NCBI GenBank assembly: GCA_944323165.1
Contig: CALURK010000007.1
Coordinates: 1 to 64,000 of the forward strand
Reading direction: 5' to 3'
DNA: 64,000 nucleotides
Source of the DNA: Candidatus Gastranaerophilales bacterium
Lineage (GTDB): Bacteria > Cyanobacteriota > Vampirovibrionia > Gastranaerophilales > Gastranaerophilaceae
Below are positions 1 to 64,000 of the stretch, in pieces. A model generated the notes under the pieces. It was not told the DNA's origin. It made no database searches and saw nothing but the letters and a program-made list of their open reading frames with translations. Each line of letters begins with the position of its first letter. Positions within the stretch are counted from its first letter, which is position 1. Both the position numbers and the translations under genes were made by a program.

Positions 1-2
1 AT

Positions 3-86
3 GATGTTTGTGTCATTGCTTCAAATATATCTATGCAAAAAGTTCTATCTTCAGATAATTCGAGGAGTTTTTTATTGCAAAAATAA
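3..86 (+). CDS. C-terminal end of an upstream gene (partial, unrecognised)
   Basis: Reading from base 3 the frame stays open and stops with TAA at 84-86, giving about 27 residues that end SFLLQK. The stop lies directly against a strong rho-independent hairpin (86-117), which is why this frame is preferred over the longer open frame starting at base 1. That longer frame would read through the terminator. The fragment is too short to identify. The gene begins outside the window. Confidence 0.45.
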   Translation, partial: DVCVIASNISMQKVLSSDNSRSFLLQK

Positions 87-117
87 AAGCAGGGTTAATC
101 CTTGCTTTCATTTTTTT
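86..117 (+). terminator. Rho-independent terminator of the upstream plus-strand gene
   Basis: AAAGCAGGG (86-94) pairs with CCTTGCTTT (100-108) through a 5-nt loop with one G-U pair, and is followed by CATTTTTTT. It sits immediately after a stop codon. Confidence 0.75.
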
Positions 118-147
118 GAGAAGAAAGTTCTTATAATTGGACGAAAA

Positions 148-213
148 CCGCAAAGCATAAGCTTTGCCTTAGGTTCGAGCGAGGAGCGAGCAGAGTGAGA
201 AGGTCTTTTGCGG
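148..213. repeat. Structured intergenic element with nested inverted repeats
   Basis: An outer inverted repeat CCGCAAA (148-154) / TTTGCGG (207-213) encloses a perfect palindrome GCAAAGC-ATAA-GCTTTGC (150-167) and a GAGCGAGGAGCGAGC stretch. It resembles in design, though not in sequence, the element at 38950-39115. No coding signal. The rest of 118-340 holds nothing else I can recognise. Confidence 0.5.
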
Positions 214-340
214 ATCAATAGTTAAACAAAAATTTTACTCAAAACATATTTTACCCATAAATACTAAATAATCACAAAAACCTCATTTGAAAATAATTTA
301 TTGTTGGTTTTTACCCAACTTATAAACTACAAACTCCCAC

Positions 341-370
341 AAAAAAAGATAATAACATCATTATCTTTTT
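341..370 (-). terminator. Terminator of the surface-glycan operon
   Basis: On the minus strand AAAAAGATAAT, a 6-nt loop, and ATTATCTTTTTTT form a hairpin with a U-tract. The left arm contains the stop codon of the last gene of the operon (361-363), so the transcript ends right at that gene. Confidence 0.75.
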
Positions 371-1476
371 AATAAAGATTCTAAATCCCTTTTCCCTTTT
401 TGCTCTAATTCATATAAATGCTTTAAAACATTATAGTTATTAATTCTCATATTTAACAATTCTTCTGCCGAAGGAAGATTACCATTAACAAAATCGTCAT
501 TTAAGATATATGAATATCCTAAATTCTTAAAATCTCCTATTATTGGCTGTAAAACAATTGGAATAATGCCATATTTGAAATATTCAATTATTTTAGTGGG
601 ACAAGCAACATTATTTACTACACAATCGTCTCGTAATACATATCCAAAATCCATTGATTTATAATAATTAACCAACTGATTGGAGGGCACTGTTTGTAAG
701 TTTATTCTTGAATGCAAATTTTTAAATTGATTTATTTTATCTTCAAATATCTCAATGTCAGGGGTTAAAATAGAAATATGATATTTTTCATTAATACGAG
801 ACATACTATCGAGCATAATATCAATATTTTGCCATTTTTGGGTTCCACCGGAATAAACGACATTTAAATTCGTCTTGTCCTTAAAATTTATGTTAATATC
901 ACGATGATTATCAAAAATAGGAAGTATAATAAATGAACCTTTTGTTTGGGGATATTTTGTTTGATAAAAATTTTTCATATTTTCAGAAACAGCTATCCAA
1001 TTCTTTATATATGAAAATCCTATTTTTTCAATTAACTTAAAATTATTAATTATACTTTCATCAACATTTTGAAACATTAATTCTTCTACTACACAACCAT
1101 GAATATCAACAATAATTTTATTTGAATATTGTTTTATTAATTCTTTTGGTATTGTTACCAAGAAATATAAACTATGACAATATATTTTATTTGCTTTTTC
1201 CAATAATTTATAAAAACTTTTATCTGACACAATATAATTTAATTTCACTTTTTTATTATTAAATATTTCTAACTTGTTTCTACGAGCTTTAAAAAAGTTT
1301 CTCATTTTATAAATTAATTGCTTTAACATATTTGATTGCTTTACTTTTTGAACATAAATTCTGTTATATCCACTTAATATACTATCAATAGCAATCTCCC
1401 GTTGAATCATGCCATCTTTTTCGTTTGTTTGATTTGGGATTGAACTTAAAATTAAAATAAACTCTTCTGATTTCAT
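361..1476 (-). CDS. Glycosyltransferase (GT-B like, putative)
   Basis: 371 aa, last gene of the glycan operon. The N-terminal part is Lys/Arg-rich and carries no signal peptide. The second half has the GT-B pattern of a short glycosyltransferase family 1/4 enzyme: a VVYSGG strand-turn near residue 210, and a C-terminal region with DFGYVLRDD followed by CPTKIIEYFKYGIIPIVL, which matches the nucleotide-sugar site where families have a P-x-K-hxE-Y/M pattern. It probably adds one sugar of the surface glycan in the cytoplasm; donor and acceptor cannot be told. The upstream gene ends one base before its ATG (TAG-T-ATG), so translation is probably coupled. Divergent from textbook GT4 proteins, hence moderate certainty. 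Confidence 0.65.
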   Translation of the reverse strand: MKSEEFILILSSIPNQTNEKDGMIQREIAIDSILSGYNRIYVQKVKQSNMLKQLIYKMRNFFKARRNKLEIFNNKKVKLNYIVSDKSFYKLLEKANKIYCHSLYFLVTIPKELIKQYSNKIIVDIHGCVVEELMFQNVDESIINNFKLIEKIGFSYIKNWIAVSENMKNFYQTKYPQTKGSFIILPIFDNHRDININFKDKTNLNVVYSGGTQKWQNIDIMLDSMSRINEKYHISILTPDIEIFEDKINQFKNLHSRINLQTVPSNQLVNYYKSMDFGYVLRDDCVVNNVACPTKIIEYFKYGIIPIVLQPIIGDFKNLGYSYILNDDFVNGNLPSAEELLNMRINNYNVLKHLYELEQKGKRDLESLLKR

Positions 1477-1477
1477 A

Positions 1478-2716
1478 CTATAAAAGGCTCCTCAATATTT
1501 TAATAATTAAATTTTTATTTTTTTGGGTCTTTCCTGCCAAAAGTTTAATTTGATTATATTTATCGACAGTAAGTACATTTTGTTCAATACATTGTAATAA
1601 TTTTGTACTAATAGTTTCTAATGAATGAGTCCTACAATAAAATTCATAACATTGCTGTCCAATGTCCCCCTTTTTATTCTTTTCATAAATATCATCAATA
1701 ATTTGACTAAAGTTTATATTATCTTTTTTAGAATAAGATTTAACATCCTCTCCTAAATTATACTTTTCTTCTTTATATAAATAATGGAATTTATTTATTT
1801 TATAATCTTTGTACGAAAATGGAACAACAACAGTTGGTATTTTTAACTTTGCACCCTCTAAAATGCTTAAACCCATTGCAAATAAAATATCTATTTTATT
1901 AATCAAATATTCGTCTAAATCCCTATCTGTTAATGTCCCAACAAAAATGAAATTTACATTTTCATAATTTTTTACTTTTATTCTTTTTCTTTCACTTCCG
2001 TCACCAATTATATGTAAATTAATTTTTCTTTTTGTCTTTATACCATTTAAATTATGAGCAAGATTTAAAAGAGTAGTAGTTTTTTCTTTACAAAGACGTC
2101 CTAGATAACATACATTTATATCTTCATTAATTACATTGGAAACATTATTATTTAATAATTTATGTCTATCATCAGTTGCTATAGGTAAATATTTTTCTTC
2201 AACTGCATTTTCAAAAAAGAATTTATTAAAAGAATAATTTAAATAATCCATATAATAAATAGCATTGCATTCAGAACAACACTTTAATAATTTATAAAAA
2301 ATGTTGTAATTATGTTTTGCAAAAAACTTTAATATAAATTTATAAATTTCAGGTGCAAACCTCTCAGATAATTTCGAGTCTGGCATTACATGTAGGATAT
2401 TATAGGGATGCAAACACCAAAAAAATATTTTCATCGTTTCATTTTTTAATAATAATTCATCAGATAATGAATAAATTTTAGAAATAGGTGTTATTAATGT
2501 TCCACTAACATTCAATTCGGTTGTATTATCCTTATATTCAATAAAATTTAAATCTTTAAAGTCATCATTATTTTTAATAAAACCATCTGAATAATCGATG
2601 TAATAAACATTTAAATTGAATTCATGCTTTAAATACAAGGCAAGCCTTGCAAAAAGAAATTCAGCACCTCCAACTACTTTACTTGGATAAAAAAATAGTA
2701 TGTTATTTTTTTCCAT
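1478..2716 (-). CDS. Glycosyltransferase, GT4-like
   Basis: 412 aa from the ATG at 2716. A TTG six bases upstream would sit only 3 nt from the AGGA ribosome site, so the ATG is preferred. The N-terminus has the GT4-type opening FYPSKVVGGAEFLFARLALYL, where a VGGAE-type loop binds the acceptor or phosphate. The middle has NVCYLGRLCKEKTTTLLNLA and LHIIGDGSERKRI, typical of the GT-B C-domain, then a GLSILEGAKLKIPTVVVP stretch corresponding to the E-x7-E donor-site motif. Ten bases downstream of the RgpF-like gene. Role inferred: sugar transfer in assembly of the operon's glycan. Confidence 0.8.
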   Translation of the reverse strand: MEKNNILFFYPSKVVGGAEFLFARLALYLKHEFNLNVYYIDYSDGFIKNNDDFKDLNFIEYKDNTTELNVSGTLITPISKIYSLSDELLLKNETMKIFFWCLHPYNILHVMPDSKLSERFAPEIYKFILKFFAKHNYNIFYKLLKCCSECNAIYYMDYLNYSFNKFFFENAVEEKYLPIATDDRHKLLNNNVSNVINEDINVCYLGRLCKEKTTTLLNLAHNLNGIKTKRKINLHIIGDGSERKRIKVKNYENVNFIFVGTLTDRDLDEYLINKIDILFAMGLSILEGAKLKIPTVVVPFSYKDYKINKFHYLYKEEKYNLGEDVKSYSKKDNINFSQIIDDIYEKNKKGDIGQQCYEFYCRTHSLETISTKLLQCIEQNVLTVDKYNQIKLLAGKTQKNKNLIIKILRSLL

Positions 2717-2726
2717 AAACAATATC

Positions 2727-3593
2727 CTATTTTACTAATTGACGTTTAAAAATAAAATTATTTAAATAATATTTATACAGAAATAACGTTCGTCGTGACG
2801 ACAAGATTCCCATTATAATTTTATTACTTTTTTTAAATGAATTATATATTTTATAACCTTGAGCCTCCACAATATATCCAAACAAGTGTTCCATTTGCCA
2901 AGTAATAGTTGCAAATTTTTCATTTGTATTTGTTTGAAAGTCGGATATGTCATATCTGTTTTGTAAACATTTCAGTAAATTTGCCCTTATAACAAAAATT
3001 GTTCCCACATAGCATTGGTGCTCTTTTATGTATTTGAACTTATATTTGGTAGAAATTTCTTCAAATTTATCGGGGAAAATATCATATTTTTCAGTATTAT
3101 ATTTTACTAATAAAGGACCAAACCCAGACATTCCGATCCGACTATTATTATAAAACTTTTTTCTAACTTTTATTATCTTAGTTCTTCCTAATATTCCTTC
3201 TAGTAAAAGATTTCTCCATATATTGTTACCTATATAAAACCTTGTATTGGTAAATTTAGGTAATCTACTTGTTAATTCATTAGTTATATTTTGTTTCGTG
3301 TGTATTTTGTAAATTAAATCATAATCGTTGAGATTTATTTTATTTAATACATAAAAAAATGGGTATATATCTGCCCCTTTTGTATTTTCAACAATTTCTA
3401 TGTAAACATTTATATTTTTATTAAATGTTTTTTTTATTTCATTAAAAAGCTGTTTATTCTCACTTGTACAAGTAATAAACAAATCAAAATCCGCAATTTC
3501 CTGTAAATTTAATAAATATACTTTTATTTCATCCCACAAGTATTGATAAAATAAATGTAAAATAACGCATGAACGTTTATTATTTGTATCCAT
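2727..3593 (-). CDS. RgpF-like (rhamnan synthesis F family) glycan protein
   Basis: 288 aa. The start is taken at the ATG at 3593, preceded by GAGGTGG at 3-nt spacing. An ATG 33 bases further upstream would overlap the aminotransferase gene by 47 bases and has no ribosome site. The sequence follows the RgpF family pattern: [18 protein letters not shown] near the start, a DLFITCTS strand, then [15 protein letters not shown] and [13 protein letters not shown], the veN-G-Di-pf / iHtKk signatures of that family. RgpF-type proteins act in assembly of rhamnose-containing polysaccharides and O antigens. Overlaps the end of the upstream aminotransferase by 14 bases. The sugar specificity here is unknown. 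Confidence 0.75.
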
Positions 3594-4701
3594 TAACCAC
3601 CTCAACAACTTTTTTAACTTCTTCATCAGTCATAACAGGAGAAATTGGAATACTTATTATAGTTCTATGAATTTCTTCTGATATTGGATAAGATAAGTGG
3701 TTCCATTCTCTATAAGCTTCCTGCTTATGTGGTGGCGTTGGATAATGAATTATAGTTTGTATTCCATTGTCTGCCAAGTATTTTTGGAACTCATCTCTGT
3801 TGTCTGTCCTTACTGCAAAAACGTGCCATACATGAGAATGTTGGAAAGCTTCTGAATCAAGTTCAGAATGACTTAATGGTAATATGATTTTGTCATTTTT
3901 AATATTTTCAATATAATATTTGGAGATTTCTCTACGTTTTTTATTATCCTCATCCAAATACTTTAATTTAACGTCCAAAACAGCTGCCTGAATTTCGTCA
4001 AGCCTAGAGTTAACTCCCTTATAAATGTGGTGATACTTTCTGTCACTTCCGTAATTTGCAATAGCTTTAACTTTTTTGAATAATTCTTCATCATTTGTAG
4101 TAACGCATCCGCCATCACCCATACAGCCAAGATTTTTTCCCGGGTAAAAAGAAAAAGCTGAAGCATCTGATAAGTTCCCAACTCTTTTTAATTTTCCACC
4201 AACATTTACCCCAGCACCGTGTGCTTGAGCAGAATCTTCAATAACTTTTAGATTATATTTTTTAGCTATTTCCCAAACTTTATCCATCTTTACAGCTTGA
4301 CCGTATAAGTGAACTACCATTATTGCCTTAGTTTTAGGTGTAATTTTTTCCTCTATTAAATCCGGATTAATATTGTATGTGTTAATATCAGGTTCTACAA
4401 GAACAGGTTTACATCCGTTTTCAGAAATGGCAAGAATAGTTGCTATATAAGTGTTTGAAGGTACTATTATTTCATCCCCTTCTTTAAAGCCATAAGCTCT
4501 AATTATCAAATTGATTGCATCAAGTCCGTTAGCAACACCAATACAATATTTAGTGCCGCAGAATTTAGCAAAATTCTGAGCGAAAATTTCATTTTCTTCA
4601 CCCTGTAAATACCAGCCTTTGTCAAGGATTGTTTTAATCCTTGAATCAATCTCATCTCTAAAACGGCTATTTATTTTTTCTAAGTCTAAAAATTTAATCA
4701 T
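3580..4701 (-). CDS. PLP sugar aminotransferase (DegT/DnrJ/EryC1; FdtB/QdtB-like)
   Basis: 373 aa, full length for the family. It transfers an amino group to a nucleotide-linked keto-sugar. The PLP-binding lysine is in SFYPGKNLG (K189), preceded by the EDSAQAHGA block (about 155-163) and followed by [10 protein letters not shown]. The DegT-type N-terminal [12 protein letters not shown] is also present. Because the same operon starts with a FdtA/QdtA-type 3,4-ketoisomerase, the best guess is amination at C3 of a dTDP-3-keto-6-deoxyhexose, giving dTDP-Fuc3N or Qui3N. That is inference from context. Its ATG overlaps the stop of the radical SAM gene (ATGA), indicating translational coupling. Confidence 0.88.
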
Positions 4702-5717
4702 CTTAATGTATAAACCTTAATTTTATTGTTATTTTCTTCCATATTTTTTAATTCTGGAAATGTTTCATAGATAATTTCTTTTGGTAATTCGAAATTTTGA
4801 AAACATCTTGTGCAAATGCCTTGTTTATTATTGCTTAATAAATCTTTTCTAACCTTTTTTAGATTTTTGTTTGTTTTCCAAGTTTTTAATAAATTATTGT
4901 AGTTACCAAAATCAATATCTATATCGTAGTCTGAACAACATAAAAATATTTCTCCATTTGCTCTAATAAATATATCATCAAATGGCATTGAACAATTTTG
5001 TTTACTTTTTTTTCTTGTTAACTTAAATAAATCATCATGCATTTTTTCGTTTTTTGCTATTTTTATATTTTGAATTTCACTATCCCAAATAAAACTTTCA
5101 AACATAGGTCTTATAGCAATTAAGTCAACATAATCCTGGTAACATTCTACAAATTCTTTAATTTTAGATTTTTTATTTATTAAAAAATTTATTTCTCTAG
5201 AAGGAACAGGTAATCCTTGTTTTTTGCGTTCTCTTACAAGATTGTCAAAAGTTTTTAAATTATCTAACGTTTTTTCAAAATCTAAATTTTTTCTTAAATA
5301 ATTATAACTTTCTTTATCATGCCCTTCTATTGATATCATAATATTATCAACTTTTAATAAAGTTTCAAAATGTTTATGTGCAAGAGAAAAGTTAGTAGGA
5401 AAACCTACGCTATATCCGTTAGATTTTAATACATCTATAAACTCATCAATATTTGGATGTAAAAGTGGTTCTCCCCAACTGGCAAGATTAATATATTTTA
5501 TTTTTTTTATTTTTTTTACTTGTTCTAATATATTGTAAAACATTTCTTTGCTCATAAAACCAGATAATTTATGTGACGAAATCTGTCTTGTACAAAATGG
5601 ACAAGCAGCATTACAGTTATTACTCACATCTATTGTTATGGTTTTTGGATATGGGAAATGTTTATGCATTTCCTTTTTTATAAAATCTTCAAAATTGTGT
5701 AATACTGGAATTTTCAT
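4698..5717 (-). CDS. Radical SAM / SPASM-type enzyme in the glycan operon
   Basis: 339 aa from the ATG at 5717, with GGAG 8 nt upstream (a TTG six bases earlier is too close to it). The radical SAM [4Fe-4S] motif C-x3-C-x2-C is present as CNAACPFC (C35, C39, C42), after a TITIDVSNN strand. A GEPLLHP motif and a barrel with MISIEG follow. The C-terminus carries a SPASM-like cysteine set: CSMPFDD, then IFLCCSDYD and GICTRCFQ. Such enzymes do radical chemistry on peptides, sugars or lipids. Here the operon context suggests a sugar or glycan-lipid substrate, but that is not visible in the sequence. Confidence 0.85.
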
Positions 5718-5732
5718 TATCAATACTCCTAA

Positions 5733-6593
5733 TTATTTATTAATTATATCCTTAAAAATGATGTTAGTAAACTTTAACGCTCCAGAAGGAAGTAAATGTT
5801 CCCAATCAAAAAAATCATCATCTGTAAAACTTTCATTATCAAAATAGTTTAAAATTTTTATTTCTTTATCAAATTTATACAATTTTTCAAAAATTTTATT
5901 ATAATCAAAACCTAATTCTTTGGCGCACTTTTTACTATGTAATTTATATGTTGGTGAATGTGGGGTAATAATTACAAATAAATTGTGTCCGTGCTTATCT
6001 GCTAATTCTTGAAATTTTTTTATATAATTTTCTTGACCATTTTGTCTAAAAGCATTTTTCAGATGTGATTTTACATCTCTTATAGCTATATTAAAATCGA
6101 ATGTTGAAACAGTTTCTTGATATCCTGAATAACCTTTAGGAAGGAAATATTTTGAATTTTTGTCTAAAATGTTAAGTTCTTTTTCTAATGACCCGTATTC
6201 TGGAGAATATTTAAAATCTATATCAAAAACTTTTTTATAATAATAAGCAAGTCGTTTATTGATTGTTTTCTGTAATTCATAGCCTGAAGAAAATACGGAA
6301 AAAGTTACACATATATTTTTCAGATTTAGTAAATTTACATATTTTTTATAAAGTTCATAAGAATAGTACAAATCTTGCGACCCAATACATAAATTATACG
6401 CACCAAGATGGGGTATGAGATTTGTGTTTATTCCCAATTCACCATGTGAACTACCTACAAAAAGAGTTGTAATATAATCTTTATTTTGTTCAAGACCTTG
6501 TTGTTTTAATTTGTACAGGTTGTATTCGTTCTTTGTTAAATTGTATTTTTTCTTTAAATATCGAATTATTATTTTATCAAAAATGCTTGTCAT
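5733..6593 (-). CDS. SGNH/GDSL-like hydrolase or acyltransferase
   Basis: 286 aa, cytoplasmic by sequence (no signal peptide). A putative catalytic serine lies in LFVGSSHGELGIN (about residues 45-56), matching SGNH block I. The C-terminal DWEHL (D263, H266) matches the block V Asp-x-x-His dyad. A central VIITPHSPTYKLH could form the oxyanion region. SGNH proteins in polysaccharide loci add or remove O-acyl groups. Placed between the GNAT gene (58 bp gap) and the radical SAM gene (15 bp). It could edit the acyl group that the operon's ACP system makes, or O-acetylate the glycan; the sequence does not decide. Confidence 0.65.
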   Translation of the reverse strand: MTSIFDKIIIRYLKKKYNLTKNEYNLYKLKQQGLEQNKDYITTLFVGSSHGELGINTNLIPHLGAYNLCIGSQDLYYSYELYKKYVNLLNLKNICVTFSVFSSGYELQKTINKRLAYYYKKVFDIDFKYSPEYGSLEKELNILDKNSKYFLPKGYSGYQETVSTFDFNIAIRDVKSHLKNAFRQNGQENYIKKFQELADKHGHNLFVIITPHSPTYKLHSKKCAKELGFDYNKIFEKLYKFDKEIKILNYFDNESFTDDDFFDWEHLLPSGALKFTNIIFKDIINK

Positions 6594-6651
6594 ATATTTT
6601 TTATTTTATAAATTTAGTATCTTTTTCAATATCTTTAGTAACCTTTGTCTT

Positions 6652-7158
6652 TTATAATGATAAATATTTTTTTATATTTTTTAAATAGTCATCTTTTGTA
6701 CATTCAAAAAAATAATCCAGTTCATTTTCAGCTACAACTTGTGCTCCCATAAGTTTATGATATTTAATTACTTTTTTATTATCTTTTCTTACATCAAAAT
6801 GGAATTTTTCAAATCCTGTTTGCTCAAATGCATATTTTTTGCATAAATATTCTCCTTCCATCATTTCAAAAGGACTACAATTATCTTTCATTAACCAACT
6901 ACCAATACAAAAACTATCTTGCTTTAAATCATATATCCTATATGTTCCGATAGGTTCATTTTTTTTTGATGCAATTATAAAATACCATTCATCATTTAAT
7001 GTTTGATATTTTTTTATATAGTCAATTTGTTTCTGTAAATTATATTCTGTTTTGTGCAAATATTTCGATTTTTTATCATTGCACCGCAACGATAAAATGA
7101 ATTCTGCATCACTTACATCTACTTCTCTTATATTTACAAATTTCCCTTTAATAATCAT
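6652..7158 (-). CDS. GNAT-family N-acyltransferase
   Basis: 168 aa, one GNAT domain (Acetyltransf_3 type). It starts with the usual IREVDVSDAEFILSLR, continues with WYFIIASKKNEPIGTYRIYDL, and ends with FHFDVRKDNKKVIKYHKLMGAQVV, the V-x-x-x-N-x-k-x-i-x-x-y-x-k-x-G motif-B pattern. Similar enzymes N-acylate amino sugars in LPS and glycan pathways (for example PseH/WecD type). It starts at a TAATG junction with the AMP-ligase gene, so the pair is co-translated. With an ACP and acyl ligase just upstream it is the natural candidate to move an acyl group from ACP or CoA to the 3-amino sugar (inference). Confidence 0.8.
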   Translation of the reverse strand: MIIKGKFVNIREVDVSDAEFILSLRCNDKKSKYLHKTEYNLQKQIDYIKKYQTLNDEWYFIIASKKNEPIGTYRIYDLKQDSFCIGSWLMKDNCSPFEMMEGEYLCKKYAFEQTGFEKFHFDVRKDNKKVIKYHKLMGAQVVAENELDYFFECTKDDYLKNIKKYLSL

Positions 7159-8492
7159 TATCTTTTTTTCTTAAACCTATCACCATATAAATCTTTAGTT
7201 GTTAAATTGAATTTAACAGGTATTTTATAAGTTTCTAATTTTTCTTTAGCAAATTTTCTCAATCTTTTTATGAATTCTCTGTTATTATTTTCTTCACTTA
7301 CTTTTACTTCTGCTTCTACAACATTCCCCATAATTGGATTCTTAACTCCATAGATTCTTATATCTAGAACTCCTTCTAAATCTAAAAATACACTTTCAAC
7401 TTCTATAGGATAGACTTTTTGTCCGCCTACATTTATAAGATCTGTTGTTCTTCCTAAGATTTTTACGTAGTCTCCCTTAACAAGAACCTTGTCCTTAGTA
7501 TTGAACCATCCATCTTTATCAAATGGACTAGGAGCGTTCAAGTATCCAATCATTGCAGACTTGGATTTAATATATAAAATATCATCTATAATTTTTGTCT
7601 GAAATGTTTCATCATTTCTAAGCTTCATCCATAGAGATTCTGAATTTTCTGATTTTGTTGGCATTATTCCGACTTCTGATAATCCATATGTTTGTTTTAA
7701 TATTACATTTGGTAAAATTTTATGCATAGCTTTCAATGTTGATTCAGGCATAGGTTCTGTGCCATATGTAATTATTTTAAGAGAACTTAAATCATATTTT
7801 TCATAAGTTTTATTTAATATGATTAAATTTATAAATGTTGGCGAAGTCGGCAACAATTCTAATTTATATTTTTCTATTAAAGAACAAACTTCATCTACGC
7901 TCCTTGTTTTTAGTGTAACAATCAATCCTCCGTTACACAATGTATGCATCATGGTGTTAAATCCGCCTATATGGTCAAATAATAAAAACGTAACAGTTGA
8001 AAGCTTCTTGCCCCCTTTTTTAAACTTCTCAAGCAAATGAGTCAAATCATGTAATGCTGCTTTGGGTTCTCCGGTTGTTCCTGATGAAAACAATATTAAA
8101 CCTGGTTTCTTTTGTTTTTTTAAATCAAGCAACATTTTATGGTCAACAATATTATCAATTTTCTTAATTTTGAAATTTTTTTCTTCTTGATCAATAAAAA
8201 ATTCGCTTTGAGATACTTTTATGTAGCTGTCAATGGATTTTACAGTATTAGATATTGGAACAATAATTGCGTTTTTTTCAATTAAAGCAAGGAACATCGC
8301 AATTGATTGAGGATTAAAATCCGCCAATAATGAAATAATTGAATTTTCTTTAACATTGTTTGTCTCTAAAAAACACTTCGCTTTTTCATACTCATCAATA
8401 ATTTGTTTAAAGGTATATTCTTTTCCGTTAGTAACAACCGCTATATTATCATCAAAAGACATTATTTTATTTATAATAAAATCAATATTCAT
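7158..8492 (-). CDS. AMP-forming acyl ligase (adenylation enzyme)
   Basis: 444 aa from the ATG at 8492. A TTG 21 bases upstream also keeps the frame open, but GGAGGAG lies inside the end of the SDR gene and serves the ATG, one base after the SDR stop. ANL-superfamily motifs: ILFSSGTTGEPKAAL (phosphate-binding loop), TYGLSEVG (A5), GWFNTKDKV and LGRTTDLINVGGQKVYPIEVE (A7/A8 hinge), and a Lys-rich C-terminal end (YGDRFKKKR) at the A10 position. Somewhat short for the family. Next to an ACP gene it probably activates an acid and loads it on ACP for transfer to an amino sugar; the acid is unknown. Confidence 0.85.
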   Translation of the reverse strand: MNIDFIINKIMSFDDNIAVVTNGKEYTFKQIIDEYEKAKCFLETNNVKENSIISLLADFNPQSIAMFLALIEKNAIIVPISNTVKSIDSYIKVSQSEFFIDQEEKNFKIKKIDNIVDHKMLLDLKKQKKPGLILFSSGTTGEPKAALHDLTHLLEKFKKGGKKLSTVTFLLFDHIGGFNTMMHTLCNGGLIVTLKTRSVDEVCSLIEKYKLELLPTSPTFINLIILNKTYEKYDLSSLKIITYGTEPMPESTLKAMHKILPNVILKQTYGLSEVGIMPTKSENSESLWMKLRNDETFQTKIIDDILYIKSKSAMIGYLNAPSPFDKDGWFNTKDKVLVKGDYVKILGRTTDLINVGGQKVYPIEVESVFLDLEGVLDIRIYGVKNPIMGNVVEAEVKVSEENNNREFIKRLRKFAKEKLETYKIPVKFNLTTKDLYGDRFKKKR

Positions 8493-8493
8493 T

Positions 8494-9189
8494 CTACTTG
8501 TTAACTCCTCCAAGGTATATAATTTGACCGGTTATAAAATCAGAAGTTTCCTTTATATAAAAGTCAATTACATTTCCTATATCATCGAACTCTCCAAAAC
8601 GTTTTATCGCTTGTCTGTCCAACAAGTTTTGAATTTTTTCGGGTGGAACATTAGCGGTTAGAAATGTTTTTACGGGAGTCGGTCCAATTGCATTGACAGT
8701 AATATTAAAAGATGCTAATTCTTTTGCTAAAATTTTTGTCATAGATTCTACTGCGGCTTTAGATGCAACATATGCTAGTTCTCCATCTAAATTAAATGGA
8801 ACAGCAACAGTAGAAAAATTAATAATTCTTGGATGATTAGATTTTTTTAGTGCATTTATGAATGATCTCGTGACGGCAAAAGGTGCAAAAAAGTTGGTAT
8901 TCATAACTTTTTTAGCCGTTTCTAGTGGTGTTAACATAAAATGATTCATAGATGCTATTCCTGCATTATTGATTAATACATCTACTTTCCCATACTGCTT
9001 TTTAACTGCTAGAGCAAAGTTGTTTATTTCTTTTTCATTTGTTAAATCAACAACATAATGTTGATAATTTATATGTTTAAATTCTGATTCACTTCGTGAA
9101 CACCCTATAATAAAATGCCCTTGTTCTATATATCGCTTGACTAAACTCAAACCAATCCCGCGGCTTGTTCCCGTAATTACTATGTTCAT
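8494..9189 (-). CDS. Short-chain dehydrogenase/reductase (FabG-like)
   Basis: 231 aa, classical SDR. NAD(P)-binding TGTSRGIG (7-13), NNAG (74-77), catalytic S126, Y140 and K144 in YVASK, and the ALxxELASxxITVNxIxPxPV segment are all visible. It lies 2 bases downstream of the ACP gene, as FabG-type 3-ketoacyl-ACP reductases often do in small acyl pathways. A role in making a hydroxyacyl-ACP for N-acylation of the amino sugar is inference. A sugar-nucleotide reductase is the alternative, but such enzymes are usually extended SDRs of 300 aa or more. Confidence 0.85.
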   Translation of the reverse strand: MNIVITGTSRGIGLSLVKRYIEQGHFIIGCSRSESEFKHINYQHYVVDLTNEKEINNFALAVKKQYGKVDVLINNAGIASMNHFMLTPLETAKKVMNTNFFAPFAVTRSFINALKKSNHPRIINFSTVAVPFNLDGELAYVASKAAVESMTKILAKELASFNITVNAIGPTPVKTFLTANVPPEKIQNLLDRQAIKRFGEFDDIGNVIDFYIKETSDFITGQIIYLGGVNK

Positions 9190-9191
9190 TT

Positions 9192-9482
9192 TTATGTTTC
9201 TTCCTTTAACAATTCTTCAATGTATGCTGAAATTGTTTCTATTGAATAAAACGGAGATCGTTTCTGAGAGAAAGCCTTTTCATTTACTAAATGAATTGTT
9301 TTATTATATTTATCTTCAATTAACTCTTCTATAATTGAAATTAATGTAACAAAAGTTATAGAATCAATACACGCATGCGATCCAATAAATTTTGTATTTT
9401 CTGAAAATTCTATTTTTTCATCATCTTCTAATTGTTCATTTAATTCGTCAATAGCTATTTTTAGTATTTCTTTAATTTCCAT
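9192..9482 (-). CDS. Acyl carrier protein
   Basis: 96 aa, acidic, all-helical. The 4'-phosphopantetheine site is the serine of CIDSITFV (S41), a variant of DSL. Length and charge fit dedicated ACPs of specialised pathways rather than the housekeeping fatty-acid AcpP. GAGG sits 6 nt upstream of the ATG. Flanked by the SDR gene and the ketoisomerase gene in one operon, it likely carries the acyl chain that becomes the N-acyl group of the sugar. Confidence 0.85.
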   Translation of the reverse strand: MEIKEILKIAIDELNEQLEDDEKIEFSENTKFIGSHACIDSITFVTLISIIEELIEDKYNKTIHLVNEKAFSQKRSPFYSIETISAYIEELLKEET

Positions 9483-9493
9483 ATTAGCCTCAC

Positions 9494-9904
9494 TTAGTAA
9501 ATATTCTTAACCTCTTTTAAAAATTCATCATAATTTCTGATATATTCTTTTTCGTCATAATGAGTACTTGCAAGTATCATCAATTTGCAGCCATAAGAAA
9601 AATGCCTCATTTCTCGCCACATATTTTTTCCAATATATAAGCCTTTATCTGGACGGTTTAACCAAACTTCTTCTCTTGTTTTTCCGTCATCCAATACAAA
9701 TTGACAAGCTCCATCAATTGCAACAATTATTTGTTCTAATTCTTTATGAGCGTGTTTTCCTCTTTCTTGATCAGGTAGAGTATCAAAAATATAATAAACT
9801 CGTTTAATCTCAAAAGGACAATTCATTCCACCCTCTAGCGAAACGAGCTTACCTCTTTCATCTCCAAATACCTGCATATCTATAAGCTTATAATTCAAAA
9901 TCAC
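9494..9904 (-). CDS. dTDP-sugar 3,4-ketoisomerase (FdtA/QdtA/WxcM-like cupin)
   Basis: 136 aa, single cupin domain, full family length. The catalytic histidine region ERGKHAHKELEQ (H51, H53) matches FdtA/QdtA, enzymes that turn dTDP-4-keto-6-deoxyglucose into the 3-keto isomer. RVYYIFD before it and RPDKGLYIGKNMWREM after it are family hallmarks. First gene of the operon. The start codon is uncertain: GTG at 9904 lies only 2 nt after GGAG, while TTG at 9898 has better spacing. The presence of this enzyme argues that the operon's amino sugar is a 3-amino-3,6-dideoxyhexose. RmlA/RmlB, needed for the precursor, are not in the window. Confidence 0.9.
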   Translation of the reverse strand: MILNYKLIDMQVFGDERGKLVSLEGGMNCPFEIKRVYYIFDTLPDQERGKHAHKELEQIIVAIDGACQFVLDDGKTREEVWLNRPDKGLYIGKNMWREMRHFSYGCKLMILASTHYDEKEYIRNYDEFLKEVKNIY

Positions 9905-9939
9905 AACTCCATCTTGGAATCATGTTACCAAAAATATTT

Positions 9940-9969
9940 TTCATAATCAACTTTTTCATCAAATTTCAA
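9940..9969 (-). promoter_or_regulatory. Candidate promoter of the glycan operon
   Basis: On the minus strand TTGAAA (9964-9969), an 18-bp spacer and TATGAA (9940-9945) lie about 35 bp before the ketoisomerase start. The -10 is imperfect. Confidence 0.4.
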
Positions 9970-10047
9970 CTTAATTTGGAATAAAACAATTTTTTTACAA
10001 TTAAAATTAATATTGTTATTTCTGTTTTTTTAGATATATTGGTATGT

Positions 10048-10638
10048 ATGATGAGACCTTTTATAAATGAAAGCTTGTTATATTATAATTCACCAGATAT
10101 TACAATAAAAAATGATACTGTAGAATTTATAACCAAGCCAAACACTGATTTATGGCAGAAAACATATTATAATTTCCAACACGATAATGCGCCATTTATT
10201 CAGATAAAAATATGTAAAAAATATTTTTCATTTACGGTTAAAGTAAAGTATTTTTCGAAAAAACGTTTTGATCAAGCCGGTATTATTTTATACCTAGATA
10301 GCAAAAACTGGCTTAAAGCATCTGTTGAATATGAAAATAAAGATTTCCAACGTTTAGGGAGTGTCGTTACAAACAAAGGTTTTTCGGACTGGGCGACTGT
10401 AGATATCCCTGCCAACATTACTGAAATGTATTACAGATTAAGCAGAAGAGAAAATGATTTTTGCATTGAAAACAGTTTTGACGGAAAAACTTTCAAACAA
10501 ATGAGAATTTGTCATCTGGATAAAGCAAACGAAGATGTCAATGTCGGTATATATGCCTGCAGTCCTGAGGATTCTTCTTTTAAAGCGATATTTAGCAATA
10601 TGCTTATATCGGATTGTATGTGGATGGAGCACAAATAG
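10048..10638 (+). CDS. DUF1349 family protein (concanavalin-like fold)
   Basis: 196 aa from the ATG at 10048; an in-frame TTG lies 9 bases upstream and another ATG 3 bases downstream, and no clear ribosome site helps choose. It matches the DUF1349 pattern: F-E/T-TKPNTDLWQKTYYNFQHDN near residues 30-48, DQAGIILYLDSKNWLKASVEY, and FSDWATVDIP. Members adopt a beta-sandwich and have been loosely linked to enolase regulation in annotations, but the function is unknown. No signal peptide. Stands alone between the glycan operon promoter and the convergent flagellar genes. Confidence 0.8.
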   Translation: MMRPFINESLLYYNSPDITIKNDTVEFITKPNTDLWQKTYYNFQHDNAPFIQIKICKKYFSFTVKVKYFSKKRFDQAGIILYLDSKNWLKASVEYENKDFQRLGSVVTNKGFSDWATVDIPANITEMYYRLSRRENDFCIENSFDGKTFKQMRICHLDKANEDVNVGIYACSPEDSSFKAIFSNMLISDCMWMEHK

Positions 10639-10737
10639 AAAACCGATTATCCCTAAATTAATATCAAAAAATACTATTGGGCATATTTTTAGTCTATACA
10701 TCATTTATAATGGAAAAAGGCCTTTATTTCAGCATCT

Positions 10738-12051
10738 CTACATATTTCCAAGTTGAATAAGTTGGTTAACAGTATTTTCGTATTCGACCTTTTCATCTGT
10801 TGATTGTTTGAGAAATGAATTTATATTATCCATAAGAACAATAGCCTTATCACAGATTGGATCTGAGCCTTTCACATAGGCGCCTATATTTATCAAATCT
10901 TCATTTTTCCTATGTACTGCAAGTAAATTTCTTATATTTCCTGCGGCATCTCTATGTTCTTTAGAAGTAACATCTCCCATAACCCTGCTTAGTGATTGCA
11001 AAACATCAATTGCAGGATAGTGGTTTTTGTGCGCCAAATCTCTTGATAACATAATGTGGCCATCAAGAATACTTCTTGCAGTATCAGAAATTGGCTCATT
11101 AAAATCGTCTCCTTCTACCAAAACTGTATAAAGTCCCGTTATTGTTCCAAATTCATTTGTACCGGCTCTTTCCATCAATTTTGGCATTAATGCAAACACA
11201 GAAGGTGTGTACCCCCTTGTTGCCGGAGGTTCACCAATTGCAAGCCCCACTTCTCTTTGAGCCATGGCAATACGCGTAATACTATCAAGCATAAAGAGAA
11301 TGTCTAAACCTTTATCTCTAAAATATTCAGCAATGGTTGTAGCGACAAATGCCGCTTTAATTTTTACAAGTGACGGCTGATCTGAAGTTGCGGCAACTAC
11401 AATTGATCGCTTCATCCCTTCTGAGCCAAGAATTTCTTCTATAAATTCTTTTACCTCTCTTCCACGTTCACCTATTAGAGCTATAACGTTTAAATCTGCA
11501 TAAGTATTTTTAGCCATCATACCTATTGTCGTACTTTTACCAACACCTGAACCGGCAAAAACACCCATTCTTTGTCCTTTTCCGACTGTAATAAATCCAT
11601 CTACAGCTTTTATCCCCAAAGAAAGCGGTTCGGAAATACGCTTTCTCTTCAATGGATTAATTACATCCGCCACCGTTGAGCGGAATTCATTAAACTTGAT
11701 ATCCCCAAGCGTATCTATCGGGCGTCCAAGGCCGTCAAGTACCCGTCCTATAAGCTGACTTCCAACTCCTATTTTCATTGGCGCACCTGTGTTTACGACC
11801 AAGGCCCCCGGATGAATTCCGTCAGGAGATGCTAAAGGCATTAATAAAATCTTATCTTGCTTAAAACCTACTACTTCCGCCATTGTCGGAGTGTCATTAT
11901 AATTGTTATATATGTAACACAAATCTCCAATAGAAGATTTTGGACCGTCTGATTCTATTGTGAGCCCTATAATTTCTGTTATTTTCCCAATTTCTTTTAT
12001 CGTCTGAGTTTTTTTTATAATATCCAGATACTTATTCTTGTTCCATTCCAT
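10738..12051 (-). CDS. fliI: Flagellar export ATPase FliI
   Basis: 437 aa from the ATG at 12051; an in-frame TTG 30 bases upstream is less likely, since AGGTG/GAAG sits right before the ATG. F1-beta-like type III export ATPase that powers unfolding and export of flagellar subunits at the membrane. The Walker A AGSGVGKST is at about 166-174, Walker B is DILFMLDSITR, and the FliI-typical GEPPATRGYTPSVF and LVEGDDFNEPISDTARSILDGHI are present. It overlaps fliH by 20 bases and ends the fliFGHI operon. The family's C-terminal HKNHYPAIDVLQSLSR segment is intact. Confidence 0.97.
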   Translation of the reverse strand: MEWNKNKYLDIIKKTQTIKEIGKITEIIGLTIESDGPKSSIGDLCYIYNNYNDTPTMAEVVGFKQDKILLMPLASPDGIHPGALVVNTGAPMKIGVGSQLIGRVLDGLGRPIDTLGDIKFNEFRSTVADVINPLKRKRISEPLSLGIKAVDGFITVGKGQRMGVFAGSGVGKSTTIGMMAKNTYADLNVIALIGERGREVKEFIEEILGSEGMKRSIVVAATSDQPSLVKIKAAFVATTIAEYFRDKGLDILFMLDSITRIAMAQREVGLAIGEPPATRGYTPSVFALMPKLMERAGTNEFGTITGLYTVLVEGDDFNEPISDTARSILDGHIMLSRDLAHKNHYPAIDVLQSLSRVMGDVTSKEHRDAAGNIRNLLAVHRKNEDLINIGAYVKGSDPICDKAIVLMDNINSFLKQSTDEKVEYENTVNQLIQLGNM

Positions 12052-12790
12052 CTTCTGCACCTGTAAGCATTTTTTCTGCAATTTCTGCTATCTGCACAGA
12101 AATTCGTGAATCTAATCTGGTTTTGGGAGTTTCTACAATCACACCATCCGCTGATAATGAAGAATCTTCTGTTATTTTGATTGTTCCTAATTTCGGTATT
12201 TCTTCTTTAAATTGGGATGCCAAATTATTTATATTTTCCACTAAAATCGGATTTACTATTATAGTAATATTTTCTTTATCATTCAACTGCTTAATTGCTT
12301 CTAAAGTTATGTTATACAAAACTTCTTCATCAAACTTTTGATGACAAACTTTATCCGCTATAGCTGCAACCAGCTCAACAATATCACGAGTTGCAGAATC
12401 TATTATATTTTTTTTAAGTTCATAAGAGCTGGCGGCTAGAGTATCAAGAGATTTTAAACCCTCAGATGCGTCTTTTTGGAATTTATAAAGCCCATCTTGC
12501 TCACCTTTTTTAAAACCTTCTTCATAAGCTTGTTTTTTTATAGCTTCATACTCATTTTCACCTTTTTTCTTCGCATTCAGAATTATTGACTCCGCTTCTG
12601 TATTGGCATTATGAAGAACTTCTTGGGATTTATTCTCTGCTTTTGTAATAATCTGTTGCGCCTTAAGATCCGTTTCTTCAATGATTTTTTGAACTTTTGC
12701 CTGCTGGCGCGTGACATTTGTCTGCTCTATTGGCAGAATATAATTGTCACCCATTTGAATTTCCTGAGATTTTATCCTATTACTACTCAA
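12032..12790 (-). CDS. fliH: Flagellar assembly protein FliH
   Basis: 252 aa. FliH is the elongated dimeric regulator of FliI that docks it to the switch. The N-terminal IKSQEIQMGDNYILPIE matches the short conserved start of FliH proteins, which supports the TTG at 12790 (overlapping fliG by 8 bases, GAGGA before it) over the ATG at 12754. A long coiled coil (about 30-110, Gln/Lys/Glu-rich) follows, with GFKKGEQDG, then the globular C-terminal domain (IVELVAAIADKVCHQ to the end). Position between fliG and fliI confirms it. Confidence 0.9.
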   Translation of the reverse strand: MSSNRIKSQEIQMGDNYILPIEQTNVTRQQAKVQKIIEETDLKAQQIITKAENKSQEVLHNANTEAESIILNAKKKGENEYEAIKKQAYEEGFKKGEQDGLYKFQKDASEGLKSLDTLAASSYELKKNIIDSATRDIVELVAAIADKVCHQKFDEEVLYNITLEAIKQLNDKENITIIVNPILVENINNLASQFKEEIPKLGTIKITEDSSLSADGVIVETPKTRLDSRISVQIAEIAEKMLTGAEDGMEQE

Positions 12791-13832
12791 TTAATTCATC
12801 CTCAACACTTGCTCTGGTTATGGTTATCTCACCGGTTGCTTCAAGATTTCTGATAGAATTAACAATGCCGGTCTGAGCTTCTTGAACTTCTTTGGCTCTT
12901 ACTGGACCTAAGTATTCCATATCATCAGTAAGCATTTGTTTTGCTCTTTCTGACATATTTTTAAAGATTTTATCCTTAATTTCATCTTTAGTACCCTTAA
13001 GTGCAAGAGCAAGCTGTTTAGTATCAATTTCTCGAAGAAGTCTTTGAATTGCTCTGTCATCAAGAATAATGATATCTTCAAATACGAACATAAGATCTCG
13101 AACTTCTTGTGCCATTTTTTGATTTTCAATATCAAGCCATTCCATAATATTCTTTTCTGTTCCTCTGTCACAACAGTTAAGAATATTAGCAAGAGATTCG
13201 ACACCACCGGCATTTGAAAAATCTTGTACAAGAAGAGCTGAAAATTTCCTCTCCACAATATCTTCTATTGTTGATAAAATTTCCGGGTTTGTTGGTGTCA
13301 TATCTGCTATACGCATCGAAACTACTGCTTGTATATCCGGAGGTAAAAATGCCAATACTTGCGCGGCTAATTCAGGACGTAAATATGCTAAAATTAACGC
13401 TAATAACTGCGGGTTTTCGGAAGCAAAGGTATTAGCAAGTTGGGATGGATCCGCTTCATTTAAAAAATAAAACGGGTTTGTGTTAACCATAGAATTTACT
13501 TTTTCTAATAGTTTTGAAGCTTCAGCTTCGCCATAAGTTTGAGCCAGCAACTGTTTCGCATAACTTACACCGCCTTGAGCTATGTAATTCTTTGCTTGGA
13601 ATACTGTCTTAAATTCCACCAGTACTTCATTTAAATCTTCATCCGAAATCTTGCCCAAATTCGCAATATCAAGGGTTATCTGTTCCAATAAATCTTCATC
13701 TTTTATATTCTTAAGTATTTCTGATGCTGTTGTCGGGCCAAGAGCTATCAAAAGCGCAGCAACCTTTTGACTCGGACGAGTCAGAGTCCTTTTTGCTTCT
13801 TCTTTCGCTTTCTTTATTTCTTCTATACCCAT
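12783..13832 (-). CDS. fliG: Flagellar motor switch protein FliG
   Basis: 349 aa, typical length. FliG forms the rotor ring contacting the stator and FliF. Visible: N-terminal VAALLIALGPTTASEILKNI, the middle-domain ENPQLLALILAYLRPELAAQVLAFLP (the EHPQ motif with Asn for His), and the C-terminal domain with DDRAIQRLLREIDTKQLALALKG, which contains the charged torque helix, and DDMEYLGPVRAKEVQEAQ. Starts 20 bp after fliF and overlaps fliH, so it is within one operon. Confidence 0.97.
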   Translation of the reverse strand: MGIEEIKKAKEEAKRTLTRPSQKVAALLIALGPTTASEILKNIKDEDLLEQITLDIANLGKISDEDLNEVLVEFKTVFQAKNYIAQGGVSYAKQLLAQTYGEAEASKLLEKVNSMVNTNPFYFLNEADPSQLANTFASENPQLLALILAYLRPELAAQVLAFLPPDIQAVVSMRIADMTPTNPEILSTIEDIVERKFSALLVQDFSNAGGVESLANILNCCDRGTEKNIMEWLDIENQKMAQEVRDLMFVFEDIIILDDRAIQRLLREIDTKQLALALKGTKDEIKDKIFKNMSERAKQMLTDDMEYLGPVRAKEVQEAQTGIVNSIRNLEATGEITITRASVEDELIE

Positions 13833-13852
13833 TTTTTATGATTCCTTTTTTG

Positions 13853-15400
13853 TTAATCCCTTATAAATGAAGTTATTAACTTGGCTGCATCTTCAGGAGA
13901 TGCCATTACGGCTTCATTTAATTCATTGATATTTTGCTCTTTTTGCGATTTAATCTCTTTTTTATTTAATTCAATTTTCGGCATATCTTCTTCAGGTTCA
14001 GATTCTTCCTGACGCTCTGTTGTCGGCTCTTCTGCCTGTGCTATACGCTCCTGGACTCTGCTTGATGGCATTTTTGATATAAAGTTCTTGAGAATATACA
14101 AAGCAAAACATCCCAAAATTAGAACAACTATTAACGGTACGACTGAAGAGGTTATAAAGTAAAGCATTTGCTCTCTTTGATACTGTTCTGTAAATGCTTC
14201 TTTTGCTTTTTTATCTATCGTTGCACCCTCAAATTGAAGTCCTGATACTGATATTACGTCCCCTCTTGAGTAATCTACGCCTGCTGCTGATAATACAAGA
14301 TTTTTTAATTCTTCCTTCTCTGCCTCTGTCAAAATCTTATTAACTGCAACTGCTATTGATAGACGTTTTACGGTTCCAGGAGCGTATACGACCTGTTTTA
14401 CTTCTTTCGATACGCTATAATTGATCGCGGTTTTTTGCTTTGAATAATTCAAATTTCTCTGATTTACATTATTTGGATTTGGAACATTGTTAGGGTTCTC
14501 GTATGTTTCCACTTCTGTTTGAGAACTTGTTACAACACCTTCTCCCTTGTCATTTACCGGTATATAACTTTCTATTGTAGCTTTTGCTGAATTGAAATCG
14601 ATATCCGCATTTACTTGTACAGATACATTGCCTTTGCCAACAATTTTTTCCAATACATCTGATATTTTTTTTGCAGTTTCTTTTTCCAAATTCGTTTTAA
14701 AACTTTCCATATCAGTTGAATTTTTTGATGTTTCATCTGATAAACTGTTTCCGTTTTGGTCTGTTATAAATACTTGATCTGCCGTCATTCTCGGAATGGC
14801 ATAAGCTACCAAGTTTTTGATAGCTTTTACTTGAGAAGCTTTTATTTTATAACCTGGTTCTAACACCAAGACAACTGACGCTGTTGGCTTTTCGTCATTG
14901 TCATCAAATATGGAACGCTCAGGCTCTGCTAACTGAACTCTGGCATATTTTACACCTTGAATTTTTTCGATTGAACGGGTTAATTCACCTTGGAAAATTC
15001 TTTGTTTTGTTAATTTATTCTTAAAATCAGTTGAACCCAGCTGCATATCGTCTAATAATTCAAAGCCTGTATCACCGTCTTTGATTAAATCATTTTCTGC
15101 AACAAAAACTCTCATATCGTCACGAACATTTGATGGTACAAGTATTGTCTTATGGTCTTCCGAAACTTTATATTGATATCCATTTTTCTTCATACCTTCA
15201 ACTATGCTCATAGCATTCACTTCGTTAAGGTCTGAATATAATACTACCCAATCCGGCTCCATTGCTTTTGATAAGAAAAATGTCGCAGCCACAAGAGTCA
15301 GGACGATTAAAGCCAGCATTCCAAGCTTTTGGTTCCCGTCAAGTCCGCTCCATAATTTCTTCACATCATTAGCTAACAGTGCAAAATAATTATTTTCCAT
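13853..15400 (-). CDS. fliF: Flagellar MS-ring protein FliF
   Basis: 515 aa, first gene of the flagellar operon. Two membrane spans bracket the periplasmic part: about 26-45 and 428-450. The periplasmic region has the YscJ-like ring motifs (VLYSDLNEVNAMSIVEGMKKNGYQ, LIKDGDTGFELLD, KQRIFQGELTRSIEKIQGVKYARVQLAEP, LSVAVA-type strand) and a variable Asn-rich loop (NPNNVPNPNN). The acidic cytoplasmic tail that binds FliG is present (EEPTTERQEESEPEEDMP and a final MASPEDAAKLITSFIRD). No fliE, flgB or flgC precede it here. Confidence 0.97.
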   Translation of the reverse strand: MENNYFALLANDVKKLWSGLDGNQKLGMLALIVLTLVAATFFLSKAMEPDWVVLYSDLNEVNAMSIVEGMKKNGYQYKVSEDHKTILVPSNVRDDMRVFVAENDLIKDGDTGFELLDDMQLGSTDFKNKLTKQRIFQGELTRSIEKIQGVKYARVQLAEPERSIFDDNDEKPTASVVLVLEPGYKIKASQVKAIKNLVAYAIPRMTADQVFITDQNGNSLSDETSKNSTDMESFKTNLEKETAKKISDVLEKIVGKGNVSVQVNADIDFNSAKATIESYIPVNDKGEGVVTSSQTEVETYENPNNVPNPNNVNQRNLNYSKQKTAINYSVSKEVKQVVYAPGTVKRLSIAVAVNKILTEAEKEELKNLVLSAAGVDYSRGDVISVSGLQFEGATIDKKAKEAFTEQYQREQMLYFITSSVVPLIVVLILGCFALYILKNFISKMPSSRVQERIAQAEEPTTERQEESEPEEDMPKIELNKKEIKSQKEQNINELNEAVMASPEDAAKLITSFIRD

Positions 15401-15429
15401 TTACTCCCCGCGCACAATTATTCAATATA

Positions 15430-15458
15430 ATAATATCCTATCAAAAAAATCTTTTCAA
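15430..15458 (-). promoter_or_regulatory. Sigma-70-type promoter of fliFGHI
   Basis: Minus strand TTGAAA (15453-15458), 17-bp spacer, TATTAT (15430-15435), 30 bp before fliF. It is a housekeeping-type promoter, not a sigma-28 or sigma-54 element, for an early flagellar operon. Confidence 0.6.
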
Positions 15459-15488
15459 CTTGTAAATATTTATGAAGGTGTAAATTTA

Positions 15489-16163
15489 TTATTTAACCAA
15501 GCCTTCACAAAGAACAAATCTGCCCAAAAGTTCCACTTCACAATAATGTTTAAGAGAATCCGTAAAGCATTTGTTTTCGCAAAAACCGCCTGACAGGTAG
15601 ATTTTATCAGGTTTTTTGCAAAAATTCCAAGCGTTGAATGCTATTCCATGGACAAATTTTGAAATAGCAACAGAAGGTTTTTCGCCTGAAGATATCGAAT
15701 CCATAATTTTTTCCATCCCAAAAATTCCGCAAGTTACTGCAAATTTTTCGGTTTCAAAATGAAGCTCTTCCGGCTTTACGTTATAAAATTTCAGAAGCAT
15801 TTCAACTGTAGCACCTGTAGAACTTGCGCAAGAGGTATTCCAGTCCATATCGTGAAATTTATTATTCCTAAATTTTATCCACTTAGCATCACGACTTCCC
15901 AAATCCAAAATTGTTGATTCTTTATCTTCACTAACTCGACTATCTTTCCTTGCACCCTGGGCCAGTGCTATAATTTCGTTTTCTTTAGCATTTGCCATGT
16001 GACCGCAGCTGCTGTCAGGATTTATATTTTGAGATTTTATTATACTTGACGGCAATACATAATAATACTTTCCGTCTTTTTTGTGTTTTATATACTGCAC
16101 ATCAAAAATTTCGTTATCTGCTATTACTTTTGAATATGTTGTTCCGGCATCTAAGTATATCAT
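15489..16163 (-). CDS. BadF/HgdC-like activase ATPase (short, stand-alone)
   Basis: 224 aa, ASKHA fold. The phosphate-1 loop is YLDAGTTYSKV at the start. The middle has ILDLGSRDAKWIKF (cf. DIGGQDSK of HgdC), SCASSTGATVEMLL (cf. CAAGTGRF) and AVTCGIFGMEKIM with the second cysteine. The two cysteines at the positions where activases of 2-hydroxyacyl-CoA dehydratases hold a dimer-bridging [4Fe-4S] cluster are kept. The C-terminal IYLSGGFCEN is the adenosine motif. No dehydratase subunit genes are nearby, so the partner is unknown. Divergent from a Crp/Fnr gene 83 bp away. Confidence 0.8.
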   Translation of the reverse strand: MIYLDAGTTYSKVIADNEIFDVQYIKHKKDGKYYYVLPSSIIKSQNINPDSSCGHMANAKENEIIALAQGARKDSRVSEDKESTILDLGSRDAKWIKFRNNKFHDMDWNTSCASSTGATVEMLLKFYNVKPEELHFETEKFAVTCGIFGMEKIMDSISSGEKPSVAISKFVHGIAFNAWNFCKKPDKIYLSGGFCENKCFTDSLKHYCEVELLGRFVLCEGLVK

Positions 16164-16246
16164 ATTTAAAGTGTAAGTTAGTGATAAAAGGAAGTCAATA
16201 ACATTTGTATGTGCAAAAATTACATGATTGTATTATGATATTTGAG

Positions 16247-16918
16247 ATGGAAAGATTAGATAAATTTTACAACCAAATAAAAAATTCGCCGGTTTTTTTC
16301 GGAATGAATGATGAAGAATTAAAAGGACTTCTTGAATGTTTTAATGCAAGAATCAGAAAGTATGAAAAAGACGAAATGATTATTCGCCAGGGAGATATGA
16401 TTTCTAATATTTACCTTATTATTGATGGCGAAGTTAATATTGAGAAGGACTCTTATTGGGGTAGGAGAATTATCATTTCCAGACTCACGAAAAACGATAA
16501 TTTGGCTCTTTCTTTTGTTGGTTCTAAAGACGTAGAATCAAGTGTTGACGCTATTGCGGTTATGGATACTTTGGTTCTTATTCTAAGCTATGAAAAATGT
16601 ACTTCTATGTGCCAAAACGCATGCACAAGACATAAGGTTTTGATTAATAATTTGTTCCAAATACTTTCTAAAGAAAATATTGAACTTATTCAAAAAATTG
16701 AGAACGTTTCTCAAAAAACAATCAGAGATAAATTAATGACTTATCTTTCCAATGAAGCGCAAAAAAATCATTCTAACAGTTTTGATATTCACTTCAATCG
16801 TCAGGATTTAGCAGATTATTTGAATGTAGACAGAAGCGCAATGAGTTTCGAATTATCAAAACTTCAAAAGGAAGGTTTGATTGAATATAACAAAAACCAT
16901 TTCGAACTTTTATCATAA
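16247..16918 (+). CDS. Crp/Fnr family transcriptional regulator
   Basis: 223 aa from the ATG at 16247 (an ATG at 16235 and a TTG at 16205 are in frame; none has a ribosome site). A cyclic-nucleotide-type sensor domain (about 10-125) contains MIIRQGDMISNIYLIIDGEVNIEK. A Crp-type winged helix follows at the C-terminus: RDKLMTYL, then FNRQDLADYLNVDRSAMSFELSKLQKEGLIEY. Cysteines at SMCQNACTRH near residue 120 could bind a cofactor as in redox-sensing members, but the N-terminal Fnr cluster set is absent. It faces the activase gene and may control it. TATGAT seven bases before this ATG would make the transcript leaderless. Confidence 0.88.
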   Translation: MERLDKFYNQIKNSPVFFGMNDEELKGLLECFNARIRKYEKDEMIIRQGDMISNIYLIIDGEVNIEKDSYWGRRIIISRLTKNDNLALSFVGSKDVESSVDAIAVMDTLVLILSYEKCTSMCQNACTRHKVLINNLFQILSKENIELIQKIENVSQKTIRDKLMTYLSNEAQKNHSNSFDIHFNRQDLADYLNVDRSAMSFELSKLQKEGLIEYNKNHFELLS

Positions 16919-16935
16919 TCTCTGCGGTAATAATT

Positions 16936-19716
16936 TTACTTAATCCGTTTTAGTGAAGATAGGAAATTAAAGTTAATAACATCACCTTCAACAGTAGTCA
17001 AGAACACTTGTGCTTTATCTTCTCCTACTTTAAGAGGTGGGATTTGAGATAATTCTGCCGCGTAATAATTCGCATCATTTCTGCCGCTGTTTGAAATTCT
17101 GCTTGCTATGCTATTCAAAGATATATTTCTTAAAAATCCTGCAAATCCTGTATCCACATCTGAAAATTTCGTATATATTCTCAAACTTGTATCATTTGTT
17201 TCCAAATCATAGCGACCTACTATAAAACTTGATAGCTCTGAAGCTGAAGATTTTATCTTTAAAGGCATTGCAACATTATCTTTTAACTTTATTTCTCCGG
17301 ATATGCAATCAAAGCTTCCATCAGGAATATTGACCAAATCCCCGATAGTTGCAGGACTAATCATTGCCAGAGGATTTCTGAATAATGAGGCTGCTTTTAA
17401 TAAATACTCAACATAACCGACTTTTTCGATTGTACCGTTTTGAATATCAAATTTAATATCTCCGTTTAATTTCAACGATTTATCTGAATTTATCTCAATC
17501 AAGCCCCTTGCTTTACCTGAAATTTCTCTAGGTAAACCTAACATAGCAGATGCCATGATATCAGAATTTACGTCCTTAATTCCTAATCGTAAATAGTACA
17601 AATTCTTGATTAAATCAGCTTTTACTTTAAGAGTAGAAATTCCTTCTGCTATATCAAACTTGTTAGATTGAACTTGAAGGATTCCGTCTTTGTCAAGCGT
17701 AAGATTTGCGTGCAAGTTGCCAAAATTTACATCTTTGTATTTACCCTTATTAAGATGAAGCATACATTTTTCAACAATAATCAAGCCTTTAACAAAAGTT
17801 GGAGCATTATCATCTCCAAGATTTTCCTCGGAAATATTTACCGTCTGGTCATTAGTTTCCAAAGCTTCTTTAGCCGGTTCCGTTGTATGAGTGTTAGAAA
17901 CATTTGCAGCGAGCATTCTTTCTAAATCCACACTATCAACTGTCAAATTAACGCTTTTGACAACAATAGGAAGTCTTAAATCATTTACAATATAGCCGTT
18001 AAAATCATATTTTGTTCTTTTATACCTTCCTTCTGCTATTGCTCCAAGTTTATCGCCTTTGGCACCTATTTTGGCAGATTTAATAAATAGTCTTTGAGAA
18101 GGTACAAATACTTTATCAAGAGATATTACACCTGCCATTTTAGGGAATTCGCCTGTATTATCTATTGCTAAGTTACCGGAAATTTTACCTTTTCTGAATA
18201 TTTTTTGGCAGGCAAGGAAATTTAAAAATTCGCTCGGAAGCGGACGCGGTATATTTAAACTTAAGTCCAAAAGCTTCATATTATCTGCCATATCCAGATT
18301 ACCTTTTATCGCAAGGACAGGAGTAATACCCTTTTGAAGTTTATCTGTTATGTAGTAGTCGATAGTGTTAATCTTTAATATATTTTTAACTACACTCAAA
18401 TCAACTTTAAATAAGGTTTTATATTTTTCAAGAACCATAGATTGTTCTGCGAGCTTAAAACCTTCCCCCTCATTCAGAAGGAAATACCAAACGACATCGC
18501 AAGAGCCATTTTTAGAGGTAAGAGTTAATCTTGAGCCGGCATCGCCCACAAGTGATATCGGAGCTCCTAACATTTTGGTGATGTAATTTTTGAAGAAATC
18601 GTTGTTTACAAAAATATCTGATACGATTTTTGTATCACAAGTTTTCCAATAATCTTTTACGTCACCCGACATTACGATACTATTTTCTTTTTTGTTGTTG
18701 TAGTATCCTTTAAAATCTTTCAAGGTAATATCTTTGTTTCCTATTTCAACAAAACCTTGGGTTATTTTTACTGGCATTTGCAATAAATCTTTTATTTTAA
18801 ATTCAGATTCATTAACGTCAATATCACCTCTTATACTATTTTTTGTAAGATTTACATTAAAGTCTACACTTCCTTTTACATCAACAATCGGGGCAAGAAG
18901 TTCTTTCCCGTTTGGAATAATTAAATTTGAAGTTGCTATATCATAAATATCTCTTGCGTTGAAATTTTTTGACGCTATATTAAGTTCAATACCTGTTTTT
19001 CTGGAGGCAAAAGCATCAATTATTACTTTTGATTTATCAATTTCTATAGGAAATTTATCAACATGAAGTTCACCATTTCCCATATAAATTCTATTCTGGT
19101 CATTTGCGGAAACTACAATCTTGTCTTTTCCTTTTGTCATTTCAAAGTCAAAATCAAAATGTAAGAATTTCTTCGCTTTTGTCCTATCTAAAACTAAATG
19201 TTTGGCATCAAATTTAATTCCAAAATCTGGACAATTATATGTAATCAGACACTTTTTAACACCCAAAAGAGCTGAAAAAATATCTATATTAAATTCAGAA
19301 GGTTTTTGTTCTTTAGGTTTTTCTTGTTGCGGCACTAGAGCAATAAGTTCAGAAGAGTTGACATAAATATTGTCTGCTAATACTTTTTTTACTATTAATC
19401 GTTTTTGAAAAATATCGCTAAAAGAAAATTCTGTATCGAGTTTTGATAAATTCAATAATTCTTTTTTATTTTTTAAAATAGTGAACTTATCGACAGAAAA
19501 ACCAATATCAGAATTAAATCCCGTTTTTAACTGAGGATTGTTGATAACAACTTCTGCACCCAGAAACTTATTAGCTTCTTTAGTCACTGTATCATTAAAC
19601 CACTTGCTGGAAACAGTTGCAGGAAGTCCCCAGATATATAGACTGACTACACCGCTTGTTAGAATTACGACTGAACATATAGTTGCGGTTAGAATTTTTT
19701 TAGCTTTACTCTTCAT
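16936..19716 (-). CDS. AsmA/TamB-like inner-membrane-anchored periplasmic protein
   Basis: 926 aa. An N-terminal uncleaved anchor (about 8-31, ILTATICSVVILTSGVVSLYIWG) is followed by a long beta-rich repetitive domain with the AsmA pattern: FLGAEVVINNPQLKTGFNSDIGFSVDKFTI at the start and FDIQNGTIEKVGYVEYLLKAASLFRNPLAM and PDGSFDCISGEIKLKDNVA near the end. Proteins of this repeating beta-groove class are thought to carry lipids between the two membranes, so this supports an outer membrane. It lies 20 bp after the oxidoreductase gene, with no terminator between, so the two are probably cotranscribed. Confidence 0.8.
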   Translation of the reverse strand: MKSKAKKILTATICSVVILTSGVVSLYIWGLPATVSSKWFNDTVTKEANKFLGAEVVINNPQLKTGFNSDIGFSVDKFTILKNKKELLNLSKLDTEFSFSDIFQKRLIVKKVLADNIYVNSSELIALVPQQEKPKEQKPSEFNIDIFSALLGVKKCLITYNCPDFGIKFDAKHLVLDRTKAKKFLHFDFDFEMTKGKDKIVVSANDQNRIYMGNGELHVDKFPIEIDKSKVIIDAFASRKTGIELNIASKNFNARDIYDIATSNLIIPNGKELLAPIVDVKGSVDFNVNLTKNSIRGDIDVNESEFKIKDLLQMPVKITQGFVEIGNKDITLKDFKGYYNNKKENSIVMSGDVKDYWKTCDTKIVSDIFVNNDFFKNYITKMLGAPISLVGDAGSRLTLTSKNGSCDVVWYFLLNEGEGFKLAEQSMVLEKYKTLFKVDLSVVKNILKINTIDYYITDKLQKGITPVLAIKGNLDMADNMKLLDLSLNIPRPLPSEFLNFLACQKIFRKGKISGNLAIDNTGEFPKMAGVISLDKVFVPSQRLFIKSAKIGAKGDKLGAIAEGRYKRTKYDFNGYIVNDLRLPIVVKSVNLTVDSVDLERMLAANVSNTHTTEPAKEALETNDQTVNISEENLGDDNAPTFVKGLIIVEKCMLHLNKGKYKDVNFGNLHANLTLDKDGILQVQSNKFDIAEGISTLKVKADLIKNLYYLRLGIKDVNSDIMASAMLGLPREISGKARGLIEINSDKSLKLNGDIKFDIQNGTIEKVGYVEYLLKAASLFRNPLAMISPATIGDLVNIPDGSFDCISGEIKLKDNVAMPLKIKSSASELSSFIVGRYDLETNDTSLRIYTKFSDVDTGFAGFLRNISLNSIASRISNSGRNDANYYAAELSQIPPLKVGEDKAQVFLTTVEGDVINFNFLSSLKRIK

Positions 19717-19736
19717 AGCAATTATTATAGCACAAA

Positions 19737-22121
19737 TTATATGAACAAATTAGAATTTGCGACGCTGCTTTCTTCAATGTATTTAGCAACTCCGCCGATT
19801 TCAACTCCGTCAATCAATTCTTCAGGCTTGATCCCCATAACATCCATCGACATGTTGCAGGCGATAAATTTAATACCGCTTGATTGTGCCTGATTTATCA
19901 GTTCATTTAATGTTGAAACATTTTTCTGTTTCATAACCCACTTCATCATAAATGAGCCCATTCCAAGCATGTTCATTTTAGATAAAGTTAATTTATCAGC
20001 GCCTTTTGGCATCATAAGACCAAACATTTTGTCAATAAATCCTTTTTTAGCTTTGCCGTTTGGTTTTCTTAAGATATTAAGTCCCCAGAAGGTGAAAAAT
20101 AATGTAACGTCTTTGCCGCTCGCTTTAGCTCCGTTTGCTATAATTAGAGCCGCAAGTGCTTTATCCAAATCATTTGAAAATACTACTATTGTCTGAGCAT
20201 TTCCACTCGTAACTACTTGGTTTTCTACAGCACTGTTGCTTCCCTTTAGAATTGTAGCTTTAATAATTTTATTATCTGTTTTCAAATCCAAAAGCGAGTT
20301 CCCGGTCGTTTTGCACCAAGCTCCGATATCGGACTTGAACCCTCTGTCTGTAGAAGTTACTTCTATAATATCTCCGTCATTAATTTCTTTTATTTTGGAA
20401 GCAACTTTCATAATTGGTCCAGGGCATTGAAGTCCTGATGCGTCAATTTTTATAATGTTAGACTCTGTTGTAAACGGCACTGTTACAAGAGCTTTTTCTT
20501 CCTGTTTGGAAACTTTGCCTTCCCTGTCTTTGATTAATTCTTTATACAAAGTTATTCCGCCGCAGAGTGAGTATACATTATTAAATCCTTTTTGAGATAA
20601 AATTCTTGAAGCTACATAGCTTGTATAACCTGTGTTACAGAACAAAACTACTTTTCTGTCTTTTGGAATTTCATCTAATCTATTCCTAATTTCATATACA
20701 GGAATGTTAATTGCACCTTTTATCGTACTTACTTCATAAATTTCTTTTTGTCTTACATCGATTAAATATGCTCCGTCTAAATCTTCGTAGTAAGCTGGTT
20801 TTATGAAACCTCTTAAGATGTTATCAGCGTTCATTCCCAAAATATTTACAGGATCTTTTGCAGAGGAATAAGGCGGTGCATAACAAAGTTCGCTATCCAA
20901 AAGTTCCTGAACACTTCCTCCGTTTCTAATAATTGAAGCTATAACATCAATTCTTTTTTCGACTCCCTCTTGTCCAACCCCTTGCGCACCGAGAATTTTA
21001 CCTTCCGGAGTAAACAATAACTTAAATAATATTTGAACAGAATTTGGGTAATATCCGGCATGGTCTCTTGAATATACGAAAGTTTTCCAATACGGGATAT
21101 TTTTTCTTTTTAATTGTTTTTCATTGTTTCCTACACTTGCTACTGTTAGGTCAAAAACTTTCAGGACTGAAGTTCCAAGAGAATTTTTATATGTAGACTC
21201 AATTCCGCAAATATTGTCCGCAATTATTCTGCCTTGCCTGTTTGCAGGGCCTGCAAGAGGAATAAGGGTGTTTTCTTCCGTTACAAAATCTTTAACTTCA
21301 ACGCTATCGCCACCTGCATAAATATCAGGATTTGATGTTTGCATTTTTTCGTTAACTAAAATTCCACGTCCTACATTTAAGCCGGCATTTTTAGCCAAAT
21401 TAATTTCTGCACGCACACCAATTGACATAATTACTATATCAAATTCTATTTCTTTTGAAGAATTTAAAATAATTTTTTTGTTTTCAAATTTTGTAACACC
21501 GTCAGATAGAATTAAATTAACTCCCCTATCTCTCATTTCATTTTGCGCAACGGCTGCAATTTCATAATCAACAGGAGCCAAAACCTGATTTTGCTGCTCT
21601 ACAAGAGTTGTTTCCAAACCCATCTCAGAAATGTTTTCTGCCATCTCTATTCCGATAAAGCCACCGCCTATTACAACAGCTTTTTTGCAGTTGTTATCTT
21701 TTATATAAGATTTTATTTTATCAGCATCAGCTAGGGTTCTTACTGTAAAAACTCTATCACGCGCAATTCCTTCTATTGGCGGTACAAAAGGACTTGCGCC
21801 CTGTGCCAGGACTAATTTATCATAAGAAATAATCTCTCCTGATACGGTTTCAACATTCTTTAATTCAGGATTAATCTTCGTAACTTCTGTATTAAGTTTT
21901 ACTTCTATATTAAACCAATTTTTAAATTTTTCAGGAGAAGATACGAGAATTTTTTCACGTTCGTTTATGACATCAGAAGTATAATAAGGCAAACCACAGT
22001 TTGCAATAGAAATTTCGTTTGTTTTTTCAAGAATAATAACCTGAGCATTCTCATCTAATCTTCTTATTCTCGCAGCAGCACTGGCTCCGCAAGCTCCCCC
22101 ACCGATTATAACTATTTTCAT
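19737..22121 (-). CDS. CoA-disulfide-reductase-like flavoprotein fused to rhodanese, TusA and DsrE domains
   Basis: 794 aa, four domains in order. (1) FAD/NAD-dependent reductase, 1-440: GGGACGASAAAR FAD site, active C42 in ANCGLPYY as in CoA-disulfide reductases, IGGGFIGIEMAE NAD site, AGGDSVE. (2) Rhodanese, about 445-530, with catalytic C495 in CNTGYTSY. (3) TusA, about 555-625, with C566 in LQCPGPIMK. (4) DsrE-like, about 643-794, with FFTFWGLNILRK. It likely passes sulfane sulfur between cysteines and reduces persulfides or polysulfides. The fusion type is known in anaerobes. All key cysteines are intact. Confidence 0.9.
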   Translation of the reverse strand: MKIVIIGGGACGASAAARIRRLDENAQVIILEKTNEISIANCGLPYYTSDVINEREKILVSSPEKFKNWFNIEVKLNTEVTKINPELKNVETVSGEIISYDKLVLAQGASPFVPPIEGIARDRVFTVRTLADADKIKSYIKDNNCKKAVVIGGGFIGIEMAENISEMGLETTLVEQQNQVLAPVDYEIAAVAQNEMRDRGVNLILSDGVTKFENKKIILNSSKEIEFDIVIMSIGVRAEINLAKNAGLNVGRGILVNEKMQTSNPDIYAGGDSVEVKDFVTEENTLIPLAGPANRQGRIIADNICGIESTYKNSLGTSVLKVFDLTVASVGNNEKQLKRKNIPYWKTFVYSRDHAGYYPNSVQILFKLLFTPEGKILGAQGVGQEGVEKRIDVIASIIRNGGSVQELLDSELCYAPPYSSAKDPVNILGMNADNILRGFIKPAYYEDLDGAYLIDVRQKEIYEVSTIKGAINIPVYEIRNRLDEIPKDRKVVLFCNTGYTSYVASRILSQKGFNNVYSLCGGITLYKELIKDREGKVSKQEEKALVTVPFTTESNIIKIDASGLQCPGPIMKVASKIKEINDGDIIEVTSTDRGFKSDIGAWCKTTGNSLLDLKTDNKIIKATILKGSNSAVENQVVTSGNAQTIVVFSNDLDKALAALIIANGAKASGKDVTLFFTFWGLNILRKPNGKAKKGFIDKMFGLMMPKGADKLTLSKMNMLGMGSFMMKWVMKQKNVSTLNELINQAQSSGIKFIACNMSMDVMGIKPEELIDGVEIGGVAKYIEESSVANSNLFI

Positions 22122-22181
22122 ACTATACCTCTTTTATGTGAAAACTTACGAAGCCAATAAATAATAATTTACAACAAAATA

Positions 22182-24617
<2,436 letters not shown>

Positions 24618-24657
24618 TTATCCCCCTCAATAAAATCAAAATCTATTCTATGTAAGA

Positions 24658-24666
24658 ATTATAGCA
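24658..24666 (-). promoter_or_regulatory. Extended -10 promoter of gyrB
   Basis: Minus strand TGCTATAAT, an extended -10 (TGn-TATAAT), about 40 bp before the gyrB ATG. No good -35 is visible, as expected for extended -10 promoters. Confidence 0.55.
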
Positions 24667-24751
24667 TAAAATAAATAAAATTGGAAAATATTTATATTTA
24701 CCATGCCCTAAGTTTCGGATTAACTTGGAGTTTGCATCTTTTTTCATCAAC

Positions 24752-24785
24752 AAATAAAAAAGACCTGACCAAAGTCAGATCTCTT
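24752..24785 (-). terminator. Terminator after tRNA-Gly
   Basis: Minus strand GATCTGAC-TTTG-GTCAGGTC (one wobble pair) followed by TTTTTTATTTG, 9 bases after the tRNA 3' end. Confidence 0.75.
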
Positions 24786-24790
24786 TTATT

Positions 24791-24863
24791 AGCGGAAGAC
24801 GAGACTCGAACTCGCGACAGTCTGCTTGGAAGGCAGATACTCTACCAACTGAGCTACTTCCGC
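24791..24863 (-). tRNA. tRNA-Gly (anticodon TCC)
   Basis: 73 nt. The 7-bp acceptor stem GCGGAAG/CTTCCGC, a D arm with AGCTCAGTTGGTAGAG, an anticodon stem TCTGC/GCAGA with loop CTTCCAA (anticodon TCC), and a T arm GTTCGAGTC all fold. The discriminator is T. CCA is not encoded. Followed by its own terminator. Confidence 0.96.
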
Positions 24864-24914
24864 AACCAAGATTATTCTATACTAAACAAAATTATTACGC
24901 AAGTATATTTAATT

Positions 24915-25565
24915 CTACTGTGGTAACGCTGTTGTTGCGCCATCTATTGCAGGTGCTGAAGGAGAACTTGCCTGAGCAGCTACATCTTCAGGAGATGTGT
25001 GCGCATATAATCGCAAGCTCAATTTTGATAACAATATCTTCTTATCTTTTGGATATGGCTGAACTTCTAAATTATTTATCTTTATGTAATACGGATATTG
25101 ATATATATCTTGTATTAATTTACCCAAATTTACATAATTCGAAATTAATTCCATATCGACATCGCATACAAAATATACATCCTTACCAAATTTTACAAAG
25201 GAATCTGTTTCAGGATTGTATTCATAATCGATGGATTTTATCTTAATTGAGTTTGCATGAAGCATCTCTATTACATCGTTATACAATGTGAAAAATAATG
25301 TCTCATTACCCAAATCTGATTCAATTGGTGAATATATCTTTTTCTGAGATGATACTATTGAATCTTTTATCTGTTTTATCTTTCTCTGTACAATTTGAAG
25401 CTTATTCTGCAAATCTTCTACTTCTTTTTGCTTGTCGGCTACATTCTGAGCTTCTGTTACTGATTGAGTGTACTTTGGATACACTAAATTATAACAGGCA
25501 ATAAGTGTTATAAATATTACAAAACAAAATAAAATTACACCATAATATTTTTTATACTTTTCCAT
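24915..25565 (-). CDS. PilO-like type IV pilus / type II secretion inner-membrane protein
   Basis: 216 aa. One N-terminal membrane span (about 9-29, GVILFCFVIFITLIACYNLVY) is followed by a coiled coil (about 40-75) and a small alpha/beta domain with ETLFFTLYNDVIEMLHANSIKIKSIDYEYNPE, which is the PilO architecture. The tail is Ala/Pro/Ser-rich. It starts 11 bp after the PilM-PilN gene, matching the usual pilM-pilN-pilO order. PilO pairs with PilN to link the cytoplasmic PilM ring to the rest of the pilus machine. Assignment rests on topology, size and neighbour more than on conserved residues. Confidence 0.7.
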   Translation of the reverse strand: MEKYKKYYGVILFCFVIFITLIACYNLVYPKYTQSVTEAQNVADKQKEVEDLQNKLQIVQRKIKQIKDSIVSSQKKIYSPIESDLGNETLFFTLYNDVIEMLHANSIKIKSIDYEYNPETDSFVKFGKDVYFVCDVDMELISNYVNLGKLIQDIYQYPYYIKINNLEVQPYPKDKKILLSKLSLRLYAHTSPEDVAAQASSPSAPAIDGATTALPQ

Positions 25566-25576
25566 CTTTTATCCTT

Positions 25577-27244
25577 CTAATTATTTATAGGTTCTAAATC
25601 AGGTAATGCGCTGTTGTCTGAATTATTATTTTCCTGCTTATCATCACCTTGTTGTTTCTTAGCATCTTTTATTGCTTCATCAGATATTACAAATTCATAA
25701 AAATCTGCATTCAATGTAGTCAAAATAGAATCTGTATCAAACTCAGAAAGCTCTTGGTCAGCTGATGCAGCCGGTAATTCTCTCTTAGATGCAAGTCCCA
25801 ATTTTTGTAACTTTATTTTCGAATCAGGATCATAATCCTTTATACTTCTGAAAAATGCATATACACTTTCCAAATTATCAGCTTGTCCCTCAATTGTTGT
25901 TTTATCTGACAATTTTAATTTTGTTAACCATAGTTTTTTCGGGATTTCAGTTCCTACTATCGTATAGTATGAATATATATTCTTGTTGTGCTCTAAACCT
26001 ATACGAATTTCATCACCTTCATCAAACAATTCTGATGATATATTTTCATTATCTTTTAAGAACTGTTGTATTTGGGCAGCTTGTGCTTCTAATTCTTTTT
26101 GAGTATTTATAGCATCATTAATCTTACTTACAAAATATATGTATGAGGCTATACAAGGTATAATTACCAATATAGCGAATACTATAAAGCATCTTATCAA
26201 AAATGCATTAGACAGTACAACAACCCTGCCGTTTATGATGACTTCAGGAGGCTGTTCAGATGTATACACCTCTCCTAACGATTTGTTATATAGGTTAAAA
26301 TGCGCCTCTGTATATGGTTCGAAATCTCTGTATATAGAAGCACCTATTATATCTAAAGACAATATATTAGCAAATTTCTCATCTACTTCATCACCAACAT
26401 TTAAAAATGCTTCTTTAGAGAAACAATTTGCTTCCTGATGAACTATCGGAGCACTATAAGTTAACTTGCTTGCCAAAACCTCTGCACTAATGATATTAGT
26501 CTTTGATACAACACATAAGTATTTTGATGGCAAATTCTTCAAAATCGGAGAAACAGCACTGATAACTGCACCGTAGTTTTCGGCATCATCCAATACTTGC
26601 CCTATACTTAACTTTTCTTCATATACATCTACGTAATTTGAGCCAATCATTGATATTACACGACAGCACATGTTATCTACTATCATTAATACCCAAGACG
26701 CATCGTCTTTTACCTCTATTCTTTGCGTATAAATTAATGAATTTAAAACTGAATTCACAGAAGTATCAACAGCGTATAATTTATATCCCAAATCCTTTAT
26801 GCCGTAAGCAATTTCAATAAGCATTGACTTTTGTGCAACTGTATAAGCAATTTTATTAAATTGCATTGTTGAATTAGGAAGCCTGGTTGCACTAATATCA
26901 GGTTCTACATTTTTAAATAAAACATTTTCAGCCAACTTTTCTTCTATGGCATTCCCGATTTGAACCTCATCCATTGCAGCAGGAAAGTCTGTTACCTGAA
27001 ACAATACAGATGGAATGTTCAATACAACTTCCGTTCCTTTAGGAATTTGAAGTTCGAAAAATAAATCTTGCAGAGCCTCTTTGAATAAATCCAAATCAGC
27101 AATGGTTCTCGTATTTGTATCATATTCAAGTTGTCTTATACCATATTTCAAAACAGTTTGTGTTGCAAAATCTATCTGTGCAACTTCTAAACCGATCTCC
27201 GGTGTCACGGACACACCAACTATACTACTCTTCTTTAAATTCAT
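25577..27244 (-). CDS. PilM-PilN fusion protein
   Basis: 555 aa. Residues 1 to about 320 look like PilM, the actin-like cytoplasmic protein: VGVSVTPEIGLEVAQIDF, VLNIPSVLFQVTDFPA, EEKLAENVLFK, and a second-lobe WVLMIVDN strand. Residues 346-555 have the PilN layout: a short cytoplasmic lead, a span at about 349-373, a coiled coil, and a domain with IPKKLWLTKLKL and TTIEGQADNLESVYAFFRSI. PilM and PilN are normally separate and bind through PilN's N-terminus, so fusion fixes that contact. An acidic Asn/Asp-rich tail ends the protein. AGGAAG precedes the ATG. Confidence 0.78.
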   Translation of the reverse strand: MNLKKSSIVGVSVTPEIGLEVAQIDFATQTVLKYGIRQLEYDTNTRTIADLDLFKEALQDLFFELQIPKGTEVVLNIPSVLFQVTDFPAAMDEVQIGNAIEEKLAENVLFKNVEPDISATRLPNSTMQFNKIAYTVAQKSMLIEIAYGIKDLGYKLYAVDTSVNSVLNSLIYTQRIEVKDDASWVLMIVDNMCCRVISMIGSNYVDVYEEKLSIGQVLDDAENYGAVISAVSPILKNLPSKYLCVVSKTNIISAEVLASKLTYSAPIVHQEANCFSKEAFLNVGDEVDEKFANILSLDIIGASIYRDFEPYTEAHFNLYNKSLGEVYTSEQPPEVIINGRVVVLSNAFLIRCFIVFAILVIIPCIASYIYFVSKINDAINTQKELEAQAAQIQQFLKDNENISSELFDEGDEIRIGLEHNKNIYSYYTIVGTEIPKKLWLTKLKLSDKTTIEGQADNLESVYAFFRSIKDYDPDSKIKLQKLGLASKRELPAASADQELSEFDTDSILTTLNADFYEFVISDEAIKDAKKQQGDDKQENNNSDNSALPDLEPINN

Positions 27245-27268
27245 GTTTCTTTCTTCCTATTTTTTTTT

Positions 27269-27278
27269 ATTGTACAAT
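27269..27278. promoter_or_regulatory. Palindrome in the divergent pilMN/nadA promoter region
   Basis: ATTGTACAAT is a perfect 10-bp palindrome in the 65-bp gap between two divergent starts. TACAAT within it can serve as -10 in either direction. Could be an operator or simply a shared -10. Confidence 0.35.
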
Positions 27279-27309
27279 AAAATTTAAAATTTGTACACAG
27301 GATAAATAA

Positions 27310-28218
27310 ATGAAAAATTTGATTGAGAAAATAAAAAAACTAAAAGAAGAGAAAAATGCTATCATATTAGCTCACAGTTATCAAAATATTGAAATAGACG
27401 AAGTTGCCGATTTTGTGGGAGATTCTCTATACTTAAGCCAGAAAGCAAAAGATACAAATGCTGATATCATTGTGTTTGCGGGGGTTTTCTTTATGGCGCA
27501 AACCGCAAAAACCATTTCTCCAGAGAAAAAGGTACTGCTACCGAATCGGAATGCGGGATGTTTAATGGCAGACATGATTAATCATGAACAGATGATAGAG
27601 TTCAAAAAAAATCATCCAAATATACCAGTTGTTTGTTACATAAATTCTACTGCAGAAGTAAAAGCAGAATGTGACATTTGTTGCACAAGTTCAAATGCTT
27701 TAAAAATTGTAAAGAGCCTTAATTCTCCAAAAGTTCTATTCATACCTGATGCAAACTTAGGCAAGTGGATAGAGAAAAAGTTAAAAGGAATAGAAGTCAT
27801 AACATATTCAGGCAATTGTCCCGTACATAACAATGTTGAAGTTCGTGACATTGAGCTTGCAAGAAAGAAATACCCAAATGCAAAAATTTTAATCCATCCG
27901 GAATGTAAACCTGAAATAAGTGCACTGGGTGATTATGTAGGAAGCACGAGCGGTATTATAGAATTTGTAAGAAAAAGCAAAGATAAACAATTTGTCATAG
28001 TAACTGAAAAAGGTGTTGTTGACAGGCTTAAAAGGGATTATCCCGACAAAAAATTCATACTTATAAAAAACAACATGATTTGTGAAAGTATGAAATTAAC
28101 AACATTAGAAGAAATTTTATATTCATTAGAGCACGAGGTTAACGAAGTAACCCTTGACGAAGACATAAGAAAACGCAGTGCTCATTGTATAGAAAGAATG
28201 CTCAAGGTATCAAAATAA
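27310..28218 (+). CDS. nadA: Quinolinate synthase
   Basis: 302 aa, typical length. It condenses iminoaspartate with dihydroxyacetone phosphate to quinolinate in NAD synthesis. The three [4Fe-4S] ligand cysteines fall where they do in characterised NadA: C84 (NAGCLMADM), C170 (SGNCPVH) and C258 (NNMICES). AHSYQ (21-25), DFVGDSLYLS and HPEC are further signatures. AGGA precedes the ATG. No nadB or nadC is adjacent; the gene instead leads into rlmB and the sigma factor gene through a TAATG junction. Confidence 0.97.
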   Translation: MKNLIEKIKKLKEEKNAIILAHSYQNIEIDEVADFVGDSLYLSQKAKDTNADIIVFAGVFFMAQTAKTISPEKKVLLPNRNAGCLMADMINHEQMIEFKKNHPNIPVVCYINSTAEVKAECDICCTSSNALKIVKSLNSPKVLFIPDANLGKWIEKKLKGIEVITYSGNCPVHNNVEVRDIELARKKYPNAKILIHPECKPEISALGDYVGSTSGIIEFVRKSKDKQFVIVTEKGVVDRLKRDYPDKKFILIKNNMICESMKLTTLEEILYSLEHEVNEVTLDEDIRKRSAHCIERMLKVSK

Positions 28219-28982
28219 TGGACAAAGAAACTATTATATATGGAAAGAATGCCGTCATAGAAGCTTTAGAAGCCGGTAACAGAACTTTTAATAAAATTCT
28301 CATCTCAAACAGTGCACATTCGGATACCAAAATAGAAAAAATTAAGAATTTAGCGAAATCTCAAGGCATTATCTTTCAGTTTGTAAATATCCAAAAACTT
28401 AATCAAATCGAGCCAGAAGGACGACATCAAGGAGTTATTGCACAAATCGCGCCTATAAAATACATTGAACTGGAAGATTTCATAGAACAGAACAAAAACA
28501 AGTTATCCTCTGTTGTAATTTTAGACGGAGTTGAAGATTCACACAATGTAGGAGCAATAATTCGTTCTTGTGTATGTTCAGGCGTAGACGGAATAATACT
28601 TCCTTCAAGACATGGAGTGTTAATAAATTCAACAGTTGAAAAAACAAGCGCCGGAGCCATTAATCATATTTCAATAATTAAAGTCAATAGCCTGGTAAGT
28701 GCTGTACAAAAATTAAAAGAAAACAACTGGTGGGTAATTGCATCTGATCATCATGCAAAAGATAATTATTACGATGTTGATTATACCGACATGAATTTTG
28801 CGCTTATAATGGGAGCAGAACATGCAGGAATTTCAAAATCGTTATTAAAACTTTCTGATTTTGTGATAAAAATTCCAATGTTAACAAATTTTAATTCTTT
28901 AAATGTTTCTAACGCAACTGCTATAATATTGTTTGAGAGATGCAGACAGTTGCTTAAAACAGCTAAAAATGCAAAGAGGTAA
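28218..28982 (+). CDS. rlmB: 23S rRNA 2'-O-methyltransferase, TrmH/SpoU family (RlmB-like)
   Basis: 254 aa. The ATG overlaps the nadA stop (TAATG); a longer reading from within nadA is not needed. N-terminal substrate domain (about 1-75, [15 protein letters not shown]) and SPOUT domain with motif 1 [17 protein letters not shown], motif 2 [19 protein letters not shown] and motif 3 [15 protein letters not shown] forming the knot and SAM site. RlmB methylates G2251 in E. coli 23S rRNA. The family also includes tRNA enzymes, so the exact target is by similarity only. Confidence 0.92.
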
Positions 28983-28986
28983 CGCT

Positions 28987-29985
28987 ATGGTTAAAAAACA
29001 CGAAACAATCAACTTAATGGTAGATGATATTTCTGATGAAGGAGTTGATTTTAACAATATAGAGCCAATCGAAGATGACGAGGATTCTATTTCAATAGAG
29101 GAACCTAAGACACAAGAAAGCCTCAACTCAGTAAATTCGGATGATTCTGTCAGAATTTACCTTCAACAAATCGGCAAAATTCCTTTACTTTCAGCTGAAG
29201 AAGAGCTTGAAGTTGCAAAGAAAATATACGAAACTCAGAGTGAAATCGCAAGAAAGGTTCTGATAAATGCGAATTTAAGACTTGTAGTAAGTATTGCTAA
29301 AAAATATATAGGAAGAGGCTTGTCATTTCTTGATTTGATACAAGAAGGAAATTTAGGTTTAATAAAGGCAACAGAAAAATTTGATTACACAAAAGGTTAT
29401 AAATTTTCGACTTATGCAACATGGTGGATACAGCAGTCAATAACAAGAGCAATTGCGGATAAGGCAAGAATTATAAGACTTCCGATACACTTGATTGAAT
29501 CAATTAACAAGATAAAAAAAGCAACAATGGATTTAACAACCGAGCTTGGAAGAATTCCTGTAAAGCAAGAAATTGCAGATAAGATGGGTATTTCTGTTGC
29601 AAAACTAACATCTATAATAAAATCCACCCAGTCTACAATCAGTATTGATACACCGACAGGTCAGAAGGACGATTCAAACAAAATCATCGATTACATCGTA
29701 GATGAATCAACTATCGCTCCTGAGTCTTTGGTTTCTCAAGAAAGCATGTTAGATGATATAAAAGGAATGTTAGAACAACTTAGCCCCAAAGAAAGAGATG
29801 TTTTAATTTTAAGATTTGGTCTTAACAACGACGGAAACAAGAAAACCCTTGATGAAATAGGTTCATTATACGGCGTTTCCCGCGAAAGGATCAGACAAAT
29901 TGAAAATAGAGCAATTTCTAAGCTGAAAAAGTTATGTAAAAATAAAAATTTAACTTCCGGCTTAAAAAATTATTTTGGGAATTAG
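28987..29985 (+). CDS. rpoD: RNA polymerase primary-type sigma factor (RpoD/SigA-like)
   Basis: 332 aa from the ATG at 28987 with AGAGGT 7 nt upstream. An acidic N-terminal stretch replaces a full region 1.1. Region 1.2 is [22 protein letters not shown]. Region 2 is complete: [57 protein letters not shown]. Region 3 is [14 protein letters not shown], and region 4 is [10 protein letters not shown]-like with [28 protein letters not shown]. It recognises standard TTGACA/TATAAT promoters, consistent with those seen in the window. A group 2 sigma cannot be excluded because of the short region 1.1. Confidence 0.93.
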
Positions 29986-29998
29986 AATAGGAATCAAA

Positions 29999-31762
29999 AT
30001 GGCTGATATTGACAGAATTAATGAACTGGTAAGTGAAAAAGAATTTGATAAAGCGCAAGAGATGATTTCTGCATCCTTGGAGCAAGAGCCTGACAATATA
30101 GAATTAATAAAGCTTTCCGGGCTTGTAAACGTTAATTTAAACAATTGGGATGATGCCAGAAAAAACTTTGAAACTGTTGTCAAATATAAGCCTGATGATG
30201 CTACTTCACTATTTTATTTAGGGAATTGCTACGACAAACTTAATGATTATATTTCAGCAAAAAATGCATACATTTCAGTTATTAAGTTGAGATCCGAGTA
30301 TATTGAAGCTTATAAGAATTTATGTGTAACATTAATGAAACTTAATGATACAGACAATGCCATACAATATGCGTATAAAGCTTCCGCTATTGACCCGGAT
30401 GACTACATCTTTGATTTCATAGTAGGCACTGCGTATATGAAGTTAAAGGAATTCGAAAAAAGTATTCCTCCGCTAAAAAAAGCATTAGAAAAAAATCCTG
30501 ATAATATCGGTACACTAAACAGCCTTGGAACAGCTTGTACTGCAACTAAACAATTTGAAGAAGCTGTCAAATATTACCAAAAAGCATTGTCAATTGATCC
30601 GGAAAACCCTATGAGTTATTACAATATAGGTTCAGTCTATCAAATACAACAAAATCATAAAGAAGCATGCGAATATTTGAAAAAAGCTGTTCAATTGGAC
30701 GATGAAGACGAAACTTTTAAGGTAGCCTTAGCCCTGTCAGAGGTAAAAACAGGTCAATACAGAGAGGCATCAAACATATATAAAAACCTGCTTCTTGCTC
30801 ATCCGGAAAAAGATAATTACAAATACAATTTGGTTATCTGCCAAGAGGCAATGGGAGAAATACAAACAGCTATAGCTATTTTAGAAAAAATGGTTTATGC
30901 AAATCAAAAATTTATTCTTCCAGCCCAAAAGCTTGCAAGTTTGTATTTACAAACAAATCAGCTCTCTAAAGCTAAAGAAGTATATGACAATATACTCCTT
31001 AAAAATAAGCCTACAGCAGAAACTTTACATCAATATGCGATTTTATCATCCAGCTTGTGTGATACAGACACAGCTGAGAGGATTTTGAAAAAAGTAATAA
31101 AAATGAATCCAAAAATTGCAAAAGCTCATAAAGATTTAGGCATTATTTTCCTAAATAAGCGTCTGTTCAAATATGCAGAGGATGAATTCAAAACAGCACT
31201 TCAGCTTGCACCAAACGATTTTGAAATAATTTTTGAATACGGAAATTACCTTTATTCCGTATCGAAAAACAATGAAGCAGAACGATACTATCAGGAAGCT
31301 TTGGATTTGGAACCAAACAACATTTTGGCATTAACCTTTATGGCATTAAACAAGTTAATACTGAACCAGTTGGATGCGGCAAAAGATTATATAATGAAAG
31401 CTGTAAAGATAAACCCACATCACGAATATATTCAATTTTGTGCCGGTCGTATATTTTATGCGAGAAAAGAATATGAAGAAGCCAAACATTATTTAATACA
31501 TGCAGTAGAACAAAATCCTGATATAGAAACACAAAACACTCTGGCTCTAACGTATTATGAGCTTGGAGAGTTTAACTCGGCAATAAATATTTTTGATAAT
31601 ATATTATCAAAGAAGCCTGATAATATATCAGTAATGATGAGTTTAGCTAAATGTTATGAAGGATTAAAAAACAATGACAAAGCTTTGGAATACTTGGATA
31701 GAGTTGTATCAATCTTTCCTGAAGACGAAGAAGCTCACGAAATGATAAGAAAATTATCATAA
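29999..31762 (+). CDS. Tetratricopeptide repeat protein
   Basis: 587 aa from the ATG at 29999 (AGGA 6 nt upstream). It is built almost wholly of TPR units of 34 residues from residue 1 to the end, roughly 16 units, with clear examples at ATSLFYLGNCYDKLNDYISA, GTLNSLGTACTATKQFEEAV and PMSYYNIGSVYQIQQNHKEA. No signal peptide or membrane span. TPR superhelices serve as protein-binding scaffolds; the partner is unknown. Follows the sigma factor gene by 13 bp, so probably cotranscribed with it. Confidence 0.9.
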   Translation: MADIDRINELVSEKEFDKAQEMISASLEQEPDNIELIKLSGLVNVNLNNWDDARKNFETVVKYKPDDATSLFYLGNCYDKLNDYISAKNAYISVIKLRSEYIEAYKNLCVTLMKLNDTDNAIQYAYKASAIDPDDYIFDFIVGTAYMKLKEFEKSIPPLKKALEKNPDNIGTLNSLGTACTATKQFEEAVKYYQKALSIDPENPMSYYNIGSVYQIQQNHKEACEYLKKAVQLDDEDETFKVALALSEVKTGQYREASNIYKNLLLAHPEKDNYKYNLVICQEAMGEIQTAIAILEKMVYANQKFILPAQKLASLYLQTNQLSKAKEVYDNILLKNKPTAETLHQYAILSSSLCDTDTAERILKKVIKMNPKIAKAHKDLGIIFLNKRLFKYAEDEFKTALQLAPNDFEIIFEYGNYLYSVSKNNEAERYYQEALDLEPNNILALTFMALNKLILNQLDAAKDYIMKAVKINPHHEYIQFCAGRIFYARKEYEEAKHYLIHAVEQNPDIETQNTLALTYYELGEFNSAINIFDNILSKKPDNISVMMSLAKCYEGLKNNDKALEYLDRVVSIFPEDEEAHEMIRKLS

Positions 31763-31766
31763 GACA

Positions 31767-31791
31767 GCAAAAAAATTTTTTAGAGGTTTTA
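31767..31791 (+). promoter_or_regulatory. Shared upstream motif, copy A
   Basis: GCAAAAA starts at 31767 and GTTTTA occupies 31786-31791, 19 bases start to start. The same two blocks with the same distance precede three other genes in the window. Here GTTTTA ends 7 nt before the ATG. Confidence 0.6.
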
Positions 31792-31798
31792 CGTCAGT

Positions 31799-32536
31799 AT
31801 GAAAATAAGCCCCATAAATATAAACAGACAATCATACAAGCCATCCAGCAAGGGAAATAATAGAGAAGTTTATAACCAAAGCGGTAAATTTCTATACAAA
31901 ACAACCACATATTTTTTCAGAGATGATTTAAATTGGAGTAACTTTGTTGACTTATTAAAAGAGAAGTACAAAACAACCCCAAAAATAAACATAATAAACC
32001 ATGCCTGCTCGAATGGTCAAGAATCATATTCACTTGTAATAAAGTTAATGCAGAAATTGGGCAAGGAAGTGGAGAAGTTTTTACCAATCCAAGCAAAAGA
32101 TATTGATATTGACAATATAGCAAGTGCAATTCGCGGGCATTTGGGTATAAAACTTCACGACATTTATCGAATTAACAGTTATACTAACAACAATATAACC
32201 ACCTACTTCAATTATGGAGAAGCAAGCAATCCTAATAGTGATTTAGTATTAATTCCAAAAGAAAATATCAAAGACAAAGTAATTTTTAACCAATCAGATA
32301 TACTAAAAGACTCTGACAAAAAGCTTCCAAATAACACCGTCCTTCTATGTCGTAACCTATGGCCCTACCTCAAATTGACAGACAGAGAGATGTTAGCTCA
32401 AAAATTATGGAAAAATTTTGGAAAAAATTCTCTACTTGCAATAGGAGATTTTGACGATAAGAGCAATACCGCACAACTCTTAAAGAAGCAAGGATTTGTA
32501 GAAACAGGAGTTAGCAGAGTTTATACAAAACCCTAA
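31799..32536 (+). CDS. CheR-like SAM-dependent methyltransferase (orphan)
   Basis: 245 aa. The CheR catalytic pattern is recognisable: TTYFFRDDLNWSNFVDLL (cf. tsFFRd), INHACSNGQESYSLVIKL (SAM loop, cf. AgCStGEEpYSlAm), AKDIDIDNIASAIRG and VLLCRNLWPYL (cf. vfcRNVLiYf). CheR methylates glutamates of chemoreceptors, but no receptor or che gene is nearby and the N-terminal helical CheR domain is missing, so the substrate may differ. The N-terminus is a short Asn/Ser-rich lead (MKISPININRQSYKP). Its stop overlaps the stop of the convergent membrane-protein gene by 3 bases. Confidence 0.75.
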   Translation: MKISPININRQSYKPSSKGNNREVYNQSGKFLYKTTTYFFRDDLNWSNFVDLLKEKYKTTPKINIINHACSNGQESYSLVIKLMQKLGKEVEKFLPIQAKDIDIDNIASAIRGHLGIKLHDIYRINSYTNNNITTYFNYGEASNPNSDLVLIPKENIKDKVIFNQSDILKDSDKKLPNNTVLLCRNLWPYLKLTDREMLAQKLWKNFGKNSLLAIGDFDDKSNTAQLLKKQGFVETGVSRVYTKP

Positions 32537-33354
32537 ATTGTTTCATCAAATTTCCCGCCAATTTTGATAAAATTTTCATAATAGTAATTAAATACAAGCA
32601 CGGCAATAAAAACGAGATAATAAAAATTTATCAAAGTAAAAATAAAATGCATCACAACATTAACGACAAAAATTGTAGTTAAAATAGATAATACTGAGTA
32701 TGAAATAAAGAGCAAAAAGTATAATAAAACATTTTTCAAAAACATTTTGCTAAACAAATCCTTTAACGATATGAAAAAAGCCTTAAAAGGATTTGCACAC
32801 TTGAAAACAAGAGTCGGAAGTTGGAACATAAGCAAGAAATATTCTACGCTCATCGTAATAAGGATTAAGAAATTCCAGGCATTAAGCTTAATAATTTGTT
32901 CTTTTGAAAGAGACATCATAAACAGCTTCAAAGCTTCCATAGAGTCAAACGCTTTAGAGAGCGCCTGTGCAGAAATTCCAACATCTCCGATAAACTTTGT
33001 TCCAACCAAATATACTCCCAAAAGAAACAGAGCAGATAAAAGAAATATATTGCAAATAAGCCCCAGAACCGGCAAAAAATATTCTCCTACGCCCGCAGGG
33101 AACTCTTTAATTAACAAATTCGGATCATCGTCATTTTGTTTCAACACGCACTTTTTGAGCATATAAGCCCACCCTGACAAAAAAGCTCCCAACATAAGAA
33201 CGAAAAGAACTAAGGATAAAATTACATTTATCAACTCACCCCTAAAAGAAAATAAAACATACAAACTCGACAAGAGTGAAAATAAGATTAAAGGTGTAGC
33301 TAAAATTATATACTTATTTGTCAATTGAAAGCCGGTTTTAATACAGTTTAACAT
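32533..33354 (-). CDS. Multi-pass membrane protein, unrecognised
   Basis: 273 aa from the ATG at 33354 (AGGAG 5 nt upstream; a TTG 3 bases before is not needed). About six hydrophobic spans: near residues 15-35, 42-62, 95-118, 158-178, 208-235 and 240-260. Hydrophilic loops are short. No motif of a known transporter or enzyme is seen. It lies 9 bp after the CpaE-like ATPase gene and probably forms an operon with it. A DUF-type integral membrane protein is the fairest description. Confidence 0.7.
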   Translation of the reverse strand: MLNCIKTGFQLTNKYIILATPLILFSLLSSLYVLFSFRGELINVILSLVLFVLMLGAFLSGWAYMLKKCVLKQNDDDPNLLIKEFPAGVGEYFLPVLGLICNIFLLSALFLLGVYLVGTKFIGDVGISAQALSKAFDSMEALKLFMMSLSKEQIIKLNAWNFLILITMSVEYFLLMFQLPTLVFKCANPFKAFFISLKDLFSKMFLKNVLLYFLLFISYSVLSILTTIFVVNVVMHFIFTLINFYYLVFIAVLVFNYYYENFIKIGGKFDETI

Positions 33355-33363
33355 CAAATCTCC

Positions 33364-34521
33364 TTATACCTTGGTTCTATATTGAATAACAGCCTGTTCG
33401 ATTATATCGTCCGAAACTTTAGCCGCGAAATCTCTAAAGTTACTACCGATATTAGATTCCGGATTTATTTCGGAAATACTTACACCCTTGTTAATAGCTT
33501 CCATAATTGTGAAATAATTATTAGGGACTTTCCAGTAAACCTTCTCTCCGAGGGTATTTTCAATATCATCAATTTTAATTTCATCATTTTCCATATACCT
33601 GTTAATAACCAACTTAATTTTATCGTCAGGGTAATTTCTGGAACGAAAGAGATTTAAGCATCTTTGCGCATTTCTGATAGCCGGAATATTAACAATCGTA
33701 GTAAACATAATCCAATCAGATTCATCCAAAATTTTTAAAGAAACAGGATCAATGCTTGATGACATGTCAATTACAATATATGAAAAAACTTTTTTTAATT
33801 TTCTAAACAATTCAGAAATTTGTTGAACCGTAATACTTCCTGACTGTTCTATGTAACTTGAATCCGATAAAACATACAGTGAATTATCTTTATATTTTTC
33901 AAAGCCTTTAATAAAAATATCATCATCTTTATCTATAAGCCTTTGTATCACATAATTAACATCAAAAGGCGGATTAAGATTTAAGAAAGTGGATATATCA
34001 CCGAGTTGTAAATTCAAATCGACTAAAGCTACCTTATCCTTAGTAACTTTAGCGAGTTCAATAGCCAGATTAATTGCAATAGTAGTTTTTCCGATACCAC
34101 CCTTATTGGAATAAACAGTTATAATTTTAGATTGAGAATCTTCATCCTCAGGAGAAACACTCGCAAACATCGTTAAAATTCTTACCAAATCTTCTTGCAA
34201 AACAGGTTTCGGCAAAAACTCTTTTACCCCCAATCTTAGAGCATTAATAATAGTATTTGTGGAATAATCCATTGATATAATAATAATTTTAGAGGTAATA
34301 AGTTTGATATTATCAACAATACCGTTCAAATCAGAATTATCATCAGTTATATCCACAATTACAATAGGATCAGAATACTGCTTTAAATCCTCAATGCCTT
34401 TTTTGTAGTCAGAATATAATTTTACTTCGTTTATAAACTCCAAATTTTCAGTAAAAGACCTAATAATTTGACGCGAATGTTCATTCTTATCCAAAACAAA
34501 TAACGCAGAACTATTTTGCAT
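33364..34521 (-). CDS. CpaE/TadZ-like ATPase with receiver-like N-terminal domain
   Basis: 385 aa. The N-terminal ~120 residues resemble a response-regulator receiver domain (IVIVDITD with D57, ALRLGVKEFLPKPV with K105). Then comes a MinD/ParA ATPase with the deviant Walker A SNKGGIGKTT (138-147), DLNLQLGDISTFLNL and VIDMSSSIDPVSL. The same two-domain plan occurs in CpaE/TadZ proteins that place pilus machinery at a site in the cell. No tad genes are adjacent; the only partner in its operon is a membrane protein. Pilus localisation is possible given the pilM/N/O genes 6 kb away, but not shown. Confidence 0.85.
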   Translation of the reverse strand: MQNSSALFVLDKNEHSRQIIRSFTENLEFINEVKLYSDYKKGIEDLKQYSDPIVIVDITDDNSDLNGIVDNIKLITSKIIIISMDYSTNTIINALRLGVKEFLPKPVLQEDLVRILTMFASVSPEDEDSQSKIITVYSNKGGIGKTTIAINLAIELAKVTKDKVALVDLNLQLGDISTFLNLNPPFDVNYVIQRLIDKDDDIFIKGFEKYKDNSLYVLSDSSYIEQSGSITVQQISELFRKLKKVFSYIVIDMSSSIDPVSLKILDESDWIMFTTIVNIPAIRNAQRCLNLFRSRNYPDDKIKLVINRYMENDEIKIDDIENTLGEKVYWKVPNNYFTIMEAINKGVSISEINPESNIGSNFRDFAAKVSDDIIEQAVIQYRTKV

Positions 34522-34543
34522 TCTAAACCTCTCTTATTTACCT

Positions 34544-34572
34544 AATATACATCAAATTTCAATTAAGAACAA
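34544..34572 (-). promoter_or_regulatory. Promoter of the CpaE-like gene
   Basis: Minus strand TTGTTC (34567-34572), 17-bp spacer, TATATT (34544-34549), 22 bp before the ATG. Confidence 0.5.
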
Positions 34573-34610
34573 TCCATCAATTATACAAACAAGCATACGA
34601 GATAAATTTA

Positions 34611-34619
34611 TGTTATAAT
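34611..34619 (+). promoter_or_regulatory. Extended -10 promoter giving a near-leaderless transcript
   Basis: TGTTATAAT (TGn-TATAAT) ends 9 bp before the ATG at 34629, leaving a 5' leader of at most about 3 nt and no room for a ribosome site. Confidence 0.55.
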
Positions 34620-34628
34620 CAAAGCTGT

Positions 34629-35711
34629 ATGAAACGTTTTTTACGCAAATTATTTTCTAAAGTAACATTTGTAATCCTAATATGTATTCTTGCTTTATTA
34701 ACTTTCTTTTTCTGGGGCTGGCTGGAAAAGCAAGTTATGAAAGCTAAGGGCATGTATTACATATACAAAGGTGATCAGGCGTACTCGCAAGATAATATGT
34801 CTAAGACTTTTGAGTACTATCACAAAGGATTAGAATTGTTCCCGGAACATTATGAAGCTTGGTTTAATTTAGGGAATATTTATACAGTTTATGAAGACTA
34901 TTTTTCAGCAGTCGACTCTTATGAAAAAGCGATCAAATACAACCCCAAGTTTGTCTTGGCACGTATGAATTTAGGAATAGTCTATTCAGAAGATTTAGGT
35001 TTTTTTGATGAAGCGATCGAGCAATTTGATTACGTGGCCCAACTAAGGTTGTTTAAACTATGGATACCATTCGTGTACAGCAATGTAAAAAGCGTAAGAA
35101 CCAACAGAGGGCTCGCTTATTACAATAAAGGAGTAGCATATAAGCAAAAAGCAATGTATCTTCCTTTAGATAAACGCTATTTGGTATATACATATCTTGG
35201 AGATGCAATAGAATCATACAAAAAAGCGTTAAAATTTATAAAGAAAAGTTATGATGTACATTATAACAAAGCTGTAGCCCATCATTTGCGCGGAGAATAT
35301 AGAGAGGCCGGTTTAGAATACTGTGAGGCTATTGAACTTGAGCCAATGAAGTATGAAGCACATTATAATCTTGCCGTATTATTAAGGCAGCTTGACCGAC
35401 ATAGAGATTCAATAAGCGAGTTACACAAGGCAGCAATATTGATATTGGAAGAGCCGGATTCTTCGGCACTGGAATCCACATACATCTTTAATTTATTAAA
35501 TGATGCAACAAGAAAATTCATAACGAGTGATGAGTATTACACTCAAAAACTAACAGATGAGCCTTATGGAAATATAAGTTACACCTACGTAAACGGAAAA
35601 ATTGTACCTGATGAAGAATTTGATAAGGCAATTTTAAAGAATTTCAAAACTTGTGCCGGTTTTGAATACTTTAAAGAGAAAGATGTTGAAGAGGAAGAGT
35701 GGTATAAATAA
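34629..35711 (+). CDS. Membrane-anchored TPR protein
   Basis: 360 aa. A Lys/Arg-rich start and one span (about 13-31, VILICILALLTFFFWGWL) anchor it in the inner membrane. At least five TPR units follow, including FEYYHKGLELFPEHYEAWFNLGNIY, AVDSYEKAIKYNPKFVLARMNLGIVY and DVHYNKAVAHHLRGEYREAGLEYCEAIELEP. The tail is Glu-rich. It begins the run TPR - GGDEF - tsaE - tsaB - response regulator. The stop overlaps the GGDEF start (TAATG), so the two products may work together. Confidence 0.85.
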   Translation: MKRFLRKLFSKVTFVILICILALLTFFFWGWLEKQVMKAKGMYYIYKGDQAYSQDNMSKTFEYYHKGLELFPEHYEAWFNLGNIYTVYEDYFSAVDSYEKAIKYNPKFVLARMNLGIVYSEDLGFFDEAIEQFDYVAQLRLFKLWIPFVYSNVKSVRTNRGLAYYNKGVAYKQKAMYLPLDKRYLVYTYLGDAIESYKKALKFIKKSYDVHYNKAVAHHLRGEYREAGLEYCEAIELEPMKYEAHYNLAVLLRQLDRHRDSISELHKAAILILEEPDSSALESTYIFNLLNDATRKFITSDEYYTQKLTDEPYGNISYTYVNGKIVPDEEFDKAILKNFKTCAGFEYFKEKDVEEEEWYK

Positions 35712-37102
35712 TGGATAATAAAAACTTACAAATATTGACAAAAATCTCAGATCTTCTTGTCCAAAAGATTGATACTCAAGAGTTCATAAATGGCATAAAG
35801 TCACTTTTACAGGGATATATACAACTAAAAAATTTAGCTTTGTACATATATGACAACGTAACAAACACAATGCGTGATTGCTCAGCCAATTGGAGCATAA
35901 TCCCGGATGATTCTCAAGTGTATGAAGCGTTCAAAAATATAAAGGGTGAGGATTTTATAATAAATTCAAAAGCGTATAAAATACCTTCGCACTTAGGAGA
36001 TGTAAGCTTTAAACTGCAATCCTTGTTCATTCCGATAACCAAAGACGGTCAAGACTTTGGACTTATAGAAATGGAATTTGAAGACGGAACAACGGTTAAT
36101 ATGGAATTTTTATCATTGATGAAAATTTTATCTTCGCAAATTTCTCTAAAACTTCAAAATATCGTATTAAATGAGCAGTCAAAAATAAATGTAGAATTTC
36201 ATGATTCAATGAAAAATATCGCGAAAATCATTGAAACCCAATACGAATTAAATTATATAGTTCCGCTAATCGGGGAAATGTTAGACCGATTTATCTCTGA
36301 CCACTTGATATACGTATTTTTAAAACAAGGAGAAGATTTTCAACTTGTATGGCCGAAGGCTTGTAAAGATGAAAGAATTTATGAAGTACTGAAAGAATTA
36401 ACACCTGATACGGACTATATACTGACAAACAACGACAAAATAGGCGCTTTCCCGTTAACTTCAGATGGAGAAATAACAGGTTGCATAGTTGCAAGGAGCA
36501 CTCTTGATAAGTTGTCAAAAAGAGATATAAGTTATTTAGAACAGCTGACACGACAATCTGCGATTACCATAAGCCGTGCAAACGCTTATTCAAAGGTATT
36601 GCAATATGCGACATTGGACGCTTTAACCAATCTGAATAACAGACGACAGTTTGAAATCCGCTTAAAACAAGAAATAGCGATAACCAAACGTCAAAACAAC
36701 CCATTGTGCGCCATGATGATAGATATCGACTTTTTCAAAAAGGTAAATGACACATATGGTCACGCAAGCGGGGATGAAGTTTTAAGGACTGTAGCGTCAG
36801 TTATAAAAGCTCACCTTCGTGAATCAGATATTCCTGCAAGATATGGCGGAGAAGAATTTGCAGTACTTTTACCTTATACTCATATTGAAGAAGCCCAAAT
36901 TGTCGGAGAACGTTTGAGAAAGGCTGTTGAAGAAACTTCTGTTCACCTTGACAATTTTAATATCAATGTCACAATAAGCATGGGATTGGCAGAATTTCAC
37001 ACTGAGGAAAGCGGAGAAGAATTATTTGAAAGAGCCGACAAAGCTTTGTATGAAGCGAAAGAAAGCGGAAGGAACAGGGTATGTATAAGCAAAAATGTTT
37101 AA
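35711..37102 (+). CDS. GAF-GGDEF diguanylate cyclase
   Basis: 463 aa. One or two GAF-like sensor domains (about 10-155 and 165-295) precede a GGDEF domain. The active site GGEEF (379-383) is intact, and so is the upstream product-inhibition site R-x-x-D as RESD (370-373). DALTNLNNRR and MIDIDFFKKVNDTYGHASGDEVL complete the nucleotide and metal sites. It should make c-di-GMP and be feedback-inhibited. No membrane span, so it senses a cytoplasmic cue or the TPR protein it is coupled to. Two HD-GYP proteins lie about 10 kb away. Confidence 0.93.
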   Translation: MDNKNLQILTKISDLLVQKIDTQEFINGIKSLLQGYIQLKNLALYIYDNVTNTMRDCSANWSIIPDDSQVYEAFKNIKGEDFIINSKAYKIPSHLGDVSFKLQSLFIPITKDGQDFGLIEMEFEDGTTVNMEFLSLMKILSSQISLKLQNIVLNEQSKINVEFHDSMKNIAKIIETQYELNYIVPLIGEMLDRFISDHLIYVFLKQGEDFQLVWPKACKDERIYEVLKELTPDTDYILTNNDKIGAFPLTSDGEITGCIVARSTLDKLSKRDISYLEQLTRQSAITISRANAYSKVLQYATLDALTNLNNRRQFEIRLKQEIAITKRQNNPLCAMMIDIDFFKKVNDTYGHASGDEVLRTVASVIKAHLRESDIPARYGGEEFAVLLPYTHIEEAQIVGERLRKAVEETSVHLDNFNINVTISMGLAEFHTEESGEELFERADKALYEAKESGRNRVCISKNV

Positions 37103-37548
37103 CACTTGATGATACTAAAAAATTAGCCTACAAATTTGCAAACTTAGTTAAAGATGAAGGCTGTTTTGTGAACCTTTTCGGCGAAATCGGCGCCGGAAAA
37201 ACCGCTTTTGTAAAACTTGCAGCAGAAGCTTTGGGGATAAAAGAAAAAGTTACAAGCCCAAGCTTTGTAATCTTGAACGAATACCACAGTGCATCAATTC
37301 CGGTTTATCATTTTGATTTGTACAGACTGGAAAATGTCGGCATAAAAACAATAACTGATGAACTTAGAGAATATTCGGAAGGTAAAAAAATTACATTTGT
37401 CGAATGGGCAGAGTTTTCACAAGGAGAACTTCCCTTTGAGAGAATTGAAATGAACGTAAGATACGATGACAAAGATGACAGCAGAATTTATGAATTTGAA
37501 AGCATCGGAGAAAAATATAAAAAAGTAATAGAAGGATTAAAGAATTGA
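37081..37548 (+). CDS. tsaE: tRNA t6A biosynthesis ATPase TsaE
   Basis: 155 aa. P-loop GEIGAGKTAFVKLAAEAL (about 37-54), then VTSPSFVILNEY and FDLYRL, then ITFVEWAE, the standard TsaE series. TsaE hydrolyses ATP to cycle the TsaB-TsaD complex that makes N6-threonylcarbamoyladenosine in tRNA. The ATG lies 22 bases inside the end of the GGDEF gene, in another frame. Its TGA overlaps the TTG start of tsaB, so the two t6A genes are coupled. The Walker A motif is complete. Confidence 0.95.
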   Translation: MYKQKCLTLDDTKKLAYKFANLVKDEGCFVNLFGEIGAGKTAFVKLAAEALGIKEKVTSPSFVILNEYHSASIPVYHFDLYRLENVGIKTITDELREYSEGKKITFVEWAEFSQGELPFERIEMNVRYDDKDDSRIYEFESIGEKYKKVIEGLKN

Positions 37549-38159
37549 AAATATTAAGTTTTGACACTTGTCTTGATAAAACATACATTGCGCTCAGTGA
37601 CGACAGCAAAATTTTGGAGAGCAAAACAATACTCTCAGACGGGAAAAATTACCACTCTGCATACTTAATTTCAACAATAATTGAAGTACTGAAGAATGCA
37701 AATTTAACCCCGAAAGACGTTGACGTAATAGCAACCGATATAGGGCCGGGAAGTTTTACGGGGATTAGAGCTTGCACAACTGTAGCAAGAGTTTTTGCCC
37801 AACAGCTAAACTTAAAAACAATCGGAATAAGCTCGCTTGAAATACTTTCAAAAGCTCTAGGCGGAGATGATTTGGTCGTATTGGATGCAAGAAAAAATAA
37901 AGCTTATGTATATGACAAAAAAATCCTTGGAGCAATAGATTTAGAAGAAGTAGACAAAATGATTAAAGGAAAAAGAGTCATCACCGATAACAGCCTATTT
38001 GAAAGAGTAAGCCAAAATGCTTTAAGTGCTTATTCTTACGAAAAAGAAGATTACCCGCTGGGAGAAATCTTATCAAAATTGGCACTGGAAAAAGAAGCTA
38101 CTGACTGGAGAATGCTAAAACCATTGTACATTCAGCCGCCTCCTGTATTTAAAAAATAA
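37545..38159 (+). CDS. tsaB: tRNA t6A biosynthesis protein TsaB
   Basis: 204 aa, starting at TTG (TTGA overlap with tsaE, AGGA upstream). ASKHA-fold N-terminus LSFDTCLDKTYIALSD, then YHSAYLI and the family hallmark DIGPGSFTGIRACTTVARVFAQ, then GISSLEIL. TsaB is the inactive partner that activates TsaD. tsaD itself is not in the window. The C-terminal part is shorter than E. coli TsaB (231 aa), but the dimer motifs are present. Confidence 0.95.
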   Translation: MKILSFDTCLDKTYIALSDDSKILESKTILSDGKNYHSAYLISTIIEVLKNANLTPKDVDVIATDIGPGSFTGIRACTTVARVFAQQLNLKTIGISSLEILSKALGGDDLVVLDARKNKAYVYDKKILGAIDLEEVDKMIKGKRVITDNSLFERVSQNALSAYSYEKEDYPLGEILSKLALEKEATDWRMLKPLYIQPPPVFKK

Positions 38160-38169
38160 GGACAAAAAA

Positions 38170-38907
38170 ATGGTAGAAAAGAAAAGAATATTAATAGTAG
38201 ATGACGATACAGAAATCAGAGATCTTCTTGAGTTTGATATATCATCAAGCGGATATTTTGTTGATACCGCAACTGACGGTATGGAAGGGCTTAATAAGGC
38301 TCTAAACAATAAATATGATTTGATTTTATTAGACGTTATGATGCCAAAGATGAACGGATTTGATGTGTGTAAGAATATCCGTCAAGCCAAAATCAATGTT
38401 CCAATCCTTATGTTAACCGCAAAAGGGACAATCGGAGATAAGACAAGCGGTTTCGATAGCGGTGCTGATGATTACTTGGTTAAACCTTTCGATATTCAGG
38501 AAGTTTTATTAAGAATAAGAGTTCTTTTAAGACGCAATCAGCCGCAAGAAGAGAATTTGATTTCAAATGAAATTCTTGAAGCAGGAGAAATCGAAATTCT
38601 GCCTGACACTTTAGAAGCTGTCATTTTGAATAAGAAAATGAAGCTTACTCCAACAGAATTTGAAATATTGTATTGCCTGATGCAGCATTTCAATAAGCCT
38701 GTAACCCTTGCAACTTTGCTTGAAGAAGTTTGGGGCTACTCAAGTGATGAGGACGTGAGAATGTTAAGAGTTCACGTCGGAGCTTTGAGAAACAAAATAG
38801 AACCGGATTCAAAAAATCCAAAATACCTTCATACCGTAACAAATGTCGGATACAAACTAACTCCTTTTGGCGAGGGGGGGGTAAATACTTCAGGGGTAAA
38901 TACTTAG
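38170..38907 (+). CDS. OmpR/PhoB-family response regulator with a repeat-derived tail
   Basis: 245 aa. Receiver domain (5-120): acidic pocket DDD (11-13), phospho-acceptor D55 in LLDVMMPK, MLTAKG, VKPFD lysine. A winged-helix output domain follows (about 140-232) with LTPTEFEILYCLMQ, VWGY and VHVGALRNKIEP and TVTNVGYKL. Such proteins normally end just after GYKL. Here the last residues, GEGGVNTSGVNT, are encoded by a 15-bp tandem repeat. It is followed after a structured repeat by the histidine kinase gene, its probable partner. Confidence 0.93.
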   Translation: MVEKKRILIVDDDTEIRDLLEFDISSSGYFVDTATDGMEGLNKALNNKYDLILLDVMMPKMNGFDVCKNIRQAKINVPILMLTAKGTIGDKTSGFDSGADDYLVKPFDIQEVLLRIRVLLRRNQPQEENLISNEILEAGEIEILPDTLEAVILNKKMKLTPTEFEILYCLMQHFNKPVTLATLLEEVWGYSSDEDVRMLRVHVGALRNKIEPDSKNPKYLHTVTNVGYKLTPFGEGGVNTSGVNT

Positions 38908-38920
38908 GGGGTAAATACTT
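38878..38920 (+). repeat. 15-bp tandem repeat at the end of the response-regulator gene
   Basis: GGGGTAAATACTT occurs at 38878-38890, 38893-38905 and 38908-38920, each 15 bp apart (in frame). The stop codon lies in the junction after copy 2. The same 13-mer recurs four times within the REP-like array at 62280-63725. Confidence 0.8.
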
Positions 38921-38952
38921 AGGGGATAAAACAATAAACTTATAAATCTTTC

Positions 38953-39112
38953 CCTCCCTTGAAAGGGGAGCGGATTTACGGACGGACGACACGAACAAAG
39001 TGAGTTAGTCCGGATAGCGAACAGATTGAGCGACAGAGCCTTTGGGCTCATAAGCGAAACTCTGTGAGCGTGGAGTAAATCCAAGGCAAGGTTAGGGTGG
39101 GGTTAAAACAAA
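38953..39112. repeat. Structured intergenic repeat between response regulator and kinase
   Basis: A CCCTCCCTTGAAAGGGGAG hairpin at the left edge and a GGTTAGGGTGGGG edge at the right flank an inverted repeat GGATTTAC (38972-38979) / GTAAATCC (39075-39082). Inside, ACAGAG...CTCTGT and AGCC-TTTG-GGCT nest. GC-richer than its surroundings. It looks like a dispersed non-coding element rather than a gene. Confidence 0.55.
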
Positions 39113-39136
39113 AAAGGAATAAAAAGATTTTAAAAG

Positions 39137-40807
39137 ATGGCACAATTTTTTAGCAAAAGACATTTAAAAATAGCTGAACAAATAATTATCGTAATATTTT
39201 TTGCGGTATTAATACCAATGACTGTAAGCGGTGTCATCATAAACAACATAAACCAGCAGTCAAATCGTTCTCAATTACGTTCCGCAGCAATTATGATAGC
39301 CAATATTGTGTCAGAAGAGGTTGATGTTTTTGTACATTCTATCAACAACGAATTAACCCAAATAGTTGCCACATTAGAATATTATCAATCCAAAGAGCAG
39401 GAACAGGAGTATCTTGATACAATAATAAAAAGTTTGCCGTTTTATACAGAACTTGTAGTTGTAAAAGAGTCTGAACTTGAGAAATACAAAGCGTATGGCA
39501 TACGTGATGATTATGCGGTTTTTGACCGAAAATTAAAAGACGGAAGATATCTTGTAGCTGTTTTAGACATAAATAATTTAAAAACGAACTTATTTAAGAC
39601 TTTAGCGAACGATAAACGCCAAATATACGTAACTGTGGACAATGATTTGGTAGCCTCAAGCAACTACACGCAAGAAGGTTTCGAAAACAGCGTAGCAGAG
39701 TTACCTAAAAATCTTGAGATAAACCAAGCCACCGTATACGGGGATAATAAAAACCAACCGCTTGTTTACCTCAAAAAAACAGATCCTAATGTTTTGATAA
39801 TAGTAAACACAACAGAGGCGGTAACGCGTCATACAATCGACCATAACCGCAATAAAATAATACTTTCAATCCTAATTACGATGCTAACGGTATTCTTTGT
39901 CGTAGGATTATACACATATTACCTATACATCAATATCCGTCAGCTATTCAAGGCAATAATTGCGATATCAAAAGGAAACTATGAAAGAAGAATAAGGCTC
40001 TTAACCAATATTTTCACACCTTTTGAACTTATTTTCCTTGGAACAGAGTTCAACAGAATGGTTACGCAGATTCACAAGTCTTATATTCAGCTCAAGAAGA
40101 AGAACAAAGAGCTTAAACAAGTTAACGAATTTCGTTCTAACATGATTGATACAGTGAGTCACGAATTTAGAACTCCGCTTACGAGTATTTTAGGATACAC
40201 TTCAAGGCTATTAAGACAAGATATTCAAATAGATGAAGAAACAAAACAAAAATCTTTAAAGATAATCAAAAAGCAGTCTGAGAGATTAAAACGAATGATA
40301 GAAGATTTGCTTGTTATTCCGGATATTGAGGGAGCAAGATTGAATGTCAATATCGTTAATGTACCTATAAATACCATTATTGAAAACTCAATTATGCTCG
40401 TCAAAAACGATACAAACAAAGAGATTGTCAATAATATTTCAGATTGTAATATAGAAATACTTGCAGATACAGACAGAATTGAGCAGGTTTTCGTAAACCT
40501 GATAGAAAATGCCATTAAGTATTCCAAGGAGAATTCTCCGATTACATTGGACTACGCAATTGAGAACAATACATTAGTTGTAAGCGTTAAAAATGATTAC
40601 GACATAATTCCTCGCGAAAAACTCAAAACACTGTTTGATAAATTCACTCGTGTAGATGACTCAACTACAAGGACGACAAGGGGAACAGGCTTGGGCTTAT
40701 TCATTGTAAAAGGGCTTATTGAGGCTATGAATGGCAAAATTCGCCTTTATTCAAACGAAGAATGCGGGTTCTGCGTAAAGGTATTTATGCCTATAGCAGA
40801 TTTATAA
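39137..40807 (+). CDS. Sensor histidine kinase
   Basis: 556 aa. Two spans (about 15-36 and 241-264) enclose a periplasmic or extracytoplasmic sensor of about 200 residues. A HAMP-like linker (265-315) follows. HisKA has H342 in TVSHEFRTPLTSILGY. The ATPase domain keeps the N box (NLIENAIKYS) and G boxes (FDKFTRVDDST and RGTGLGLFIVK). There is no PAS domain. Its cognate regulator is most likely the OmpR-type gene just upstream, separated by the repeat element. Pair with RpaB/NblS of cyanobacteria is conceivable but unproven. Confidence 0.93.
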   Translation: MAQFFSKRHLKIAEQIIIVIFFAVLIPMTVSGVIINNINQQSNRSQLRSAAIMIANIVSEEVDVFVHSINNELTQIVATLEYYQSKEQEQEYLDTIIKSLPFYTELVVVKESELEKYKAYGIRDDYAVFDRKLKDGRYLVAVLDINNLKTNLFKTLANDKRQIYVTVDNDLVASSNYTQEGFENSVAELPKNLEINQATVYGDNKNQPLVYLKKTDPNVLIIVNTTEAVTRHTIDHNRNKIILSILITMLTVFFVVGLYTYYLYINIRQLFKAIIAISKGNYERRIRLLTNIFTPFELIFLGTEFNRMVTQIHKSYIQLKKKNKELKQVNEFRSNMIDTVSHEFRTPLTSILGYTSRLLRQDIQIDEETKQKSLKIIKKQSERLKRMIEDLLVIPDIEGARLNVNIVNVPINTIIENSIMLVKNDTNKEIVNNISDCNIEILADTDRIEQVFVNLIENAIKYSKENSPITLDYAIENNTLVVSVKNDYDIIPREKLKTLFDKFTRVDDSTTRTTRGTGLGLFIVKGLIEAMNGKIRLYSNEECGFCVKVFMPIADL

Positions 40808-40813
40808 GAGATA

Positions 40814-40822
40814 TGGTATAAT
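40814..40822 (+). promoter_or_regulatory. Extended -10 promoter of the small secreted protein
   Basis: TGGTATAAT (TGn-TATAAT), 33 bp before the ATG at 40856. Confidence 0.55.
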
Positions 40823-40855
40823 CAAGGTATACTCAAGAAAAGGGAAAGAACTTAT

Positions 40856-41287
40856 ATGAAAAAGATATTTTTTTTATTAGCTCTATTAGCACCTATATGC
40901 GTAATTGCAAATGAGACAGTAAGTTTAGAGGGTTTGACAGAACCTGAGTGGAAAGATTTTGTACCACCGGCTTATGTTGACGTAGAAGAACCGAAGGGGC
41001 TTGGTAAACTTAACGAAACAGCCGCTTATTGGTATAAAAGAAGAGTAGAATTTGAAAATGGTATTCAAGAATGCAGAGCAATAGAGGCTTATGATGAAAA
41101 GCTTGGTTGCTATCAGCAGTTAAAAGTTAAGCAATACCAGCAAAATACTGAATACAACGCTAAAATAGAAGCTCAAGAGCAGGCAAGAATGGGTCCTCAA
41201 GAAATGTTCGACAGAACGGACACAATGCTTCCGATTGGCGGATATCTTAATAACTTTACAAGATTTCAACCAAACGAATTCAGATAA
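40856..41287 (+). CDS. Small secreted or periplasmic protein, unrecognised
   Basis: 143 aa. Cleavable signal peptide: KK, a hydrophobic core (IFFLLALLAPICVI) and an ANE site near residue 20. The mature part is charged and probably helical, with two cysteines 14 residues apart (ECRAIEAYDEKLGC) that could form a disulfide in the periplasm, and a Gln-rich stretch. The C-terminus LPIGGYLNNFTRFQPNEF is uncharged. I do not recognise a family. It has its own extended -10 promoter and ends in a terminator. Confidence 0.75.
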   Translation: MKKIFFLLALLAPICVIANETVSLEGLTEPEWKDFVPPAYVDVEEPKGLGKLNETAAYWYKRRVEFENGIQECRAIEAYDEKLGCYQQLKVKQYQQNTEYNAKIEAQEQARMGPQEMFDRTDTMLPIGGYLNNFTRFQPNEFR

Positions 41288-41297
41288 AAAGAAGATA

Positions 41298-41332
41298 AAA
41301 AATCCTGCAAATTAAACAGTTTCAGGATTTTT
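41298..41332. terminator. Bidirectional terminator
   Basis: AAAAATCCTG (41298-41307) pairs with CAGGATTTTT (41323-41332), followed by TAATTTTAT. It serves the small secreted protein gene (+) and csaB (-), whose stop codon lies in the loop. Confidence 0.7.
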
Positions 41333-42268
41333 AATTTTATCACTAACTAATTCATCAAATTTTTCAGAAAAATCTCTCTGATTTAATTCTATAATCGGAA
41401 GCTTATATTCATCAGCGAGCTTTTTAATTTTGATATCATAATCAATCGCAAGAGTTCTTACCCCTGATTTTATCGCGACGACATTCGCGTGAAAGCGCAT
41501 ACCGATTAGAAATTCCAGATCAGAAATTTTATCAAAAACATCATTTATAGAAAGTCCGCTTACGACCTTCACATCGTTTTCCCGACCGCGTTTTCTTAAA
41601 ATTCTTGCAAAATTTTCGCAAACATCCAAATCTATACTATCCTGAAGCGAAATTATTTCTAATTTTTTATCAGGAAATCTCTTAATAACTTCATCTGCCA
41701 AAGAGGTTAAAAAGCCCTCAGTTAGAGTCGGATAATTTCTAAGCTGAATACCGACAATTCCTTTTTTACTTTTTTTAGGAAGCTCAAGACTGAAAATCGG
41801 ATCCTGAACTAATTCGGATTCAATGCCCCAGCTTTTCAACAATTCTTGAGATTTTTTATCCCGGACAGAAATTTTTTTAGCTCTTAATAGTGCTAATCGA
41901 GTCAAAACCTGCCCTATTTTAGAATTAATAGGACCTATGCCTTGCGAAAAAATTTCAACATCTTTACCGAGAACAAGCGCGGTAAAAATAACTCCAAGAT
42001 AATAAATCAAGCTTTTCAAGCTTGTAACATCCTGCAAAAGGCTTCCGCCGCCTGAAATTAACACATCAGCTTCTTTAATGCTGTTAAAAAAATCAAGCAT
42101 TCCGCAGGAATTTACTCCGTGAATTTGAGCAGTTTTTTCGGGATTAGAAGAAATCAAAGTAATTTTTTCTGCCCCCGCTTTTTTTAACCTATCGGTTAAA
42201 ACCCTTGCGATAGCTTCATCTCCGAAATTATCAAATCCGATATATCCGGATACAACATATTTTGTCAT
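41312..42268 (-). CDS. csaB: Polysaccharide pyruvyl transferase CsaB
   Basis: 318 aa. The N-terminus SGYIGFDNFGDEAIARVL, then ADVLISGGGSLLQDVTS and IFSQGIGPI, then GMRFHANVVAIKSGVRTLAIDYD with the catalytic-type arginine and histidine, all match CsaB. CsaB adds pyruvate ketals to cell-wall polymers, which lets S-layer-homology proteins bind. Its ATG overlaps the kinase stop (ATGA), so it is translated with kdgK and eda. That link to pyruvate-yielding enzymes may be chance. No SLH protein is in the window. Confidence 0.9.
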   Translation of the reverse strand: MTKYVVSGYIGFDNFGDEAIARVLTDRLKKAGAEKITLISSNPEKTAQIHGVNSCGMLDFFNSIKEADVLISGGGSLLQDVTSLKSLIYYLGVIFTALVLGKDVEIFSQGIGPINSKIGQVLTRLALLRAKKISVRDKKSQELLKSWGIESELVQDPIFSLELPKKSKKGIVGIQLRNYPTLTEGFLTSLADEVIKRFPDKKLEIISLQDSIDLDVCENFARILRKRGRENDVKVVSGLSINDVFDKISDLEFLIGMRFHANVVAIKSGVRTLAIDYDIKIKKLADEYKLPIIELNQRDFSEKFDELVSDKIKNPETV

Positions 42269-43197
42269 TGAAGATTCTCCAGAACAGTATCTCTATAAGG
42301 AATAGCCTGAATTGCGCCGTAGTTTTGAGTTTGAAGCCCTGCTACCACAGCTGCAAATTTCATTGCCTCCAGAGGTGTATGCCCGTTTGTAAGTGCGTAT
42401 AAAAATCCTCCGTTAAACACATCTCCGGAAGCCGTAACATCTATTGCTTTTTGGGTATTATAAAACGGTGTAAAATTAATTTCTCCCTTATAACCAACAT
42501 AATAACCGTTATCAACGTGGGATTTAACTACAACAATCTTTACGCCTTTGTCCCAAAAATATTTCATAACCTTTTCCATGGAATCTACGTTATATAATTT
42601 TACAGCATCGTTTTTCAAGCTTAAAAATATAATATCCGTATAATCAATAATTTCCTCAAAATATTCCCTTGTATCAGACGAATTCATAAAACAAGAGGTA
42701 TAATTAGGATCATAAGCGGTCAATACATCATTTTCTTTAGCAGTCTTAAAAGTTTCTCTGACAAGTTCTCTTGCGTTTGCGCTCAAAGACTGCACAACTC
42801 CCGTAGAATAAACCAATTTAATCTTTTTTATGCACTCTTCGCTAATATCTTCGATAGAAAGTTTAGTAGCAGCAGTCTTGCGTTTGTAATACAAAAACTC
42901 ATTTTTATCAGGAGTTCTTGATACAATATACATGCCGTTTTGTTCGTCATTTGATTTAATTAAAGAAGTATCAATTCCTTCTTTTTGCAAGCTGGAAATA
43001 ATAAATTCACTAAACCCGTCATTCCCGACTTTAGTAAGGTACGTAACATGTCCGCCCAATCTTGCAATAGCAACAGCCGTAGTAACGGTATCTCCGCCAA
43101 AGTACTTATTAAGCATAGAAGTATCAGCTAAAGTACCGTTAGTAGAGAGCTCAATTAAACACTCACCAATTATCGCAATATCTATTTTTGAATCCAT
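42265..43197 (-). CDS. kdgK: PfkB-family sugar kinase (2-keto-3-deoxygluconate kinase-like)
   Basis: 310 aa. Ribokinase-fold signatures: IAIIGECLIEL at the start, YFGGDTVTTAVAIARLGG, and the second PfkB signature DVTASGDVFNGGFLYAL with the catalytic aspartate (the usual GAGD reads ASGD). Next to a KDPG aldolase gene that it overlaps by 16 bases, so the likely substrate is 2-keto-3-deoxygluconate, giving KDPG for the aldolase. A fructokinase role is the main alternative. Confidence 0.88.
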   Translation of the reverse strand: MDSKIDIAIIGECLIELSTNGTLADTSMLNKYFGGDTVTTAVAIARLGGHVTYLTKVGNDGFSEFIISSLQKEGIDTSLIKSNDEQNGMYIVSRTPDKNEFLYYKRKTAATKLSIEDISEECIKKIKLVYSTGVVQSLSANARELVRETFKTAKENDVLTAYDPNYTSCFMNSSDTREYFEEIIDYTDIIFLSLKNDAVKLYNVDSMEKVMKYFWDKGVKIVVVKSHVDNGYYVGYKGEINFTPFYNTQKAIDVTASGDVFNGGFLYALTNGHTPLEAMKFAAVVAGLQTQNYGAIQAIPYRDTVLENLQ

Positions 43198-43811
43198 TCT
43201 GAGAAATCCTTAACTTCCTTTATAATCTCTCTTGTGCGTTGAGTAATTTCCTTAGGCGTAAATCCTACATAAAAATCTCTTCCGACACCCACCGCAGCAG
43301 CTCCAGCTTTTATATAAGTAACCACATCTGCAAGTTTGATATTCCCCATAGGCATAAGGCTTAAAAACGGCATTTGGCGCAAAATATCTTCAATATACTG
43401 AACTCCGCCCATAGCATCCGTAGGGTATAATTTTATTAACGGAATTCTTGATTTCCAAGCGTTATAAGCCTCGTTAGCAGTAGAAGCTCCTGCAATAAAA
43501 GGCACTCTTCTGTTTTTAGAAATTCTAACCATATTCATCTGAAAAATCGGAGAAGCAATAAGTTCTGCTCCGCTCTCAAAAGCTGCATCTGCCTGCATCG
43601 AAGTAATTATACCGCCTGCGCAAACGTGAGCAAATTTTGATACTTCAGAAATTGCACCATATAATGATGGATTTTCAACATTTATTTCCAAAACTCTTAT
43701 TCCGCCCTCAACTAAAGCTCTCGAGGTTTCTATCGCTAATTCAGGCTCCTTGCATCTGATTATCGGATAAACCTTATCTTCTTTTATAATTTCTATGTAA
43801 TTTTCACTCAT
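43182..43811 (-). CDS. eda: KDPG / KHG aldolase
   Basis: 209 aa, class I aldolase. Schiff-base lysine K127 in LIKLYP and general-base E42 in VLEINVENP; GGIITSMQADAAFESGAELIASP is the family's GxGTv-like block. It splits 2-keto-3-deoxy-6-phosphogluconate into pyruvate and glyceraldehyde-3-phosphate. With kdgK it forms the end of a uronic-acid or KDG degradation route. First gene of the eda-kdgK-csaB operon, with an extended -10 promoter 25-35 bp upstream. Confidence 0.93.
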   Translation of the reverse strand: MSENYIEIIKEDKVYPIIRCKEPELAIETSRALVEGGIRVLEINVENPSLYGAISEVSKFAHVCAGGIITSMQADAAFESGAELIASPIFQMNMVRISKNRRVPFIAGASTANEAYNAWKSRIPLIKLYPTDAMGGVQYIEDILRQMPFLSLMPMGNIKLADVVTYIKAGAAAVGVGRDFYVGFTPKEITQRTREIIKEVKDFSEWIQK

Positions 43812-43837
43812 TTGTATGTATCCTTTTCTAATAATTT

Positions 43838-43846
43838 ATTATAACA
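43838..43846 (-). promoter_or_regulatory. Extended -10 promoter of eda-kdgK-csaB
   Basis: Minus strand TGTTATAAT (TGn-TATAAT), 26 bp before the eda ATG; AAAAGGA lies between. Confidence 0.5.
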
Positions 43847-43916
43847 TAAATAGTGAATAGTGACCGCCAAATCCTGATTTTCTTTGGGAATTATTTCTAA
43901 AAAAGGAGCTGTTATT

Positions 43917-45899
43917 TTGAAGAAATTTAAAGCACTGTTGTTGGGTTTAATCATATTCTTAGGATTAATTTTCATATACTTTGTAACATACAATTTTGTT
44001 GAGCCAAAAGGGTATGATTTTATGGTCAAGCACTCTCTTACGGAAAAATTACCGTTTGATAATAACAAAAAAGTTTACGGAAGCCGTGATATAGTTTTAG
44101 TAGTAATTGATTCCAAAACAGTTGATAAATACCGCTGGCCTTGGAAAAGAGAATTAAATTGCAAGATTTACGATTATTTTACAAAATATGCTCATCCTGA
44201 TATTGTGGTTCACGACTCTATCATTGCAACACTTGATAATGACAACCCTGAATCTGACAGAAAATTTTTTAATTCTGTAAACAAACTTGATAATCTTGTA
44301 GTAGGATTTATGCCGTCCGTAATGGGATGGGAAAACAAAGAATTCGGACAAATTTATGACAGCGCTTTCCAAAAATTTTCAATAAAAGCAGTAGATAAAA
44401 CAAGTTCGATAAATAATTTTTACTCAAGCATGATGCCGTTTCCAAAACCATATTTTGATTCAGTAAAACATGCCGGCTCAGTATCAATGCTGCCGGGATT
44501 TATTAATGGAAACTTATCTTCTTATGCAATAGATGAAGTATTCAGAAATCATGAGTATTTTTTGAAATACAAGAGCAATGTTTACCCATCTGTTGCGATG
44601 AAAACTTTTTTGATGAAAAACAACAATCCTAAAGTAATTTTAACTAATAATGCAATTATTTTCCCTGAACTTAATTACAAAATCCCGCAGAAAACAACGC
44701 ATTTTCAATCAATAGTGCCGTTAAAATTCTATAAACTTAATAAAGACGGTTATTCACACCAAAAAATTTCTGCCGTCGATATAATGGATTCTTATGATAA
44801 CTTGAATAATGGCAAAACTCCGATTGTAAATCCTGATTTTTTCAAAAATAAAATTGTCATAATTGGAGCAAATGTTCCTGCAGGAACAGGTTTGAATGAT
44901 AACAAAAATACGCCTATCATATCAAATCACCCCGGAGTTGATATTCAGGCAACTGCAATTGATAACATTATTCATAGAGATTTATTAAAAGTGACACCTC
45001 ATTGGATAAATTTTCTTGTAACGTTATTGGGAATGCTTATTATATATACGATTATAAGAGTTTGTGATTTATTCAAATCAATAGAACTCTCCATTGGAAT
45101 AATCATATTCTACATACTATTTTCAGCACTAAGTTTTTATTTCGGAAACGCAATTAATGTAATAACTCCGCCTGTAATGTTTATAATCACAATGTTAATC
45201 GGATATACTCACAAATTCGTTTTGGAGAACAGAAGCAAGGAAAAGGTAAAATCTGCAATGGGCAAATATATGTCCGAAGACGTTATGAAAAGGGTTATGC
45301 AGAATATAGATAACCTAGGGCTTGGAGGGAAAAAAGCTACAGTAACGGTATTATTTGCAGATATAAGAGGATTTACCTCAATGTCAGAGACAATGTCAGC
45401 TCAACAGGTTTCTGAAATCTTAAACGAATATTTTACGGAGATGGAGCCGATAATAACAAAATACAACGGTATAATAAACAAATTTATAGGCGATGCTGTT
45501 ATGGCAATATTCGGAGAACCTATTCAAGACAAAAACCACGCTGCAAACGCAGTAAGATGCGGTTATGAAATGCTACTTAAAGTAAAAGAGCTTCAGAAAA
45601 AATGGGCAGAAGAGGGAAAACCTAAAATTGAAATCGGTATTGGTATTAATACAGGAGAAGTCTTTGTAGGAAACATCGGTTCTGAAAACAGAATGGAATA
45701 TACTGTTATAGGAGATACAGTCAACCTCGCAAGCAGATTGGAAAGTTATAACAAAGTTTACAAGACAAAAATGCTTATATCATCTTCTACCTATGAAACT
45801 ACCAAAAGCTTTATTGATGTAATGAAAATATCCGACGTAGAAATTAGAGGGAAATCTCACAGAATGAACATTTATGAAGTATTAAAGGTTATCGGATAG
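43917..45899 (+). CDS. CHASE2 class III adenylate/guanylate cyclase
   Basis: 660 aa from the TTG at 43917 (GGAG 8 nt upstream); an in-frame TTG 33 bases earlier would sit in poorly conserved sequence. One span (about 7-27), an extracytoplasmic CHASE2 domain (DIVLVVIDSKTVDKYRWPWKR, HAGSVSMLPG, GANVPAGTG with HPGVDIQATAIDNI), then three more spans (about 370-435). The cyclase domain has both metal aspartates (FADIRGFT, GDAVMAIFG), the base-contact K in NKFIGDAV and the transition-state N/R in DTVNLASRLE. Predicted to sense an external cue and make cAMP. The stop codon overlaps the upstream motif of the next gene by one base. Confidence 0.94.
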   Translation: MKKFKALLLGLIIFLGLIFIYFVTYNFVEPKGYDFMVKHSLTEKLPFDNNKKVYGSRDIVLVVIDSKTVDKYRWPWKRELNCKIYDYFTKYAHPDIVVHDSIIATLDNDNPESDRKFFNSVNKLDNLVVGFMPSVMGWENKEFGQIYDSAFQKFSIKAVDKTSSINNFYSSMMPFPKPYFDSVKHAGSVSMLPGFINGNLSSYAIDEVFRNHEYFLKYKSNVYPSVAMKTFLMKNNNPKVILTNNAIIFPELNYKIPQKTTHFQSIVPLKFYKLNKDGYSHQKISAVDIMDSYDNLNNGKTPIVNPDFFKNKIVIIGANVPAGTGLNDNKNTPIISNHPGVDIQATAIDNIIHRDLLKVTPHWINFLVTLLGMLIIYTIIRVCDLFKSIELSIGIIIFYILFSALSFYFGNAINVITPPVMFIITMLIGYTHKFVLENRSKEKVKSAMGKYMSEDVMKRVMQNIDNLGLGGKKATVTVLFADIRGFTSMSETMSAQQVSEILNEYFTEMEPIITKYNGIINKFIGDAVMAIFGEPIQDKNHAANAVRCGYEMLLKVKELQKKWAEEGKPKIEIGIGINTGEVFVGNIGSENRMEYTVIGDTVNLASRLESYNKVYKTKMLISSSTYETTKSFIDVMKISDVEIRGKSHRMNIYEVLKVIG

Positions 45900-45923
45900 C
45901 AAAAAATATTATTACGGGTTTTA
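45899..45923 (+). promoter_or_regulatory. Shared upstream motif, copy B
   Basis: GCAAAAA at 45899 (its G is the last base of the cyclase stop codon) and GTTTTA at 45918-45923, 19 bases start to start, ending 10 nt before the ATG at 45934. Confidence 0.6.
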
Positions 45924-45933
45924 CTAGAGTATT

Positions 45934-46509
45934 ATGAAAATAAATGCCCCAAATACAACAAATTTTAAAGCAAAATTCATCTGCAATACCCAGATAAAGA
46001 AAATAAATCCCAAAACTGATACATACTCACCACTTAAAGTTTCATTCTTAGAATATGAGCCTGACAACCCCAAAGATTTGAATGCTCTTATAAATACTGC
46101 AAAATCGTGGAAAGGTCGTCTTTATGCTGGAAGAATTGCAGAAAATGCATCTTTAATCTCATCAGGAGATATGTCTAAAAATAAAAACCACATATATATT
46201 TTGTCCAAACAACAGGAAAATTTTAATAAATTAAATACCCAAGATATTCTGGGCCTTGCCCATTTGGTAAGCGAAAGTAAATCAATGCCGGATGAATTAA
46301 GACTTTTTGAAGTCAACCCGAAATTTAAATATTCCAGAGATAAAAAGAGGGAATACAAAGGTCTTGGGGAGAGTATAATTTCCTCCCTAAAAAAAATCTG
46401 CAATAACTCTATAAGATTAATTTCCTCATATTCCGCAGCAAATTTTTATGAGAAACAAGGTTTTGAAATCATGGATACCGACCTTTTAGAATACATCTGG
46501 AAAAAGTAA
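45934..46509 (+). CDS. GNAT-like protein with lineage-type N-terminus (copy 1)
   Basis: 191 aa. The N-terminus NAPNTTNFKAKFICNTQIKKINP is a short Asn/Phe-rich lead, followed by PLKVSFLEYEPDNPKDLNALINTAKSW. The C-terminal half has a GNAT shape: ILGLAHLV strand, a YKGLGESIISSLKKIC loop-helix in the acetyl-CoA position, and the SAANFYEKQGFEIM motif typical of GNAT ends. The acceptor is unknown. It is a paralogue of the next gene (same lead, same V-F/E-EPDN block and same end). No ribosome site precedes the ATG; the shared upstream motif does. Confidence 0.7.
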   Translation: MKINAPNTTNFKAKFICNTQIKKINPKTDTYSPLKVSFLEYEPDNPKDLNALINTAKSWKGRLYAGRIAENASLISSGDMSKNKNHIYILSKQQENFNKLNTQDILGLAHLVSESKSMPDELRLFEVNPKFKYSRDKKREYKGLGESIISSLKKICNNSIRLISSYSAANFYEKQGFEIMDTDLLEYIWKK

Positions 46510-46531
46510 ACAGTCTGTTATCACTCAATTT

Positions 46532-46556
46532 GCAAAAATCTTTTTTTAGAGTTTTA
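46532..46556 (+). promoter_or_regulatory. Shared upstream motif, copy C
   Basis: GCAAAAA at 46532 and GTTTTA at 46551-46556, 19 bases start to start, ending 11 nt before the ATG at 46568. Confidence 0.6.
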
Positions 46557-46567
46557 ATAAAACTGCT

Positions 46568-47128
46568 ATGATAAATTCGATAAATTTTGGTGCAAAATTA
46601 ATAAACACGGCTCAAATAAAAAAATTAAATCCGCAAGATAAACTGTTCCACCCTCAAAAAGTTTCAATCGCAGAATTTGAACCTGATAATATTGAAGATG
46701 TATTTGCGCTAACACTAGCTGCCAAAGACTGGATATATGATAAATATGCTTCCGCTATCTCATTCACAGCCCACTGTATTTTTAGAAACTCGCTTGATAA
46801 AAATAAACATAAAGTTTTTTTGCTAACAGAACAACTCAATGATTTAAAAAGTTTAGATAAAAATAAAATTCTTGGGATGGCTGAAATTGAAAAAACTGGT
46901 GAGAAATCAATCGAATTAAACCATATTCAAGCCAATACTAACTATGACATATTTTCAAATGAATTCTATTACAAAGAAGTCGGTACAAGAATTCTGGACA
47001 CACTAAAATCACTTTATGACAAAATCGAACTAACGGCAGCAAGAGGAAGTGTTAAAAATTTTTATATAAAAAACGGATTTAAAAACATCAATTCGGATGA
47101 AAACAGATATCTCTGGGAGAGGGCTTAA
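46568..47128 (+). CDS. GNAT-like protein with lineage-type N-terminus (copy 2)
   Basis: 186 aa. Opens with SINFGAKLINTAQIKKLNP, aligning with the NFKAKFICNTQIKKINP of copy 1, then KVSIAEFEPDNIEDVFALTLAAKDW. The GNAT part has ILGMAEIE, KEVGTRILDTLKSLYDK and RGSVKNFYIKNGFKNI. The pair differ enough to suggest an old duplication. No signal peptide, no ribosome site. Targets could be proteins or small molecules; nothing in the sequence decides. Confidence 0.68.
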   Translation: MINSINFGAKLINTAQIKKLNPQDKLFHPQKVSIAEFEPDNIEDVFALTLAAKDWIYDKYASAISFTAHCIFRNSLDKNKHKVFLLTEQLNDLKSLDKNKILGMAEIEKTGEKSIELNHIQANTNYDIFSNEFYYKEVGTRILDTLKSLYDKIELTAARGSVKNFYIKNGFKNINSDENRYLWERA

Positions 47129-47242
47129 GATAATTTTACACACCTCTTTGTAAATTTTTATTAAGAAATCTAGCCACTTGGTCAATTTGTCATTAAAAAA
47201 ATACTTTACATGACTATAAGTGTGAAAAACTAGTGTGTGAAA

Positions 47243-47998
47243 ATGAATTTTGTATATAATACCCCGATATTAAATAAAATAAATATCCCCCATATTCCAT
47301 TTCGTTCTGTAACCCCAAGTTATATTGGAAAAGCAGAAGGGATAAGGCAGGATTCTTTTTCTTCCGATCCTCTATCTTCAAGCTTTGTAGACAAAAATAC
47401 ATTAACCCAAATAGCAAAATCTAACCCGAGGGTTATGGACATTTTAAAAGAAAATAATATCCGCTTGAATGTTAATACTCAAGAGCTGAACAAACTTAAA
47501 AACGGGCACCTTATGGACACGCGTATAACCGCAGCTAAAATGTATTCAGCTCTTCCTCAAAACTTGAAATCGGAAGTAAACTTAAGCGATTTACAACAAG
47601 CAGCAATGCTTCACGACTACGGCAAAGTCTTAATTCCAGAAAAAATCCTTAATAAATCAAGCAAACTTAATGAAAAAGAACGAGAAATAATGAAGCTACA
47701 CTCAGAATTGGGGTATGAATTATTAAAAGACCAGGGTGTAAATAAAAATGTACTGGATTTGGTTAAATACCACCACCAAACACCTAACGGAGGTGGGTAC
47801 CCCGCTATAACAAATGATTTCAAACCTAATGTATCATCAGAAATTATTACTACAGCCGATAAGTATTCCGCCCTTAGAGAAAAACGAAGTTATAAAGATG
47901 CTCTTTCTCGAGAAAAAGCTCTAAATATGATTAAAGAGGATGTAGATAAAGGGCTTATATCACAAGAAGTTTATAATGCCCTAGAAAAAAGTGTATAA
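47243..47998 (+). CDS. HD-GYP-like phosphodiesterase domain protein
   Basis: 251 aa from the ATG at 47243; a GTG 6 bases upstream is equally possible and no ribosome site is clear. The first ~55 residues are a low-complexity lead with PHIPFRSVTPS, similar in style to other lineage proteins here. The HD domain keeps AAMLHDYGKVLIPEKIL, MKLHSELGYELL, VKYHHQTPNGGGYPAI and TTADKYSALREKRSY, so all metal ligands are present and the GYP motif is nearly complete. c-di-GMP hydrolysis is therefore plausible. Confidence 0.82.
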   Translation: MNFVYNTPILNKINIPHIPFRSVTPSYIGKAEGIRQDSFSSDPLSSSFVDKNTLTQIAKSNPRVMDILKENNIRLNVNTQELNKLKNGHLMDTRITAAKMYSALPQNLKSEVNLSDLQQAAMLHDYGKVLIPEKILNKSSKLNEKEREIMKLHSELGYELLKDQGVNKNVLDLVKYHHQTPNGGGYPAITNDFKPNVSSEIITTADKYSALREKRSYKDALSREKALNMIKEDVDKGLISQEVYNALEKSV

Positions 47999-48007
47999 CA
48001 ACTAAAC

Positions 48008-48040
48008 GGACGGGTTATATATTAACCCGTCCGATCTTTT
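48008..48040. terminator. Bidirectional terminator between the two HD-GYP genes
   Basis: GGACGGGTT (48008-48016) and AACCCGTCC (48024-48032) form a perfect 9-bp stem, followed by GATCTTTT on the plus strand. Confidence 0.8.
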
Positions 48041-49406
48041 ATTTATTTACAACATTGAATAAAGCATTAACTACTACCGGATCCCATTTTGAACCGGCTT
48101 CTTCTTTTATAATTTCCAGTGCCTGCTCCTTACTCATTGCTTTTCTGTATGATCTATCTGATGTCATAGCTGTATAAGCGTCTGCTACGGCAATAATTCT
48201 TGAACCGAACGGTATTGAATTACCTTTCAAACCTTCAGGTTCGCCACCACCATCCCAACGTTCTTTGTGATAATGAATATATGGAATTACTTCTGACAAG
48301 AAATTTATATTCATCAACAAATTTACACCTACATTCGGGTGGTTCTGAAGCTGTTCCCACTCTTCTTTTGATAATTTGCCCTTATTCGCAAATAATGATT
48401 CAGGAAGAGTAATCTTACCGATATTCTGCAACAAACCTGCATAATATACTAAATCAGTTGTTTTTTCGTTCAAACCTAATTCACGACATAATTTTCTTGA
48501 TAAATCAGCCGTATTTTGTGAATGTGATACTTTATACTGACCTTTTTCATCCACAGCCTTAGCAAGTTTTTCCACAAATGCCTGCTGATTTGCACCCAAA
48601 TCACCGATTAAGGCAGTTAGCTCTGCTCTTTTATGCTGCAAGTCCTCTGCAAAAACTTTATCCTGATTAATTAAACCTTCTGTTTCTTCTATTACTTTTT
48701 GAAGATGCATTGAAGTTCCAAATAATCTGCCTATTGTTTCTAATAAATTCATATAAGCACGCTTTATAGTCTTTTCTTTGTAATTTTCTATTACAATTAC
48801 ACCGACTACATGCGCGTTGTTGTGCATCGGAACTACCGCTAATGATTTTACGTCATACTCTTTTAATTCGTATTTAGGAATAAAATTCTCTATCTTTGAA
48901 ACATCTTTAATCTGAACTTTTTCCAATGTATTAAATGATTTTACTACAATAGATTTATCATCCTTGGTATATCCGAGCTTTTTAGCATAAATATCTTCAT
49001 CAAAGTCAATTGAAGAACCTACAAGACCCAAAACTTTATCATCAAAATTTAAACCCTTTGTAAATTCACTTGTTAAATATATATGACAAGCATCAACATC
49101 CAATATTTGAGTAAGGGTTTTGGCAATCGAATTGTACACAACATACTCGTCTTGGGAACTAAAGCCCAATACGCATAAAGTGTTATCCAACGAATAAATA
49201 GATATTAATTCCTTTAACTGAGATTTTAATCTACTTGTCTTATCCTTGACATCCTTGCCTATTTTATTCGCTAGTTCTTCAGAAATTAAATATTCAGATA
49301 CAAAGTCGCCAATGTTTAATGCGAAAATTTCTTCTAAAGGATCATCTTCCATCAAATCTATTGAACGGCTGAAGAGTGATGCACCCATTTCTTCTTTATC
49401 TGTCAT
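48039..49406 (-). CDS. GAF + degenerate HD-GYP domain protein
   Basis: 455 aa. An N-terminal helical part, a GAF-like sensor (about 75-235, ending VVGVIVIENYK), a coiled coil (about 235-285) and an HD-GYP domain (285-455). The catalytic HD is replaced: LLQNIGK (Q327, N328) stands where LLHDIGK is expected. The GYP motif reads GGGEPEGL instead of GxGYPxGL. The other histidines (SHSQN, NHPNVG, IHYHKE) and VADAYTAMTSDRSYRKA remain. Probably an inactive c-di-GMP receptor rather than a phosphodiesterase. Confidence 0.88.
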   Translation of the reverse strand: MTDKEEMGASLFSRSIDLMEDDPLEEIFALNIGDFVSEYLISEELANKIGKDVKDKTSRLKSQLKELISIYSLDNTLCVLGFSSQDEYVVYNSIAKTLTQILDVDACHIYLTSEFTKGLNFDDKVLGLVGSSIDFDEDIYAKKLGYTKDDKSIVVKSFNTLEKVQIKDVSKIENFIPKYELKEYDVKSLAVVPMHNNAHVVGVIVIENYKEKTIKRAYMNLLETIGRLFGTSMHLQKVIEETEGLINQDKVFAEDLQHKRAELTALIGDLGANQQAFVEKLAKAVDEKGQYKVSHSQNTADLSRKLCRELGLNEKTTDLVYYAGLLQNIGKITLPESLFANKGKLSKEEWEQLQNHPNVGVNLLMNINFLSEVIPYIHYHKERWDGGGEPEGLKGNSIPFGSRIIAVADAYTAMTSDRSYRKAMSKEQALEIIKEEAGSKWDPVVVNALFNVVNK

Positions 49407-49712
49407 AATTTTCCTTCCTACTTATCAGACAATTAACCTTGTACTAATTACCGACTATTAAATTCTTCTCTAATTCTCGGTTCTTATATTTTATATAACG
49501 GCACTTTTTTCAAAAACTTTAATGTTTTTTTAAAATTTTATACTTTAGTTGGAGAAAAGTTATACCTTACTACTAAAATCAAGGGTTTCAGAGCTTTACA
49601 AAAGTTCACATTTATCTTTTGAAAACCTCCTTCCAACAATCAATACACTGGATTATTGATTAATCCCCATGCTTACGTTATCCTATATTCATAAACTTGA
49701 GGAGATAGCAAC
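49407..49712. other. 306-bp gap between divergent genes
   Basis: Holds the start region of the degenerate HD-GYP gene (-) and of the SEC-C gene (+). The plus-strand gene has GAGGAG before its ATG and TATATT about 30 bp upstream. A perfect inverted repeat GGATTA-TTGAT-TAATCC (49650-49666) lies 46 bp before that ATG and is a possible operator. Nothing else recognised. Confidence 0.4.
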
Positions 49713-50960
49713 ATGACTGTAATTGATAAAATTAAAGGGATTAATGACGTAGTTAAAGAAATTTTCGAATTCACACAATCTAACGAAAAAGTTAAGGCGG
49801 ATTTTGATGAATATTTAGCAACGATTGGTGCCAGAAACATTTCGCTTAACCAGATGGAAAAAATATTTCTGCCATATATTTTTGAGCGCAGAATAGAGAA
49901 TAAATCTATTCTTGAGATGTTTAAGGAAGAAAAAGGCTCTCAAGATATAATTGAAAGCTTTATTAAAGCTCAAGCGTCTATTTTTGAAATAAAGAAAATT
50001 CTTAAAAACGGGTTTGAACTCTATAATTTGATTAACGAAAAAACATATACGGTCCTATCACTTACTAAAATGACTAATTTTAGAGGGATTTATGCTGGAC
50101 AATACATTACAGCACGTATATTTGAGCTCGATGGAGATTACTACGTTATTGAAATTTCAAGCGTTTTGTCCCACTCACAGAAAGAAGAAGCTTATCGTTA
50201 CGCAGTTATGAAACTTGTTCATTCGCCAAGAATGCTATATTTTGACAACTCTGAAAAAGAAGAAGAAATTAAGAAAACAATTTCTGAAATGTACCAAAAA
50301 TTTATTAAAACCTTTGATACAGACATAATTCTTACCACAAACAAGCATGCCGATGATATTATAGGCGCTTTTAATGAAGGTGAAGAAGTTGATTTGTCTG
50401 ACAAAGGATGTGATATTACAGATTTTAAGTTCTTCCACGTAAAAGAACTCGATAATAACTATTCAAACTTCTTAGAAAATTCTATGGGCGGTTTTTCTTC
50501 ACACAACGAAATCTACGATGTTGCAGTAATTTTTGATGAGAAAAACGGATTATACGCAATCCCTTTCTACAAAACTTTCTGCACAATATTTGAAGATAAA
50601 ACTAAAGTTGAAAATGCTAAAAATTGTATAGAATACTTCCTAACAAACGATTCTATACCAAATATAATTCTAGACAGAGTTTCAACTCAGTATCCTAATT
50701 TTATGGATACAATCAACGAAATAATGGATACAAAATACACGTATGAAGAGCTGATAAATAAATATAAATCTGATTATCTGAATAACAGAATATACTCATC
50801 AGCTACAATCCTATTCTGCTCAAAAGCATTTTCAGAGATTTTTGACTTTATAACAGAACCGCAGCCGGAGAAACCTGTAATAACTCAAAAGGTCGGCAGA
50901 AACGATCCGTGCCCTTGCGGAAGCGGAAAAAAATTCAAAAATTGCTGCGGAAAGGCTTAA
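49713..50960 (+). CDS. SEC-C motif protein
   Basis: 415 aa. The C-terminus [20 protein letters not shown] is a complete SEC-C zinc finger, as at the end of SecA, where it binds zinc and SecB or the ribosome. The preceding ~390 residues are mixed helix/strand with no motif I can name; there is no DEAD-box or PsbQ-like sequence, so this is not SecA. GGAG stands 7 nt before the ATG. Probably a cytosolic metal-binding adaptor. Ends at a bidirectional terminator shared with rpmH. Confidence 0.8.
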
Positions 50961-50987
50961 AAAAGAATAATAATTCAAAGAAAGAAA

Positions 50988-51024
50988 ATAAAAGCGCCAT
51001 ATCAAAAGATACAGCGCTTTTATT
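50988..51024. terminator. Bidirectional terminator (SEC-C gene / rpmH)
   Basis: ATAAAAGCGC (50988-50997) and GCGCTTTTAT (51014-51023) form a perfect stem with A/T flanks suitable for both directions. Confidence 0.8.
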
Positions 51025-51043
51025 AATAAACTTTTTAACTTTT

Positions 51044-51196
51044 CTAGGCTCTTTTGCTACCAGAAATTGCTATTTGGTGTCTGCCTTTAGCACGACGTCT
51101 GTTCAAAACTTCCTGTCCGCCAGGAGTTGCCATTCTAGCTCTGAAACCGCTTACGTGCTGTCTTTTAATCTTTGTTCCTTCTAGTGTACGTCTCAT
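51044..51196 (-). CDS. rpmH: Ribosomal protein L34
   Basis: 50 aa, too short for most gene-length cut-offs. The protein opens MRRTLEGTKIKR and continues with SGFRARMATPGGQEVLNRRR and AKGRH, the L34 pattern. The RTL-GT opening and SGFRARM follow cyanobacterial L34, while the C-terminus is extended by about six residues (ISGSKRA). AAGGAA precedes the ATG. The usual neighbours rnpA, yidC and dnaA are missing: it is isolated between a terminator and a small Cys-rich gene. Confidence 0.95.
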   Translation of the reverse strand: MRRTLEGTKIKRQHVSGFRARMATPGGQEVLNRRRAKGRHQIAISGSKRA

Positions 51197-51300
51197 TGTT
51201 CTATTTCCTTTTCAGCTAATTTTACCTATAATGTACTCATGCTATACAAAACATGCTCATTAGTCAAATAAAACATTAAGTATTATGAAGCGTACTAATT

Positions 51301-51519
51301 CTAACCTTCTATAATTTGCGGCAATTCTACATTCGGAGCCCCTATTGTTCTTACAAGTTCCAATACGGCAGCCTTCATTTGGCACTTCTGAGCAGTTGCA
51401 CTAAAGAAATCACTATAGAAACATCCTTCACACACACAACCACGTTTATAACATTCTAATGCAGTTGGGGTCCATCTTTTCACGGCAACAGCTCTCCCCA
51501 TATCACGACTCTTAAACAC
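51301..51519 (-). CDS. Small cysteine-rich protein, unrecognised
   Basis: 72 aa, GTG start at 51519 with a strong GGGAGG 5 nt upstream and a good promoter further up, so it is a real gene. It has five cysteines: ECYKRGCVCEGCFYS carries four in a C-x3-C-x-C-x2-C arrangement, and KCQMKAAV adds a fifth. This could bind zinc or an iron-sulfur cluster. The remaining sequence (WTPTALE before, VLELVRTIGAP after) looks conserved in style, suggesting a widespread small family, but I cannot name it. Confidence 0.8.
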   Translation of the reverse strand: MFKSRDMGRAVAVKRWTPTALECYKRGCVCEGCFYSDFFSATAQKCQMKAAVLELVRTIGAPNVELPQIIEG

Positions 51520-51595
51520 TTATTCCTCCCAATGTTTTCTATTTATTTAACTTTACTCAATTAAGGAAATCCCCAAAACTCCTTAACATACTTCT

Positions 51596-51623
51596 ATTAT
51601 ATAGGTTCAGACTCCTTTTACAA
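51596..51623 (-). promoter_or_regulatory. Promoter of the Cys-rich small protein gene
   Basis: Minus strand TTGTAA (51618-51623), 16-bp spacer, TATAAT (51596-51601), about 75 bp before the GTG. The remaining bases 51624-51746 hold nothing recognised. Confidence 0.55.
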
Positions 51624-51746
51624 CCCATCAAAGCCTAATTGTTACGATTTCTTAACTTAGTTGCAAACAGCTAAAATTATTGGCTATCCTTTCTTCTGGA
51701 CATGCCTAAGCTACACAAGCACATGGTTATAGCGATTTAAAACATG

Positions 51747-51785
51747 AAAACCCATGCTATTACCATGTTTGCATGGGTTTTATTT
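51747..51785. terminator. Terminator of the 760-aa protein gene (bidirectional form)
   Basis: AAAACCCATGC (51747-51757) pairs with GCATGGGTTTT (51771-51781) in a perfect 11-bp stem, 40 bp after the stop of the minus-strand gene. Confidence 0.75.
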
Positions 51786-51822
51786 TCAATTAAGTTTTGT
51801 AACGATGTTGGCATGGAAAGCT

Positions 51823-54105
51823 TTATGCTTCAGTATTAATAACTTTTTGTTTTTTTACTTTTCCATACTGCTGAACTTTTGAATTATATAAGTGATTATA
51901 ATATTCTTTAGCATCGCGTGCTCGGTATGCTCTGTTCAAAAGTTTTTGTTCCGCAACTTTTGTTTCTGATTTTCGGAGCATTTCAATAATATCTTTTACC
52001 TCAAACATGCGAGTATTATCTACATTACGTTTTTTCAACAGATAATTTACATATTTTCTGTTACTTCCGTTGATTAACAGGTATAAAGATAAGGCATCTT
52101 TATTAGAAGAATTAATACGTTTTTTACCTACAGCTTTATCTGCCTTTCTTGTTTCTGATATTGATGCAAAAATCTCAGGAAGCATACGTAATTTCATTTT
52201 TGTTGCATTGTCTTTGTAAGCTTTTTTCTGTTTATCGAAAGTTTTTAAACCAAGTCGTTTTTGAACATACATCAGAACATCTTGTTTTGCTACATTCTTA
52301 TGAGTGAATGCTTTTTTTAATTCGGAAAGTTTCTGATTATACTCCTCTTCCGTCAACTTTGACGGTATTGAGCTTTCTATTATTTTTGAATAATTCATTG
52401 GAGCATGTAATTTCTTATCAATCTCAGAAACCCTAGCTCTTGCCTGAGGTGTCAAAATCTCTTGACCAAAAATCTCGTTATACAAAAATTGGTCTGCATT
52501 ATGTTTTTCTCTGGTAGGTTTTAATTCTATAAGAGATTCTGCTAATTCTTTATAGTCGTGAGATCTGGTTAGAACTTGCCTCACATTGCGAATCAGCTCT
52601 TTTATTTCCTCATTTTTTGTTAATTTTATACCAGCATTCTTATCTTCTTTTAATTCTTCTTTTAATTCAGTTTTAGATAACTCTGCTTCTTGTTTTGGCT
52701 TTGATATTATAACTTCATCTTTTTGTATATTAGCCACATTTTTTCTTTGTTGCAGACTTTTTTCATTCACGCTTTTTTCTGGAAACAATTTATCGATATC
52801 TACTTCTGACTCTGATGAACGATATTTATTATATTTTATGATATTTATCTGGTTTTTTATCTTCTTCACAAGATTATGTAATCTTGTTGGTGGTTTTTGA
52901 AAACCATAGCGCTCAGCAATTTTCCGATTTATTCGCGACTCTTTCGTTTCGAAAAACGGATTTTCTATGTCATTTAATAATGCACTTAATCTTTCTTTTC
53001 CGCTTGTACTGTTGATAATATTTCTTGCATTATCACTAAATATAGCAAGTTTTTTAGTCGGAACAACAGATAGAACTTGGTTTAAATCATTAATTGATAT
53101 AGCACCGTATACTTTCTCATTATCAACGAAACTTTCTACAAATTTCTTTGCGTCACTGTCATTATCTATTGTTTTATACAATTTATTCAATTCCTGTAGC
53201 TGTTTAACTTGAAGTTCAGGTTTGTTATTAGCAGAACGTAAGTTTCCAACTACATTAGGTATATCCATTCTTAATTTTATATTATCTTTTGTACTTGTCT
53301 TGAACATATCTAACAAAACTTCATCAGCACCTTGTTCAAGTAAATTTTTATCTACATTGAAATGATTTACGCAATATTTTAAAAATTTATCACCTATTTC
53401 CGAATAGTTTTGAGCATATTCTTTTGCATCAAATTTTGAAGTTTGAGGGATATAAAAACGTGATTGTAACTTTTTATTCTTATACAAAGTATCATATTTT
53501 TCCTGACTATATGTACCTGAATTTACCATTTCATCAAGGTTATTTATTACCTCTTCATTATCCCTATTTATTTTTAAATAAGATCTGTATTTTGGATAAT
53601 TATTAACATATTCTTGACTGTTTTTAGATTCCAAAAGTTCTGGCAACAAATCATTATAAGAATTAGGATGATTCATCAGGATATCACGATTTACTTTTTG
53701 TGCAAAAAGTAAACGCTTTACATTATTGTTTACGCCTGTAAAAATTCTGCTTAAACCATTTATCGAACCCTGAAAACGCATTAACAAATCATCGTGTGCT
53801 TCTGTCGGCTTTTTCACAGATTGATAAATTTTATTTACTAGAGTAGAATCTTCTCTGTCTTCTATGGTTTTATAGTAATTGGTCTGATTATATCTGTCCG
53901 CAAGATTTCTTAAAAAGTGCATTCTGCTTTTTGTAGCTTTTTTGGTTAAATCAAAAATTTCTACCTTATCCTGAGAAAGAATGCTTGATATAACTCGTGC
54001 ACTTTCTTGTCTTTGTCTTAAAGAAACTCTTTTTACGGGCAAAAGTCCCCTAAATTGTACATTATTACCATAAAGATTACTGTTGATATTCCTGATTGAA
54101 TTCAT
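51823..54105 (-). CDS. Large helical protein with lineage-type N-terminus, unrecognised
   Basis: 760 aa, Lys/Glu/Asn-rich, predicted almost all helical, without signal peptide or membrane span. It opens SIRNINSNLYGNNVQFRGLLPVKR, a short Asn-rich lead ending in FRG that recalls the leads of the GNAT pair. A charged low-complexity linker around residues 430-490 (many Lys/Glu/Gln) separates two helical halves. The C-terminal half has repeated short basic helices (VNYLLKKRNVDNTRMFEVKDIIEML). No enzymatic motif is visible. A structural, secreted or toxin-like role are all open. The shared upstream motif lies 46 bp before its ATG. Confidence 0.7.
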   Translation of the reverse strand: MNSIRNINSNLYGNNVQFRGLLPVKRVSLRQRQESARVISSILSQDKVEIFDLTKKATKSRMHFLRNLADRYNQTNYYKTIEDREDSTLVNKIYQSVKKPTEAHDDLLMRFQGSINGLSRIFTGVNNNVKRLLFAQKVNRDILMNHPNSYNDLLPELLESKNSQEYVNNYPKYRSYLKINRDNEEVINNLDEMVNSGTYSQEKYDTLYKNKKLQSRFYIPQTSKFDAKEYAQNYSEIGDKFLKYCVNHFNVDKNLLEQGADEVLLDMFKTSTKDNIKLRMDIPNVVGNLRSANNKPELQVKQLQELNKLYKTIDNDSDAKKFVESFVDNEKVYGAISINDLNQVLSVVPTKKLAIFSDNARNIINSTSGKERLSALLNDIENPFFETKESRINRKIAERYGFQKPPTRLHNLVKKIKNQINIIKYNKYRSSESEVDIDKLFPEKSVNEKSLQQRKNVANIQKDEVIISKPKQEAELSKTELKEELKEDKNAGIKLTKNEEIKELIRNVRQVLTRSHDYKELAESLIELKPTREKHNADQFLYNEIFGQEILTPQARARVSEIDKKLHAPMNYSKIIESSIPSKLTEEEYNQKLSELKKAFTHKNVAKQDVLMYVQKRLGLKTFDKQKKAYKDNATKMKLRMLPEIFASISETRKADKAVGKKRINSSNKDALSLYLLINGSNRKYVNYLLKKRNVDNTRMFEVKDIIEMLRKSETKVAEQKLLNRAYRARDAKEYYNHLYNSKVQQYGKVKKQKVINTEA

Positions 54106-54151
54106 TTTTCTACCTTCTATATACTATTTATACGACTTATTTTACTCTAGG

Positions 54152-54176
54152 TAAAACTCATAAAAATATTTTTTGC
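54152..54176 (-). promoter_or_regulatory. Shared upstream motif, copy D
   Basis: On the minus strand GCAAAAA starts at 54176 and GTTTTA occupies 54157-54152, again 19 bases start to start. Unlike copies A-C it is followed by a 46-nt leader. Confidence 0.6.
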
Positions 54177-54194
54177 TACCTTATTCGTAAATAT

Positions 54195-55217
54195 TTACAA
54201 ATTTTTTAAATAATTCAGGCACGCTTTATCAGAAGTATAATTAAAAATTGTATAATATGCACTATTTAATATTTCATTTTGATTGTCTGAATTAATAATT
54301 TCTCCAATAATTCCATCTTTCCAGAAAAAACCGTTTTTGCCATTTTTAATAATTCCCGCAGCACCGTCGTTTTCACTGCAAACGGTAATACATCCTGAAG
54401 CCATTGCTTCCAGATACACCATGCCAAAAGTTTCATTTACGCTTGGAAGCGAAAAAATATCGGCTTCTCTCATTTTTTCCAAAACTTTTTCATGCTCTAA
54501 CCAACCCGTAAATATCGGTTTTTCAGACATGCCTCTTAAATGCTCAAATTCTTTACCTTCACCTATTATTGTTAATTCTACATCCAAGTTTTCACATTCT
54601 TTTATAACTTTATCGACATTTTTTCGTTTAATTAAATTTGCACATACAAGAACCCTAATTTTCCTATCTCTATTCCATTCTCTTTTAACAATCGGACAAC
54701 TTATACCGGAATAACAAACAAAAGTTTTGTCTTCAAATTCCGGATACAATTTCAAAAACTTATTTTTGATAACTTCAGAGCGGCATGCAATTTTTCTTGA
54801 GTTTTTATAAGCTTTTTCGAGTTCCGTTTTAAAATAAATCGAATACAAAGGATTGGTTAAAACCTCTAAATCAGAGACATGTACTCCTGCTACAAAATCT
54901 AATCCTAAACAATTTGCGAAAATAATTCCGCTTGGCATGTGGGCAATTATTTTATCAGGCTCAAATTCGGTTTTTATTTTCTTTTTAATATCACCTAAAA
55001 ATGGCAGAAAATAATTAATATTTTCTACATTTCCATAAAATCCGCTTTTATAAAAAGGCTTTTTTCTAATAAAAGAATTTAAAAGAAAATTTGGTTTAAT
55101 TACCCGAACTTCATGCCCTAATTTTTCCCAGCCTTGAACAAAATTTTGGATAGTTTTAGGCGTAAATTTTTCATCACTTTTAATCGGATACAAATCTGTA
55201 ATAACAAGAATTTTCAT
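54195..55217 (-). CDS. Glycosyltransferase, GT4 family
   Basis: 340 aa. GT-B fold: ILVITDLYPIKSDEKFTPKTIQNFVQGWEKLGHEVRVI at the start, VCANLIKRKNVDKVIKEC and LTIIGEGKEFEHL in the middle, and ADIFSLPSVNETFGMVYLEAMASGCITVCS, the E-x7-E donor-binding motif. A retaining transferase for a nucleotide sugar acting on a glycan or lipid acceptor. It starts at a TAATG junction with an ABC permease gene, an unusual partner. No other glycan genes are near. Confidence 0.9.
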   Translation of the reverse strand: MKILVITDLYPIKSDEKFTPKTIQNFVQGWEKLGHEVRVIKPNFLLNSFIRKKPFYKSGFYGNVENINYFLPFLGDIKKKIKTEFEPDKIIAHMPSGIIFANCLGLDFVAGVHVSDLEVLTNPLYSIYFKTELEKAYKNSRKIACRSEVIKNKFLKLYPEFEDKTFVCYSGISCPIVKREWNRDRKIRVLVCANLIKRKNVDKVIKECENLDVELTIIGEGKEFEHLRGMSEKPIFTGWLEHEKVLEKMREADIFSLPSVNETFGMVYLEAMASGCITVCSENDGAAGIIKNGKNGFFWKDGIIGEIINSDNQNEILNSAYYTIFNYTSDKACLNYLKNL

Positions 55218-56089
55218 TATATATCAGTGTATTTATTCCTTTCGAAACACAAAATATTTATTAAAGAAAAAATCATAACTACAACGAGTAACACAACCGC
55301 AAGCGCTGATGCGTAACCCAAATCAAGATTTTCAAAAGCTCTTTCATAAATATAATAAACAATAGTTTTAGTAGAATTTAAAGGTCCGCCTTTTGTCATA
55401 ACATAAATTTCCGCAAAAACTTTCATCGCAGAAATTGTGCTTATTGTAGAAACCAAAGCAATTGTAGGCATTATATGAGGAACAGTAACCGTAAGATGTT
55501 TTGTCAAAAAACTTGCTCCGTCAATATCACAAGCTTCGTACAAATCTTGAGGAACACTCATCAGGGATGCAAGATAAATCATCATATAATATCCAACCCC
55601 TTTCCAAATAGTTACCAGAGCAACGGAAAACAATGCCCAATTTGTATCAACAAGCCAACCTATAGGTTTCAAGTGAAATATTGACAGAATATAATTCAAA
55701 ACTCCCTGACTTGCATAAAGCCATTTGAAAGCAATTGCAGCTACTACAATTGATACAATAACAGGAAGATATAAAAGAATTTTATAAAGAGTTATTCCTC
55801 TTATCTTTTGATTTATTAATATAGCAAGAAAAAGTGGAAATATTACAAGAAAAGGAACCGCTATTATCAAATACATAAAAGTATTAAACATGACTTTATA
55901 AAAAATCGGTTCTTTAAATAATTTCACATAATTATCTACCCCGCAAAAAGATGGATTATAGAGGCTTGATGAATAATCAAAAAAACTTAATCCAAAAGTT
56001 TGAAAAAATGGTATAAAAAAGAACACAATTAACACTGCAAACGCAGGAATTAAAAATAAATATGGTGTGTATTTTTTGTAATAATTCAT
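55217..56089 (-). CDS. Sugar ABC transporter permease (MalF/UgpA type), orphan
   Basis: 290 aa, six spans, first at about 11-34. The permease EAA loop is present as YEACDIDGASFLTKHLTVTVPHI. The opening FFIPFFQTFGLSFFDYSSSLYNPSFCGVDNYVKLF is typical for MalF/UgpA-like subunits of CUT1 importers for oligosaccharides or glycerol-3-phosphate. The usual partners (MalG-type permease, binding protein, ATPase) are absent on both sides: upstream is a 548-bp gap, downstream a glycosyltransferase gene. Partners must be elsewhere or lost. Confidence 0.92.
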   Translation of the reverse strand: MNYYKKYTPYLFLIPAFAVLIVFFFIPFFQTFGLSFFDYSSSLYNPSFCGVDNYVKLFKEPIFYKVMFNTFMYLIIAVPFLVIFPLFLAILINQKIRGITLYKILLYLPVIVSIVVAAIAFKWLYASQGVLNYILSIFHLKPIGWLVDTNWALFSVALVTIWKGVGYYMMIYLASLMSVPQDLYEACDIDGASFLTKHLTVTVPHIMPTIALVSTISTISAMKVFAEIYVMTKGGPLNSTKTIVYYIYERAFENLDLGYASALAVVLLVVVMIFSLINILCFERNKYTDI

Positions 56090-56590
56090 AAGTTAATTAT
56101 CTCATTCGGAATATTTGCGGTCAATATTATTTTTGTTATTTCAAGGTCTAATTCTATCGAAACAACTGCAATGAGGGAGTATCACTATGAATAGGGTTTG
56201 TCAATACGGTTTATGTGTATTTTAAACGTAAACTTTTGTTAAATCGGATTTATATTAATAACCGTGGGAAGCATGGGGAATTGTAAAAATTTTTACGAAA
56301 TTCTTTACTTGATAAAAAGATTGAAAAATTATACTATATACACATACCTGAAAGGAGTGATGGCTACAAGACTTGGGAAGGGTAAAAGATAGAAAAATTT
56401 TATAAAACTTTTCTGAAAATTTTACCTTATGGAGAACAAAAATTTTAACAAAATATTTTGAAATTTTGACAACACACAAATCAATTAGAAGGAGAGACAT
56501 TTACCTGAAAGAAGAATTATTTTGTATCACAAATCAATGAGATTTGAGGAAAGTTAATTTTTGGGGTAGGAGATTATTGGGTTAAAAAAT
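56090..56590. other. AT-rich 500-bp region without a convincing gene
   Basis: It contains two ribosome-site-like sequences before very short frames: GAGGGAG before an ATG at 56186 (12 codons) and AAGGAG before an ATG at 56359 (10 codons). The second is preceded by TTGATA-17-TACTAT. The phrase ACCTGAAAG occurs twice (near 56346 and 56503). It also holds the permease promoter. No tRNA, RNase P or tmRNA signature is present. Could be a decayed gene or an unrecognised small RNA. Confidence 0.35.
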
Positions 56591-56628
56591 GACCTTCCTA
56601 TTTTAGGAAGGTCTATTTTTATTTTTTT
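56591..56628. terminator. Strong terminator (bidirectional)
   Basis: GACCTTCC (56591-56598) and GGAAGGTC (56606-56613) with a long T-rich tract on the plus strand and TTTTTT on the minus strand. It ends the 457-aa gene; the plus-strand U-tract hints at a plus-strand transcript from the preceding gap. Confidence 0.75.
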
Positions 56629-56637
56629 GTTTCAATT

Positions 56638-58011
56638 TTATGCTTTATAAGCTTCAAATAAATCTTCCAGATTTACCAGACATTGCTGCGCATCTTTATT
56701 CAGCTCAGCCACTTTTGCATTTGCCTTAATTTGAGCATTAGATAAGAAAGTTTCATAAGCATCGCGGAAAGCTTTTCCTTGATGAATATAGACTGCTGGA
56801 TAATCCGGAATTTGTTCTGCTATACTAGGAAATGTTTCTCTTCTTTTAGCAGCAGTCTTATCAAATACAGTTACGTAACCGCTTGCATCAGAGAATACCT
56901 CTCCCGAAGAATAGCTACGTTTTAGAGAAGACAATCCATCATAATAATATTGTTCTTTTACCTGTGTTGGCACTAAGCCATATTTTGATTCTTGTAGATA
57001 GTTTAATTGTACATAATTTCCTTTTTTAGCTAAGAGGTATGGCATCTCGTCTCCAACTTGCTTCATATAAATCATGTCAGCCTTACCGCCATAAATCCAT
57101 TCTTTATGAAGTAGACCACTATCCTGAGTTTTTGCTAAAACTTTTCCTGTCACAGGATCGGAAAAAGTTCTTTCTATAGTACCATCTGCAAGCTTTGTTT
57201 CTTTAGAAACTAAATCATTGATATCTCGATTTAAAGCTTTTGCAATATTAATTCTCGGCTGTTTTGCTCTCAATTCTGCAGCGGCTTTTTCAGCGGCTTC
57301 TTTTGCTGCTAAAGCTTCTGCTTCTGCTTTCTTTGCCGCATCTATAGCGGCTTGTTCCTTTGCTGCTACTGCACGAGAATATTTTGTAGAATCTGTACCA
57401 AATTTATAATAATTATTTTTCCCATCTAGAGAATGTTGAATATATTGACTATTGTACGGGTCGTTCAGCATACCTTTAGATCCGCTTGATAGTTCAAATT
57501 CATTATAAACTCTATCTTGAACTGCATTTTTCGGTTTTGGCCAATGACTGTATTTATGTGCGAGTTCTTTATGTTCTAAAACACCTTGTGGATTATAATC
57601 TTTTGTTAAATTATAATAATGTCCTGTTTCAGAAAAGGTATTATGGTAATTTTTGTTAATTTGAACTCTGTCACCACCAAGAATACTTCCTTTAGTATTT
57701 CTTAGAACTTCTTTTTCTCTAAAAGTTCTAAGGCCTTCATCTCCTTGACCAAAATAATATCCGCCATCAGGCTTTGCTGCATAAATGCGTGTTGTAGTTT
57801 TTTCTCCGCCATTTGGTAATTTTTGACGTTCAACTCTTGCTAAAAAAGTATCACCATTTTTTGAAAATTCTCTTTCCATCCTTATTATGCCAGTGTCAAT
57901 ATCAGTCATAACTTTTGTTTTTAAAGGGACTTTTGTTACTTCTGCTGCACTCGGCATAGTTTTTTGCGCGCTACGACTTAAAAAACTGAACACTTTTCCA
58001 ATACTTACCAT
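56638..58011 (-). CDS. 457-aa protein with duplicated Tyr/Gly-rich strands and Ala-rich coiled coil, unrecognised
   Basis: No signal peptide. Three parts: a beta-rich N-terminal region (about 30-215) with D-T-G-IIRMEREFSKNGDTF and RIYAAKPDGGYYFGQGDEG; an Ala/Lys/Glu helix (about 218-250, AAIDAAKKAEAEALAAKEAA) forming a coiled coil; and a second beta-rich region (about 265-400) with LADGTIERTFSDPVTGKVLAKTQDSG that echoes the first (D-G-x-I-x-R/T-x-F). The strands resemble YD- or MORN-like hairpin repeats loosely. The end is helical. Function unknown; a scaffold or surface-associated role would fit. Confidence 0.68.
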   Translation of the reverse strand: MVSIGKVFSFLSRSAQKTMPSAAEVTKVPLKTKVMTDIDTGIIRMEREFSKNGDTFLARVERQKLPNGGEKTTTRIYAAKPDGGYYFGQGDEGLRTFREKEVLRNTKGSILGGDRVQINKNYHNTFSETGHYYNLTKDYNPQGVLEHKELAHKYSHWPKPKNAVQDRVYNEFELSSGSKGMLNDPYNSQYIQHSLDGKNNYYKFGTDSTKYSRAVAAKEQAAIDAAKKAEAEALAAKEAAEKAAAELRAKQPRINIAKALNRDINDLVSKETKLADGTIERTFSDPVTGKVLAKTQDSGLLHKEWIYGGKADMIYMKQVGDEMPYLLAKKGNYVQLNYLQESKYGLVPTQVKEQYYYDGLSSLKRSYSSGEVFSDASGYVTVFDKTAAKRRETFPSIAEQIPDYPAVYIHQGKAFRDAYETFLSNAQIKANAKVAELNKDAQQCLVNLEDLFEAYKA

Positions 58012-58122
58012 CTTTAATTCTCCTATTCTAATTCAATTCCTCATCCTATGTATACATAAAGTATTAAAAAAATAAAAAATTGCCTTTTTATTAAAAAATA
58101 TTAAATTTTATTACAATAATTA

Positions 58123-58131
58123 TGATATAAT
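58123..58131 (+). promoter_or_regulatory. Extended -10 promoter giving a leaderless anmK transcript
   Basis: TGATATAAT (TGn-TATAAT) ends 7 bp before the ATG at 58139, so transcription should start at or next to the start codon. No ribosome site. Confidence 0.6.
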
Positions 58132-58138
58132 TCAAACT

Positions 58139-59254
58139 ATGGAAGAAAAAGAGACAAAAAAAGTTATCGCTCTTATGTCGGGAACTTCCTGCGATTCAAT
58201 TGATGCAGGACTATGTGAAGTTAATCCTGATATGTCTGTTAAGCTTGTTCACGGAATAAATTATTCTTATCCTGAACATATTAGAGCAAAACTTTTTTCA
58301 GCGTTCCGAGGAGAAATTTCTATTAAGGAACTCTGTCAACTGAATTTTGCTGTCGGAAAATGTTTTGCAAATGCTGCAAACGTTCTGATTGAAGAATTTG
58401 GAAAACCTGATTTAATCTCAAGCCACGGACAGACCGTTTATCATTATCCTTATGATGAAAAACTTGATAATATTTCTCTAAAAAGCACACTACAAATCGG
58501 AGAAAGCTCAATTATCGCAAAAGATACGGGATGTATGGTTGTATCAAACTTTAGAGAAAGTGATATCGCACTTGGCGGTCAGGGTGCACCTTTGGTTTGT
58601 TTTGCGGACGAAAAATGGTTTAAAAATTCTCTCGTTCAAAATATCGGGGGAATATCAAATGTAACTGTTGTTTCTGATGATTGTGAAACTTTCGGCTTTG
58701 ATACGGGATGCGGAAACATTATGATAGATTATTGCGTCCAAAAATTCTTCGGAGAAAAATACGATAAAGACGGGGAAATTGCAGCTTCCGGAAACATTTG
58801 CGAAAGCTTCTTAGATTGCCTTTTACAAGACGAGTATTATTTTCTTGAACCGCCTAAGACAACAGGGAGAGAATATTTTTCTAACAAATATATAGAAAAT
58901 ATTCTAAAAACTGCGCCAGCTGAACCTAAAGATATAATTACAACTCTAACCGCACTTACTGCCAAAACAATTGCCCAGGCTTATGAAAGATTTGTTTATC
59001 CTCAAGTGCATGCAGATACGGTAATTATAGGCGGCGGAGGAGCTTATAACAAAACTATGATGAAATTTTTGAGGAATTATTTGCCTAAGAGAATTGAACT
59101 TAAAACACACGAAGATTACGGAATTTCTAATAACTTTAAAGAAGTTATGGCATTTGCTCTTCTTGGGTATTGCACTTATTACGGAATACCAAACAACGTT
59201 CCATCCTGCACGGGAGCGGATAAAAGAACTGTTTTAGGAAAAATTACTTATTAA
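58139..59254 (+). CDS. anmK: Anhydro-N-acetylmuramic acid kinase
   Basis: 371 aa, typical length. ASKHA kinase that converts 1,6-anhydro-MurNAc into MurNAc-6-phosphate in cell-wall recycling. Family signatures: ALMSGTSCDSIDAGL (14-25; the usual SLDG reads SCDS), SSHGQTVYHYP, LQIGESSIIA, VSNFRESDIALGGQGAPLV, QNIGGISNVTVV, GFDTGCGNIMIDY, and a C-terminal VIIGGGGAYNKTMM. No other recycling gene (murQ, nagZ) is adjacent. Convergent with the protease gene, 2 bp apart. Confidence 0.96.
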   Translation: MEEKETKKVIALMSGTSCDSIDAGLCEVNPDMSVKLVHGINYSYPEHIRAKLFSAFRGEISIKELCQLNFAVGKCFANAANVLIEEFGKPDLISSHGQTVYHYPYDEKLDNISLKSTLQIGESSIIAKDTGCMVVSNFRESDIALGGQGAPLVCFADEKWFKNSLVQNIGGISNVTVVSDDCETFGFDTGCGNIMIDYCVQKFFGEKYDKDGEIAASGNICESFLDCLLQDEYYFLEPPKTTGREYFSNKYIENILKTAPAEPKDIITTLTALTAKTIAQAYERFVYPQVHADTVIIGGGGAYNKTMMKFLRNYLPKRIELKTHEDYGISNNFKEVMAFALLGYCTYYGIPNNVPSCTGADKRTVLGKITY

Positions 59255-59256
59255 AA

Positions 59257-59808
59257 TTAGTGATATTTGTTATAAAGAAGCTGAATATCAGAATTTGTTA
59301 AATATTGCATGGAATCCAAGTCTTGAGGATACATAATACTTTTGGGATCAGTAGAGTGCCCCAAACCTATTGCATGCCCTGCTTCGTGTAACATAACCCC
59401 ATATATATGCTCCTTAGGGCGCGTTACAAGTTTGCGTACATACCTTTTGTTCTCAAATTTTCTAATATACTCTTTAGTACCAATTGTCACATAGGATTTA
59501 TAATAATTTCTTTTTCTTGTAAGCATCTCTGTACAGCCAACAGCTCTAATATCGTTACAATTTGAGACAAAATCAACAAATTCAACCTCTATATTAGCAC
59601 TGTCCGGCTTGTCTACAAATTTAAAACGCACAAGCCCACCGGATTGTCTTTCCCAAGTTTGGAAAGCCTGTACCATTAATCTGCTCATATTTCCGTATTC
59701 AGGAATATAAACGTATATCGGCAATCCTATCCAACGCGGATTTTCTGCACCTATACAAAAAAGAGAGGCAAAAACCAGGATAAATACTGATAACAAAATC
59801 TTCTTCAT
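59257..59808 (-). CDS. Secreted matrixin-type zinc metalloprotease
   Basis: 183 aa. A signal peptide (KKILLSVFILVFASLFCIG, cut near residue 21; a C18 lipobox reading is weak). The catalytic site is complete: HEAGHAIGLGH (H141, E142, H145, H151) and the Met-turn SIMYP (M159), as in matrixins of the M10 family. The N-terminal PIYVYIPEYGNMSRLMVQAFQTWERQ and ANIEVEFVDF fit the family. It has no visible propeptide cysteine switch, so activity control is unclear. It lies 9 bp after a ketosynthase gene and may share its transcript. Confidence 0.88.
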   Translation of the reverse strand: MKKILLSVFILVFASLFCIGAENPRWIGLPIYVYIPEYGNMSRLMVQAFQTWERQSGGLVRFKFVDKPDSANIEVEFVDFVSNCNDIRAVGCTEMLTRKRNYYKSYVTIGTKEYIRKFENKRYVRKLVTRPKEHIYGVMLHEAGHAIGLGHSTDPKSIMYPQDLDSMQYLTNSDIQLLYNKYH

Positions 59809-59817
59809 ATTTTTATT

Positions 59818-61044
59818 TTAACATTTTTTCAAAATTATTGAAGTATTGATTCCACCAAAGGCAAAGTTGTTAGTCATCACGTATTCAGTATCAATAATTC
59901 TGCCTTCATCTTTTATATAATCCAACTTTCCGCAGTTTTCATCAATATTATTGAGATTTAAAGTAGGACAGAACCACTTATTATTCATCATCTCAATTGA
60001 TAAAATTGTTTCTATAGCGCCGCATGCACCAAGCGTATGACCGGTGTAACTCTTAATTGAACTTATCGGAACTTCTCTTTGAAAAACAGATTCTGTAGCA
60101 GAAGTTTCTGCAATATCCCCGTTAATAGTCGCAGTACCGTGAGCGTTAACGTATCCAATCATATTTGGAGAAATTTTTGCATCCGCTAAAGAAAGCTTCA
60201 TAACTTCTGCCATCATGTCTTTATTCGGATTAGTAATATGAGTACCGTCAGTATTTGTTGCAAAACCTGCTATTTCAGCGTAAATTTTTGCACCTCTGGC
60301 TTTTGCTCTTTCATACTCTTCCAAAACCAAAGTTCCTGCACCTTCTCCAATAACCAAACCATCTCTATCCTTATCAAAAGGAGAAGGCGTTAACTCGGGG
60401 GTATCATTTTTTCCGCTTGTTGCATAAAGAGTATCAAACACTCCGACCTGTGTCGGGTGAATTTCTTCCGCTCCGCCTGCTAACATTACATCCTGATAAC
60501 CGTCTCGTATTGCTTCATAAGCGTATCCGATACTCATTGAGCCCGAAGTACAGGCAGTTGATGCGGGAATTAAACGCCCGTGGGTTTTGAAATACAAAGA
60601 AATATTTACAGCAGTAGTTTGAGGCATCATTTTGATATATGAGCCTGAATTTAAAAGTTTTACTTCTTTATCTATGCACATTGAATAAAAATCCAAAATC
60701 GCATCCAAAGAACCTGTAGAAGAACCGTAACTTACACCAGTCCTTCCACTTGTAATAATTTCATCCCCTAAAAGTCCTGCATCTTTAAGAGCTTCTTCTG
60801 CAGTCACTACAGCCATAAGCGCAACATCGCCCATTGTTCTTCTGACTTTTCTTGTAAAATGTTCAGGAACAACAAATCCTTCTACAAAAGATCCCAGTTT
60901 TGAATTTAGTCTCTCATATTCATCGAGCTTGTCCCAATGCTTAACACAATTTTTGTATATCTTAAGACGATTAAAAGCCTCTTCTACAGTCGAACCAAGA
61001 GGGGAGGTGATACCTCTTCCTGTTATAACTACTCTTCTTGTCAT
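59818..61044 (-). CDS. Beta-ketoacyl-ACP synthase (FabF-type, ApeR-like)
   Basis: 408 aa, thiolase fold. The Cys-His-His triad is present: C165 (STACTSGS), H302 (NAHGTATINGD) and H336 (GHTLGACG). The N-terminal RRVVITGRGITSPLG and C-terminal MTNNFAFGGINTSIIL are intact. By order with the next two genes and the partial ketosynthase at the window end it corresponds to the second ketosynthase of an aryl-polyene (ApeO-P-Q-R) cluster. Function as a chain-elongating synthase is inferred. Its ATG overlaps the ketoreductase stop (ATGA). Confidence 0.92.
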   Translation of the reverse strand: MTRRVVITGRGITSPLGSTVEEAFNRLKIYKNCVKHWDKLDEYERLNSKLGSFVEGFVVPEHFTRKVRRTMGDVALMAVVTAEEALKDAGLLGDEIITSGRTGVSYGSSTGSLDAILDFYSMCIDKEVKLLNSGSYIKMMPQTTAVNISLYFKTHGRLIPASTACTSGSMSIGYAYEAIRDGYQDVMLAGGAEEIHPTQVGVFDTLYATSGKNDTPELTPSPFDKDRDGLVIGEGAGTLVLEEYERAKARGAKIYAEIAGFATNTDGTHITNPNKDMMAEVMKLSLADAKISPNMIGYVNAHGTATINGDIAETSATESVFQREVPISSIKSYTGHTLGACGAIETILSIEMMNNKWFCPTLNLNNIDENCGKLDYIKDEGRIIDTEYVMTNNFAFGGINTSIILKKC

Positions 61045-61769
61045 AAATAAAGCCCTCCGTTAACTGCGATTACCTGTCCTGTAATATACCCTGCATCATC
61101 ACTCATTAGGTAATTAACCAAACTTGCAACTTCACGAACAGAACCCATTCTCTTCATCGGTATTTGCTTTACAGCTTCCTCCGGCAAATCTTCGGTCATC
61201 TCAGTATCAATCATGCCGGGAGCAATACAATTTACAGTAATCTTACGCTTTGCAACTTCTTGACTCAAAGCCTTTGCGGCACCGATTAAGCCAGCTTTTG
61301 AGGCACTGTAATTAACCTGACCTCTGTTTCCACATTGGCCTGAAATTGAGGACATTACAATAATTCTTCCCTTTTTCTGCTGAATCATCGGCATTATTAG
61401 AGGTTTTAATACGTTATAAAATCCGTCCAAATTTGTTCTTAAAACATCATCCCACTCATTTTCTTCCATAGCGGGAAAAGGATTATCCTTTGCTATTCCT
61501 GCATTAAGAACAACTCCATAATACATGCCGTTTTTTTCAATATCATCAAAAAGAATTTCCTTAACCTGCTCTCTGTTTTTTATATCAAAAGCCAATGCTC
61601 TTGAATCCACACCTTTTTTTTCTATTTCTTTTTGGAGTTCACTAAGCCTCTCGGGATTTTTCGAGCAATGCAAAACTATGTTATACCCGCTATTTGCAAG
61701 GTATAAAGCAACCCCTTTTCCTATTCCGCGGCTTGCGCCTGTTACTAAAACCCATTTATTCACTTTCAA
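61041..61769 (-). CDS. 3-ketoacyl-ACP reductase (FabG-like, ApeQ-like)
   Basis: 242 aa, TTG start at 61769 (GAGGAG 4-5 nt upstream) or GTG at 61763; both lie inside the end of the dehydratase gene. Classical SDR: TGASRGIG (10-17), LNAG (88-91), S140/S141, Y154 and K158 in YSASK, NCIAPGMIDTEMTEDLP, and YITGQVIAVNGGLYL. In an ape-type cluster it reduces the keto group made by the ketosynthases before dehydration to a conjugated double bond. Confidence 0.93.
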   Translation of the reverse strand: MKVNKWVLVTGASRGIGKGVALYLANSGYNIVLHCSKNPERLSELQKEIEKKGVDSRALAFDIKNREQVKEILFDDIEKNGMYYGVVLNAGIAKDNPFPAMEENEWDDVLRTNLDGFYNVLKPLIMPMIQQKKGRIIVMSSISGQCGNRGQVNYSASKAGLIGAAKALSQEVAKRKITVNCIAPGMIDTEMTEDLPEEAVKQIPMKRMGSVREVASLVNYLMSDDAGYITGQVIAVNGGLYL

Positions 61770-62199
61770 CTAACTCCTCTATCTTATCCCCTTGATAAGT
61801 GTTTACAGTCGCACTTGCAATCTCTTCTCCAAATTTATCGTATATTAAACAATCAAAAACGGCAATTTTGTTATCCGTAAAAATTTCATGCACCGTAACT
61901 TTATATTCTTCACCTTCTTTAAAATAAGGAATTTTGTTATTGTAAAGCCTTGTTCCTAAAAGCAAACCAGGCTTTGGTTCAGACACATTGTTTTTAAAAT
62001 AAGCATAAGCCCCAATTGTTTGCGCCATAAACTCTATTCCTGTAAGAGAATTAATTCCCTTACCTTCTTCAAAAAAAACTTTTTTAGGATAAACCCTGAA
62101 TACAGAAGTGAGCTTCGCATTTTCGATATCAACTTCTACTATGTCATCCAAAAGAATCATCGGCGGTTTATGCGGAAGTATTTTCACTAAATCATACAT
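61756..62199 (-). CDS. apeP: ApeP-type 3-hydroxyacyl-ACP dehydratase
   Basis: 147 aa from the ATG at 62199. The longer open frame upstream (to 62316) runs into REP-like repeats and is not credible as protein. Hot-dog fold with the ApeP signatures: LPHKPPMILLDDIVEV, GIEFMAQTIGAYAYF, LLLGTRLYN and ATVNTYQG near the end, each aligning with the ApeP pattern (LPH-PM-LL, ELMAQTIG, LLGAREL, VNTFQ) rather than FabZ. It makes the polyene double bonds. TATAAT (62206-62211) lies 6 nt before the ATG. Confidence 0.87.
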   Translation of the reverse strand: MYDLVKILPHKPPMILLDDIVEVDIENAKLTSVFRVYPKKVFFEEGKGINSLTGIEFMAQTIGAYAYFKNNVSEPKPGLLLGTRLYNNKIPYFKEGEEYKVTVHEIFTDNKIAVFDCLIYDKFGEEIASATVNTYQGDKIEELVESE

Positions 62200-62205
62200 G
62201 TTGAT

Positions 62206-62211
62206 ATTATA
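62206..62211 (-). promoter_or_regulatory. TATAAT -10 just before apeP (possibly leaderless)
   Basis: TATAAT ends 6 nt before the apeP ATG on the minus strand, at the edge of the repeat array, with no clear -35. It would give the apeP-Q-R genes a promoter independent of the upstream ketosynthase. Confidence 0.45.
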
Positions 62212-62254
62212 AAACAAAATAGGGTAAAAAAGTAGTGTTAGTGATTTGTTATAT

Positions 62255-62612
62255 TGAATCATAAGATTCTGAAACAAGTTCAGCATGAGGGGTAAATACT
62301 TTTCATTATTTGTCATCCTGAATTTATTTCAGGATCTATTAGCTTAAGCAGACATTACATAAAACATAAGATGCTGAAACGAGTTCAGCATGACAAAACA
62401 AAAAATCGTCATCCTGAATTTATTTCAGGATCTGTTGACAGAATTTCTCAAAACATAAGATACTGAAACGAGTTCAGCATGACAAAACAAAAAATCGTCA
62501 TTCCGAATTTATTTCGGAATCTATTGACAGAATTTCACAAAACATGAGATGCTGAAACGAGTTCAGCAGGACAAAATTAAAAAATCGTCATTCCGAATTT
62601 ATTTCGGAATCT
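62255..62612. repeat. REP-like palindrome array, block 1
   Basis: Alternating hairpins. Form P1 is CATCCTGAA-tttatt-TTCAGGATC (62312, 62408), form P1' is CATTCCGAA...TTCGGAATC (62497, 62587), and inverted form P2 is GATGCTGAAAC...TTCAGCATGAC (near 62258, 62368, 62457, 62547). P2 is the reverse complement of P1 with two changed stem pairs, so each unit is an inverted pair. A GGGGTAAATACTT word precedes the first P1 (62289). Confidence 0.85.
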
Positions 62613-62629
62613 GTTGAATATGTTAAAAT

Positions 62630-62926
62630 ATGTCTATGAATAAAACTTGCGCAGTATATATTATGACAAATTGCAATAATACAACTTTTTATATTGGAGT
62701 CACTTCAAATCTTCAAAAACGAATTTGGGAACATAAAAATAAAGTCGTTGAGGGATTTACGAAAAAATATAACATTAATAAATTGGTGTACTACGAAATA
62801 ACTGACTCCATCGAATCAGCAATCATAAGAGAAAAACAATTAAAAAATTGGCACCGTGAATGGAAACTAAACCTAATTAAGGACAATAATCCTGAATTCA
62901 AGGATTTGTCTTTAGATTGGAATTAG
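62630..62926 (+). CDS. Small GIY-YIG nuclease-domain protein inside the REP-like array
   Basis: 98 aa, a single GIY-YIG domain of the UvrC/YhbQ type. AVYIMTNCNNTTFYIGVTSNLQKRIWEHKN carries the GIY (here YIM) and YIG parts and the catalytic arginine (R in KRIWEH). The metal-binding glutamate is in IIREKQLKNWHREWKLNLI. The start is ATG at 62630 or 62636, without a ribosome site; TAAAAT lies just upstream. It is flanked on both sides by palindrome units (last unit ends near 62612, next begins near 62944) with little other sequence, so the gene and array look like one element. Confidence 0.88.
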   Translation: MSMNKTCAVYIMTNCNNTTFYIGVTSNLQKRIWEHKNKVVEGFTKKYNINKLVYYEITDSIESAIIREKQLKNWHREWKLNLIKDNNPEFKDLSLDWN

Positions 62927-62943
62927 ATATTGACCTTTTATAT

Positions 62944-63765
62944 AGATGCTAAAACAAGTTCAGCAGGACAAAATTAAAAAATCGTCATTCCGAATTTATT
63001 TCGGAATCTATTGACAGAATTTCTCAAAACATGAGATGCTGAAACGAGTTCAGCATGACAAAATTAAAAAATCGTCATTCCGAATTTATTTCGGAATCTA
63101 TTGACAGAATTTCACAAAACATGAGATGCTGAAACGAGTTCAGCATGACAAAATTAAAAAATCGTCATTCCGAATTTATTTCGGAATCTGTTGACAGAAT
63201 TTCTCAAAACATAAGATACTGAAACGAGTTCAGCATGACAAAATTAAAAAATCGCCATTCCGAATTTATTTCGGAATCTGTTGACAGAATTTCTCAAAAC
63301 ATAAGATGCTGAAACAAGTTCAGCAGGACAAAATTAAAAAATCGTCATTCCGAATTTATTTCGGAATCTGTTGACAGAATTTCTCAAAACATGAGATGCT
63401 GAAACGAATTCAACATGAGGGGTAAATACTTTTTATTACTTGTCATCCTGAATTTATTTCAGGATCTGTTGACAGAATTTCTCAAAACATGAGATGATGA
63501 TTCGAATTCAACATGAGGGGTAAATACTTTTTATTACTTGTCATCCTGAATTTATTTCAGGATCTATTAGCTTAAGCAGACATTACATAAAACATAAGAT
63601 GCTGAAACAAGTTCAGCATGACAAAATTAAAAAATCGTCATTCCGAATTTATTTCGGAATCTGTTGACAGAATTTCACAAAACATGAGATGATGAATCGA
63701 ATTCAACATGAGGGGTAAATACTTTTTATTACTTGTCATCCTGAATTTATTTCAGGATCTGCTTT
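62944..63765. repeat. REP-like palindrome array, block 2
   Basis: Five P1' hairpins start at 62984, 63074, 63164, 63254 and 63344, exactly 90 bp apart, each followed by TTGACAGAATTTC-CAAAACAT and an inverted P2 hairpin. Later units switch to the P1 form (63441, 63540, 63737) with a leading GGGGTAAATACTT word, and one P1' near 63636. Block ends about 35 bp before the stop of the window-end ketosynthase gene. Confidence 0.87.
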
Positions 63766-63801
63766 TTAAACCCACCTTCGTCCTGTCTTAGATTTTTCCC
63801 C

Positions 63802-64000
63802 CTATAATACTGATTTCAAAACCATCGCACAATTTGTACCGCCAAAGCCAAAAGATGTACAAAGACAAGTTTTTACTTTTCGACTTATCGAATTTTTATC
63901 CGCAAGTTTTATTTTAGGTATAGTTTCATCATACTCATTATCATAAATATGCGGGTAAACTCTATCCGTTTTAGAATCAATCAATTTGCAGCACAAAGCA
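63802..64000 (-). CDS. Beta-ketoacyl synthase, C-terminal end (ApeO-like, partial)
   Basis: About 66 residues in frame to the window edge, so the gene continues beyond it. The end KTCLCTSFGFGGTNCAMVLKSVL is the ketosynthase C-terminal signature (SFGFGGTNxxxVL). Same strand and order as apeO in known aryl-polyene clusters, but separated from apeP by about 1.6 kb of REP-like repeats and the GIY-YIG gene. The active-site residues are outside the window. Confidence 0.85.
   Translation of the reverse strand, partial: ALCCKLIDSKTDRVYPHIYDNEYDETIPKIKLADKNSISRKVKTCLCTSFGFGGTNCAMVLKSVL

Follow-up and report, generated by a model that had tools for sequence, protein, structure and literature searches.

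Here we report that one gene in a window of 64,000 nucleotides from Candidatus Gastranaerophilales (positions 1 to 64,000 of contig CALURK010000007.1, assembly GCA_944323165.1; the window hereafter) encodes a protein of 455 aa that, judging from its sequence, is nearly certainly a non-hydrolytic pseudo-enzyme carrying a GAF domain and a degenerate HD-GYP domain. Because the residues that would cut the messenger c-di-GMP are lost and most of those that would hold it are kept throughout the group, the protein is probably a sensor of the messenger and not an enzyme. The best single reading is that of a c-di-GMP receptor, the main rival being a scaffold for protein interactions. In its full form, to which we give slightly better than even chances, the preferred reading describes a soluble pseudo-phosphodiesterase that would bind c-di-GMP without metal and pass the signal on through its stalk, its GAF domain and its N-terminal segment. 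The coordinates of the gene and of its parts are collected in Table 1.

Table 1. The pseudo-enzyme gene, its parts and its immediate surroundings (positions in the window; residues of the 455-aa protein)
Feature	Position	Strand	Basis
Whole gene, GAF + degenerate HD-GYP protein, 455 aa (stop codon included)	48039..49406	minus	ORF, Pfam, orthologues
N-terminal segment, residues 1-80, motif DPLEEIFALNxGDFxSEYLIS..LKELISIYSL	49167..49406	minus	Conservation; self-match only in own genome
GAF-fold domain, residues about 84-235	48702..49157	minus	Pfam GAF, model, structural matches
Stalk helix, residues about 253-288	48543..48650	minus	Helix in model; PmGH and DvhD papers
HD-GYP-fold domain, residues 284-445	48072..48557	minus	HD_5, E 2.9e-44
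LLQNIGK (residues 325-331; Q327, N328) where LLHDIGK is expected	48414..48434	minus	Motif reading, alignments
K381 where the HH pair would have its second metal-binding His	48264..48266	minus	Alignment; K/R in 135/142 in-order sequences
GGGEPEGL (residues 386-393; E389 for Tyr) where GxGYPxGL is expected	48228..48251	minus	Tyr in 0/151
Bidirectional terminator-like hairpin between convergent genes	48007..48033	.	11 pairs, strong, between both stop codons
Convergent short HD-GYP gene, motifs intact (neighbour, outside the system)	47237..47998 (alternative ATG 47243)	plus	ORF, ligand alignment

The open reading frame starts with ATG, and Pfam recognized two domains in its product, GAF (residues 91-231, E 4.6e-9) and HD_5 (151.3 bits over the whole domain), the HDOD profile reaching 28.3 bits over residues 292-335 only. 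The first-pass annotation had described QN in place of HD and GEP in place of GYP, facing an intact HD-GYP gene across a single terminator, and all of this held on re-examination, the neighbour keeping LHDYGK, GGGYP and all seven positions of binuclear metal ligands. A structural model predicted from an alignment of 22 rows had a mean pLDDT of 71.7 and was good in the GAF domain (about 80-94) and the C-terminal helices, with a helix at 253-288, the counterpart of the one leading into the HD-GYP domain of PmGH and of DvhD. The pLDDT fell below 50 at residues 1-49, 331-342 and 367-396, the latter two stretches being the pocket loops, and because of this weakness residue correspondence was taken from sequence alignment. 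A single-sequence model made without alignment was useless (mean pLDDT 35). Foldseek comparison of the alignment-based model with the PDB gave PmGH (4MCW), the best match, and DvhD (9RBZ) at the top, with 4R8Z and 3TM8 also among the matches listed; VIA-align superposed 154 residues on DvhD (Z 14.8, rmsd 3.2) and yielded Z values of up to 16.6 against solved GAF domains.

The loss of catalysis is best appreciated against PmGH of Persephonella marina, an active tri-iron enzyme with the same combination of GAF domain, stalk helix and HD-GYP domain. As described in PMC4159591, its metals are held by eight ligands (E185, H189, H221, D222, H250, H276, H277 and D305), Ala at six of the eight essentially abolishes activity, and H221A, D222A and H277A each have this effect. 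The 455-aa protein keeps four of these positions (H295, H356, H380 and D409) and carries Y291, Q327, N328 and K381 at the others, so that it lacks three of the seven binuclear ligands, namely H221 (Q327), the bridging Asp D222 (N328) and H277 (K381). The same alignment ruled out the HYHKE stretch as the HH pair and placed H380 as its first His and K381 as its second.

The catalytic Asp is absent from all 151 distinct orthologues compared, being replaced by Asn in 142/142 sequences from the order and by Ser, Thr or Ala in the 9/9 from other families. N328 was likewise found in 82/82 rows of a separate conservation alignment, and by both counts the Asn is not due to chance. The first HD position is more variable in the order (Q in 118, R in 11, H in 9, S in 2 and L in 2 of the 142) and is G in the nine others, which share 41-44% identity, belong to two other families (f9 and f15) and read GS, GT or GA at HD. 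The GYP Tyr is present in 0/151, and 1/151 retains the second HH residue as His; H380 has become Gln in 37/151 and H356 is lost in 14/151. Many orthologues lack both HH residues, while the 455-aa protein loses one of them in addition to HD. Regarding the samples, the conservation alignment dropped 21 loci (shorter than 430 aa, with stops, or fragments), a second protein set of at least 400 aa without stops comprised 96 distinct proteins, and the 151 sequences are what remained of 159 after removal of nested ones. L006/L064 were left out on account of one TAG, L112 for a stop, L126 because it breaks across the motif and L051-L054 as fragments; those of them that cover the motif also read QN.

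The claim that this copy is catalytically dead is thus borne out as far as sequence can tell. A rearranged metal centre of H295, H356, H380 and D409 might still support residual phosphodiesterase or phosphatase activity, as four of the seven ligand positions persist in the 455-aa protein and D409 is kept in 141/142 in-order sequences, but the bridging Asp is missing everywhere, H380 is Gln in 28/142 in-order sequences and in 9/9 others, and the PmGH substitutions cited above are essentially inactivating, all of which makes this explanation very improbable. Across the family the metal ligands have gone on eroding, while R418, R421 and E436 have stayed nearly invariant.

We found the gene to be an old, maintained pseudo-enzyme and not a decaying one. 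An orthologue, full-length or partial, was detected in 53/57 genomes (the own genome and 56 relatives) and was not found in G001, G034 (96% complete), G052 and G056, and a scan of genome contigs gave 80 loci, many of them in Candidatus Gastranaerophilales; the alignment of relatives that was proposed earlier as the check on QN shows that it is no single-strain change. With residues 1-270 as the query, 205/289 sampled genomes of the class (which we take to be Vampirovibrionia/Melainabacteria) gave a match, 12 of them in the two other families, and the non-matching genomes among those listed (20 of 84) all belong to other families of the class. In a sample of the phylum, 131/292 genomes matched at E 1e-8, every one of them from family f1 or f6 of the window's order, and the search of these 292 genomes for an origin outside the class found no ancestor with an intact HD. 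In a tree of 60 HD domains the 37 rows of the family formed one branch (100/100, and in 200/200 bootstrap trees), a result retained (100/100) after the addition of three PDB sequences in a tree that left out five long or divergent comparator rows. The loss of the catalytic residues has one origin and is conserved not only throughout the order but also in two other families of its class. The family is under strong purifying selection: whole-gene dN/dS against nine close relatives ranged between 0.025 and 0.057 in seven of the nine pairs, dS being saturated in the other two, and these values are rough because synonymous change is near saturation.

The closest precedent for a dead HD-GYP domain that binds c-di-GMP is DvhD of Desulfovibrio vulgaris (PDB 9RBZ and 9RC0). 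According to PMC13090378 its HD is replaced by SQ and its HH by Met-Asn; c-di-GMP occupies one canonical and one bridging site with a Kd of about 99 nM and is not hydrolyzed, the crystal is metal-free, and the stalk helices splay on binding. DvhD aligns gaplessly to residues 277-438 of the 455-aa protein, and its Y523, L577, M646, R650, Y652, R653 and E668 correspond to Y291, L345, M414, R418, Y420, R421 and E436, while K520 and P567 of the bridging site correspond to K288 and P335. Of the canonical contacts Y523, L577, K582, Y621, M646, R650, Y652 and E668, six of the eight are the same residue here, and the two missing are phosphate contacts, Y621 (the GYP Tyr, E389 here) and K582 (W350 here); the charge of E389 could repel phosphate.

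The contacts are also kept in the orthologues: R418 and R421 each in 150/151 (one gap each), Y420 in 139/151, Y291 as Y or F in 142/151, K288 as K or R in 151/151, and position 436 as E in 146 and D in 3 with 2 gaps. Since R418, Y420 and R421 are nearly universal in 23 mostly active HD-GYP comparators too, their retention may reflect the fold and not the ligand. Position 436, where four of these comparators have E and two have D, would be the more telling one, if read with some caution given a less certain alignment there. DvhD itself fell outside the family branch, and the tree neither supported nor rejected it as sister of the family (p-AU 0.31 for a joint clade); as the two do not group, ligand use is not transferable by descent. 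The earlier proposal of a c-di-GMP receptor remains plausible in view of the DvhD precedent and of most base and phosphate contacts being kept, but is weakened by the two missing phosphate contacts.

These same two losses (E389 and W350) suit the main rival reading, in which the HD-GYP-like domain would bind no nucleotide and serve as a scaffold for protein interactions, regulating for instance the GGDEF or active HD-GYP proteins of the genome. Such a role would also fit the strong conservation of the N-terminal segment, the proposal that degenerate HD-GYP proteins act on other c-di-GMP enzymes (made for NosR in PMC12570481) and the report that the GYP of RpfG is needed for binding GGDEF proteins and not for hydrolysis (PMC4159591). 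We nevertheless regard the scaffold as rather unlikely: the contacts that DvhD makes to base and ribose (Y291 as Y/F, Y420 and E436) are kept in two divergent branches as the rest of the metal site decays, and this pattern suits a retained ligand pocket better.

In the receptor reading, c-di-GMP would sit in the former substrate pocket, held by R418, Y420, R421, Y291, L345, M414 and E436, with the basic K381 and N328 perhaps standing in for the charge of the metals. Binding would then, as in DvhD, shift the stalk helices between the GAF and HD domains inside a dimer, a change that the N-terminal segment would read out by binding a partner protein. We infer this segment to be a candidate output interface. 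It is strongly conserved, with certain residues kept even in f9 and f15 (DPLEAIYALNIGDF), is single-copy in that it matches only itself in the own genome, and has no Pfam family above the cut-off. A BrxL_N match on the N-terminus was set aside as chance (E 0.009, below the cut-off, 2/22 members).

The GAF fold assigned by the first-pass annotation is present, but its role as a ligand sensor is less secure. Apart from the linker at 241-260, no part of the protein is less conserved than residues 141-180. L134, L132, L133, L135 and L136, as well as genera with forms of 415-430 aa, have a shortened or deleted stretch around residues 140-183, which suggests that the GAF pocket is dispensable in those lineages. 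These observations weigh against a GAF ligand as the main signal. The invariance of C107 in the GAF domain would favour such a ligand, and the replacement of the GYP Tyr by E389 alters the HD-GYP pocket in a way that could admit another nucleotide (3'3'-cGAMP, pGpG or c-di-AMP); 3'3'-cGAMP is a ligand of DvhD as well, bound at about 501 nM (PMC13090378). Taken together we consider a main signal other than c-di-GMP improbable.

The genomic setting is in keeping with c-di-GMP as the signal. The own genome has seven GGDEF, seven HD_5 and two PilZ matches and 0 matches to EAL, so that c-di-GMP is very likely both made and sensed there, with HD-GYP as the sole one of the two phosphodiesterase classes found; GGDEF is present in 57/57 genomes. 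The best of the seven HD_5 matches is the 455-aa protein itself. Two short paralogues, the convergent neighbour (253 aa) and L147 (C4:87420-87797, 258 aa), have full sets of metal ligands and no GAF domain. L142 (C5:70694-71194) combines GAF with an HD-GYP domain in which HD and HH are intact and GYY stands for GYP. L144 (C5:99059-99508) is a GAF-GGEEF-HD protein of 634 aa with LLYDIGN, in which Tyr replaces His and Asn replaces Lys, and with intact GGEEF and GYP; in 13/13 sampled genomes of the same family there are ORFs of 632-648 aa whose HD_5 match extends about as far, and this second, partly degenerate HD-GYP type may be conserved.

The earlier suggestion that the intact and dead genes form a meaningful convergent pair was not supported. 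They are adjacent in only 5/40 loci, the window included and all from close relatives, and the two proteins fall apart in the HD tree; the neighbour is incidental. No conserved gene neighbours, and with them no hint of function, were found in the order among the 40 loci, a few of which end soon past the gene; a few neighbours recur at loci from other families. Further along the window, 43884-45899 encodes a CHASE2 protein with a class III adenylate/guanylate cyclase domain and adjoins two GNAT-like proteins (45934-47128).

Degenerate GGDEF and EAL domains that serve as receptors are well known. Dead HD-GYP receptors are known as well, DvhD (2026) being the one structural precedent that we found in the literature. 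The 455-aa protein resembles DvhD in the loss of HD and HH metal ligands (of HH, one here and both in DvhD) from an HD-GYP fold, in the stalk helix before the domain and in six of the eight canonical contacts. DvhD, as portrayed in PMC13090378, is however a membrane protein with periplasmic dCache and PAS domains, keeps GYP, has K at the position of W350 and lies in an adhesin/protease operon, whereas our protein is soluble, has E in GYP, and lies among no conserved neighbours and on another branch of the tree. NosR of Burkholderia pseudomallei also has a degenerate HD-GYP domain (HG-GTP) and is likewise presumed inactive, but from its description in PMC12570481 it is a response regulator with REC, no GAF and a nosP/nosK operon; the NCBIfam NosR model matched the HD part only of our protein (150 bits against a cut-off of 400). 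Bd1817 of Bdellovibrio (PDB 3TM8) has lost the GYP Tyr and is inactive on c-di-GMP (PMC4159591, PMC8177086), its metal site not being lost since the di-iron centre is kept (PMC8177086). In the literature accessible to our search nothing was found on HD-GYP in Melainabacteria or on c-di-GMP in Gastranaerophilales, apart from passing mentions of diguanylate together with Melainabacteria in three papers.

What is new here is a soluble, lineage-wide family with a replacement of the metal site unlike that of DvhD. Its wider significance can be put forward only tentatively, and we hold it to be possible yet doubtful: an ancient GAF/pseudo-HD-GYP family of single origin would be a core c-di-GMP receptor of the non-photosynthetic relatives of Cyanobacteria, with Asn and Lys/Arg carrying the phosphate and a lineage-specific N-terminus signalling to a partner, and would constitute an effector class apart from DvhD that evolved independently. 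The family extends across the order into other families of the class, spans gut and environmental bacteria, and allows the presumed loss of catalysis to be placed on a tree. It also carries a warning for annotation, in that the strongest HD_5 match of a genome can be the non-enzyme.
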